Shown: positions 1-41,254 of the stretch, in pieces
How the letters are laid out: the number at the start of each line of letters is the position of its first letter
Position numbering within the stretch: the stretch's first letter is position 1
Assembly (NCBI GenBank): GCA_027491435.1
Contig: JAOZFG010000036.1
Location: forward strand, 1 to 41,254
Source: Thermoproteota archaeon
GTDB lineage: Archaea > Korarchaeota > Korarchaeia > Korarchaeales > Korarchaeaceae
Direction of reading: 5' to 3'
Length of the DNA: 41,254 bases
Made by a program: the position numbers and the translations under genes
The notes under the pieces: model-generated
What the model saw: only the letters and a program-made list of their open reading frames with translations
Told to the model about the DNA's origin: nothing
The model's database searches: none

Positions 1-464
1 ACTGTCTCGTCCACGACAGCCACTCCCTTGCTTTTAACAGCCATGATCTCGCTCATCCTGCCTAAACCTGTACCTTCCTTACCTTCATGGCCCCTAACGC
101 CTAGCAAGGCTAAGCTGGCTGACACGCCTGGCAGGCCCAAAAGTAAGCAGGGAGTGGGCTATACCAATAGGGTTCTCTTTCAGTTCCATATGACATCAGC
201 AACCCTGCTTATAACCATAGCCCTTAAGTTGACAGCACCGTGGTTATAGAGTTCGTTGTGGTTGGATCACGTTTCAGAGCGAGGGAACTTTCAATATATA
301 CAGCCCTGACAAGGAAAAAGTAGATACAATTCATAGCCTTGAAACTCAGGATTTAGTGGACGTGTACCCTTTCTCAGACAACCCTTAAATTTATCGAGGA
401 GGCCGCCGGGCTAAGCGTGAGTGTGACTCAAATAGATAGGGAGAATAAGGGAGGTGGGGCTGAG
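1..464. other. Gene-poor left edge
   Basis: I see no convincing complete gene here. On the minus strand a frame opens with ATG at 56 (MSEIMAVKSKG...) and runs off the window start, so the 5' end of a minus-strand gene could lie at 1-56. It has no TATA box at the expected distance and too little sequence to judge. The open frame at 28-249 on the plus strand has low-complexity, unconvincing composition. A reading-frame remnant at 233-388 is listed separately. Confidence 0.35.
233..388 (+). pseudogene. Possible C-terminal gene remnant, no start codon
   Basis: This is a 51-codon open stretch between TGA at 230-232 and TAA at 386-388. It ends in a protein-like sequence (TFNIYSPDKEKVDTIHSLE, then QDLVDVYPFSDNP). 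There is no ATG, GTG or TTG in frame and no upstream gene it could continue, so if it is coding at all it is the decayed tail of a gene. I do not recognise a family. It could equally be chance. Confidence 0.2.
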
Positions 465-509
465 TGTATAAGGGCAATTCCTATGAGACCGTGATGGAGG
501 GAAGAGAGG

Positions 510-1043
510 ATGGATGCCATAAGGCTCACGCTGGAACAGCTTAAGAGGTCGAAGGTTTTCTTAGCGATCCTATTCGCCCTGCCCATATTGGCCCTGCTTC
601 CGGGCTTCGACCTGAGCGCGCCCATATACCTCATAGTTTTAGAGGTGATGATAGCCTCTGTGATCTCTGTTCACGAGCTCCTGCACGTGAAGAAGGCTGA
701 GAAAATGGGCTATTCTGTTAAGGTTGAGGTGTTAGCCCTGGGGAACATCAGGTATGACCTGAAGGCCCCGCCTCATGTTATCAGAGAGGTAGCCAAGGCC
801 CCCTATTACAGCCCCACCCCGTACTTGCTGGAGCTGGTGTTCATAGCGCTGCTCCTGTTAATAGCGATAAACGCCAAGTTTCCTATGAAATACTTCCTGG
901 AGGGGATAACGGTCCTCCCTGTGATTCACCTAACATCTATGATCTGCGCCTACCTAACACTGGAGGGGCATAAATGCGAGAGGTTAGCTAAACTAGCCAG
1001 TTCTAAGGACTTGGAAGAGGCTAACCAGCCGCTCACAACTTGA
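510..1043 (+). CDS. Integral membrane metalloprotease-like protein (HELLH motif)
   Basis: This 177-residue membrane protein has hydrophobic segments at about residues 16-31, 37-55, 104-121 and 130-150. A zincin motif HELLH lies at residues 55-59, at the inner end of the second segment, which is the arrangement in membrane zinc metalloproteases such as DUF3267 or site-2-protease-like families. A third zinc ligand cannot be fixed; His140 in the last segment is a candidate. Protease activity is inferred from the motif and topology only. The ATG at 510 follows GGAGG at 496-500 with good spacing, and a TATA-like GTGTATAAGGG at 465-475 fits a short leader. It stands alone, with no cotranscribed neighbour. 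Confidence 0.7.
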   Translation: MDAIRLTLEQLKRSKVFLAILFALPILALLPGFDLSAPIYLIVLEVMIASVISVHELLHVKKAEKMGYSVKVEVLALGNIRYDLKAPPHVIREVAKAPYYSPTPYLLELVFIALLLLIAINAKFPMKYFLEGITVLPVIHLTSMICAYLTLEGHKCERLAKLASSKDLEEANQPLTT

Positions 1044-1296
1044 GAATCATCTGCAACCTAATAATGCTTTATCTACCACAAAACTACTGAGGGGGAGGCT
1101 CCTTTTCATCTCTCAGGATTCACCTGAAGCTCTCGCTTTCAACCCTCTCAGTTAGTTGGGAATGCCTCTCACTAGCCCCTCTAACCGTCTTGGAGCCATC
1201 TTAAGGGTTCCTTACCTTCGTCTCGGAGGACTGTTACTGAGCGTTTAGGGCCTCACCACGTGTCGATTCTCTTTTGTGTATCACGCTAAGAGAACC

Positions 1297-1307
1297 TTTT
1301 TTATAAG
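1297..1307 (+). promoter_or_regulatory. TATA box of the DUF445 gene
   Basis: The sequence TTTTTTATAAG is centred about 24 bases before ATG 1326. This spacing predicts a leaderless transcript starting at or next to that ATG and argues against the in-frame TTG at 1308 as start. Confidence 0.6.
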
Positions 1308-1325
1308 TTGGGAGTTCACGTCAGG

Positions 1326-1859
1326 ATGAAGCCGGAGATAATAGCCCTAGGCTCGCTCTTTGGCGCCCTTATAGGCTACCTGGCGAACAGGCTAGCTATA
1401 TGGATGCTCTTCCACCCCATAAAACCCGTTAAAATAGGCCCCTTAACCCTACAGGGAATCTTCCCTAAGAAGAAGGGGGAGATAGCCGAAAAACTGGCTT
1501 CAGTGATTTCCGAGACTGTGGTCACTAAGGAGGAGATAGCTGGCATGACTAAGGAGGCTGTGGAGAAGATGATAAGTTCCGTTAAACTTCCCTTCTCGGG
1601 GCCGGTCAGCTCCCTGGTGGAGGGAGTTGCCAAGTCTGTGATGCTCTCCTTAGCTCAGAAGTTCTTGAGTGAGGCCTCAGATCACATAGATGTGGCTGAA
1701 TACGTCAGGAGGAAGTTCGACGAGATAGACGACGAGGAGTTTGAGAGGATGTTCAAGGAGGCCATAGGCAATGAGCTCAAATACATATCCTTAAATGACG
1801 CCATGATTGGGGCGATCGTCGGGGCTCTAGAGGCCATGATAATGTCCCTAGTTCACTAA
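1326..1859 (+). CDS. DUF445 family membrane-associated protein
   Basis: This 177-residue protein begins with a transmembrane segment (about residues 4-20) containing GALIGYLANRLAIWMLFHP. It is followed by a KIGPLTLQGIFPKKKGEIAEKLA-type segment, the conserved N-terminal signature of DUF445 (YheB-like) proteins. The rest is amphipathic and alpha-helical, and a hydrophobic stretch at the C-terminus (GAIVGALEAMIMSLV) probably returns to the membrane. Bacterial DUF445 proteins are usually longer (around 200-400 residues), so this is a compact version. The biochemical role of the family is unknown to me. An in-frame TTG at 1308 would add six residues, but the TATA box position favours ATG 1326. It is monocistronic as far as seen. 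Confidence 0.8.
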   Translation: MKPEIIALGSLFGALIGYLANRLAIWMLFHPIKPVKIGPLTLQGIFPKKKGEIAEKLASVISETVVTKEEIAGMTKEAVEKMISSVKLPFSGPVSSLVEGVAKSVMLSLAQKFLSEASDHIDVAEYVRRKFDEIDDEEFERMFKEAIGNELKYISLNDAMIGAIVGALEAMIMSLVH

Positions 1860-2100
1860 CTGAAGGCGACGCATACTCTTAGGAAGGCGGCGCTGTCAAC
1901 CCAGTTGTTTAAACGGGGACGCTGATGCCATGAAGTGGGGGTCTTAGGTTAAAGAGGGTCCCTCTACCTCCTTCTAGGCCTCAGACATTCAGTCAGCCCA
2001 CCTTACTGGTCAGAGAGGGGCGTAGTAACACATAGAGGCTGGTATGGGCCTAGACGTTAAAAAGGATGTTATGTACGAACTGGAAGGAGGGTGCAAACCT

Positions 2101-2622
2101 ATGAGAAGGCTCGCATATCACCTACTCCCAGTTATCGTGCCTTTAGCCTGCATAACAATTTCAATAGCCCTGTACCCAGACTTCTCCTTCATGAGAAACG
2201 CCTTGAGCGATCTAGGTCACGCTAAAAAGGCCACAGCCCTCATCTTCAACTTCGGCCTGGTAACTGGGGGCCTCTTGCTGGCCTTGAGGAGCCAACAGAT
2301 CAGGCTTAAGATGACATCCCGCTCGCTTACGCTCACCTCCTACTTCTTGACGCTAGTCGGAACCTTCGATGAAATTTACGGGAGGTTCCACTACATAGTT
2401 TCGGTTCTCTTTTTCCTCGGGCTGATACTGACATCCTTTACCTTCTCCTGGGAGAGTGGAAGGAAGTACCCAGCCGTTCTAGGGGTTCTCTCAACTCTAA
2501 CTTGGCTTCTACACTTCTCCGGCGTGAAGTGGGGCGTCGCCGTGCCCGAATCAATTTCAATAGCCTTAGCAGTCCCCTGGTACCTGGACTTGACCAACTA
2601 CTTAGAGAACTGCCAGGAATAA
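2101..2622 (+). CDS. DUF998-like multi-span membrane protein
   Basis: This 173-residue hydrophobic protein has about six membrane segments. After the first comes NALSDLGHAKKATALIFNFG, the short Ser-Asp-Leu-Gly-His / Phe-Asn-Gly pattern typical of DUF998 proteins, whose function is unknown. The start at 2101 is chosen because GGAGGG at 2086-2091 sits nine bases upstream and the protein then begins directly with the first hydrophobic segment. Upstream in-frame ATGs at 2044 and 2071 would add 19 or 10 polar residues. The 3' end overlaps the convergent ATPase gene by 21 bases. Confidence 0.7.
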   Translation: MRRLAYHLLPVIVPLACITISIALYPDFSFMRNALSDLGHAKKATALIFNFGLVTGGLLLALRSQQIRLKMTSRSLTLTSYFLTLVGTFDEIYGRFHYIVSVLFFLGLILTSFTFSWESGRKYPAVLGVLSTLTWLLHFSGVKWGVAVPESISIALAVPWYLDLTNYLENCQE

Positions 2623-3795
2623 GGGGACTTCCCCCTCACCCAAAACCCTCACGCCCTTGGGGTACCTTCTGTGGGGCTTCCCCGCCTTGACCTCCACCTT
2701 TAAACCGTTAGCTATAACGTCTATCTCATAAGAGTTCCTCCAGTAGTAGACTTCCCCATACTTCCTGTATACATGTTCTTGCACGACCCACTCGTACATG
2801 GCAGACTCTAGGAAATCGGTGGTGGCCCAAATGGAGAGGGATCTCGCTATGAATGGGTCCCTCACGAAGATCTTCCTCTCCTTCCTGAACTTAGGGGACT
2901 TCTCAAAGTATAGTGCCTGTCCCAGAACCATTAAAGCCTCTAGAAGCTCCACGTACTCCCTAACAGTTCTGTGCGACAGCGAGAGGTCTGAGGCCATGGA
3001 GTTAAAGGACGCTGGCGAGGGAGCAGTTGCTAGCACCCTGGAAATGACCCCCCTGGCTATGTCCAAGCTCCTGCCTGCCCTCAGCACTTCCCCAGTTATG
3101 GACCTTATCATGTGCTCTTCAGCCCTCGGATCCCCATTTATTGAGAGGGGGAAGCCTCCCACCTTCAGGTACTCCTTGAACAGCCCCCTTATTCTGGGGG
3201 CTTTGGGCAGCAGGGCGTCCTCGCTTCTCTCCGTTACTATAACACCCTTAACAGAGAGGAACTCCCTGAATGAAAGGGGAAGGGCTATGACCTCTTTCCC
3301 CTCGCCCATCCTACCTGGAAAGAGCTCTACTTCACCCTTGAGCCTCATAGATGAGGAGCCCGTCAGCACCAAGACGTCCCTTCTGAACACTCCAGCGTCC
3401 ACGTAGCCCTTAACTAATTTCCACCATCCCTGAACGCTTGTAACCTCGTCGAGAACTATAAGCGAGCTCTTTATTCCCTTATCCCTTCTCATCCTGAGGT
3501 AAGCGTCTAGCAGGGATTTGAAAGCCTCAAAGCTAGGGGCCAGATCCAGGTTTAGGTAGAGAACTGAGAGCGGGTCCCTGTGGTTCAATTCCTTCTCGAT
3601 TAGCAAGTGAAGGCCTGTGGTCTTCCCTACTAATCTGGGTCCCATGACCAGGTTGAGGGAAAAGGGCTTCAGGCTTATAGCTTTGAGCCAACCAGGCACC
3701 CACTTAAGCCTTTTGTTCTCCCACTCTTCGACGTAAGGGCTTCTGAGCCCCTCCCACCACGGATTTAATAAGGTCAGGGTGTCCTCCAAACTCAT
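2602..3795 (-). CDS. AAA-family ATPase with DUF4143-like C-terminal domain
   Basis: This is a 397-residue ATPase. The P-loop GPRLVGKTT is at residues 52-60, Walker B LIVLDE at about 112-117, and a sensor strand VLVLTGSSS at about 141-149. A winged-helix-like region follows (SHRTVREYVELLEAL). The C-terminus carries WRNSYEIDVI...KVEVKAG, the Glu-x-Asp / Glu-x-Lys pattern of the PD-(D/E)xK-like fold in DUF4143 proteins. Such AAA_14/DUF4143 ATPases are abundant in archaea and their role is unsettled. The start at 3795 (MSLED) is chosen because a TATA box lies 26 bases upstream; an ATG at 3816 would lie inside or beside that box. No partner gene is adjacent. Confidence 0.85.
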   Translation of the reverse strand: MSLEDTLTLLNPWWEGLRSPYVEEWENKRLKWVPGWLKAISLKPFSLNLVMGPRLVGKTTGLHLLIEKELNHRDPLSVLYLNLDLAPSFEAFKSLLDAYLRMRRDKGIKSSLIVLDEVTSVQGWWKLVKGYVDAGVFRRDVLVLTGSSSMRLKGEVELFPGRMGEGKEVIALPLSFREFLSVKGVIVTERSEDALLPKAPRIRGLFKEYLKVGGFPLSINGDPRAEEHMIRSITGEVLRAGRSLDIARGVISRVLATAPSPASFNSMASDLSLSHRTVREYVELLEALMVLGQALYFEKSPKFRKERKIFVRDPFIARSLSIWATTDFLESAMYEWVVQEHVYRKYGEVYYWRNSYEIDVIANGLKVEVKAGKPHRRYPKGVRVLGEGEVPLFLAVL

Positions 3796-3817
3796 TGATA
3801 GTAAAAGTATCAACATG

Positions 3818-3827
3818 TATATAAAAA
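3818..3827 (-). promoter_or_regulatory. TATA box of the AAA_14-type ATPase gene
   Basis: On the minus strand this reads TTTTTATATA. It is centred about 27 bases before ATG 3795, so it predicts a leaderless transcript and decides the start codon. Confidence 0.6.
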
Positions 3828-3973
3828 GTGGGTAGTTCGGGTATCAAGAAGTGACGAACGCTTATCCTACAAGCGGGAACCACGTGCCCCTACACGTACG
3901 TTTCCCTTACAGTCGACACTGAACTGAAAAACGCTCCAGGTTAAGCATGGAGATCAGGATAACATCCAAAAAA

Positions 3974-4477
3974 TTAGGAGAGTAGTTTCTCTATTGCCTC
4001 CACGAACAGGGGCAGGTCCTTGGGATACCTGGAAGTGACCAGATTGCCGTCCACCACTACGGGCTCGTCAACCCACTTTGCGCCGGCGTTCTCAAGATCG
4101 TCTTTAATCTGTCTAGCGGAAGTTAGCTTCCTTCCCTTGACGACCTTGGCGGATATGAGAACCTGATGGCCGTGACATATGGCTGCGACCACCTTATTGG
4201 AGTCCATGAGGGACTTCACGAACTTCAGAGTGGGCTCGTCCAGCCTTAGCTTATCTGGGCTGAACCCCCCAGGGATTATGCAGGCGTCGAACTCCTCAGG
4301 CTTCAGGGACTCGGTGGGCACGTCCCTCTTCCACTTCCTGCACCCGTGTTTGCTTCCGAACTCCTCCAGGGGAGATGCCACCACCACTTCGTAGCCTTTA
4401 GCCCTGAAGTAGTACAGGGGATAGGTGAACTCGTCATCTTCGACCCTGTCAGTGACCAGGATGGCTATCCTCCTCAT
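3974..4477 (-). CDS. DJ-1/PfpI family protein (type 1 glutamine amidotransferase-like)
   Basis: This 167-residue protein has the size of single-domain PfpI proteins. It starts with a Rossmann-like strand (RRIAILVTD), followed by the conserved acid-containing EDDEFTYPLYYFR segment and IIPGGFSPDKLR. The nucleophile elbow AICHGHQVL carries the catalytic cysteine with its neighbouring histidine. The C-terminus has VDGNLVTSRYPKDLP, the family's typical ending. Relatives act as intracellular proteases, chaperones or deglycases on glyoxal-damaged molecules; sequence alone does not separate these. The frame is open further upstream, but ATG 4477 gives the family's normal N-terminus, follows a purine-rich GGGGGG stretch, and has AAAATTTT (4503-4510) about 29 bases upstream as a TATA candidate. 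Confidence 0.88.
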   Translation of the reverse strand: MRRIAILVTDRVEDDEFTYPLYYFRAKGYEVVVASPLEEFGSKHGCRKWKRDVPTESLKPEEFDACIIPGGFSPDKLRLDEPTLKFVKSLMDSNKVVAAICHGHQVLISAKVVKGRKLTSARQIKDDLENAGAKWVDEPVVVDGNLVTSRYPKDLPLFVEAIEKLLS

Positions 4478-4614
4478 GGTCCCCCCGATTAGCTGTAACC
4501 CGAAAATTTTAGTTTGACGGGAAACCTTTTCATGGACTCCTTCCTCAATAGCCGATGGAAGGCGACGAGGCCTGGGCCCCCGCAGTGAGAAGGCCTGAAG
4601 GCAAAGGAGTTTGG

Positions 4615-5151
4615 ATGCCTTATAGGCTCTTGAGGACATCCTCCGGAGAGTACATGTTAAACGAGCACTTCCTACAATACGTTCAGGAGAGGAGGAATGT
4701 GGCAGCCTTAATTAGGCCTCCTCCCGAAGAGCTGGCTTTAGCGCCCAACGTGAATATGAGGGTGCTTGAAGGAAGCCCCCTGGACGATGAAGGCATTCAG
4801 GAGCTACTTCAGTCCATCTTAAATGAGGAGATGAGAGTCCTTAGGGGGATGCCCAAAACCAGGCCAGTCATAGAGCTGATAAAGATATTTAGGAAGAAGC
4901 TGGACGAAAGCGAGTATGTGAGGAGGGAGAGGAGGAAGAACGAGGCCAAGTGGGTGATCTGGATTCTAGGCAAGAGGATGAAGGTACATGAGGGCGTGAA
5001 ATGCCTGAAAAGGGTCTACATACCCATGGACCTGCTTGAAGACTCGCTCATAGACCTGAACAGGGGAGAGGAGGACAGGGCCCTTACCCTGCTCATGAGG
5101 AGCGACATCGGTATAAGGAAGAGGGTCAACGACATAATGGTGGGCCTGTGA
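4615..5151 (+). CDS. Hypothetical protein coupled to the MBL-fold enzyme
   Basis: This is a 178-residue charged, mostly helical protein that I do not recognise. It has a basic middle part (KIFRKKLDESEYVRRERRKN) and a hydrophobic segment WVIWILGKRM that is too short and too flanked by charge to be a clear membrane span. ATG 4615 is preferred because AAGGAGT lies six bases upstream; an in-frame ATG at 4555 would add 20 residues and lacks a Shine-Dalgarno motif. The TGA stop overlaps the ATG of the next gene by one base (TGATG), so the two are almost certainly translationally coupled. A role linked to the MBL-fold enzyme is inferred from that alone. Confidence 0.75.
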   Translation: MPYRLLRTSSGEYMLNEHFLQYVQERRNVAALIRPPPEELALAPNVNMRVLEGSPLDDEGIQELLQSILNEEMRVLRGMPKTRPVIELIKIFRKKLDESEYVRRERRKNEAKWVIWILGKRMKVHEGVKCLKRVYIPMDLLEDSLIDLNRGEEDRALTLLMRSDIGIRKRVNDIMVGL

Positions 5152-5981
5152 TGGAAGTAGTGGTGTTGGCTGAGGAACACGCATCAGGAAGGCTCTGGGC
5201 TCAACATGGTATTTCGTTTCTGCTCAAGGTTGAGAGGGGGGGCAAGGCTTACAAGGTGCTCTTCGACACTGGTACGAGTTGGGAGCCCATACAACATAAT
5301 CTGAGGCTGCTGAACGAGGACTTAAATGAGTTAACTGCAATAGTACTTTCCCATAGGCATTACGATCACACTGGAGGCCTTCTGGGGGCTTTAAAATCTG
5401 TAGGTAAGCCCGTACCGGTGATAGCCCACCCAGACATTTTCTCGGTGAACTTCGTCCTACCGATGAGGGAGATAGGCCTCCCCTACTCCAGAGAGGAGCT
5501 AAAAGAGGCGGGGGCTAGGTTCGTCTTAAGCAAAGATCCAGTGGAGGTAGTTCCGGGGGTCATTACCACAGGGGAGGTGCCCAGGGTTGATCCGGTGGAG
5601 AGAGAGATGACGTTGGAGGCCTACACGGTCAGGGACGGGAGGCTCGTTAGAGATCCGATGATGGACGACCTCTCCTTGGTGGTCAAGACTTCTGTTGGAG
5701 GGATCGTCCTCACGGGCTGCTCCCACGCTGGCGTCCTGAACATAGTCAGGAGGGCTAAACAGCTTGTCGGCGAGGTTTACGCCGTCATGGGAGGGTTCCA
5801 CCTGATAAGCGCTGACGACAACAGAATCGAGGCTACTGTCAGGGGTTTCAGAGAGTTAGGGGTTAAGAAGGTAATGACTGGCCATTGCACCGGCGTGAGG
5901 GCGGAGTGCGCCTTCCTCAGGGAGTACGGGGAAGACTTCGACCAGCTGGCCGTGGGGAAGAGGTATTCATTCCCCGACTAG
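5151..5981 (+). CDS. MBL-fold metallohydrolase, COG1237 (dihydropterin-RFAP synthase-like)
   Basis: This is a 276-residue cytosolic metallo-beta-lactamase-fold enzyme. The metal-binding motif SHRHYDHTGG at residues 67-76 supplies His68, His70, Asp72 and His73. GCSHAG (189-194), GGFH (214-217) and GHCTG (244-248) complete the site. The order GCSHAG/GGFH/GHCTG is characteristic of COG1237, whose methanogen member MJ0301 was reported to join a dihydropterin pyrophosphate to RFAP in methanopterin synthesis. A similar step in a modified pterin cofactor is a reasonable guess, and the methionine operon downstream would use such a cofactor. GTG 5148 is an alternative start one codon earlier. The 3' end overlaps the convergent PLP enzyme gene by 15 bases. 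Confidence 0.85.
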   Translation: MEVVVLAEEHASGRLWAQHGISFLLKVERGGKAYKVLFDTGTSWEPIQHNLRLLNEDLNELTAIVLSHRHYDHTGGLLGALKSVGKPVPVIAHPDIFSVNFVLPMREIGLPYSREELKEAGARFVLSKDPVEVVPGVITTGEVPRVDPVEREMTLEAYTVRDGRLVRDPMMDDLSLVVKTSVGGIVLTGCSHAGVLNIVRRAKQLVGEVYAVMGGFHLISADDNRIEATVRGFRELGVKKVMTGHCTGVRAECAFLREYGEDFDQLAVGKRYSFPD

Positions 5982-7052
5982 GCTGACCCGTCTCAGGGAA
6001 CCCTCCATCGCCTGCCTGAGGTCCTCCACCACTATCTCTGGATCCTCAAGCCCCACCGAAAGCCTCAATACGTTCTCTCCTATCAGCTTTGACGTTAGCT
6101 CCTTTGGAAGCGAGCTTGTAGAGCTGACAGGCTTTATCATGGACCTCGTAGCTCCTAGGCTGGGGGCAGGGATCACGTGCTTGAGGTTCCTGATGAGCTC
6201 CTCAGCCCTAACCTTGGGCTTGAAGGTCATGACGCCCCCGAACCCCTTGAAAATCCTCCTGGCCAACTCGTGCTGGGGATGGGATTCCAGGCCCGGGTAG
6301 GAGACCCACTCTACGAGCTCACACCCCTCCAAAAACCTCGCGACTCTTAAAGCGTTCTCAGAATGCCTTCGAACCCTAAGCTCCAGGGTTTGAAGACCTC
6401 TCATCACTAGATAAGCCCTGAAGGGGTCCAGAATCGTCCCGAGCTTCCTCCTCCACTCCCAGAGCTCCCCAAGGTTATAGCCTGTGACGACCCCGGCCAC
6501 CACGTCGTTGTGCCCTGATAAGTACTTGGTAGCGCTCTGAACTGAGAGCTCAGAGTAATAGGAGGGTCTAAGCAGTATTGGGGAGGCAAACGTGTTATCA
6601 AGGGCTAGGATGCATTCCCTCTCCTCACAAACGTCAGCCAAAGCTGGCAGGTCCGGCACCTTAAGCAGGGGGTTTGTCATGGTCTCCACGAAGACGACGC
6701 CTCCCCTGGGCGCCCTGTCCGGCAGCTCTTCAACGTGGGCCAGCTCAACTTCTAGGCCCATCTCTCTCAGGTCTAAGGCTAACCTTACCGTGGTCGGGTA
6801 GGACTCCAGCGCAACCAGCAGTTTCCGGGCCCAAATGAAGAGGGAGGAGATGGCTGCCATCCCGCTGTTGAACGCTAATCCATCAGGAAAGCCGTCAAGC
6901 TCGGCTACCCTTCTCTCCAGCTCTCTCACGGTAGGGTTCTCCTCCCTGGAGTACTTCAGGTCGAAGCCCCTATCGGATAGGCTCCTGTCCCCATCTGACA
7001 GGGGGTCCCTGAACGTGGCGGTCATGTAAATGGGGGGCTCAACAGGTAGCAT
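5967..7052 (-). CDS. Cys/Met metabolism PLP-dependent enzyme (cystathionine synthase/lyase type)
   Basis: This 361-residue fold-type I PLP enzyme belongs to the cystathionine gamma-synthase/lyase group. YSREENPTVRELERRVAELDG (about 34-54) is the conserved N-terminal block. LDNTFASP (about 151-158) holds the aspartate that pairs with the pyridine nitrogen. SATKYLSGH contains the Schiff-base lysine, Lys176. SLGATRSMIKPVSST-like sequence near the end binds the substrate carboxylate, and RLSVGLED closes the protein. The family handles homocysteine, cysteine and cystathionine; the exact reaction (gamma-synthase, gamma-lyase, O-acetylhomoserine sulfhydrylase) cannot be set from sequence. ATG 7052 lies about 25 bases from the TTAATTAA element, so the transcript is probably leaderless. 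The divergent neighbour is a GNAT-ACT protein. Confidence 0.88.
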   Translation of the reverse strand: MLPVEPPIYMTATFRDPLSDGDRSLSDRGFDLKYSREENPTVRELERRVAELDGFPDGLAFNSGMAAISSLFIWARKLLVALESYPTTVRLALDLREMGLEVELAHVEELPDRAPRGGVVFVETMTNPLLKVPDLPALADVCEERECILALDNTFASPILLRPSYYSELSVQSATKYLSGHNDVVAGVVTGYNLGELWEWRRKLGTILDPFRAYLVMRGLQTLELRVRRHSENALRVARFLEGCELVEWVSYPGLESHPQHELARRIFKGFGGVMTFKPKVRAEELIRNLKHVIPAPSLGATRSMIKPVSSTSSLPKELTSKLIGENVLRLSVGLEDPEIVVEDLRQAMEGSLRRVSLVGE

Positions 7053-7073
7053 GTGCCTTACCGAAGTTCAGGT

Positions 7074-7085
7074 TAATTAATTTCG
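7074..7085. promoter_or_regulatory. Shared, symmetric TATA element for two divergent genes
   Basis: TTAATTAATTTC lies between the PLP enzyme (start 7052, minus) and the GNAT-ACT gene (start 7121, plus). The core TTAATTAA (7074-7081) is a perfect palindrome. It sits 25 bases before the minus-strand ATG and about 40 bases before the plus-strand ATG, which would give the latter a leader of roughly 15-20 bases with AAGGTGGTG as ribosome-binding site. No second TATA candidate is evident in the 68-base gap. Confidence 0.5.
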
Positions 7086-7120
7086 GTGGTTACACATTCC
7101 AAAAGGAATAAGGTGGTGCT

Positions 7121-7945
7121 ATGCGGATAAGGAGGATGAAAAAAGAAGACCTAGAGGAAGTAGGGCCCATGTACGCAGAATTTTACACGTATCACAGGAG
7201 GCTCATGGGAAGCGATCAGACCTACTCCCCAGAATGGGGAGTTGAGGAAGTGAGTAAGGCTGAAGGCATCATCCTGGTAGCTGAAGACGACGAGTTACTG
7301 GGATTTGCCAGAGTTAAAGAAGATGAGAGGACTTACTTCCTCAAAGAGATTTACGTAAAGCCTGAGCACAGGGGCAAGGGGGTTGGGAAGGCCCTTCTTG
7401 AGGCTTGTGAGAGAGAGGCTAACGGAAACCTGTACTTGAGCGTCATTCCAGCTAATCTCAAGGCCCTAGACTTCTTCCTGAGGCAGGGTTACACCTTCCT
7501 GAACACCTTGGAGTTAACTAAGTATAAGGGTAAGGCCAAAGTGGTGACGTTGGGGAGGGTCTTCGAGGCCATAACCGAGGCTGGCTTCAATTTGAGGGGA
7601 GTGAACTTTGAGGTAGTGGAGGGCGAGTACTGCCTAGCTATTTGCGACGAGGTGCCCCCCAACTATCTTGCAGTGATAAAGGATGAAAGTATTACCGTTA
7701 TCACTAAGGGCAGGCCTTCATGTGAAACTAAAGATGTACACTGCGGCTATAGGGTGATAAAGTTTTCAAATCTACCCCTGGAAATGGTGGGGCTAATGGC
7801 CTTAATATCGAATGCTCTGGCCTCAGAGGGAATCTCTCTGCTGGCTCTGTCCTCCTACAGATCGGATTTCGTGATCGTTAAGGAAGAGTATTTGGACAGG
7901 GCTATATCATCCATAGAAAAGGTCCTTAAGGCCCTTAACAGCTAA
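7121..7945 (+). CDS. GNAT N-acetyltransferase fused to a C-terminal ACT domain
   Basis: This 274-residue two-domain protein begins with a GNAT acetyltransferase (about 1-135). It has the acetyl-CoA loop VKPEHRGKGVGKALLE (about 79-94), whose R-G-K-G-V-G binds the pyrophosphate, and the usual IPANLKALDFFLRQGY segment. Residues about 175-270 match CASTOR/COG3603-type ACT domains, with YRVIKFSNLP, LMALISNALASEGISLLALSS and DFVIVKEEYLDRAI. ACT domains commonly bind amino acids, so the acetyltransferase may be gated by one; this is inference. The substrate amine is unknown. A Shine-Dalgarno-like AAGGTGGTG precedes ATG 7121. It shares a promoter region with the divergent cystathionine synthase/lyase-type gene. 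Confidence 0.85.
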   Translation: MRIRRMKKEDLEEVGPMYAEFYTYHRRLMGSDQTYSPEWGVEEVSKAEGIILVAEDDELLGFARVKEDERTYFLKEIYVKPEHRGKGVGKALLEACEREANGNLYLSVIPANLKALDFFLRQGYTFLNTLELTKYKGKAKVVTLGRVFEAITEAGFNLRGVNFEVVEGEYCLAICDEVPPNYLAVIKDESITVITKGRPSCETKDVHCGYRVIKFSNLPLEMVGLMALISNALASEGISLLALSSYRSDFVIVKEEYLDRAISSIEKVLKALNS

Positions 7946-8090
7946 CTTAACTCTTAGGCTTCAATGACGGACTTAAAGACTCATTAATTTGGGAAGTCGA
8001 TGTGATTGCGCGCATTTAGTGCTTAAAACGTCCTTATCAACTTTATATCAAAAAGAAAGTTATGTGAAGCCCCCCGCAAGACTGGTGAGT

Positions 8091-8516
8091 TTAAGTTTTA
8101 GAGAGCCTCAACTCTATTTCCGGTTCCTTTACCTCTCTAAATACGGTCATGCTCACTATGTCTGAGACCATCAAGGCTAACACGTAAATCAGGGTTCCGT
8201 GAAGGCCGTAGGAGTAAAACAGGAAGGAGACTACTATGAATGAGAAGATCATGAGGGAAGCCCTTTCTCTGGCGTTCCTACCCACCCTGAGCATGTTCCT
8301 CAAAAGGTCGTATGACAGGGTGGCCACCACTAGGACCACGATGGCCGCGGCGATCAGGGTGAGGGCCGGGTTGAACCCCTGCCCCGCTGAATACCTCCCG
8401 TAATAGTACTCAGGGCCAGTCACCGCTGCCTGTTTGGGGGCCGTGACCATCAAGGAGAGGGCAAGCGTTAGCACCACTATGAGCTCTAAAGTCAGCCTAA
8501 CGTGGTCCCACTTCAT
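8091..8516 (-). CDS. Hypothetical four-span membrane protein
   Basis: This 141-residue protein has likely membrane segments at about 8-26, 50-70, 87-103 and 105-125. A Tyr/Gly-rich extracytoplasmic loop (EYYYGRYSAGQG) lies between the first two, and basic residues (NMLRVGRNARERAS) fall after the second. I do not recognise the family. A TATA candidate, CTTAAAAATAG on the minus strand, lies at about 8543-8553. The gene shares the 256-base intergenic region with the DUF505 gene, to which it is divergent. Confidence 0.7.
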   Translation of the reverse strand: MKWDHVRLTLELIVVLTLALSLMVTAPKQAAVTGPEYYYGRYSAGQGFNPALTLIAAAIVVLVVATLSYDLLRNMLRVGRNARERASLMIFSFIVVSFLFYSYGLHGTLIYVLALMVSDIVSMTVFREVKEPEIELRLSKT

Positions 8517-8687
8517 CGGCTCCCTCGTTAGAGTGTCATCGTCTATTTTTAAGGAAATCGCAAATAGAGGTTTCAGATTTCAGTAAATTATCTTAGTGTT
8601 AAGCTATTGACTTGATAATATATCTGGGAAAGGTCCATAATGAAGCCTCCTTCAACACATCCTAATCATTACGTCCGCTACACGTAA

Positions 8688-8706
8688 ATTTAATTTTTAA
8701 TTAAAT
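8688..8706. repeat. AT-rich inverted repeat upstream of the DUF505 gene
   Basis: ATTTAATT-TTT-AATTAAAT forms perfect 8-base arms around a 3-base centre. It lies about 40 bases upstream of the TATA box for the 8773 gene, a position typical for an activator or operator site in archaea, though its AT composition makes chance formation easier. Confidence 0.35.
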
Positions 8707-8741
8707 CTCATTCTACTGTTTATGTTACCCATTCATCAGTT

Positions 8742-8752
8742 AAATATTTAAA
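8742..8752 (+). promoter_or_regulatory. TATA box of the DUF505 gene
   Basis: AAATATTTAAA is centred about 26 bases before ATG 8773, so this gene is predicted to be transcribed without a leader. Confidence 0.6.
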
Positions 8753-8772
8753 GAGCTGGGTCCGTAACACAT

Positions 8773-10572
8773 ATGTTACTGACGAGGGACCACCTGAAGC
8801 TGCTGATCCACTTAAGAGGGGGATCTGAGGAGGCCCTGGAGTTCAGGAGTAAAAGGAAGGTCTCGGAAGTTACCTTCTCAAGGAGGATAACCGAGTTGAA
8901 AATTTTGGGTCTAGTTGACGTAGAAGATGGCAGAATCTCCTTAAGTCAGGCAGGTAGATTGTTGGCCGACGCTGTGGTCGAGGCAGGTCTAGACCCTGAA
9001 GGGCTACCTGAGGTCTGGGTGGACACGTCAATCTACAAGATGGTGGAGCTTGCCGTCAAGACGGGCACCATTCTGGACATGTGGGAGGATCAGTTAAGGG
9101 AGAGGGGCTTCTGGTCCGATGGAAGGCACACACAGCTGGCTGAGAAGTTGCTGGAAGCCAGGAAATTGGCTAGGCCGTCCCTCTTCATAGCTGCCGAGCT
9201 ATCTGATTTCATAGAAGTTCTGCCACCGGGGCCTGAAGAGCTAAATGAGCTAGTTAGGATAAGGGATGAGCTGGGTTTCGGGAAGTGGGTGCTGAACGCT
9301 TTGCAGGCCATGGACCTACTTTACTTATCCCCACCGGACAGGTACGGAGTTGTCTACACGCTCACTCCAGCAGGGAGGATTGCCAGGGAGAGCTTGTGGC
9401 TAATTTCCGTTATCTCTACCCAAATAACGGTTGACAAGGTCACTGCAGAACAGATAGAGAGAGGGGAAAGCACCGAAAGGTTGAGGGAGATGGGGTTAGC
9501 TGACAGGGCTGGGATCACCGAGGCTGGTAAGGGAATGCTCAAAGCCTATAAGGAGATGGGCGCCGTCAAGACTCCAACGACCCCCTTCTACTTCACCTTG
9601 GAAGAGGTCAAGGTCATGAAGGCCATAAAGGAGGTGGAAGGACTCAGGAAAAACAACCCAGAGATACTGCCCACCAAGGAGTGGATAGAGAAGAAGACTG
9701 GCATAGAGGACGTTGGTGAGCCCCTCATACTGCTGGAGTCCAAGAATCTGGTTGAGAGGAGGGAAGTTAAAGGTAAGGACACTTACTGGCTAACTAAGTA
9801 CGGGGAGAGGGCCCTATCCCTCGTGGGCGACGCTGCCGACGACGTGACTAGTAATGCCGTTAAGGCGGTGACGTTTCCTCTAGCTGGAGACGTGCCTGTG
9901 GCTGAGTGGGTTCACCTGGCAAAGAAACATGGGCTGGTCAGCAAGGACATAACTAAGAAGGGCAGGGCGCTGGTTGAGCTCTCCAGCGAGGTGACTAGGA
10001 GGCCCATCCTCACCCAGTACGATGTGGCCCTGCTGATGAAACTTCCTAAAGGCAAGTTCGTGGAGAGGGAGGAGCTTATAGGCGCCATGCTCGAGTATCT
10101 TGGAATTAAGGATGAGGAGGAGGCTAGGAGGGCCTTCAGAAAGGCCATATCCGAGGCGGAGTCTAAGGGATACGTGATAATGCTACAAAACAAGGCCGTG
10201 GGCCTGACGCCCATAGGGGAAGTGATGAAGGACGTGGTCACCTTCGGAAAGACCGAGGTCATGAAGGGCATGAAGTTCCCAGTCACGCCCACAACCTACT
10301 GGGTGTTAAGGGTGATATCCGAGAACTTGGAGGAGTTGAAGGAGGCCTGGAGGAAGGGCGTGGATTTGGTCAACGTTGAGGCCAAGATAGTCTACAACCA
10401 CCTCAAGAAGTACACGTCAGTAACAGACGAGGAGATAAAGAAGGCCTTCGCCATACTAAGGGGTACGGGCCTTCTGGGGAAGATGGGGCCCACCTCAGCC
10501 GGGGAACTCCTGCTAGAAGTTGGAAGGATGTTCGAGAGGCTCCCGGAGGAGGAGAAGTGGGTCAGAGGTTAA
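8773..10572 (+). CDS. DUF505-like protein with repeated winged-helix units
   Basis: This 599-residue soluble protein is made of successive helix-turn-helix/winged-helix-like units. Examples are the N-terminus (DHLKLLIHLRGG ... VTFSRRITELKILGLVDVEDGRISLSQAGR), about 265-350 (YFTLEEVKVMKAI...LLESKNLVERREV...YWLTKYGERAL) and 410-490 (ILTQYDVALLMKL...GYVIMLQNKAVGLTPIGE). Each ends in a leucine-rich helix plus a wing-like L-T-x-x-G turn. The composition and N-terminal pattern fit DUF505, a crenarchaeal family of unknown function. Repeated winged helices suggest nucleic-acid or protein binding, but no catalytic motif is visible. It is leaderless by TATA position and is followed by T-rich terminators. 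It is monocistronic. Confidence 0.75.
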   Translation: MLLTRDHLKLLIHLRGGSEEALEFRSKRKVSEVTFSRRITELKILGLVDVEDGRISLSQAGRLLADAVVEAGLDPEGLPEVWVDTSIYKMVELAVKTGTILDMWEDQLRERGFWSDGRHTQLAEKLLEARKLARPSLFIAAELSDFIEVLPPGPEELNELVRIRDELGFGKWVLNALQAMDLLYLSPPDRYGVVYTLTPAGRIARESLWLISVISTQITVDKVTAEQIERGESTERLREMGLADRAGITEAGKGMLKAYKEMGAVKTPTTPFYFTLEEVKVMKAIKEVEGLRKNNPEILPTKEWIEKKTGIEDVGEPLILLESKNLVERREVKGKDTYWLTKYGERALSLVGDAADDVTSNAVKAVTFPLAGDVPVAEWVHLAKKHGLVSKDITKKGRALVELSSEVTRRPILTQYDVALLMKLPKGKFVEREELIGAMLEYLGIKDEEEARRAFRKAISEAESKGYVIMLQNKAVGLTPIGEVMKDVVTFGKTEVMKGMKFPVTPTTYWVLRVISENLEELKEAWRKGVDLVNVEAKIVYNHLKKYTSVTDEEIKKAFAILRGTGLLGKMGPTSAGELLLEVGRMFERLPEEEKWVRG

Positions 10573-10599
10573 CTCGTTGGAAATACCTTTTCAAAATAA

Positions 10600-10629
10600 T
10601 TTTTTGTAATTAATACTTTACTATTTTTT
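10600..10629 (+). terminator. T-rich termination region after the DUF505 gene
   Basis: Two runs of six T (10600-10605 and 10624-10629) lie 28-57 bases after the stop codon of the 8773 gene, without a strong hairpin. This is the usual form of archaeal intrinsic termination. Confidence 0.5.
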
Positions 10630-10810
10630 GTCATGGTACCATATGGGCGTCAACCACGATAAAAGGACTAAAAATGATTTATTTAGTTGACGGTTTTAAT
10701 TGGTCTGTGATCTTCATGGTCGATTGGCAGGCCTTTGATGTCCGCCCAAAGAGAGCTTAGATTGCTTCTCCTAAGAGCCCATTAATGAGCCAAGATATCA
10801 TTGAAAATAT

Positions 10811-12370
10811 TCAGCTAGCATACTCTATCTTGTCTAGAAGCCACGATGAATCAAAATAAAACATCTGCTTGGACTCATCCCATAGATCAACAGGTATCCT
10901 CCAGCCACTCAATCCTATATCTCTTATTAGGCTCAGCTCCTTGAGACTACCTCCGTAGGCCATGGAGATCAACCTCATCAAATCGCTGGTAAGCTCCTGC
11001 TTTACGAATATAACCCCCATTATACCTCTTAGGGTTCCATTCACATAAGTTATTGAGAATGGGGCTATCCTAGATAACCTATTCACGAAAGTTGGGAAGT
11101 GCTCTTGAGATACGTCTATATGTAAAAATATCTGATCTCCTAGCCCGAGTCCTGAGGGAAGGTATATTCTGTAAATGATTCCCGCCCTTCTCAATCTCCT
11201 GAGCTTTATATCAGCGTTTCTGATGCCCATGCTCCTTAAGTAATCCCTGGTGACTGATCCCTCCATCTGCACTATATTTAAAATCTTAAGGTCTTCTCTG
11301 GTGATTTCTTTAGCCTTTTTAGGCTTAGACAACACTTTAAACTTGCCTTCAATGGATTTAGATGGAAAGTTGTTAATTAACTCTACAAGATTAGCTCTAC
11401 TTCTGTGGAAGTTGTAGCTAGCTGACAGCATAACTCCAGCGTCAACAATACCTTTGCTCATCTCCAAGAACTTCTCTGTTAGCTCTACAGGTACCAGTAT
11501 AGATGCGTAAACGTATCTACCTGAGGACAATCTGAACACCTTGTAGGTGAAAGGAAATTCCCTGAGAGCTTCCACGTTGTTTCTATTGTAGGGAGCTCTC
11601 ACCATAACCGATTGGAGACCTATAGCGGATATATTAACGTTATATGGTCCAAAAATAATTCCTTTATTCCTTAAAGACTTCAAATGTCTTGATATAGTTG
11701 GCTTAGATAGTTTTGTGGACCTAGATATCTCATCCAACTTCATCATACCCCTCGCTATAGCCTTGAGGATCTTGCTTTCCATGTCAGAGATCTCATGGAA
11801 GAGAAAACGTATTAATAGAAGGCTATATATGGAGAAGAATTCATCAAATTCTACCTCTGAAGATTTCCTGATGTATAGAGTTAGGGCCTTTATTACAATT
11901 TCTTTATCTCTCTCGTTGAGCAGAGGGAGGTGTCTCGCCGGCGCATAATAATACAAAGAGTCAACCACCGGCAGGCTGTTCTCCCCCCACCAGCGAGGCT
12001 CAGCTCCTGAGTAAGCCCAGGCTAGGTCGTATATTTGAGGAAAGTCTACTTTAGGTAGAAAAGTTATAAAGGCCTCCCTCTTCAAAACCGCTTCTATCTT
12101 ATGTTCAGGCAGTCCTCTGGATATAATGAGGCTTCTACCCCGCTCTATCGATCCTGCTCTATAGCCCTTTTTTATTTCTATTTCTTCCAGCAGGATTTTC
12201 TCTGGAATTTTTCTTACTGGATCAACGCCTAAAAGTTCTTTAATTTTTTGTATTTCAGCCATGAAATGCTGGTTGAGCGTGGTGTGGACATCCATTTTGT
12301 ATTTCTTCTTGGCCATTTTCAGGTTCATGTTATCATGAAAAAGTCGCCCCTTATTTCCCTTTCGGGCCAT
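10811..12370 (-). CDS. Large DNA-binding regulator with two winged HTH domains
   Basis: This is a 519-residue protein. Residues about 195-240 form a winged helix-turn-helix (ESKILKAIARG...LDEISRSTKLSKPTISRHLKSLRNKGII), like MarR/Lrp-type domains. A second one is at about 358-402 (DLKILNIVQMEGSVTRDYLRSM...LRRLRRAGII). Each is followed by a beta-rich section that could be an effector or dimer domain. The N-terminal 190 residues are helical and unrecognised. It resembles a tandem Lrp-like regulator but has no clear RAM domain. ATG 12370 is supported by AAGGAGGG (complement of 12378-12385) eight bases upstream. The gene is visibly more AT-rich, with more ATA/AGA/TTA codons, than its neighbours, which may indicate transfer. 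The target genes are unknown. Confidence 0.8.
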   Translation of the reverse strand: MARKGNKGRLFHDNMNLKMAKKKYKMDVHTTLNQHFMAEIQKIKELLGVDPVRKIPEKILLEEIEIKKGYRAGSIERGRSLIISRGLPEHKIEAVLKREAFITFLPKVDFPQIYDLAWAYSGAEPRWWGENSLPVVDSLYYYAPARHLPLLNERDKEIVIKALTLYIRKSSEVEFDEFFSIYSLLLIRFLFHEISDMESKILKAIARGMMKLDEISRSTKLSKPTISRHLKSLRNKGIIFGPYNVNISAIGLQSVMVRAPYNRNNVEALREFPFTYKVFRLSSGRYVYASILVPVELTEKFLEMSKGIVDAGVMLSASYNFHRSRANLVELINNFPSKSIEGKFKVLSKPKKAKEITREDLKILNIVQMEGSVTRDYLRSMGIRNADIKLRRLRRAGIIYRIYLPSGLGLGDQIFLHIDVSQEHFPTFVNRLSRIAPFSITYVNGTLRGIMGVIFVKQELTSDLMRLISMAYGGSLKELSLIRDIGLSGWRIPVDLWDESKQMFYFDSSWLLDKIEYAS

Positions 12371-12455
12371 ATCTCAGCCCTCCTTGATTGTAAGTCTAGA
12401 GGTCAACAAAACGAAAAATCCTTGGCTTGAACGATCATCACGAGGAGGTGACTTT

Positions 12456-12503
12456 ATGGGACCGATAATGCCGCCTAACCCACCTGTACAGCCGCCTGAG
12501 TAA
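12456..12503 (+). CDS. Possible 15-residue proline-rich micro-ORF
   Basis: The ORF encodes MGPIMPPNPPVQPPE, with seven prolines in 15 residues. It is preceded by GAGGAGGTGA (12442-12451), a very strong Shine-Dalgarno match, four bases before ATG. It diverges from the two-HTH regulator, whose ATG is 85 bases away, and its stop lies two bases before the end of the convergent XRE-CBS gene. No TATA box is obvious upstream. It could be a real peptide, a leader, or the relic of a truncated gene whose start region alone survives. I know of no homologue. Confidence 0.3.
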   Translation: MGPIMPPNPPVQPPE

Positions 12504-12505
12504 GC

Positions 12506-13060
12506 TCATTTTTCCTCCTTCACCAGTTTTATTACATCGGCCCTGGTGACGATCCCCTTTATCTCCCCATTTTCAATTATGAGTATCGCGGGAAACTTCT
12601 CTAACATTGGTAGGACGAACATGACTGGGGTCTCAGCGCTAATTATGGGAGGTGGGGCCCCCATAACGTCGCCGGCCTTTGTAGCGGTCACGTCCTTTCC
12701 CTTGAGAAGGCACCTCACCAAGTCAGCTTCGCTTACCGTGCCCAACACTGTGTTCCCGGATATTACTGGAACCTGACTTATCCCGTTCTTCTCTAAAAGG
12801 TTGGCCACCTTGCTCAGGCTGTCGTTGGGCCCCACGTATATCACGGGGGAGGTCATTATATTCCTTACCTTCTTGCTTCCCTCCATCAGGCTGAGCAGGG
12901 CTTCGGAGATGGCCTTCAGCTTAGAGTAAGTAGGATCTATCTGCCCCTGCTCAACCTTGGCTATAAACGATTGACTTACCCCAGCTAGTTTAGCAAGCTT
13001 CTTCTGGGTGACTCCCAGGGACTCCCTTATCTTCTTTATGTCCTTAGGGTCTATTATCAT
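12506..13060 (-). CDS. XRE-family HTH regulator with a CBS domain pair
   Basis: This 184-residue protein has an N-terminal HTH_3 domain (about 6-58) with the classic IRESLGVTQKKLAKLAGVSQSFIAKVEQG recognition unit. Two CBS domains follow: about 66-120 (VRNIMTSPVIYVGPNDSLSKVANLLEKNGISQVPVI) and 125-182 (AGDVMGAPPPIISAETPVM...IVTRADVIKLV). CBS pairs bind adenosyl ligands such as AMP, ATP or S-adenosylmethionine. An energy- or SAM-sensing transcription factor is therefore a sound guess, the more so because the divergently transcribed methionine operon starts 230 bases away. That regulatory link is inference. A TATA-like stretch (minus strand, about 13084-13097) lies 25-35 bases upstream of ATG 13060. 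Confidence 0.85.
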   Translation of the reverse strand: MIIDPKDIKKIRESLGVTQKKLAKLAGVSQSFIAKVEQGQIDPTYSKLKAISEALLSLMEGSKKVRNIMTSPVIYVGPNDSLSKVANLLEKNGISQVPVISGNTVLGTVSEADLVRCLLKGKDVTATKAGDVMGAPPPIISAETPVMFVLPMLEKFPAILIIENGEIKGIVTRADVIKLVKEEK

Positions 13061-13116
13061 CAGTTAGGGAACCCGAGGGTCCAATAAATCTTTTAACAGC
13101 CTTAGATTGCAGGCGA

Positions 13117-13138
13117 CAACTCCAGGTCGTGGGAGTTG
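13117..13138. repeat. Inverted repeat between the XRE-CBS gene and the methionine operon
   Basis: CAACTCC (13117-13123) and GGAGTTG (13132-13138) form perfect 7-base arms with an 8-base loop. The element lies in the 230-base divergent intergenic region, 57 bases before the XRE-CBS start and 153 bases before the metE-N start. It could be an operator for either gene. Its position is too far from the operon's TATA box to be certain. Confidence 0.35.
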
Positions 13139-13255
13139 TACTGGAGCGTTTAAAAGCTAATCCTCAGGCTAGACCTGCGTCCTTAAGCTGGACAAACGTT
13201 TAAGGAGGTGTTAGAACGGCTCCTCGTTAAGCTAGGCTTGTCAGCCACCTGGGGG

Positions 13256-13265
13256 ATAAATTTTA
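13256..13265 (+). promoter_or_regulatory. TATA box of the methionine operon
   Basis: ATAAATTTTA, preceded by a G-rich stretch that could serve as BRE, is centred about 30 bases before ATG 13291. This predicts a leaderless or nearly leaderless transcript for the metE-N/metE-C/metF operon. Confidence 0.55.
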
Positions 13266-13290
13266 TTGAACTTCTGTAACCTTCTAGCCT

Positions 13291-14154
13291 ATGAAACCTA
13301 CTCTGGTTGGCATACATCCAAGGCCCGAATGGCTCGTTAAGCTGACCAGGGACTACGATAGGGGGAGAGCCTCTAAAGAGGAGCTAGATGAAGGATTTGA
13401 CAGGGCTGAGGAGGAGCTGAAAGAGCTGCAGAGTAAGTGGAACTTTGACCCCAAGGTAGATGGGCTCTTCAGGTGGCAGGACATGTTCAGGCCCCTAACC
13501 GAAGCGATAGACGGAGTTAAGGCCGGTCCTCTCACCAGGTTCTTCGACAACAACACCTTCTACAGGAGGCCCGTGGTAAAAGGCCTCAAGTACGTTGGGG
13601 GCGTCCCCTTCAAGGGGGAAAAGCTCATCCTCCCAGGTCCTTACACATTCTACGTCCTCTCAGAAGTTGAGATGGGGAAATCCTCCTTTTATCAAGGCCT
13701 CCTGTCTGTTTACAAGGATCTGGTAGACGACCTGAGGCCTAAAGCCGTTCAATTAAACGAGCCGGCCTTGGCCTACAGGTACAGGAAGTGGGAGCCCTCG
13801 GAGGAGGACTACGACTGGGTCGCTACCTTCGCCAGGGAGCTTGACGCCTCAGTTCACCTTTACTTCGGCGACCCCTCCGAGGCCTACGTTTTTCTAGCTG
13901 AGAGGGAGGTTCCTGAGATAGGGCTAGACCTAGTGGAGGGGCCCGTCCTGGAGGACCTGGGCGTCCCCCTAACTCTGGGGGTGGTGGACGGGAGGAACAC
14001 CTACATGGAGGACCTGAACTACCTGGTGAGAGTGGTCACCTCCTTCCAAGAGGTGAGGTACGTAGCACCTAACTGCGACCTCGAGTTCCTGCCCTACGAG
14101 TACGCCAAGAGGAAGATGGTCCTTCTGCACGCTTTGGTGGAGGTGTTATCATGA
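13291..14154 (+). CDS. Methionine synthase, MetE N-terminal-domain-type protein
   Basis: This 287-residue protein matches the N-terminal half of cobalamin-independent methionine synthase. It has GIHPRPEWLVKLTRDYDRG at the start, FRPLTEAI, FFDNNTFYRRPVV, the loop ILPGPYTFY, QLNEPALAY and an ending VAPNCDLEFLPYEYAKRKM. In full-length MetE the N-terminal barrel helps hold the folate polyglutamate. In Sulfolobales the enzyme is split, and this gene supplies that half, probably for a modified tetrahydropterin. It lacks the Zn-site Cys/His set of the catalytic half. Its stop overlaps the metE-C start by four bases (ATGA), so the two subunits are probably made together in equal amounts. It is leaderless from the TATA box at 13256. 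Confidence 0.85.
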   Translation: MKPTLVGIHPRPEWLVKLTRDYDRGRASKEELDEGFDRAEEELKELQSKWNFDPKVDGLFRWQDMFRPLTEAIDGVKAGPLTRFFDNNTFYRRPVVKGLKYVGGVPFKGEKLILPGPYTFYVLSEVEMGKSSFYQGLLSVYKDLVDDLRPKAVQLNEPALAYRYRKWEPSEEDYDWVATFARELDASVHLYFGDPSEAYVFLAEREVPEIGLDLVEGPVLEDLGVPLTLGVVDGRNTYMEDLNYLVRVVTSFQEVRYVAPNCDLEFLPYEYAKRKMVLLHALVEVLS

Positions 14155-15248
14155 TAACCCAGGAGATAGGCAGCTTGGCCAAGCCTAACTGGAGGGTTAA
14201 GTATCTGAGGGGCCTTCCCCTTACCGATGAGGACTTTCAGGAGATAAAGAGGTGGGACCAGATCCTGGGCACTGAGTTCGACTACGAAATACTTAAGCAG
14301 GAGAGGACCCCTGAGAACAGGAAGAAGATCGTAGAACACTCAGCCCTTCAAGCAATAAGGTTCTTCGAGACGGCAGGCCTTGACATAGTTTTCGACGGAG
14401 AGCAGTTCAGGACTGAGATGTACGAGCATCCAGTGAAGAGGATAGAGGGCTTCGAGTTTGTAGGTCACGTCAGGAGCTTCGACAACAAGTACTACAGGAA
14501 GGCCGCGGTTGTGGACAAGCCCAGGCTCAAGGAGCCGTACCACCTGGAGGAATTCCTGTTCACCAAGAGGCACGCCAGGAGAAAGGTCAAGGTCCCCGTT
14601 ACAGGCCCCTACACATTGGCTGAGTGGAGCTTCAACGAGTACTACATGAGGAAGCACTTCGGAAGTGAAGAGGCCAGGTACGAGGCGAAGAAGGAGTTCG
14701 TCTTCGACTTGGCCAAGGAGGTACTAAGGCCCAACCTGGAAGCCCTGATAAGGGAGGGGGCTGAGATCATACAGATAGATGAGCCGGCTGCCACCACCAA
14801 ACCAGATGAACTTCCCATATTCGTCGAGGCGTTTAACGAGATGGTTGAAGGGCTACAGGCCAAGTTCGTGATGCACATCTGCTACAGCGATTACTCCCTG
14901 TTGTTCCCCCACATCTTGGAGATGAAGAGGTGTGAGCAGTTCCTGCTCGAGTTCGCCAACAGGGACGATGAAAGGAGGTCGGGGTATCAAATACTCCACC
15001 TGTTCAAGGAGTACTCGTACGACAAGGAGCTGGGCTTGGGCGTCGTGGACGTTCACTCCGACTTCATAGAGCCGCCTGAGCTAATAAGGGATAGGATAGT
15101 TTACGCCGCAAACGTCCTCTCGCCTGAGCAGATATACGTCAACCCCGACTGCGGCTTAAGGACCAGGACCTGGGACGTCGCCTACCAGAAGCTGAAGAAT
15201 ATGGTTAAGGGTACCAGGATGGCCGAGGAGGCGCTGGGCCTTGCTTGA
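14151..15248 (+). CDS. metE: Cobalamin-independent methionine synthase, catalytic (C-terminal) subunit
   Basis: This 365-residue protein transfers a methyl group to homocysteine to form methionine. The zinc ligands are visible as His242 and Cys244 (VMHICYSDY), Glu267 (LLEFANRD) and Cys334 (NPDCGLRT). IQIDEPAA (about 207-214) supplies the homocysteine-binding Asp, and the N-terminal EIGSLAKPNWR is the MetE core start. The length fits a core MetE. Together with the overlapping N-terminal-type gene and metF it forms a complete set, which argues for a methyl-tetrahydropterin donor rather than a corrinoid protein. It overlaps metF by eight bases. Confidence 0.93.
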   Translation: MITQEIGSLAKPNWRVKYLRGLPLTDEDFQEIKRWDQILGTEFDYEILKQERTPENRKKIVEHSALQAIRFFETAGLDIVFDGEQFRTEMYEHPVKRIEGFEFVGHVRSFDNKYYRKAAVVDKPRLKEPYHLEEFLFTKRHARRKVKVPVTGPYTLAEWSFNEYYMRKHFGSEEARYEAKKEFVFDLAKEVLRPNLEALIREGAEIIQIDEPAATTKPDELPIFVEAFNEMVEGLQAKFVMHICYSDYSLLFPHILEMKRCEQFLLEFANRDDERRSGYQILHLFKEYSYDKELGLGVVDVHSDFIEPPELIRDRIVYAANVLSPEQIYVNPDCGLRTRTWDVAYQKLKNMVKGTRMAEEALGLA

Positions 15249-16044
15249 CTTCTCGAAGAAGGTGATCACCGTAGAGGTGAACCCTCCCAGCACTCCCGAC
15301 CTCAACTCATTTTTATCGGAGGTTCAGGAGCTTAAAGCCTTCGACGGGGTGAACGTAACAGAGCTGGCCATGAGGAGGAAGCGGGACAGGTGGATGAGCA
15401 CCGTGTACACGGCCATAAAGATGAAGGAGGTTGGGGTGAACCCCATACCCCACCTGACCTGTAGGGATCACAACAGGAGGGACGTTATAGCCAGCTCCCT
15501 GGCCCTCATGAGCGCTGAAGTTGACAACGTCCTGGCTATCACGGGAGATGAGGGCATATCCAAGGGCGTTTACGAGTTGACAGTCACTGAGATGCTCTCG
15601 TTAATTAAGGAGGTTTACGAGGAGCAGGGCCTACAGGTTCAGCTATTAGCTGCAGCTAACCTGCACAACGAGCTAGAGTTGGAGGTTAAGAAGGCCAGGG
15701 CTAAGGTGAGGGCCGGGGCTTCAGTTCTCCAGACACAACCCGTCTTTGAAGTCGAGAGGTTAAGGAGGTTCATGGAGGAAGTGGGAGGGGAGGTAAAGGT
15801 CCTGGCAGGGCTGATGCCCGTCAGGGGTAAAGAGCACGCCCACAGGCTGGAGAGGAGGCTGGGGATAAGGATACCTGAACAGGTGAAGGACAGGTTCTCA
15901 GGCCTTAGAGGAGATGAGTTGAGAGAGGAGGTGCTGAATCACGCTGAGGCCTTGTTCAGGGAGTTGATGGAAGTGGCCGATGGCGTGCACGTTTACCCCA
16001 TGGGCGATCCTGAGGTCATTAGCAGGATCAGGGGCCTGATCTAG
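15241..16044 (+). CDS. metF: Methylenetetrahydrofolate (tetrahydropterin) reductase
   Basis: This 267-residue TIM-barrel protein of the MetF family reduces the methylene-carrier to the methyl-carrier used by MetE. Signature segments are ITVEVNPPSTPD at the N-terminus, PIPHLTCRDHNRRDVIA, NVLAITGDEG, a GASVLQTQPVF-type strand and VLAGLMPVRG. In bacteria the enzyme uses FAD; in crenarchaea the carrier is probably a modified pterin. The start is TTG 15241, eight bases inside metE, with GAGGAGG about 10 bases upstream in the metE coding sequence. No better start is in frame. The stop overlaps the convergent membrane protein gene by 17 bases. Confidence 0.9.
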   Translation: MLDFSKKVITVEVNPPSTPDLNSFLSEVQELKAFDGVNVTELAMRRKRDRWMSTVYTAIKMKEVGVNPIPHLTCRDHNRRDVIASSLALMSAEVDNVLAITGDEGISKGVYELTVTEMLSLIKEVYEEQGLQVQLLAAANLHNELELEVKKARAKVRAGASVLQTQPVFEVERLRRFMEEVGGEVKVLAGLMPVRGKEHAHRLERRLGIRIPEQVKDRFSGLRGDELREEVLNHAEALFRELMEVADGVHVYPMGDPEVISRIRGLI

Positions 16045-17281
16045 GTAGGATTGCCTTTATAAACCTCCCCCTGTAGACGACTTCCCCCTTTATCGGAGCT
16101 CTTCTCTCAGTTACGATCAGAACAGGTGGTCTAGCCTCCTCTAACCTCCTAACAGCGTCTAGATCCATGGTCTGAACCCAATAGAGAGTCTTGGGATTTG
16201 GGACCACCAGGGTGAACCTAACAGAGAACTTCTGCACCACTTCTTTTATCTCCCTAAGCTCCTCCGGCGGTAAGCTGGGCCTTATCGAGTTTAACTGTCC
16301 CCAGGACATTGGAGCCAGGATGCCGAAGATAAGCAAAGATATGGCCAGAGCCAGCTTGACGTCCTTAACCTCGCCTACCAGCGTTCCAACCACTATTGGA
16401 GCTAGGATTGCCGTCATCAAGTCGAACCTCCACAGGAAGTTTCCGGGGATGAAGGGGAGGTTCATGAGCAACAGCGTAGTTGAGGCTGTGAGGGTAAGCC
16501 CCCTCTCAAGCCCCTTCAGCTTCAGCGAGAGTACAACGCCTGTCAAGGCTAGCACAAGGGAGTAGGCAAGGTTTACCCAGTTCCTACCTCTCCTGGGGCG
16601 ACTAAGCTTATTAGAGGACACCTGCTCCAACAAGGCAACTCCCTTGTAGGGATCTCCTCCCATGATCCCCGTGGTGAAGCCCAAGGCGAGCAGGGCCAGG
16701 GCCACAGCCAGCGGGGGGATTAGCTCCCTGGACCTAGTGTAGATTAAAAGGCCCAGGAGCAGGAGCAAGGCCACTCCGAAGTCTAAGACGTGCGTGAGAC
16801 CTGTTAGCGCTATGAAGACGGCCGACTTCCAGGAGTACCTTGAATCCCTTCTTTTCAAGGCTAAATAGGCGAAGGCTAGCGTAGAAGCTAAGAAGGTGAG
16901 GCCCATGGCGTTCTTTATCAGGTCCATGCTCATCCTTATCAGCCAGGGGTTGAAAACGTAGAAGGCCGAGGCCACGTAGCCTCCCAAGTCGTTGGTGAGC
17001 TCCCTGACCAGCAAGTACACGGGTAGAGCCCCCAAGACAGTCACCAGTATGGACCCCACCTTTATGCCGGGGGTTATGCCCAGTGGGGAGAAGGCCGCCA
17101 ACAGGTAAAAGGCCAGAGGGGGATCTGGGTAGAGCATCTCCCCCCTTTCCAGAATACTCTTCACCTGAACGTAGTAGTAGGGCCCATCAATGCCGTAGAG
17201 CAGGTCAGTGGAGAAGGCCTTAGCCTCGTAAACGAGGAAGGCCGCTGCCACTATGACCAGGACGGGAACCCACCTTCTCAT
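16028..17281 (-). CDS. GT-C-like polytopic membrane protein (putative glycosyltransferase)
   Basis: This 417-residue protein has about 9-10 membrane segments, followed by a soluble tail of about 90 residues with alternating beta/alpha character (RFTLVVPNPKTLYWVQ...PVLIVTERR). In the first external loop LYGIDGPYYYVQVKSI places an acidic residue (Asp32) shortly after the first segment, the arrangement of GT-C glycosyltransferases such as PMT/dolichyl-phosphate-sugar enzymes. The second segment is preceded by YPDPPLAFYLLAAFSPLG, another common GT-C feature. Assignment rests on topology and this motif. It lies just downstream of the giant sequon-rich secreted protein on the same strand (169-base gap), so it may glycosylate surface proteins. 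Confidence 0.7.
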   Translation of the reverse strand: MRRWVPVLVIVAAAFLVYEAKAFSTDLLYGIDGPYYYVQVKSILERGEMLYPDPPLAFYLLAAFSPLGITPGIKVGSILVTVLGALPVYLLVRELTNDLGGYVASAFYVFNPWLIRMSMDLIKNAMGLTFLASTLAFAYLALKRRDSRYSWKSAVFIALTGLTHVLDFGVALLLLLGLLIYTRSRELIPPLAVALALLALGFTTGIMGGDPYKGVALLEQVSSNKLSRPRRGRNWVNLAYSLVLALTGVVLSLKLKGLERGLTLTASTTLLLMNLPFIPGNFLWRFDLMTAILAPIVVGTLVGEVKDVKLALAISLLIFGILAPMSWGQLNSIRPSLPPEELREIKEVVQKFSVRFTLVVPNPKTLYWVQTMDLDAVRRLEEARPPVLIVTERRAPIKGEVVYRGRFIKAILPRSGP

Positions 17282-17439
17282 CGTGAAATCATAAAATGAA
17301 AGAATTAATGAATTTCTAATTGCTTAGCCTTCGGGCTTTGCTGCCTCGGCCCCCTTAAGGTCGTGTTAGACGTTGAAGTTCTTGTATTGAGCTTCCTTAA
17401 ATTTCATTTGTTTTTTATGGTAGGGGCGTTTTACCTCGC

Positions 17440-17444
17440 AAAAA
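17440..17444 (-). terminator. T-run after the giant surface protein gene
   Basis: On the minus strand a run of five T starts six bases after the stop codon of the 2672-residue ORF. It is a weak but normally placed archaeal terminator. Confidence 0.35.
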
Positions 17445-17450
17445 GATCTC

Positions 17451-20400
17451 CTATTTACCTCCTTCCTGCCACCAGAGCGGGCAGTACCCGGGCGGGTCCA
17501 CCCCCACTGTGAAGGCCTCAGTCAAGTTGTAGTTTGAGGTCCCGCAGGCAGTAGAGGAGAGTTGGTACCTTATCACGACGGTGTCGGTAGGATCTCCTGC
17601 CGGCCCCAGTGAAATTAGCCACCAGACCACCTGTCCAGAGCTTCCGGACGCTGGAGGATTGGAGTTAATTAACTCGGTTCCGTAGGGAATCACGTCATAG
17701 ACCTTTATGTAAGCTGGAGAGTCCACCAAGTTCATTACGGTTATCGTGACGTTGTTGACGCAGGGGTCGTCCTCGTAAACCTCCTTCATGACCTTAACCC
17801 CGCTGACGTAAGTTATCACCTGGGCGTCAGGCCCGAACTCTGAGGTCCCATAGCCGTCTAGGGTTGTGGTCCCAGTTATCCAGCTCCCCACGGTTAACCC
17901 GCAGCAGGCCTCAAGCCAGCCTCCAAATTCGCCTTCCGAATCTACGGTTAATTCCCCCAGGTAGTAGACTCCCTCACCGTAGTAGCTGGAGCCCTGTTGA
18001 TTTCCTACCAGGTTATCGCCTCCAGAAGTCCCGTTCACCAGGTAAACGTGCACTTTACCCCCTGCGAAGTTCGAACTTCCGGCCCCTGAACCTTCGACGT
18101 TTACGTAACCCTTAACGTAGACGTGAGTCCCGTTGAAGGCCGCCTGAGTTATCACCGGGTAGTCCACGCCGCCGTTAGGCCCGTCGCTGAGTGAGCCGTC
18201 ATTTGGAGAGACCCCATCCCCGTTGGGGTTTGCCGTTGGTGCGGTCCCGGAGAGGTCCAGGTCTATTCCAAGCTCCGTGTTGTTGAATATGGCGTTCTTA
18301 AGCAAGGTGTTGTTGAGCGTCAGCTTATCGTCCATCCTGGCCACCACTATTCCGTTGGCGTTACCGCTTATCACGTTCCCTAGAACCAGGGAGTGGTTCC
18401 CGAACACCCTTATTCCGCCGTCCTCTCCCTGGTCTGCCACCACTCCGTTATCCGTCACGTTGCAGTACTTGATCACGAACCCGCCCTTGGAGTCCCAGGA
18501 GTCGAAGCCGTAGGCTGCGTTGTGGTGCAGGTAGGAGCAGTACACGGTTACCCCTTCAGCTTCTGTCTCCACCCCTATCCCGTCCTCCACCCCCACTAGT
18601 TGACCGTTGTAGGCCACCTCGCTCTGGTTGACGGTTCCCTTCGCGTAGGGAGTTGAGAAGTGTATGCCCGTCATCCCGTTGTACATCACCAGGGACTGGA
18701 CGACGCTCACGTTGAGCAGGGCTCCCCCTCCCACGTCCTTGACCTCAACCCCGTAGTCCTCATTCCTGAGCAGGGAGCTCCCCTGAGGATCGGAGCCGTC
18801 AGCCCTCGCCCCTATAAGGCAACCTATTATGGACACATTGGTGTAGCCTGAGGCAGGTGGCGTCCTGGAGAAACCAGAGGGGACGAAAATCCCGTCTCCG
18901 TGATCCCCGGAGAAGCCGTATATGGAAAGGTTCATTATCCAGACGTCTGAAGCCTCCACAGTTATTCCGTTGTCCACGCCGTTGCCGTAGATCTCAACTT
19001 CAGGCCCGCTAACTCCGGTAAGGTAGCACTCGTCTCCTGACCCCACGATCCCATCTTCGCCAGTTCCCAAGTGGCCTGATGAGCCCAGGGTAGCTGCGTT
19101 GGTGTCGGCTACGTTTTCCGTCTGTGTGCCCCCGTCGAGCACCGTTCCGTCGTCGACTATTGAAGGCAGCGGGCCCAAAGAGGAGTTCAAAGTTATGGTC
19201 CAGTAAGAGCCGGTGAACCCGGGATCAGAGGTTGGGATCCAGAACTGGGACCTGTCTGGCCCTGATAAAGCGTTAGCGTTCACTAAGAACTGCCTTAAGG
19301 TTCCCTGAGCGTACCTAGCGTCAGGGGAGTCGTCTGAGTCCCTAGCGTTTACGATCACCTCGAAGGAGAAGGCGAAGTCAATTCCAGATACTGAGGAGGT
19401 GGCCTCGACCTTGGAGACGTGCTCGTACCTGTTATCGGAAACCGCTAGCGAGGTGTTCCAGAAGTCGCTGACCTGGGGGTTCACCCCTCCCATCTTCTTG
19501 GAGCACGAGAGGGAGCCTGCGTAGTCACAGCCGTAGGTCTGATCTGCCCACACCTGATCCCATGTGTAGCTCGGGTTCAGTGGCCTGGAGCTCCTCACGT
19601 CCCTGGAGTTAACCACCACGAAGTAGGTTCCAGGCCCGGGAATACAGGCGCTGTAGCTCCCGTCCGCTAGGGTGACGGTTAAGCTGGTGAAGGTATCGCC
19701 GTCGTCCAGGAGGCCGTCGCCGTCGTCCTTATATACTCTTATCCCGACGCCCCCAGTTCCGGGTTCCCCGGCCTCCACTACCCCATCCCCATCTAAATCC
19801 TCGTAAATCTTTCCGGAGATTTGGAGGGGGGCCACTTCCTCGGCGCATACCCTGCTAACAGGCGGCGGGTCCACGTACTTAGCTATTGGATAGGCCCCCT
19901 CACTCTCTACAGCTACCCAGAAGACGTCCTCAGTCACGTGCCTAGTCCCCCCTTCATAATCACTGGATGAGTAGACTGAGTGGGTGTAATCCTCCTCCAC
20001 AGCTACCTGAAAGCCAGTAGTGCCCAAGTTCCTGTACCTAAGCTCAGAGTTGTGGCCGCCGTCGTAGCTGCCATACCCAAGTATTAGAATGGGAGCGTTG
20101 TTGAAGGTCTGCGTGAATGACGCTGTATACCAGCCATTGCCAATGCCCCTGACGGCGTCGTACGCTACACCTATCTCGTAGGGGACTGGAGATGGGTCAT
20201 TAGTGAACCTGGGCAACCTCCCTACCCTGGCTTGATCCAGAGCGTCCCTCTGGAAAGCTATCCAGGCCACGGTCTCTGGGGTGGACCTCTGGGCGGAGTT
20301 GTCGTACTCCTCCTCTAAGGCCAGTTGAAATATCCCGTCGTAATCCCTAAGGTAGCGCTCTCTCGTCTTGACGAACCTAGCCTGTTGGGAGATGTCGTTA

Positions 20401-23400
20401 GAAGTCATTGGCTGCGATATGACGATGGGATCGACGGGGTAATCGAGGCTCACCTGAAGGTTTACCCAGACGTTTGAAACCCGGGCCCCTACGGTAGCTG
20501 TGGTCTCGAACTTGTGGGCCTCAATCCTAGTCCCGTCCAAGAACTGGTAGGTGCCCTCGTTCAACACTATGACGCCGACCGTCTCAGATAGATGTACGTT
20601 GTCCCTGAGGCTAGGCTCTATCACCCTAACCTGCATTGATGTGGAGGTCACGTCCCTTATCCTGATAACGGCACTATGTCCCCCGTTATAGCTGAGGAAC
20701 TGGGCCACGATCACGGGGTTCTCATAGGATTTGTAGAAGGTCAGGGCGTCCCAGGTCCAGGTGCTCGGGTCGTTCCCGTCCTCACCCGTAGAGATTGTGT
20801 TGGTTGTGGTCACCTTCCTGAACTCTATGAAGTCCATGGTGGCGTCCATGTCGCTGACCGCTGAAGCCTCTGGGTTGCCGTAGTACATGAACACGGGCAC
20901 TTCCCACCTGGCGTAAAGCCTTGGGACCTTAACCCAGATTACGCTCTCGCCTGAGGTGTCCCATCTCTCAATCCAGTAGTTCAGCTCAACCAGGGAAGAG
21001 GAGGACCAGTCGTACCAGACAAAGCGCAGGTCATCGCCGTTGGCGCTCACCTTGGAGTAGTCGAACCAACTCGAGTCCAGAACCACCCTTATCTGATAAT
21101 CTGAGAGATCCCGCTCGCTGAACACGTTAACAAGTCTCCTGTACTGCCACGAGGAGTCCCACCATCCGGTGACTATGAGCCTGTGCCTCTCGTTGTTCTC
21201 GTCGTTCAAGTCGTTGTAGGGGTTAGAGGTGTCTGGATCTAACAGCCTCGCTGATATGTTGAAAGTCCCTACGACGTATATGGGCTCATCAAACGAGACT
21301 GTAACCTCCACGCTGTCCCCCGCTGGCACTGTAGTGTCCTGATAGCCCTCCCTGAAGCTAGTTTGGTTGTAAACCCTGACTAGAACTCTAACAACGTCTG
21401 AGTCCGTGTCTCCCCAGTTGGTTAAGTTCACCCTAACCTCGGAGATCGCCCCTCCACAGAGGAAGCTCCCGCAGGGCGAGGGCACTTCTATTCCAGTGAC
21501 GTCCACGTCAACCCCTGACGTGACGACCCTAAACGTCTGCACGTCGCTCACCACGTACCCGTTGTCGAAGTCAGGCGGCTGGCCGGCCCAGACCATAAGC
21601 CTGTAGATCCCGTACTGTTCAGCTGTCCAGTCGGCTGTGTAAACGGCGTAATCGGTGTATGAGGTTGAGTAGGTGAAGGTTAAGGTTGTCTGGTTGACCC
21701 AGTCGGCTCCGTTCCACCTCTGAACCACTCCGTACATGGTATTGCCGGCTCCCGACTCAAGGTACTGGCCTACGTCGCTCTGAACCTGGAAGGTGACCGT
21801 ATCCCCCTCGGAGTAAATGGACTCGGGGTAACCGGCGGCGGTGTCGGCTGGCTCAACTATGTTTATCCCGAAGCCCTGGGCCGTACCAACGGAGGCTGAG
21901 GTGATGAACCATTCGGCATCGTCCAACTTGATCCAAGTTTTGTACCAACTATCAGAGTAGTGCCTTATAGTTATTCTAACCTGGGCGTTGCTCCCAGCGT
22001 AATCACTGAGGTTTATTCTAACTAGCCTCCAACCCTCGTCAGAGTAATTCCCGTACCCCAAATAATTCTGATCCCTGCCGAACCCGTAGTAGTTGGTCTC
22101 AGGGTCAACCAGTATGTGCCCATCGTCGTTATCTACGTACTCGGGCCTCACGTTAGTTCCGTTCACGTACACCCTTACGTAGTCGTAGGCGTCATTCTGA
22201 GCCTTGGTGTCCCAACCCTGCAGGCAGAAGTAGAAGTCGAAGTAGCCGCCTGAGGCCGGGACGTAGACCACCCTCTCCACGTAAACTTCTTCATGGACTC
22301 CGGAAGACCCGTCCTCCGAGTTATCCCTGTAGCCCAGCAGGAAGTAATAGTTGCCCGTCCTAGGCGTGTTATCCACGTTGGCAGTTCCGTCGTTGGGGTC
22401 GCTTACGCTTACTGTGGTCCCCTCACCTGAAAGCGGATGAATCTCCCTGTTCTCCCCTCCACCAGTGTTGATGGAGCCTGAGGTCCACCCAGGCGGATTG
22501 ACGTCACCAGGAGAGGAGTGCTCAAAGTTCCCATTGATCACGTTGGTCCAAGCCGGCTTCGCCCCGTTCTCAACTATGTCAAAATAAATGAAGTAGGTGG
22601 CGACGTCGCTCTCGAGTATGAACTTAACTTCCCCCTTACCATCGTTTAACGCGTCCGTGGCCCCCTCGTATATTACATCGTTAAACTCTTGGTAAGTTAG
22701 CAGGTTGCCGTAGACGTCAACCACCCTGACTGAGTTCTCGTCGAAGTCCCCGGTCACGCCGAGGATTTCAAGTAAAGAGTTGAATTTGACGTCCACCTTG
22801 GCAGTCTTCCCCTTCTCAGGGGAGTTAACGGTCACCTCAACCCTGTAGTGCCAGTCGTAGCCAACGCCCACTCCGTCTGGATCCCACCACTTGGGGTCGG
22901 CCAGGCTTATCTCAACGGGGGCTGGGTCCGTGTATATTATCAGGAAGGGCCCCTCGAAGAAGGTTATAGTCCCGGGAGGGGCCTTAACCCTGACCACGGC
23001 CTTATCTTCGGGGACAGCGTAGACTATCCTTATCCACTCGCCACCTGCCTTCTTCGGTATAACCTTCACCGAGTTCCCCGAGTAGACGACCTCAGCAGGG
23101 AAGGAAGACCTCTCGCCCTCGGGGGCCTCTAAGACCTCCTTCACGTACCTCCCATCCCCTAGGCTTATCCAGCCTCTCTCCTTGGGTGGGTTGCTCGCCT
23201 CCCTCACTAAGAGCTTCCATGAGGAGCCTGAGAGGCTAACAGCTCCTATCTCCTTTGGCGGAGGTCTTTCAGGCACCTTTTTGTAAATTACAGTGACCTC
23301 CCCTCCGCCCACCACGTAGGCGACCACCTTATCCCCTAAGGACTTCCAGTGAACTAGGACCCCTCCCTTAACCTGAACGTCCTTTGGGACCCCCTTAACT

Positions 23401-25469
23401 GGAATTACAACCCTGGCGGCTCCCTCGTAATCCAAGGACGCAACCCCCACCCCGACCTTGGCCTTAACCTTTGCAGGGAGCTTCAAGTTGGGCAACCTAA
23501 CCTCCATGACCCTGCTGGCCTCCAAGACGCACCGCTTTAACCTAAGGCCGAACTCGCACAGGTTTACCTTCTGACCCGGGAAGATGAGCAGGTAGGAGTC
23601 TCCTGTTCTCACGTCTAGGAATTGACTGAACACTTTAACCCTCTTCTCCACTCCATCGGCCCTCACGACGACCTCATCGGTAAGGGGAACCATCACTTTC
23701 CCTTTACTGAGTCGGTAGGCCTTCCCCTTGACCAGCACCTCCGCCTCAGTCGGCCCCCTAACGGCCCACCAGGCCTTGACCATCACCTTGTCCCCGACCA
23801 AGGCGGCCACTACGTGTAACTCGTCGACGATGAAGGAGACGGATGCGCCCCCAGCAATTAGCCTGTACTTCCCAGGTTTAAGCCTCAGTTTGGCTATGGA
23901 TTCTCCGTCTCTCCTGTGGAAATTAACCTCCTTCTTTTCGGGCATCAGTACCCCCTTATCAACGGGAGGGGAGGCATGTATCACCACCTCTTCCTGAGCT
24001 AGGTAGACCTCCTTGTCGGTCCAAAGCTCGACCTCAGGCCTGGACACCTCGAAGGATACCTGAACCCCTACCTCCAGCCCCCTCTCGTCAATCACCCTGA
24101 GGCTGCCCCTGTACTTCCCAGGAGGCAGCTCTACGGACCCAACCCCAGATGTCAGGTTAAAGGCCCAAGCCTTCTCTCCAACCTTCAGCTCCGCTGACCC
24201 GTTAACCCCCTTCCCGGTCAGGTAGTCCTTCACCTCCACAGTCAACAGGGGGCCATTAACCCTGTAGCTCACGTTAAGGAAGGTCACCGTGAAGTTCTTC
24301 TCCTCCTTAACTCCGTAGCAGGCTCCAATTACCGTGTAATTCCCCAGTTCCACGGCCTCCTTCAAAGGAAGGCCGAACCTCCAGATCGAACCCTCTCGCT
24401 TAAGCCAGCCCTTTAGCTCCCTTCCGGAGGGAGTTCTAAAAGTTACGTTAGGCTCCCCGTGACACGTGAGCTTCCCCCTTACCTCATCTCCTGGCAGGTA
24501 ATACTTTGACTCCAGCGTTAGGTTCAGGTCGCCGGAGGCGTTGATGGTGAAGGAACCGCTGCCCTGAACCCCGTCCCTGTCCACAACCTCCACCACCGCG
24601 TCGTAACTTCCAGGCGTTAAATTCAGGTTTATGAGGGCCTCTCCAGTGAAGTTGAAGTTTAGCACCTCCCCGTTGACCTTTAAAACCCCCTTGCCCGAGA
24701 CGGGCTCCCCGGTCACGTAGTCCCTAACTCTAATAAGCAAGGAGGGGCCTTTCCGCTCCACGCTCACGTTTAGGGTTGTGTACCAAAATGGGAGGGCAGC
24801 TGACGTGTTCTCCAGGTACGCCTTAATCAAGTACTTCCCCAGAGGGATGGTTTTCAGCCTTACCTTCACCTTCCTCTCAGGCTTAAGCTCTATCGACCCT
24901 AAGGGGGTGAACAGCGTTACCTTCCTGGGTTTCTGGCTGAACTCGACGTCGAAGGATTCCCAGGGATTGAACCTCTCCTTAGGCAAGGTTATGTTGGGCC
25001 CCGCCTCCACCGAAACCTGCTTGCTCGACCTAAGCCCTAAGTATTCGGTAGACACAGTTAGGGTGTGATTTCCGGGCGTTAGGTTTAGTGGAATCCTCCC
25101 TGTGACCCCCTTGTAGAGAAGGGCTCCCCCCTCTAGCACCGTGACGTTGGCCTTGACCTCCCCCTTCGACGTCTCAACCCTGACGTGTAAGTCCCCATCC
25201 CAGCTGACGCTTAAGTTAAGGACCTCAACTGCGAACTCGTACTGAGTTCCGTTCACCACAAGCACGTAGCGGCCTGGCTTCAGGTTACCCAAGGTTACAG
25301 GACAACTCACGTTTAGGGCCTTTCCATCGATCAAAAGGGTTGCGCTGGTGCAATTGACTGGTAAAGTTGATCCAGGAGAAAACACGCCTAGGAATTTTGG
25401 AGGGGCTGAAACTACCGGGTGAGGCGTTAACAGGAGCGTTAGCAGCAGTAACAGGCCCCTCCTCCTCAA
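17451..25469 (-). CDS. Giant secreted mosaic surface protein (Ig-like, CARDB, DUF2341, lectin-like, SdrD-B, beta-helix, DUF11-like)
   Basis: This is a 2672-residue secreted protein. A signal peptide covers about residues 1-22 (basic, poly-Leu, ending VVSA). Three Ig-like units of about 160 residues span about 80-560. An adhesin-like module starts near 870 (YDWHYRVEVTVNSPEKG), then a jelly-roll/CBM-like domain (975-1185), an Ig/PKD-like part, a CARDB-like domain (1310-1430), DUF2341 (1433-1530, WWDSSWQYRRLVNV), three H-type-lectin-like repeats (1560-1865), an SdrD-B-like domain (1880-1955), a right-handed beta-helix with a GTLRQFLVNAN leader (2040-2420), a GPN...NGTSGGD...TSEFG module (2430-2545) and a DUF11-like domain (2546-2636). 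There is no C-terminal membrane span or sorting motif; the end is polar. It starts at TTG 25469 after AGGTGAG, and no ATG precedes the mature part. N-glycosylation sequons are dense, about 20 in the first 450 residues. A role in adhesion or as a cell-surface layer is inferred. Confidence 0.85.
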   Translation of the reverse strand: MRRRGLLLLLTLLLTPHPVVSAPPKFLGVFSPGSTLPVNCTSATLLIDGKALNVSCPVTLGNLKPGRYVLVVNGTQYEFAVEVLNLSVSWDGDLHVRVETSKGEVKANVTVLEGGALLYKGVTGRIPLNLTPGNHTLTVSTEYLGLRSSKQVSVEAGPNITLPKERFNPWESFDVEFSQKPRKVTLFTPLGSIELKPERKVKVRLKTIPLGKYLIKAYLENTSAALPFWYTTLNVSVERKGPSLLIRVRDYVTGEPVSGKGVLKVNGEVLNFNFTGEALINLNLTPGSYDAVVEVVDRDGVQGSGSFTINASGDLNLTLESKYYLPGDEVRGKLTCHGEPNVTFRTPSGRELKGWLKREGSIWRFGLPLKEAVELGNYTVIGACYGVKEEKNFTVTFLNVSYRVNGPLLTVEVKDYLTGKGVNGSAELKVGEKAWAFNLTSGVGSVELPPGKYRGSLRVIDERGLEVGVQVSFEVSRPEVELWTDKEVYLAQEEVVIHASPPVDKGVLMPEKKEVNFHRRDGESIAKLRLKPGKYRLIAGGASVSFIVDELHVVAALVGDKVMVKAWWAVRGPTEAEVLVKGKAYRLSKGKVMVPLTDEVVVRADGVEKRVKVFSQFLDVRTGDSYLLIFPGQKVNLCEFGLRLKRCVLEASRVMEVRLPNLKLPAKVKAKVGVGVASLDYEGAARVVIPVKGVPKDVQVKGGVLVHWKSLGDKVVAYVVGGGEVTVIYKKVPERPPPKEIGAVSLSGSSWKLLVREASNPPKERGWISLGDGRYVKEVLEAPEGERSSFPAEVVYSGNSVKVIPKKAGGEWIRIVYAVPEDKAVVRVKAPPGTITFFEGPFLIIYTDPAPVEISLADPKWWDPDGVGVGYDWHYRVEVTVNSPEKGKTAKVDVKFNSLLEILGVTGDFDENSVRVVDVYGNLLTYQEFNDVIYEGATDALNDGKGEVKFILESDVATYFIYFDIVENGAKPAWTNVINGNFEHSSPGDVNPPGWTSGSINTGGGENREIHPLSGEGTTVSVSDPNDGTANVDNTPRTGNYYFLLGYRDNSEDGSSGVHEEVYVERVVYVPASGGYFDFYFCLQGWDTKAQNDAYDYVRVYVNGTNVRPEYVDNDDGHILVDPETNYYGFGRDQNYLGYGNYSDEGWRLVRINLSDYAGSNAQVRITIRHYSDSWYKTWIKLDDAEWFITSASVGTAQGFGINIVEPADTAAGYPESIYSEGDTVTFQVQSDVGQYLESGAGNTMYGVVQRWNGADWVNQTTLTFTYSTSYTDYAVYTADWTAEQYGIYRLMVWAGQPPDFDNGYVVSDVQTFRVVTSGVDVDVTGIEVPSPCGSFLCGGAISEVRVNLTNWGDTDSDVVRVLVRVYNQTSFREGYQDTTVPAGDSVEVTVSFDEPIYVVGTFNISARLLDPDTSNPYNDLNDENNERHRLIVTGWWDSSWQYRRLVNVFSERDLSDYQIRVVLDSSWFDYSKVSANGDDLRFVWYDWSSSSLVELNYWIERWDTSGESVIWVKVPRLYARWEVPVFMYYGNPEASAVSDMDATMDFIEFRKVTTTNTISTGEDGNDPSTWTWDALTFYKSYENPVIVAQFLSYNGGHSAVIRIRDVTSTSMQVRVIEPSLRDNVHLSETVGVIVLNEGTYQFLDGTRIEAHKFETTATVGARVSNVWVNLQVSLDYPVDPIVISQPMTSNDISQQARFVKTRERYLRDYDGIFQLALEEEYDNSAQRSTPETVAWIAFQRDALDQARVGRLPRFTNDPSPVPYEIGVAYDAVRGIGNGWYTASFTQTFNNAPILILGYGSYDGGHNSELRYRNLGTTGFQVAVEEDYTHSVYSSSDYEGGTRHVTEDVFWVAVESEGAYPIAKYVDPPPVSRVCAEEVAPLQISGKIYEDLDGDGVVEAGEPGTGGVGIRVYKDDGDGLLDDGDTFTSLTVTLADGSYSACIPGPGTYFVVVNSRDVRSSRPLNPSYTWDQVWADQTYGCDYAGSLSCSKKMGGVNPQVSDFWNTSLAVSDNRYEHVSKVEATSSVSGIDFAFSFEVIVNARDSDDSPDARYAQGTLRQFLVNANALSGPDRSQFWIPTSDPGFTGSYWTITLNSSLGPLPSIVDDGTVLDGGTQTENVADTNAATLGSSGHLGTGEDGIVGSGDECYLTGVSGPEVEIYGNGVDNGITVEASDVWIMNLSIYGFSGDHGDGIFVPSGFSRTPPASGYTNVSIIGCLIGARADGSDPQGSSLLRNEDYGVEVKDVGGGALLNVSVVQSLVMYNGMTGIHFSTPYAKGTVNQSEVAYNGQLVGVEDGIGVETEAEGVTVYCSYLHHNAAYGFDSWDSKGGFVIKYCNVTDNGVVADQGEDGGIRVFGNHSLVLGNVISGNANGIVVARMDDKLTLNNTLLKNAIFNNTELGIDLDLSGTAPTANPNGDGVSPNDGSLSDGPNGGVDYPVITQAAFNGTHVYVKGYVNVEGSGAGSSNFAGGKVHVYLVNGTSGGDNLVGNQQGSSYYGEGVYYLGELTVDSEGEFGGWLEACCGLTVGSWITGTTTLDGYGTSEFGPDAQVITYVSGVKVMKEVYEDDPCVNNVTITVMNLVDSPAYIKVYDVIPYGTELINSNPPASGSSGQVVWWLISLGPAGDPTDTVVIRYQLSSTACGTSNYNLTEAFTVGVDPPGYCPLWWQEGGK

Positions 25470-25597
25470 ACTCTCACCTAACTTCCCGTTTAATTGTTAA
25501 ACATACTATTTACCTTATGTTCTCGTGATATTTGCAAGAAATGAACTTATAAGGCTTCTAAGACGAGGTCCAAACGCCCCACCTGAAATCGTTTCAC

Positions 25598-25966
25598 TTA
25601 CCCCCCTGCTGCCGAAATAAGCTCGGATTTCCTGGACCTTACCTCCTCCAGAGCCTCTTCTACAGTCTTCCTCCCCACTATTAAGGGGATTTTGCCTGCT
25701 TCCCTGACCCTCAGGTAGTTGGGACCCATCCTGCCGGCTACAAACACGTGAACGTCCTTGAGAAGTTCTGCCACCGCCTTAAATTTCTCCGGATCTCCGT
25801 GCTCCCTCTCCTCAACTAACTTAGCCCTATTTTTCCGCTTCTCCAGAAATGAGAGGGTTCCGTCTTCCTTTAGCTCATATATTAAGAAGAAATCTGAATC
25901 CCCAAAGTGTTCACCGTAAAGCTCTCCTCTTGAATTGACGCCCAAGGCCAGCCTCACGGACTTCAT
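25598..25966 (-). CDS. NifX/NafY-like protein (dinitrogenase FeMo-cofactor biosynthesis fold)
   Basis: This 122-residue single-domain protein has the pattern VRLALGVNSRGELYGEHFGDSDFFLIYEL...HGDPEKFKAVAELLKDVHVFVAGRMGPNYLRV...TVEEALEEV. The EHFG block near the start, the GRMGPN turn and the TVEEALEE helix are characteristic of the NifX/NifB-C-terminal (PF02579) fold. It binds metal clusters or small cofactors in nitrogenase assembly. No nitrogenase gene is nearby, and many archaea carry such stand-alone proteins of unknown role, possibly in metal-cluster handling. ATG 25966 is chosen from the family's N-terminus and the TATA box 26 bases upstream; an upstream in-frame ATG at 26023 would add an unconserved leader. 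Confidence 0.8.
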   Translation of the reverse strand: MKSVRLALGVNSRGELYGEHFGDSDFFLIYELKEDGTLSFLEKRKNRAKLVEEREHGDPEKFKAVAELLKDVHVFVAGRMGPNYLRVREAGKIPLIVGRKTVEEALEEVRSRKSELISAAGG

Positions 25967-25987
25967 ATCATAACTAGGGCCTGGATC

Positions 25988-25996
25988 CTTTAATCC
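25988..25996 (-). promoter_or_regulatory. TATA box of the NifX-like gene
   Basis: On the minus strand this reads GGATTAAAG and is centred 26 bases before ATG 25966, predicting a leaderless transcript and supporting that start. Confidence 0.5.
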
Positions 25997-26023
25997 TTGA
26001 TGTAGCCATTTCCCGCTCGTCAA

Positions 26024-26774
26024 GACCCACGAAAACCAATTTTTCCATAAAAATTATGTATAAGTTATAAGGCTTGGAATTCCGGTAAATAATTTTAGTT
26101 AATATTCCCCAGATTCATGAATTTCTTCATTGTCGTCCCTCGATGCTGTCAACTTAAGGCTACCTCCGGCGCTTTGCTCATCAGCATGAGCGCTTTCGCC
26201 GTCAGGTTGATAGGTACTAGCTTCCTCTGGACGTGTGGCTGACGAAGTTTAGGGCATGAACCCGTGAAGCCTCCCTAGCCGTGTTGAGCAGGCAGTGCCT
26301 GCTGAATAGATTTAGAAACCTCTAAGCCTGTCTTAGTCTCTAGACTAACGTAACTCCTCTCGCCCCGCTCATCACGCGTTTAGTTAAGGAGGCTGCAGCA
26401 CGCCTGTATGCTCCATCCAGGAGAACCTCTTTACATGGACCAGGGGGCTTGTAACTTGTGTGAAGCCAACTTCAAACATGATAAAGCTAAGATGGGCCCT
26501 CATGAGGGACGGCCTCAGCTTCAACGAGGCCGGCTACCATAGCTCCTAGGGGAACTCACCGAGACGCCGTGATCCTCAAGAGGAGTTTCGTCAGGGAAAT
26601 TTCAGAAGTTAGGTTTAAGGCAACTTCTCTCCTAATGACCACCACTGAGGCCTTGAGAAAAGGTATGGTAAACTTTAGAGAGCTAGAAGAGCTGAGTCAG
26701 GCCCTGGGGCAAGGAGTTTGATTGAATCAGAAACGGAAGATTTCATGGGAAGGATTTAAAGGGCCTGGCAGGAG
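26024..26774. other. Decayed stretch with short frame remnants and no intact gene
   Basis: About 750 bases with only short open frames. On the minus strand 26149-26265 reads as a gene-like tail (about 38 codons, including PHVQRKLVPINLTAKALML). On the plus strand about 26410-26540 reads MLHPGEPLYMDQGACNLCEA and further, and the stretch ending TGA at about 26721 reads EISEVRFKATSLLM...LRKGMVNFRELEELSQAL. None has start, length and promoter together. The pattern fits a collapsed mobile element or several dead genes, but I cannot name the family. Stem-forming sequences (26176-26191 and 26287-26303) lie in the same stretch. Confidence 0.4.
26287..26303. repeat. 17-base perfect palindrome in the decayed region
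   Basis: AGCAGGCA-G-TGCCTGCT has perfect 8-base arms around one base. It could be a protein-binding site, the foot of a former mobile element or a hairpin. No gene start is close enough to call it an operator. Confidence 0.4.
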
Positions 26775-26972
26775 GTGGAAGACGTAAGGAGGGGAAGAAG
26801 GAGAAGGTATGCCGTGGCCGCCGCCTTCACGGCCACAGACGTATTTCTGCTCTTCATTGCCATAATGATGCTGTTAGAGAGGATATACCTACCTTTCATG
26901 ATCGTTTTCTGGACCTTCATACTGTTCACCTCCATGGAATCAGTCTTCTTCGGATATGGTTTTACGGGATAG
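26775..26972 (+). CDS. Small two-span membrane protein
   Basis: This 65-residue ORF has a highly basic N-terminus (EDVRRGRRRRY) followed by two membrane segments, about 16-34 (AFTATDVFLLFIAIMML) and 39-56. This is a plausible inside-positive small membrane protein. GTG 26775 is directly preceded by GGAGG, which is too close to act as a normal Shine-Dalgarno. An internal GTG at 26814 would remove the basic head and would fit the GATTTAAAG TATA candidate at about 26752-26760 less well. The end overlaps the convergent ATPase gene by 33 bases. I do not recognise it; it could also be a non-coding frame. Confidence 0.5.
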   Translation: MEDVRRGRRRRYAVAAAFTATDVFLLFIAIMMLLERIYLPFMIVFWTFILFTSMESVFFGYGFTG

Positions 26973-28274
26973 GAGTGTCCTGCCCCCCCTCATCAGGTCC
27001 TCCAAGCCCAGTGCCTTCTCCGCAGGTTCAACGGTCCTACCAACTACCAGATACTCCTTCTCGTATCCTGGAAGCAGGAGCTTACCCTTCTCCTTTAGCC
27101 TATCTAAGATTCTGTCTATCTCCCTCCCGCTCAAGTCAGACCACTTTACCTCGACCAGCAAGGCCCTCTTCAGCTCGTCGTTTATTGCAACCAAGTCGAC
27201 CTCCACGTCCTTGTCCCACCACCTCCCCAAGCGGGTGGGGGTCCAGCTCATTATCTCAGGGAGGAGCTGCCTCACCACTTCCTCGTAAACGGGTCCCAGG
27301 AATTGGTTGTACTCCCTCCTTATAGCTGAGGCCCTTAACAGACCTTGTTCCAGTAGGGATAGGTTGGGGTGGATGAACCTGAACCAGAACCTCAGGAAGT
27401 TGTCAGCCAGGTAGTAGCGCCCCTTCTTGGAACTCCACCTCTCAGTCACGGGCACCTCCCTTCTGACGAGCTCCACCTCCATCAGGTTCCTTAGGTAGGG
27501 CATCAGGTCGGTGTGCCTCATGCCAGCGTAGTCCCTTATCTCCTTAGGCGTCGTCTTCCCGTAAGCTATGGCTTCGAGCACCCTCTTGTATGTGGTTAGC
27601 TCCAGGAACTCGTACCTTAATAGGAAGTCCGCCTCGTCCCTGATGAAGGTGTCCGGCGAAGTGAGCTCCTGATCCAGCCAATCCCAGAAGGGAACCCTCA
27701 CCCTTTTTAGGTAGTAGGGGATGCCGCCGGCAAACCCGTAAACTTCGACAAGCTCCTTCCAGCTTGCCCTGAGGAACCCTTTCAGGTCCTTGAACTTTAG
27801 AGGGGTGACCTTAAGGCTTACAGTCCTCCTGCCGTAGAGGGGGCTCTTGTAGGCCAGCACCTTGTCCTTCATCATAGAAACTGAGGAGCCTAAAATGAAG
27901 AGCTTGGTCCTGCTCCCCTTAAGCTGCAAGTCAACTATCCTCTGGAAGACGCTCAAGATCCTGGGATCCTCCTTTATCATGTTTGGGAACTCATCTATCA
28001 CCACAACCCTATCCTTAAGGAAGGAGAACACGGACTCCCACTCCTCCTTAACGTGCTTCAGCTCTGGGGCGACCCTTGAGGCCGTGTTTATGAAGTGCCT
28101 GACGTTGTCCCCCTCAACCGCAAGGTAGTAAATGTGGTCCGTCCCCTTTAGAGCCTCCAGGATCAGCCTTGTTTTGCCGACCCTCCTCCTTCCGTAGATT
28201 ATCACGAGCTCGAACTCATCTGAGCTGAGCTTCTCCCTGATCAGCTTGAGCTCCCGCTCCCTGTCCACAAACAT
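26940..28274 (-). CDS. Archaeal ATPase (ATPase_2) with DUF234 nuclease-like C-terminus
   Basis: This is a 444-residue protein. The Walker A motif GRRRVGKTR is at residues 28-36, Walker B VVVIDEF at about 90-96 and a sensor strand LFILGSSVS follows. The linker contains a winged helix (about 245-290, KTTPKEIRDYAGMRHTDLMPYLRNLMEVELVRRE). The C-terminal part, with GRWWDKDVEVDLVAIN and LLVEVKWS, is DUF234 with the Asp / Glu-x-Lys signature of PD-(D/E)xK nuclease folds. These STAND-related ATPases are common in thermophilic archaea; roles in defence, transposition or DNA repair have been proposed but not established. It is leaderless by TATA position and stands alone, divergent from the SPL radical SAM operon. 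Confidence 0.88.
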   Translation of the reverse strand: MFVDRERELKLIREKLSSDEFELVIIYGRRRVGKTRLILEALKGTDHIYYLAVEGDNVRHFINTASRVAPELKHVKEEWESVFSFLKDRVVVIDEFPNMIKEDPRILSVFQRIVDLQLKGSRTKLFILGSSVSMMKDKVLAYKSPLYGRRTVSLKVTPLKFKDLKGFLRASWKELVEVYGFAGGIPYYLKRVRVPFWDWLDQELTSPDTFIRDEADFLLRYEFLELTTYKRVLEAIAYGKTTPKEIRDYAGMRHTDLMPYLRNLMEVELVRREVPVTERWSSKKGRYYLADNFLRFWFRFIHPNLSLLEQGLLRASAIRREYNQFLGPVYEEVVRQLLPEIMSWTPTRLGRWWDKDVEVDLVAINDELKRALLVEVKWSDLSGREIDRILDRLKEKGKLLLPGYEKEYLVVGRTVEPAEKALGLEDLMRGGRTLLSRKTISEED

Positions 28275-28300
28275 AATCTCAATTATGATAATTTGAATTC

Positions 28301-28310
28301 ACATAAAAGG
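28301..28310. promoter_or_regulatory. TATA-like element in the divergent ATPase / radical SAM promoter
   Basis: ACATAAAAGG reads CCTTTTATGT on the other strand. It lies about 30 bases from ATG 28274 (minus) and about 45 bases before ATG 28351 (plus). The plus gene would then have a short leader carrying GAGGTGA (28334-28340). Confidence 0.4.
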
Positions 28311-28350
28311 TTAACCCTTAATTTGGGCACGATGAGGTGAGGGAGATGGC

Positions 28351-28638
28351 ATGGAGGAAGCCATAACTGTAAGCAAGAGGGGGAAGAGGGAGCTCAGGAC
28401 TATAGTGTCAAGGGGGAGGTTTGCCTTGGTGGAGTACAGGGACCCTAAGACCATGGAGAGGGTGGAGGACAAGTACAAGCTAGTGCTGCTGCACGACGAC
28501 GGGAGGGTGGATGAGTACTTCATAATACCGACTAAGACCAGGAGTAGGCTCCTCATGATCGTGCCGAAGGAGAAGAAGGGGACAAACCTTAAGGTCTGGA
28601 ACCCAGAGAAGGGAGAAGTGGAGGACCTCTTCCCTTGA
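28351..28638 (+). CDS. Small hypothetical protein coupled to the SPL-family radical SAM gene
   Basis: This 95-residue protein is rich in beta-strand pattern and charge: VSKRGKRELRTIVSRGRFALVEYRD, then KYKLVLLHDDGRVDEYFIIP and a KVWNPEKGEVEDLF ending. No membrane segment or cysteine is present, and I do not recognise a family. ATG 28351 follows GAGGTGA (28334-28340) with 10 bases of spacing. Its TGA overlaps the TTG start of the radical SAM gene (TTGA), so the two are translationally coupled and may act together, for example as a substrate-binding partner. That function is inference. Confidence 0.75.
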   Translation: MEEAITVSKRGKRELRTIVSRGRFALVEYRDPKTMERVEDKYKLVLLHDDGRVDEYFIIPTKTRSRLLMIVPKEKKGTNLKVWNPEKGEVEDLFP

Positions 28639-29498
28639 GCGTGTTGAGGCAGTTTGACCCCTGGAACAGTCCGCTGTGCACTTGTCCCAGGAAGTACTCC
28701 CTTCACCCCTACACGGGGTGCACCCACATGTGCCTCTACTGCTACGCCACGGCTTACGTAGGCAGGCGGCCCAGCCAACCCAAGAGGGACTTCATCAAGA
28801 GGCTGGCCAGGGATTTAAGGAGAGCCGATCCTAGGCTGCCTGTAGAACTCTCCTCCAGTAGCGACCCTTACCCGCCTGAGGAAGGCTTCTTCGGCCTGAC
28901 CAGGTCTGCCTTGAAGCTGCTGAAGGCCCATAACTTTAGGGTGCTGATAACCACTAAGGGAACCCTGTTTACCAGGGATCTAGAGCTCGTGGACGGGGTC
29001 ATGGTCACCATAACCACTCTTGACAGGGAGCTTGCCAGAAAGCTCGAACCAAACGCTCCTCCACCTGAGGAGAGGTTGAAGGCCTTGAAGAAGGCCTCAG
29101 AAGTTGTTAGGATTGGAGTCAGGGTTGATCCGATAGTTCCTGGGCTTAACGACGATAGGAAGAGGATTAAAGAGTTGCTAGAGGCCATTAGAGACGCTGG
29201 GGCTGAACACGTGGTGACCTCTACCTACAAGGCCAGGCCTGACAACTTCAAGAGGATGGTCCAAGCCTTCCCTGAGATGGAGAGGGAATGGAGGAGGCTC
29301 TACTACAGTGAGGGGGTGAGGGTAGGGGGCTACAGGTACTTGAGTGCTCAGCTCAGGAGGAGGATCATGGAGTACGTGGTAGGGGAAGCCCTTAAGCTAG
29401 GAATGAGCGCCGCAACCTGTAGGGAGGGGTTTCCTGACCTGTTAAGGGCCAAGTCCTGCGATGGAACCCACCTAACCTTGAGGGAAAAGGGTATTTAG
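28635..29498 (+). CDS. Radical SAM protein of the SPL/COG1533 family
   Basis: This 287-residue protein has a [4Fe-4S]-binding CX3CX2C motif in YTGCTHMCLYCYA (Cys29, Cys33, Cys36). It is preceded by LCTCPRKYSLHPYTGC, the typical start of COG1533 (spore photoproduct lyase-like) proteins. A PVELSSSSDPYPPEE strand, ITTKG and VRVDPIVPGLND follow, as in this family. True SPL proteins repair a thymine dimer, but most archaeal COG1533 members have unknown substrates. The usual C-terminal cysteine of spore photoproduct lyase is not obvious; late cysteines occur in TCREGFP and KSCDGTH. The start is TTG 28635, overlapping the upstream gene; GTG 28641 is an alternative. Confidence 0.85.
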   Translation: MSVLRQFDPWNSPLCTCPRKYSLHPYTGCTHMCLYCYATAYVGRRPSQPKRDFIKRLARDLRRADPRLPVELSSSSDPYPPEEGFFGLTRSALKLLKAHNFRVLITTKGTLFTRDLELVDGVMVTITTLDRELARKLEPNAPPPEERLKALKKASEVVRIGVRVDPIVPGLNDDRKRIKELLEAIRDAGAEHVVTSTYKARPDNFKRMVQAFPEMEREWRRLYYSEGVRVGGYRYLSAQLRRRIMEYVVGEALKLGMSAATCREGFPDLLRAKSCDGTHLTLREKGI

Positions 29499-29500
29499 TA
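29491..29500 (+). promoter_or_regulatory. TATA box of the first acyl-CoA synthetase alpha gene
   Basis: GTATTTAGTA is centred 25 bases before ATG 29520. It overlaps the last codons of the radical SAM gene, so this gene probably has its own promoter despite the close spacing. Confidence 0.5.
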
Positions 29501-29519
29501 ACCCCGGCTTGAATGGTTG

Positions 29520-30821
29520 ATGGGGTTGGACAGCTTCTTCACGCCAGAATCGATAGTGGTGGTTGGCGCCTCCACTAAGCCGGGAAAGATAGGCCATGAG
29601 GTCCTCAGGAACGTCATCAGGTCTTTTAAGGGGAGGGTTTACGCGGTCAACCCTAGGGCCGATGAGATACTGGGCGTCTCCTCCTACCCCTCGGTGAGGG
29701 AGGCCCCTCCGGCTGAGCTAGCTGTGATAACCCTTCCCGCCAGGGCCGTACCTCAAGCCGTCGAGGAGTGTGGTGAGAAGGGGTGCAAGGCGGCGGTGAT
29801 CATATCTGGGGGATTCGCTGAGCTAGGAGATGAGGGCAAAAGGCTTCAGGATGAGCTGGTCAGGGCTGCCAGGAGGTACGGGATAAGGGTAATAGGCCCC
29901 AACTGCATAGGGGTTTACGCGCCCAGCACCGGGGTGGACACCTCTTTCCAGCCGGTTGAGAGAATGCTGAAGCCGGGAGACGGTAACATAGCGTTCACCA
30001 GTCAGAGCGGCACCTACGCGATAGACTTCCTGGAAAGGTTGGCTTACGAGGGGGTCGGCGTTAGGTACGGGGTTAGCCTGGGCAACAGGGCTGACGTGGA
30101 CGAGGCCGACCTGTTGGAGCACTGGAGCGGGGACGGCTCAGTAAAGGTGGTGGCATCCTACATGGAAACTCTAACTGATGGCAGGAGGCTTTACGAGGCC
30201 GTCAAGGGATTGGGCAAGCCCTTCATAGTGTATAAGTCTGGGAGGACCAGCGAAGGGGCTAGAGCAGCCTCCTCGCACACTGGCAGAGTGGCTGGAAGCT
30301 ACAGGGTCTTTGAGTCCGCCTTAAGGCAGGCCGGCGCCCTGGTGGTTGACTCCTTCATGGAGCTTTATGAGTCCACCAAGGCGGTGTCCCTGGCACCGAG
30401 GCTTAAGGGGAATAAGGCCTTACTCATAACGAACGGAGCTGGTCCCTGCGTCTCCTCCATGGACCTCCTTTACAGGTACGGGTTCACATTCCCTAAAAGC
30501 GACATGGGAAACCCGATAGACCTGACGGGGTCTGCCAGGACCCAGGATTACCTTGAGGCAATGAGGAGGGCTGGGGACTACGATCTGGTGCTGGTTTACG
30601 TGGTCTACCAGGACTCCCCGCTCGAGGAGGAGTTCACCGAGAGGCTTCTGGAGGAGTGGGACGGAGAGAGGCCCCTACTAGTTTACGCTTCAGGGGTAGG
30701 CCCCTACACCATGGAGAAGGTGAGGGCCCTGCACAGGGAGGGGGTGCCCGCCTTCACCACCGCCGAGGGAATTGCCTGGGGGGCCAGGGCCCTTCTCCAC
30801 TTCTCCAAGGGTACGGGTTAA
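29520..30821 (+). CDS. ADP-forming acyl-CoA synthetase alpha subunit (first copy)
   Basis: This 433-residue protein has a CoA-binding Rossmann domain (FFTPESIVVVGASTKPGKIG, then VIGPNCIGVY near 125-133) and a succinyl-CoA-ligase-like flavodoxin region. The phosphorylated histidine is His253 in RAASSHTGRVAGS. The enzyme family converts acyl-CoA, ADP and phosphate to acid, CoA and ATP, conserving energy. It normally pairs with a beta subunit carrying the ATP-grasp domain; no such gene is in the window, so the partner must lie elsewhere. A second alpha-type gene is at 38626. ATG 29520 gives the usual family start; a TTG one codon earlier is in frame. A hairpin follows the stop. Confidence 0.88.
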   Translation: MGLDSFFTPESIVVVGASTKPGKIGHEVLRNVIRSFKGRVYAVNPRADEILGVSSYPSVREAPPAELAVITLPARAVPQAVEECGEKGCKAAVIISGGFAELGDEGKRLQDELVRAARRYGIRVIGPNCIGVYAPSTGVDTSFQPVERMLKPGDGNIAFTSQSGTYAIDFLERLAYEGVGVRYGVSLGNRADVDEADLLEHWSGDGSVKVVASYMETLTDGRRLYEAVKGLGKPFIVYKSGRTSEGARAASSHTGRVAGSYRVFESALRQAGALVVDSFMELYESTKAVSLAPRLKGNKALLITNGAGPCVSSMDLLYRYGFTFPKSDMGNPIDLTGSARTQDYLEAMRRAGDYDLVLVYVVYQDSPLEEEFTERLLEEWDGERPLLVYASGVGPYTMEKVRALHREGVPAFTTAEGIAWGARALLHFSKGTG

Positions 30822-31236
30822 GAAGGGCTTTTCAGGTGAGACTCACCTTATCGGGCACCTAAATCTACCTGACGAAGGCCCTTGGACTTAAAGAAACTTG
30901 ATGAGAGATGGGAGACCAGCCCTTTCATTATATTGAACCTGTTCGACTGTTTCAACTTGAAGGACTCTGAGAGGTGCTCATGAAGGCGTCTAGCCAGCTC
31001 CTGCCCTGAGTGAGAGTTCGATGGACTGCTCACTAGTTAAGAGTCTTAAACTTTGAGTCAGGAAGGTTGCCTCTCCACCTCATGAGAATGAACGCCTGCA
31101 GTCGACGCCTATGCTGGCAGTTTGGTCGATCGAATGAGGCAGTTCCTAGGCCTTTTGCCAGTTACTCTAGGGTATCTCCTAGGGCAGCACCTGTTTGTCC
31201 CCTTAAGCCCATCATCTAGCTTCTTAGAAGTGAGAG
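30822..31236. other. Intergenic stretch with palindrome, hairpin and frame remnants
   Basis: Between the alpha-subunit gene and the convergent flavoprotein gene there are 415 bases without a convincing gene. On the minus strand a frame at 30848-31033 (SHSGQELARRLHEHLSESF...) looks partly protein-like, but has no promoter and no family match that I can see. The plus-strand frame at 31122-31319 overlaps the histidine tail coding region in reverse and is probably a shadow. The region may contain a decayed element. Confidence 0.35.
30823..30883. repeat. Nested palindrome and hairpin after the acyl-CoA synthetase gene
   Basis: AGGTGAG-A-CTCACCT is a perfect palindrome at 30834-30848. An outer pair, AAGGGC (30823-30828) and GCCCTT (30878-30883), could enclose it. 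It starts two bases after the stop codon. A terminator or RNA-stabilising structure is the simplest reading; the foot of a lost mobile element is an alternative. Confidence 0.4.
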
Positions 31237-32697
31237 CTAATGGTGATGACCGTGATGGTGATGATCTATCAGCCCCAGATGATGGGCCAGCACGTGGTGG
31301 TAGCTGTGAACGTCCATAAGGGACTGGAAGGCCCTCTCCACCACCTCGCTTAGGGCCGGGTGTATGTGCATCCCGCTGACTATGGGATACAGGGTCGGGT
31401 CCCTGGAGTACATTAGGGCTATTACCTCGTGTATCAGTATTGAGGCGTGCGGTCCAACTATGTGAGCTCCCAGTATGGTGCCCGTGGCCCCGTCCACTAT
31501 CACCTTGACGAAGTAGTCCTTGGCGTCCATCGCCAGGCCCTTGGCGGTGTCCTCATACCTGTAGAACCCTATCAGAACCCTGTCGGCCCCCAACGCCTTT
31601 AAGGCCTCTTCCTCTTTCATCCCGACGCTGGCCACCTCAGGGTGTATGAACACCGCGTGGGGTACTGCGTGGTAGCTCATCTTAACCTTCTTTCCCAGTA
31701 TAGCGTTGTAGTAGATTATCTTGGACTCGTAGTTGGCCACGTGCTTGAACAAGTACTTCCCGTTGGCGTCGCCGCAAGAGTAGATGCCGGGGACGTTGGT
31801 TTCCATGTACTCGTTTACCTTTATCCAGCCCTCCCCCCAGGTCTCTATCCCCCCCTTCTCCGGCTTCAGTATGTCGGAGTTGGGAGCCCTGCCGGCGGCT
31901 ATCAGCACCTCATCGCCTTCAAAAGAGACCTTCTCGCCGGTAGCCCTGTTAACTGCTATCACCTCCTTAACCCCGTTTCTCTCCCTGAGCTCAACCACCT
32001 CGTGGTTGGTGAATATGTCAAGCTGCTGACTAAGGTGCTTCTTGGCTATGAAGGAAATCTCTTCCTCCTCCTGGGGGAGGAATTGGGGATTCCTGCCAAC
32101 TATCGTCACGTCTGAGCCCATGGAGGAGAAGAAGTACCCGAACTCCGCCGCTATGTAGCCGCCCCCCACTATCACAAGCTTCTGGGGGAGCTCATCTATG
32201 TGGAATATGGTGTCGCTTGTGTGGTACCTGACGGAGTCAATCCCCTTTATGGGAGGTATTTTGGGCTTTGAGCCCGAGCACACTAGTATCAGCTTAGACT
32301 CGATCAGCTTATCCCCAACCTTGATGGTGTAGGGGGCCACGAACTCGGCCACTTCAGGGTAGTAATCTATGTTGGGCGAGCTGGAGAGGCCCCTCCTTAT
32401 CATCTCTATGTCCTCCCTGATTAGGGAGCGCATCCTCTCCATAACGGCCTTAAAGTTAACCCCCTTTAGCTCCACGTCTATGTGAAATTTCCTAGCCTCC
32501 TTAACCGATGTGACCATGTCAGCCACGTGCAGCAATATCTTTGATGGTATGCACCCCCTGGTAAGGCAGATGCCGCCTGGCTCGTCCTTGTCTATCACTG
32601 CCACCTTAACGTTAGGGTCCCTATGCAGCAGGGCGTCTATAACGTTCATGGCCGAGCCAGTGCCTATAGCTATAGCATCATACTCTATGACGCTCAT
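31237..32697 (-). CDS. Dihydrolipoamide dehydrogenase-like flavoprotein with polyhistidine tail
   Basis: This is a 486-residue pyridine nucleotide-disulfide oxidoreductase. The FAD-binding AIAIGTGSAM is at the N-terminus, and the redox disulfide GGICLTRGCIPSK has Cys44 and Cys49. The NAD(P)H-binding VIVGGGYIAAEFG is near 193, and MHIHPALSEVVERAF carries the catalytic His-Glu pair of lipoamide dehydrogenases and mercuric reductases. The last 25 residues are histidine-rich, ending DHHHHGHHH, with 11 His among the final 20. That tail and the lack of the C-terminal cysteine pair of mercuric reductase separate it from both classic enzymes. The natural disulfide substrate is unclear, as no lipoyl or E2 gene is near. 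A metal-binding or redox-metal role is inferred from the tail. Probably leaderless. Confidence 0.88.
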   Translation of the reverse strand: MSVIEYDAIAIGTGSAMNVIDALLHRDPNVKVAVIDKDEPGGICLTRGCIPSKILLHVADMVTSVKEARKFHIDVELKGVNFKAVMERMRSLIREDIEMIRRGLSSSPNIDYYPEVAEFVAPYTIKVGDKLIESKLILVCSGSKPKIPPIKGIDSVRYHTSDTIFHIDELPQKLVIVGGGYIAAEFGYFFSSMGSDVTIVGRNPQFLPQEEEEISFIAKKHLSQQLDIFTNHEVVELRERNGVKEVIAVNRATGEKVSFEGDEVLIAAGRAPNSDILKPEKGGIETWGEGWIKVNEYMETNVPGIYSCGDANGKYLFKHVANYESKIIYYNAILGKKVKMSYHAVPHAVFIHPEVASVGMKEEEALKALGADRVLIGFYRYEDTAKGLAMDAKDYFVKVIVDGATGTILGAHIVGPHASILIHEVIALMYSRDPTLYPIVSGMHIHPALSEVVERAFQSLMDVHSYHHVLAHHLGLIDHHHHGHHH

Positions 32698-32717
32698 CCG
32701 GCATTCTGGCCCTTACC

Positions 32718-32727
32718 CCTTTTAATC
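32718..32727 (-). promoter_or_regulatory. TATA box of the His-tailed flavoprotein gene
   Basis: On the minus strand this reads as a GATTAAAAGGG-type element centred about 25 bases before ATG 32697, predicting a leaderless transcript. Confidence 0.5.
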
Positions 32728-32801
32728 GCTCTCCTCCAATCCACATTGTTCATATGTTTTAACTATTTATGAGGCTTACGCTTTATTTGTGAGTCCTCAG
32801 A

Positions 32802-34916
32802 TTGGTGGAGAAGCCGAAGCGGCCCTCAAACTTAAATAAAATTCATGACTTCATTCCTGAAATGATTAAAGAGAACGTAGACGTGATCAAGATAAGAGCC
32901 TGGTTGACAATTCAGAATATCAAGGAGAGCTGGAGAGAAGCCCTCCTAGTGGCCATTCCAATAGTTGGATTCATAATTAATTATTCACTGATCTCCGTGG
33001 TCAACTTGTACAGGTTCATGGACAACTGGGACCTGGGCACTTTTACCCAAGCCTTCTGGAGCGGTCTTAGGGGTGAACCTTTCCTTATATCCGACCAAAC
33101 CTTCTTCTTCAAGGGCTTCCCTGAAGTCAAGTACGGGAGCTTCCTAGCGATCCACTTCAGCCCCATAATGTACGCCTTCATTCCCCTATTCTCCCTAAAC
33201 CCGGGACCTGAGATCCTTTTAGTGATACAAGCTATTTGGATGGGTCTTGGGGGCATCCCTATTTACCTAATAGGCAAGAAGTACCTGGGAAGGGAGATTG
33301 GTTACGCCTTCATGCTTTCCTACTTGCTTAACCCAATAACCGCCGTGATAACCCTGCACAGCTTCCACATAGAGAGCCTTTTGGTGCCCATATTTCTGCT
33401 CTCATTTTACTTCCTACTTGATGGAAAACTCGCTCCCTACTTTCTAACGCTGGAGGTTGGCACCTTCATTATAGAATACGGTCCCATAATAGCTGCGGCC
33501 TTCAACGTCCTCTACGTGGTTTACCACAGGAAGAGGTTGACCAAGTTGGTCCTACTGGAGATATCCGCTATAACGGCGTTGCTCCTGACCTACATATACG
33601 TTGCAGAGAAGCTTAGGGTGGCCTTCGGCCTGGACCCTGAAGGGGCGATCTTGACCATCAGCGGTCAGGCCTGGAGGGTTCTGGGCGCCTCATCACCACT
33701 TCAGGTCCCATTTGCGATCCTAAGTAATCCTAGTAGGGCCATAATGGCCCTTACCTACGACTTAAACGCTAAGCTAGATTGGTTCCTCAGGATCATAGTG
33801 CCGGTTATGGGCCTCCCCCTGCTCTTCCCTGAGGGGTGGATGACAGCCCTCCCTTGGCTCACCATATCCCTCTTCTCTAACCACCCCCCCTACTACTATC
33901 CCTTTAACTTTAAGTACTCCTTCTTGTACTTCTTCGTCTATCCAAGCGCGATAATAGGGCTAAAAAGACTTGTAAAAAACGTTAGGAAGATAAAATTCAA
34001 TTACAAGGCCCTCGTACTCCTAACCATAGTAGTCACTACTGCTTACAGCTACTCCTCAATACTGCAAAGGTCCCCAGAACTCCCTACAGATCATGCCCTG
34101 ATTAAACACCAGTTGATAAGGTTAATACCTAAGAACACCTCAATCATGCTGACTAGCGACGTTTACCCTTACTTCGCCGAGAGCAGGGAAGTTTACGTTG
34201 TCCCCCCTCCATCTCTGAAAACTGGTTACAGGTTAGTTGGGGAGGAGATGTTGAACAACTTGGAGCCGGAGTACATATTTGTGGACTTGCTCTCCCCTTT
34301 CAGTAGGGTGAGGGAAGAATCTAGGTTCGTTCTAGATGGGTTTAGGGAGAGGAGCTTCATATGCGACGTTACCGAGGACTTGAGGGGGATGTACTGTACT
34401 CTGAGGAAGCCCATCGCTCAGTACGGCCTCTACGCCTACATGGACGGCATCTTCATATTCAAGAGGGGGTACTCTGAGGAGCCGGTGATATTCGAGCCCT
34501 TAGTTTTCTCCCTGGGGCCGTTAAAGTACAAAGAGGGGGAATGGACCAAAGTAATTCCTGGAGATCCAACAAAGCTTTGTGTAATAGGGGGAAACGAGAG
34601 CACCGCCTGGTTTGGACCCTTTACATTCCTGCCACCAGGCAGTTATCAAGCGGAGGTGAGTGTGAGAGTATATTACGACCCTAAGGTACTTCCTATAGAT
34701 AAGAGGCTCTTCTTCGTGGACGTGGTCTATGATTTAGCCAGTAAGAGGGTTGCAATGAAAAAGATAACCGCTGAACAGGTGAATTCAGGGGAAAGGGCAT
34801 TAATCAGGGTTAACTTCACGTTGAACGAGCCGGCCTTCGATTTGGAGGTCAGGGGAAAATACCCCTGGCCTGGTACTTGCTTTCAGGTGGAGTACGTTAG
34901 GATAAAGAGGGGGTAG
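32802..34916 (+). CDS. DUF2079 membrane protein (GT-C-like)
   Basis: This is a 704-residue protein. A basic cytoplasmic head (about 1-45) is followed by roughly 10-12 membrane segments up to residue 430 and a C-terminal soluble domain of about 270 residues with beta-sandwich character. The first external loop MDNWDLGTFTQAFWSGLRG and the later IHFSPIMYAFIPLF and HSFHIESLLVPIF are DUF2079 signatures. Acidic residues Asp74 and Asp77 after the first span are typical of GT-C glycosyltransferases. DUF2079 has no proven reaction; a lipid-linked sugar transferase role is inferred. The start is TTG 32802, with GTG 32805 next to it. It is followed one base after the stop by a GT4 gene, forming an operon. 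GC content looks slightly lower than neighbours. Confidence 0.85.
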   Translation: MVEKPKRPSNLNKIHDFIPEMIKENVDVIKIRAWLTIQNIKESWREALLVAIPIVGFIINYSLISVVNLYRFMDNWDLGTFTQAFWSGLRGEPFLISDQTFFFKGFPEVKYGSFLAIHFSPIMYAFIPLFSLNPGPEILLVIQAIWMGLGGIPIYLIGKKYLGREIGYAFMLSYLLNPITAVITLHSFHIESLLVPIFLLSFYFLLDGKLAPYFLTLEVGTFIIEYGPIIAAAFNVLYVVYHRKRLTKLVLLEISAITALLLTYIYVAEKLRVAFGLDPEGAILTISGQAWRVLGASSPLQVPFAILSNPSRAIMALTYDLNAKLDWFLRIIVPVMGLPLLFPEGWMTALPWLTISLFSNHPPYYYPFNFKYSFLYFFVYPSAIIGLKRLVKNVRKIKFNYKALVLLTIVVTTAYSYSSILQRSPELPTDHALIKHQLIRLIPKNTSIMLTSDVYPYFAESREVYVVPPPSLKTGYRLVGEEMLNNLEPEYIFVDLLSPFSRVREESRFVLDGFRERSFICDVTEDLRGMYCTLRKPIAQYGLYAYMDGIFIFKRGYSEEPVIFEPLVFSLGPLKYKEGEWTKVIPGDPTKLCVIGGNESTAWFGPFTFLPPGSYQAEVSVRVYYDPKVLPIDKRLFFVDVVYDLASKRVAMKKITAEQVNSGERALIRVNFTLNEPAFDLEVRGKYPWPGTCFQVEYVRIKRG

Positions 34917-34917
34917 C

Positions 34918-35952
34918 ATGAAGCTGGTTATCTGCCATCACCTCAGCCTCACCTACGGAGGAGGGGGCGAGTGGGCCGTCATCAATATGGCCAATGAGGC
35001 CGTCAAGAGGGGGTATGAGGTTGAGGTGAGGTCACTCCCCTTCTGGAGGAGTGATAAAATAAACCCAGAGGAGGTGCTTAAGGACGGGGTAGCTTACAGC
35101 GAGAGGTACAAACACCCCAGGGTGAAGGCCGACGTCTCTTACTACCTGTACGCCCCCTACCTTCATAAGCTCTGCCCAGTAGAGGGGGCTAGGATGGCCG
35201 GCTTTCACTCTCTCCTCTGGTTCACCGGACCCACCGATGGCTACTCTCCTTTAGCTAAGCTTGCCTACAAGGTGTGGAAAAGGAGGTGGAAAGCGGACCT
35301 CTCAGCGTATCACGCTTATAGGGTCTACTTCGTAGAGATGCTCAAAATGATCCCATTAAGGGAGACTAAGAAGCCCATCTACGTGATAGGGCCTGACGTG
35401 GACACTGAGCTCTTTAGGCCGGGGGAGAAGTGGGAGGAGTTCACGGCCCTTTACGTGGGTAGGCCCGTCAAACAGAAGGGATTTGACCTATTCCTAAAGG
35501 CTGCCAAGGAGCTAGGTGATAAGATCAGCTTCCTAGTTGCAGGCTCGGACGTAAAAGCTGAGAAAGTTAGATCCCTGGGTTATCTTCCTAGGAAAGAATT
35601 AGCTGACGTAGTCTCCAAATCTCACGCCCTGATATCGATGCAGAGGGTTCCCACCTTGAGCAGGGCTGTTCTGGAGGCCCTATCAGCTGGTACCCTTTCT
35701 ATAGTCTCCACTAAACTGTATGGTCCCTACAAGGGCGTAAAGGCTCTAATGAGAGCCAATAGCCTGGAGGAGTTAAAGGAGCTTCTAATTAAACTTAAAG
35801 AGGCTTGGTCTCAAAACAAGAGGGAGTTCGTTGAACTGTCTAGGAGCGGCAGACCTCTTATTCAGGAGATGCACTCCAGGGAGAGGGTAATGGACAAGCT
35901 TTTCAAATCTTTCAAGCGATTAAAGATGATTCCGGTAGCCTACCGGGGATGA
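34918..35952 (+). CDS. Family 4 (GT-B) glycosyltransferase
   Basis: This 344-residue cytosolic glycosyltransferase has the N-terminal GGGGEWAVINMANEAVKRGYEV nucleotide-sugar acceptor loop and a second Rossmann domain with FTALYVGRPVKQKGFDLFLKAAKEL. The donor-binding helix VPTLSRAVLEALSAGTLSIVS holds the E-x7-E-like acidic region of GT4 enzymes. It is predicted to add a sugar to a cell-surface or lipid-linked glycan. The acceptor and sugar are not readable from sequence. ATG 34918 follows the stop of the DUF2079 gene by one base and is preceded by AGAGGGGGT. It overlaps the convergent secreted-protein gene by 41 bases. Confidence 0.85.
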   Translation: MKLVICHHLSLTYGGGGEWAVINMANEAVKRGYEVEVRSLPFWRSDKINPEEVLKDGVAYSERYKHPRVKADVSYYLYAPYLHKLCPVEGARMAGFHSLLWFTGPTDGYSPLAKLAYKVWKRRWKADLSAYHAYRVYFVEMLKMIPLRETKKPIYVIGPDVDTELFRPGEKWEEFTALYVGRPVKQKGFDLFLKAAKELGDKISFLVAGSDVKAEKVRSLGYLPRKELADVVSKSHALISMQRVPTLSRAVLEALSAGTLSIVSTKLYGPYKGVKALMRANSLEELKELLIKLKEAWSQNKREFVELSRSGRPLIQEMHSRERVMDKLFKSFKRLKMIPVAYRG

Positions 35953-36373
35953 GGACAACCAGGAGTGCTGTGACCAAAAGCAACATAACTGAGGTTATCT
36001 CCCCGGGATCGAACTCTAGTAAGGGCTGCTTCTCCCTCTCCTCAACGTAAAACTTTCCAGAGTATATTACTTTTCCATCAACGGCGCATTCCTCGGAGAA
36101 CTTTAGGGTAACGTTATGGAATCCACTTTCGAGCCTGTTTGTCATGAGTTTAAGCTCTACTTCCCTTCCTTTAGATTCCCTAATGTCTTGTAGCAGGCCG
36201 TCAACGAAGACGATGACGCATCCCTTCCCGGGAACCTTAACCTTAATGTTCAAGGGGACCCCCCTTTCAACCTTAGGGGCATACCTAACTTCGGGCCCAT
36301 CACCCATCGCAACTGCCGTAGTAAAGCTCACTAACAGAGCAGTTGCGATAATAACTTTTATGCAGGTCCTCAT
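35912..36373 (-). CDS. Small secreted protein with signal peptide and C-terminal membrane anchor
   Basis: This is a 153-residue protein. A signal peptide covers about residues 1-22 (KVIIATALLVSFTTAVA), then a beta-rich extracellular domain (about 25-120, with VPLNIKVKVPGKGCVIVFVDGLLQD and HNVTLKF). A transmembrane anchor at about 127-143 (SVMLLLVTALLVVLIPG) and a short tail follow. Three cysteines lie in or near the external domain. The type I membrane topology resembles small cell-surface proteins of Sulfolobales. I do not recognise a family. It sits convergent to the DUF2079/GT4 glycosylation genes, so it could be a substrate of that system, which is inference. Confidence 0.7.
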   Translation of the reverse strand: MRTCIKVIIATALLVSFTTAVAMGDGPEVRYAPKVERGVPLNIKVKVPGKGCVIVFVDGLLQDIRESKGREVELKLMTNRLESGFHNVTLKFSEECAVDGKVIYSGKFYVEEREKQPLLEFDPGEITSVMLLLVTALLVVLIPGRLPESSLIA

Positions 36374-36480
36374 GGGAGTCCCCCTTATACCAGTTGATCC
36401 GGACTTAAAATCTATTCTTTTAACATGTAGTTTCTATGTAAAGTGAAGCGCTTAATTTTCTGAGGCGTAGAGAGTTCGGT

Positions 36481-36490
36481 ACCTTAAAAC
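36481..36490 (+). promoter_or_regulatory. TATA box of the ABC-2 exporter operon
   Basis: ACCTTAAAAC is centred about 26-28 bases before ATG 36513, predicting a leaderless transcript for the ABC ATPase and its permease. Confidence 0.5.
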
Positions 36491-36512
36491 CCCCTCACCT
36501 CATTAATTAGCG

Positions 36513-37400
36513 ATGCTCGTGGCGGAGGACGTCTGGAAGAGATATGGAGACTTCGATGCATTAAAAGGAGTTTCCCTTCATGTGAGGAAAGGCGAGATAT
36601 TCGGCCTGCTAGGTCCCAACGGGGCCGGGAAGACCACCTTCATGGAGATAGTAGTTGGCCTTAAGAAGCCTGACAGGGGGAGGGTGCTGATCGGGGGCAA
36701 GGAGGTGGGCAGGGAGACTTCCGGGCTCATAGGTTACAGCCCTCAGGAACCCCTGCTCTACTTCAACTTGACGGGTTTGGAGAACCTAGAGTTCTACGCC
36801 TCCCTGTATGGGCTATCCAAGGGGGAGGTCAGGGAGAGGGTCAGGGAGCTAGAAGACCTGGCCGGCGAGGACGTCCTGAGGAAGTTAGTCTCGAAGATGT
36901 CAGGGGGACAGAGGAGGAGGGTCAGCCTCCTCGTGGCGTTAATACACAGGCCCTCCCTTCTAGTGTTGGATGAGCCCACCGTTGGGCTGGATCCCGATAC
37001 CAGGAGGGAGTTTTGGGAATTGATTAGGTCCCTTAGGGGGACTACTATACTGCTCAGCACTCACTACATGGAGGAGGCCGACGAGCTATGCGATAGGGTA
37101 GCTGTAATGGACGCCGGCAAGGTCGTAGCCCTGGGAACGCCCAGGGAGCTAAAGGAGAGGTATGGAGGGGCTAAGAAGTTGATAGTCGAGGTCAGGGAGT
37201 TGCAGAAGGCGTTAAGGCTCCTTGAGGGCGCTAGGCCAATTGATGGCGGGCTCATCATAGAGTCGGATAGGGCCGAGGAGCTAGTTCCAGAGGTAGTCTC
37301 CAGGCTTCAATCCAACGGGGTTGAGGTTGATAGAGTAGAGATAAGGGGGCCGACGCTGGAGGACGTCTTCTTAAACCTGACGGGGAGGAGGTTGGAATGA
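36513..37400 (+). CDS. ABC-2 type transporter ATP-binding protein
   Basis: This 295-residue nucleotide-binding domain has Walker A GLLGPNGAGKTT at about 31-42, the Q-loop YSPQEP and signature MSGGQRRRVSLLVAL. Walker B LLVLDEPTVGLDP and the switch LLSTHYMEEAD follow. A C-terminal extension of about 80 residues (KKLIVEVRELQKAL... EDVFLNLTGR) is typical of ABC-2 exporters of drugs, lipids or polysaccharides. It pairs with the permease that overlaps it by four bases (ATGA). A substrate cannot be told; the neighbouring surface-glycan genes make a surface component one possibility. It is leaderless from TATA 36481-36490. Confidence 0.92.
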   Translation: MLVAEDVWKRYGDFDALKGVSLHVRKGEIFGLLGPNGAGKTTFMEIVVGLKKPDRGRVLIGGKEVGRETSGLIGYSPQEPLLYFNLTGLENLEFYASLYGLSKGEVRERVRELEDLAGEDVLRKLVSKMSGGQRRRVSLLVALIHRPSLLVLDEPTVGLDPDTRREFWELIRSLRGTTILLSTHYMEEADELCDRVAVMDAGKVVALGTPRELKERYGGAKKLIVEVRELQKALRLLEGARPIDGGLIIESDRAEELVPEVVSRLQSNGVEVDRVEIRGPTLEDVFLNLTGRRLE

Positions 37401-38551
37401 GGCCTGTCTTGGGGGTCATAGTGAAGGACCTGAAGGCCTTCTTCAGGTCCAAGACGACGGTCTTCTGGACTATAGCCTTCCCCATAATGATTATGCTCCT
37501 CTTCTCAGCCATCTTCAGCTCGGATGTCAGCTTCAGATTAGCTGTGCTCAATCAGGACCAAGGAGAGCTAGGGAAACTATTCTTGAAGGGGTTAGAGAAG
37601 GTTAACGCCACCGAAGTCTTCTCCTGTTTCAGCGAGGAGGAGGCCAAGGAGAAGGTCTCCAGTGGGGAGGTCGTAGCGGCCATTATCGTACCTGAGAACT
37701 TCTCAAGCAGTTTGCTCTCGGGCAAGAGGTCCTTCATACGACTCTACACTAGAGAAGACCCTCAACTCAGCTCAGTGGCCGTTAGCTTGGTGAGCGGCTA
37801 TGTCTCGTCGTTCAACAAGGTTTACAGGGAGAAGTACCTGAAAGCCCTCTCTAGGGCTCTGCCTTTAGACGTTAGGGAGTTGGTGCTCAGCTCCGTGGAG
37901 ACCTTAGCTGAGCCTGTGAGCTTAAAGGTGGATCGAGTCAGCGAGCTCCAGTACAGGGGACAGTGGATCGCTACCATGATCGTTTACACGTTTTTGTTCT
38001 CAGGAATGGTTTCTGCATCGGCCTCGCTGGCCTACGAGAAGATCTCAGGGAATATAAAGAGGATCAGGGTCTCTCCAGCCTCCCCCTGGTCCATACTGTC
38101 TGGGAAGATCTTCGGGGGACTCCTCACGCTCTCCTTAAGTCAGGCCATATTGCTAGCCGTAACCATGCTTTGGCTTCGCCCGGAGGTCAACTGGTCTTGG
38201 GAGCTAATCCCCCTAATAGTGGTGGGGGACATGGCCAGCCTCAGCCTGGGCCTGCTGATCACAGAGGCATCTCCAGATCCTAAGGCGGCAAGTGAGGCTG
38301 TGACTGCAGTTGCCGTCATAATACAGTTCTTCTGCGGCATATACTTCCCACTTGAATTCCTCCCCGAACCTCTGAGGCAGGTGGCAAATCTAATACCGTT
38401 CACCTGGGCCAACGAGGCTTTGAGAGGGATCCTGTTGAGGGGATATGGGCTAGGGGACTTAACTCCATCCCTGTTAGGCCTCACGGCCCTGGCCGTCGTG
38501 GCCACAGCGGCTTCGGCATGGCTGTTCCCCAAGTGGGCTGAGAGTTCCTAG
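37397..38551 (+). CDS. ABC-2 type transporter permease
   Basis: This 384-residue membrane protein has the N-terminal span TTVFWTIAFPIMIMLLFSAIF, then a large extracytoplasmic domain (about 45-190, with VAAIIVPENFSSSLLSG). Five C-terminal spans begin near residue 195 (ATMIVYTFLFSGMV...). This is the ABC2_membrane_3 layout, and the penultimate LEFLPEPLRQVANLIPFTWANEALRG segment is the classic ABC-2 signature. It works with the ATPase encoded just upstream. The start ATG overlaps the ATPase stop (ATGA). The gene ends 74 bases before the second acyl-CoA synthetase gene, which appears to have its own promoter. Confidence 0.9.
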   Translation: MRPVLGVIVKDLKAFFRSKTTVFWTIAFPIMIMLLFSAIFSSDVSFRLAVLNQDQGELGKLFLKGLEKVNATEVFSCFSEEEAKEKVSSGEVVAAIIVPENFSSSLLSGKRSFIRLYTREDPQLSSVAVSLVSGYVSSFNKVYREKYLKALSRALPLDVRELVLSSVETLAEPVSLKVDRVSELQYRGQWIATMIVYTFLFSGMVSASASLAYEKISGNIKRIRVSPASPWSILSGKIFGGLLTLSLSQAILLAVTMLWLRPEVNWSWELIPLIVVGDMASLSLGLLITEASPDPKAASEAVTAVAVIIQFFCGIYFPLEFLPEPLRQVANLIPFTWANEALRGILLRGYGLGDLTPSLLGLTALAVVATAASAWLFPKWAESS

Positions 38552-38625
38552 CCTCTGGTATTGGAGCTCCGAGCTCTTCCGGTAAAATTCTTTAAGAAAC
38601 CACTTCCGCTTGAGCGGGGGAGCAA

Positions 38626-40056
38626 ATGAAGGGGTTCTTCCATCCCAAGTCAGTGGTGATCGTCGGGGCCTCGAGAACCCCCGGGAAGGTGGGCTACGAG
38701 ACCCTGAGGGTAATGGTCGAGAACCAGAGGGCCGGCGCCTTCAAGGGTAAGCTTTACGCCGTTAATCCCAGGTCGGATGAGCCCATATTGGGGGTCCCGA
38801 CCTATAAGTCCGTGTTGGACCTGCCAGAGCCGGCTGACCTGGCCGTAATAGTGGCGCCCGCCAAGTACTGCCCATCAATTCTAGAGGAGTGCGGTAAGAA
38901 GGGGATAAAGAGGGCCATAGTCATCAGTGGGGGCTTCGCTGAGGTAGGAGGTGAGGGGGTCAAGCTCCAGGAGCAACTTAAGGAGGTGGCTGAGAGGTAC
39001 GGGATAAGGGTGATAGGCCCCAACTGCGTAGGGGTGGTGGTCCCGTCGAGCGGAGTTGACACCATGTTCCTCCCAGTACACAAGGACATGGACGGCAAGC
39101 CATTGGAGTCCTCGCCCAGGCCTAAGCCGGGGCACATCTCCCTAATATCCCAGTCAGGGGCCTTTGGAGTTGCCTGCTTGGATTACATGTACGGGGAAGG
39201 CATAGGGCTCGCTAAATTCGTAAGTTATGGGAACAAGGTGGACGTGGACGAGGTCGACGTGCTGGAGTACCTCGCAGTGGACCCTGAGACGAAAGCCATA
39301 CTCATCTACGCCGAGTCAATAGACAGGGGAAGGGAGTTCCTAGAGCTCGCCAAAAAGATAACCAAGGAGAAGCCGATAGTGATCCTCAAGGCTGGGAGGA
39401 CTAGCGCCGGGGCTAAGGCCGCTAGCTCTCATACGGCAGCTTTAGCGGGAAGCGATAAGATCTACGACGCCGCTTTTAAGCAGGCTGGAGTTATAAGGGT
39501 GCTGGACATGGAGGAGCTTTTCGACGTAGCCAAGGCCTTGGTCATGCAACCCCCCGCCAAGGGAGATAGGGTAGCGATATTGACTGACGGGGGAGGGGTA
39601 GGCGTCATGGCCTCCGACGAAGTCGAGTCCCTAGGCCTCAAAATGGCTAAGTTCTCGGAAGAAACCCTGAGCAAGTTACAGGGCCTGAAGGACGAAGGAG
39701 TCATCCCACCAATAGCCGCCATCTGGAACCCAGTTGACTTGACTGGGTCGGCCACCGATGAGTCCTTTACTAAAGCCCTAAGAATACTGCTGGAGGACGA
39801 GAACGTGGACGCCGTGGCAATACTGGCGCTTCATCACGTACCGGGGCTTACCTCTAAATTGCCAGAAAAGCTAGCCTCAATAGCTAAGGAATACGACAAG
39901 CCAGTGGTGGCCATGGACGTCGGCTCTTCTACCTACGCCAGGGCCTTCAGGGAGAAATTTGAGGAGGTTGGAATACCGGCCTACCCAGAACCTGAGAGGG
40001 CCATCAGGGCCATAAAGGGGTTAGTAGAGTTCGGTAAGGTGAAGTATGGCTTCTAA
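38626..40056 (+). CDS. ADP-forming acyl-CoA synthetase alpha subunit (second copy)
   Basis: This 476-residue paralogue of the 29520 gene has the same plan. The CoA-binding start is GFFHPKSVVIVGASRTPGKVG. VIGPNCVGVVVPSSGVDT, SLISQSGAFG and YGNKVDVDEVD follow. The phosphohistidine is His269 in KAASSHTAALAGS, and AIWNPVDLTGSA is near the end. It is about 43 residues longer than the first copy, with an extra loop (PVHKDMDGKPLESSPRP) at 150-166. The two differ too much for a recent duplication, so different acyl-CoA substrates are likely. No ATP-grasp beta subunit is in the window. The start follows AGCGGGGGAGC as a weak ribosome-binding site; a TATA-like TTCTTTAAG lies about 35 bases upstream. 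Confidence 0.9.
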   Translation: MKGFFHPKSVVIVGASRTPGKVGYETLRVMVENQRAGAFKGKLYAVNPRSDEPILGVPTYKSVLDLPEPADLAVIVAPAKYCPSILEECGKKGIKRAIVISGGFAEVGGEGVKLQEQLKEVAERYGIRVIGPNCVGVVVPSSGVDTMFLPVHKDMDGKPLESSPRPKPGHISLISQSGAFGVACLDYMYGEGIGLAKFVSYGNKVDVDEVDVLEYLAVDPETKAILIYAESIDRGREFLELAKKITKEKPIVILKAGRTSAGAKAASSHTAALAGSDKIYDAAFKQAGVIRVLDMEELFDVAKALVMQPPAKGDRVAILTDGGGVGVMASDEVESLGLKMAKFSEETLSKLQGLKDEGVIPPIAAIWNPVDLTGSATDESFTKALRILLEDENVDAVAILALHHVPGLTSKLPEKLASIAKEYDKPVVAMDVGSSTYARAFREKFEEVGIPAYPEPERAIRAIKGLVEFGKVKYGF

Positions 40057-40523
40057 TCCCTCTTTTTAGCCATCTTAACTATTTTAGCAAGCTTAGCGTG
40101 ATGTTCCATCTCATTCTCAGCTAGAGCGAGGGCTAACTGTCTTATCAAGGGGTGTTTAGCCACCTCAGCTATCTTACTGTAGGTGTCTATCATATCCTTC
40201 TCTATCTTCAGGTGTTGCATGGCGAATTCGGCCACTATTTTGAGCCCTTCGGGGGTTGCCTTGGGCTCTTCCTTTCTACCCTCATCGGCCAGTAGCTTAT
40301 CAGCCTCTGACTGAGCCTTCAGGAGGGCCTCCACTATGTGCTTGTGAAAGATCGTTTCCACGGCTATCCACCTTATTACTTGCTCCAGTCCCTCTTCCCA
40401 GGTGCCAAACGCCTTGAACAGCTTAACACCCTTAACGTAAGCCTCTACCGCTTTGTTTTCTACTACGTAGGCTTTGTTCCAGAGTTTCACATCATCTCCC
40501 AGAAGCTTTCCCTTGGCAGGCAT
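40053..40523 (-). CDS. Ferritin-like four-helix protein (putative)
   Basis: This 156-residue, almost entirely helical protein carries metal-ligand-like motifs in the order expected of a ferritin-like diiron site: VVENKAVEAY (Glu22), AVETIFHKH (Glu56, His60), HLKIEKDMIDTY (Glu108) and AENEMEHHAKL (Glu138, His141). Rubrerythrin-like and DUF2202-type proteins share this pattern. A role in oxidative-stress protection or iron storage is inferred, as the exact ligand set cannot be verified without structure. ATG 40523 has a TATA-like AACTTAAGTTTT (about 40548-40559) some 30 bases upstream. The end overlaps the convergent acyl-CoA synthetase gene by four bases. Confidence 0.6.
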   Translation of the reverse strand: MPAKGKLLGDDVKLWNKAYVVENKAVEAYVKGVKLFKAFGTWEEGLEQVIRWIAVETIFHKHIVEALLKAQSEADKLLADEGRKEEPKATPEGLKIVAEFAMQHLKIEKDMIDTYSKIAEVAKHPLIRQLALALAENEMEHHAKLAKIVKMAKKRD

Positions 40524-40632
40524 GTTTATCCCTGCGGGATGATGGGACTAAAACTTAAGTTTGTCGGGAGTTATTTAGCTAGGCATCTGCGATTTCAGGT
40601 CCTTTAAGCTTATTCTAGCAATAGATCTCCCC

Positions 40633-41004
40633 CTACTTCGGTGCTCGGCTACTAAATTTTATCCTTTTATCCTTATGCTTGATCTCCTCTATAATTAAAT
40701 TGAACAGGTCGTTAGCCTCTTTTAGGACGATCTTGGCCTCTCCCTCTGAAGTGAACTTCTCCCTATAGTCAGCCCTCTTCCTCATTTCATATAAAGCCAT
40801 CATTTTGATTTTCCCCTCGTCTCCCAAGAAATTGGCTAATGCGTTGGCTACCTTGTCGTCCCTCCTAGCCCTAGATCTAGTTAAGTGAGATGCGACCATC
40901 CTCACGGCGAAGTATGCGGCGCTGACGGCTTTATCGTAACACCCCATCTCTAGATCCTTAAATGCTTGATCCATCAGGGCCTTAGCTTTCTCTAGCTCGC
41001 TCAA
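40633..41004 (-). CDS. HEPN domain protein (UPF0332-like)
   Basis: This 123-residue helical protein has the pattern KAKALMDQAFKDLEMGCYDKAVSAAYFAVRMVASHL, then ALYEMRKRADYREKFTSEGEAKIVLKEANDLFNLI. This is the organisation of UPF0332-type HEPN proteins, with the Ala-Tyr-Phe-Ala helix and the R-x-x-ADY segment near residue 80. HEPN proteins paired with a minimal nucleotidyltransferase are usually RNase toxins neutralised by that partner. The classic catalytic R-x4-6-H is not clear here. The start is TTG 41004, with AGGAG directly upstream; ATG 40974 is a shorter alternative. The upstream partner gene overlaps its start by 23 bases, which implies coupled translation. Confidence 0.7.
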   Translation of the reverse strand: MSELEKAKALMDQAFKDLEMGCYDKAVSAAYFAVRMVASHLTRSRARRDDKVANALANFLGDEGKIKMMALYEMRKRADYREKFTSEGEAKIVLKEANDLFNLIIEEIKHKDKRIKFSSRAPK

Positions 41005-41254
41005 ACTCCTTCACCACCAGCTCGTCTGGAGTGGCCACCGTGGGGCTTAACAGCCCCTGAACCCCTACTCTGCGCTCTGCCCTAGAGGCAGCCTCCATCA
41101 CCTTGAGCACCACCTGGTAGCTGTACTCCCTGACCACCACCAGCACGTTGCTCCCGTAAATCCTGTCCCGGGGGGAGGGGAGGGCCACCAGCTTAAGGAC
41201 TTCAGGAAGCTTAGAGAGCTCCTCTGAAAACTTGGAGAGGAGGTTCCTCCAGTC
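40982..41254 (-). CDS. Degenerate minimal nucleotidyltransferase-like protein (partial, 5' end outside)
   Basis: The visible C-terminal 90 codons run off the right window edge. The segment LKLVALPSPRDRIYGSNVLVVVRE aligns in layout with the GSxARG...DSDxDLLVVV region of minimal nucleotidyltransferases. The catalytic Gly-Ser and Asp-x-Asp are replaced (PS and GSNV), so this copy is probably inactive. The following VLKVMEAASRAERRVGVQGLLSPTVATPDEL resembles the rest of that fold. Its position overlapping a HEPN gene supports the MNT/HEPN pairing, probably a regulator or antitoxin. The assignment is inference from weak motif resemblance and context; the true start is not visible. Confidence 0.5.
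   Translation of the reverse strand, partial: DWRNLLSKFSEELSKLPEVLKLVALPSPRDRIYGSNVLVVVREYSYQVVLKVMEAASRAERRVGVQGLLSPTVATPDELVVKEFERARES

Follow-up and report, generated by a model that had tools for sequence, protein, structure and literature searches.

The class I flavoprotein disulfide reductase encoded in the DNA analyzed here (a stretch of 41,254 nucleotides, referred to below as the window) ends in a disordered-looking run of histidines, IDHHHHGHHH, that is present in that form in one of 100 aligned homologues, the window protein itself. The case is a modest one: the enzyme family is known, the sequence is real, and what is new is the extension in one lineage, a natural "His-tag" that an enzyme has seemingly acquired by the loss of its stop codon and with the help of a short repeat. 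We lean, with something short of full conviction, toward regarding the extension as a by-product of those two changes on an ordinary archaeal reductase, with no selected role. Ahead of it in the protein lies an older and more widely shared C-terminal helix, which merits more attention than the poly-His run.

The enzyme and its family

The reading frame is single and intact, and its product ends in VHSYHHVLAHHLGLIDHHHHGHHH before the stop codon. The first-pass annotation of this DNA had remarked on the His-rich end, and the count bears it out: His fills 11 of the final 20 positions, whereas over 33 mechanically chosen window ORFs, the reductase ORF included, it accounts for 195 of 12350 residues (1.6%). 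At that background the binomial probability of at least 11 His in 20 positions is close to 2e-15; no other ORF end among the 33 has more than 2. The same annotation had taken the protein for a dihydrolipoamide dehydrogenase-like enzyme that retains its redox disulfide and its His-Glu pair. The class assignment was correct, since NCBIfam, Pfam (Pyr_redox_2 and Pyr_redox_dim domains) and structure matches agree on it, and the catalytic residues are indeed retained: Cys44 and Cys49 (located in GGICLTRGCIPSK) and His446 and Glu451 (in HIHPALSE) are each found in every aligned homologue (Table 1).

The comparison set of 100 proteins contains the window protein, eight same-genus relatives (65-71% identical to it), and proteins of Bathyarchaeota, Methanosarcinaceae and other archaeal lines (rows L009, which is the window, L010-L019, L039-L042, L044-L049, L087-L116, L118-L158 and L180-L187). 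Excluded from it are L043, whose tail duplicates that of L042, L117, which is the gene already present as L019, and L188, truncated by the end of its contig; L020-L022 were kept out as lying outside the family; L157 and L158 were retained though they fall below the NF004947 cut-off, and ten named rows were included without scoring. The NF004947 survey gave 73 matches; G212 and G246 are not among the sequences used. In a tree made by a quick method from 103 rows (the 100 together with L020-L022), the window protein is the deepest and also the longest branch of the genus clade, at 0.35 changes per site.

The reductase belongs, as an unremarkable member, to an archaeal group within the class I flavoprotein disulfide reductases. 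It scores 724.4 bits against NF004947 (cut-off 592); the NCBIfam models for mycothione reductase (two equivalogs, 368.8 vs 501 and 345.2 vs 635.65), classical lipoamide dehydrogenase and MerA (288.7 vs 454.45) all match below their own cut-offs. A structure model of the monomer, built from 15 aligned sequences, has a mean pLDDT of 90.1 and a pTM of 0.89, with weaker blocks at residues 431-440 (pLDDT 68) and 441-450 (pLDDT 67). The nearest solved proteins, by sequence and by fold, are mycothione reductases (Mtr), with 8qcj matching the model at Z 43.0 and rmsd 1.8 over 449 aligned residues (34% identical; TM 0.88 by query). An acidic residue ending the second strand of the NAD fold is the hallmark of NAD-dependent LPD; the window protein has Gly201 there, and Glu occupies that column in 14 of the 100 homologues. 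For Mtr, an excerpt of (PMC10910545) describes a motif, RxxxxxR, whose two Arg serve the 2' phosphate of NADPH: Arg202 of the reductase corresponds to the first, but Pro208 replaces the second. Actinobacterial Mtrs are grouped with a set of archaeal DLDs in that excerpt, so that the kinship of the two is already published. With MerA the reductase shares the fold and the redox pair; it differs in having no C-terminal Cys pair (0 Cys in its last 25 residues). A MerA-like reductase that does end in such a pair, SCCAE, and is 35% identical to the window protein, is encoded in a genome of the same taxonomic family (L022, in G017).

Table 1. Features of the reductase gene and its 3' end, in window coordinates
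Feature	Position	Strand	Remarks
Class I flavoprotein disulfide reductase, 486 aa	31237..32697	-	family NF004947 (PRK06292.2-5 'dihydrolipoyl dehydrogenase')
Redox disulfide Cys44-x4-Cys49 (CLTRGC)	32551..32568	-	Cys at both columns in 100/100 aligned homologues
Gly201-Arg202, end of second NAD(P)-fold strand	32092..32097	-	Gly 72/100, Arg 81/100
His446-Glu451 pair (HPALSE)	31345..31362	-	100/100 at both columns
C-terminal helix, residues 463-473, VHSYHHVLAHH, older shared part	31279..31311	-	predicted helix
Window-only extension, residues 477-486, IDHHHHGHHH	31240..31269	-	predicted disordered, pLDDT <50
Direct repeat, 10 nt at 15-nt spacing	31240..31264	-	copies 31240-31249 and 31255-31264, 100% identical
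Inverted repeat, perfect 11-nt arms 31207-31217 / 31277-31287	31207..31287	.	pairs shared-helix codons with 3' flank

The C-terminal helix and the extension beyond it

The His-rich end had been put forward as a single feature. It is better divided into two, of which the helix is older and shared, and the poly-His part is confined, among the 100 aligned proteins, to the window. Model confidence is high in the helix (mean pLDDT 93 for residues 461-470) and drops to 59 for residues 471-480. The archaeal NF004947 homologues (window genus, Bathyarchaeota, Methanosarcinaceae and others) have the same catalytic residues as the window protein, and in 68 of the 100 aligned proteins a Tyr-His step follows downstream of HPxxxE (Tyr-His-His in 26, the window included). 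Relatives in the genus have tails reading ...DHYHHMLEHHLGL, ...DHYHHMLHHLGLE or near variants; a Bathyarchaeota protein ends ...EHYHHLLEHYYKLL, and a protein from family f31 (the family within which the named Methanolobus rows nest) ends ...EHYHHFLKHIGLED. Judged from the alignment, the Tyr-His step of the helix appears to be a family trait that is older than the extension.

The extension, by contrast, appears to be lineage-specific within the 100 homologues aligned. At columns 479-482 and 484-486, which hold its seven His, the window alone has His. The eight same-genus relatives end at LGL or LGLE, with poly-His in none of them, and none of the 91 others has it in that form; the possibility that relatives conserve the tail, which the first-pass annotation wanted checked, is accordingly not borne out, and that annotation had itself proposed that absence from all close relatives would signify slippage. 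Counting His after the HPxxxE motif gives 12 for the window protein and, as the next highest number, 6, in five genus relatives: seven or more are found in the window only (1/100), and 5-6 in six of the eight genus relatives. Two distant members of the family have short, independent His-rich ends of their own (EHHHNTN in L130 and HYHHSH in L109). The pattern CAYCAYCAYCAYNNNCAYCAY occurs once across 16 genus genomes, in the reductase tail, and among the papers listed by literature searches on His-rich tails in DLD, MerA or disulfide reductases, none appeared, judging by the listings, to deal with such a tail.

Origin of the extension and the question of metal

How might such a tail come about? 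Past the shared LGL, the codons of the window gene are ATA GAT CAT CAC CAT CAC GGT CAT CAC CAT TAG; the gene of one genus relative, L015, ends CTG GGG CTG GAA TAG. Fitted by eye, CTGGGGCTG--ATAG of the window lies against CTGGGGCTGGAATAG of L015, and loss of GA from an L015-like GAA TAG would yield CTG GGG CTG ATA G and throw the old TAG out of frame (MAFFT alignment of the junction did not place this proposed 2-nt gap). The ancestral stop after ...GL or ...GLE would, on the likeliest account, have been lost in the window lineage, in the simplest form of the event by dropping GA from GAA TAG, and the frame would then have run into, or grown with, a CAT/CAC repeat to give IDHHHHGHHH. Four of the eight genus relatives end GL-stop, and this allows routes other than GA loss. 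CAT and CAC alternate in the extension codons, which contain the direct repeat of Table 1; Tandem Repeats Finder reported no array over the extension at score 30. Since a CAY repeat specifies His in one of its three frames, the His run could have come by chance. What the analysis shows is the anatomy of the end, its restriction to one of 100 homologues, the repeat and the predicted disorder; which mutation came first, and that no selected function exists, we infer. Some of the evidence pulls the other way: the long branch of the window protein (0.35) means that the event cannot be called recent, so that the extension may be old and retained; the ends of L130 and L109, taken together with the His-rich genus relatives, suggest that such ends may be favored; and selection for metal binding would equally account for the seven His among the ten residues of the extension.

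Two further proposals concerning this DNA were discarded. Derivation of the tail DNA from a mobile or dispersed element found no support: with 31150-31285 as the query against the 16 genus genomes, the only strong match was to itself (next E 0.029). As for RNA structure at the 3' end, the fold z of -3.30 for 31195-31300 belongs to a stretch picked after the inverted repeat had been noticed; on a 120-nt 3'-end stretch (starting 30 nt before the end of the stop codon) z is 0.01 for the window and -2.41 to 1.17 for the eight relatives. The inverted repeat encloses the whole extension.

A poly-His tail chelates Ni or Zn, as purification tags do, and HypB and SlyD are nickel proteins with His-rich tails. 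By analogy with any His-tag, the extension should bind divalent metal (Ni, Zn) in vitro; it is probably without a dedicated function. The stronger proposal, that poly-His is a selected, UreE-like metal buffer or sink, with loosely bound Ni, Co, Zn or Cu kept away from the redox thiols or stored, strikes us as unlikely. Its attractions are a His composition far past chance and the fact that the extension lengthens an end already His-rich across the genus, but poly-His in this form is missing from the 99 other aligned homologues, the His-run pattern has no second match in the genome, and no obvious metal transporter or regulator turned up in a Pfam scan of nine window ORFs (though a small protein of PF02579, the dinitrogenase iron-molybdenum cofactor family, is encoded at 25598-26023, about 5 kb from the gene). 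The metal sink that the first-pass annotation had in mind consequently draws no support from conservation, poly-His being found in 0/8 same-genus proteins and 1/100 homologues. The tails of UreE, HypB and SlyD, moreover, are borne by metallochaperones, whereas the one found here, in a single genome, is attached to a redox enzyme. The closest parallel is to UreE: an excerpt of (PMC13044922) describes flexible His tails that vary in length between homologues and raise nickel capacity yet are largely dispensable for urease activation, and reports higher Ni binding by UreE carrying ten His at its C terminus than by a truncated form. Because UreE tails vary between homologues too, the missing conservation makes metal storage less likely here rather than refuting it. 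That the extension is an artefact of assembly or sequencing, a false small deletion making the 3' flank look coded, is very unlikely: the stop is one small indel away on the by-eye reading, the source assembly is in 43 contigs and a single genome carries the extension, but the proposed gap lies outside any homopolymer, and the new frame terminates after seven His codons.

The older helix invites a different sort of speculation, namely that it functions within the partner subunit's active site, at the place of the MerA Cys pair, and that the extension merely adds to it. Tyr466 and His467 are kept in 74 and 68 of the 100 homologues, respectively; Tyr466-His467-His468 lie 19-21 residues past the Pro of HPxxxE, and the Cys pair of the SCCAE-ending reductase lies 22-23 past it. 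For the 50 solved relatives listed, alignment to the model stops somewhere between residues 457 and 469, and in 43 of them no later than 462, so that the Tyr-His stretch is scarcely represented in them and structure comparison beyond residue 462 barely tests the region. The helix is one of the more useful by-products of the analysis. The prediction, moreover, is of a monomer only and does not give the place of the helix relative to the partner, and Tyr-His after the motif is missing in 32 of the 100. On this evidence a part in the partner active site is distinctly improbable. It is hardly credible that, in addition, the helix reaches that site and holds metal there as the MerA Cys pair holds mercury, with the poly-His of this species as a high-capacity relay; if true, the enzyme would either reduce a metal ion bound there or be gated by it. 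The by-product of stop loss and repeat remains the reading that we prefer for the extension.

Substrate and gene neighborhood

On the family pattern, NAD(P)H would reduce FAD and FAD would reduce Cys44-Cys49; the dithiol would then reduce a disulfide, either small or protein-bound, and the partner subunit would supply His446'-Glu451' as the proton relay. Lipoyl-GcvH is one candidate for the substrate in the window genus. GcvH and GcvP are both found in the window genome (G000), which also gives a PF03099 match; over the 16 genus genomes, GcvP is found in all 16, GcvH in 15 (the exception is 63% complete), PF03099 in 11, and NF004947 over its cut-off in nine. Four of the seven genomes that lack the enzyme are at least 96% complete, so that its absence is firm in these four; the other three are 63-78% complete. 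All seven carry GcvP, and the disparity (16/16 vs 9/16) indicates that glycine cleavage is independent of the reductase.

Carriers of the enzyme point in the same direction. There is no GDC-P match in G057, G071, G083 or G290, and a weak one, below cut-off, in G029; G057, the one genome of the four that was searched for GcvH, has no match to it. PF03099 matches are present in all four, but these could be biotin proteins, just as the Biotin_lipoyl (PF00364) matches in G057 and Methanosarcina acetivorans may be biotin carriers. M. acetivorans, a named control, passes the NF004947 cut-off and matches neither GCV_H nor GDC-P, which makes the lipoamide name weak as a statement of general role. Korarchaeum cryptofilum, whose genus may be that of the window, is described, in an excerpt of (PMC3904984), as having no lipoylation and OADHC genes. 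In the window genome, GcvP halves and GcvH lie close together on contig C10 (80802-83083 and 89777-90163), and none of the genome's 20 PF07992 matches is on that contig. A motif scan of the best eight of the 20 found CxxxxC absent in seven non-window loci (its glycine filter missed the window's own PF07992 locus). The reductase could thus serve GcvH in the window species, but GcvH is unlikely to be the general partner of the enzyme. The other of the more useful by-products is that M. acetivorans and G057 carry an archaeal "dihydrolipoamide dehydrogenase" while matching neither GcvH nor GcvP, which puts the substrate there in question.

Neighboring genes, as many as five ORFs per side, were compared by eye from how each ORF begins, in the window, in seven regions of relatives (L160-L166) and in L017, L042, L046 and L049. 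A metal connection through gene neighbors was dropped: the ORFs that flank the gene in the window are not beside it in the relatives compared, with one ATPase-like exception. In L160 and L161 the ORF adjoining the gene starts like the PF01637 protein of the window (26940-28274), which lies four ORFs away from the reductase. Within the genus some neighbors are shared (L017, L160-L162), as are some in the Bathyarchaeota pair L042 and L049. Elsewhere in the window, a 2672-aa ORF occupies 17451-25469 on the minus strand, and two separate CoA-binding or succinyl-CoA-ligase-like proteins are encoded at 29517-30821 and 38626-40056.
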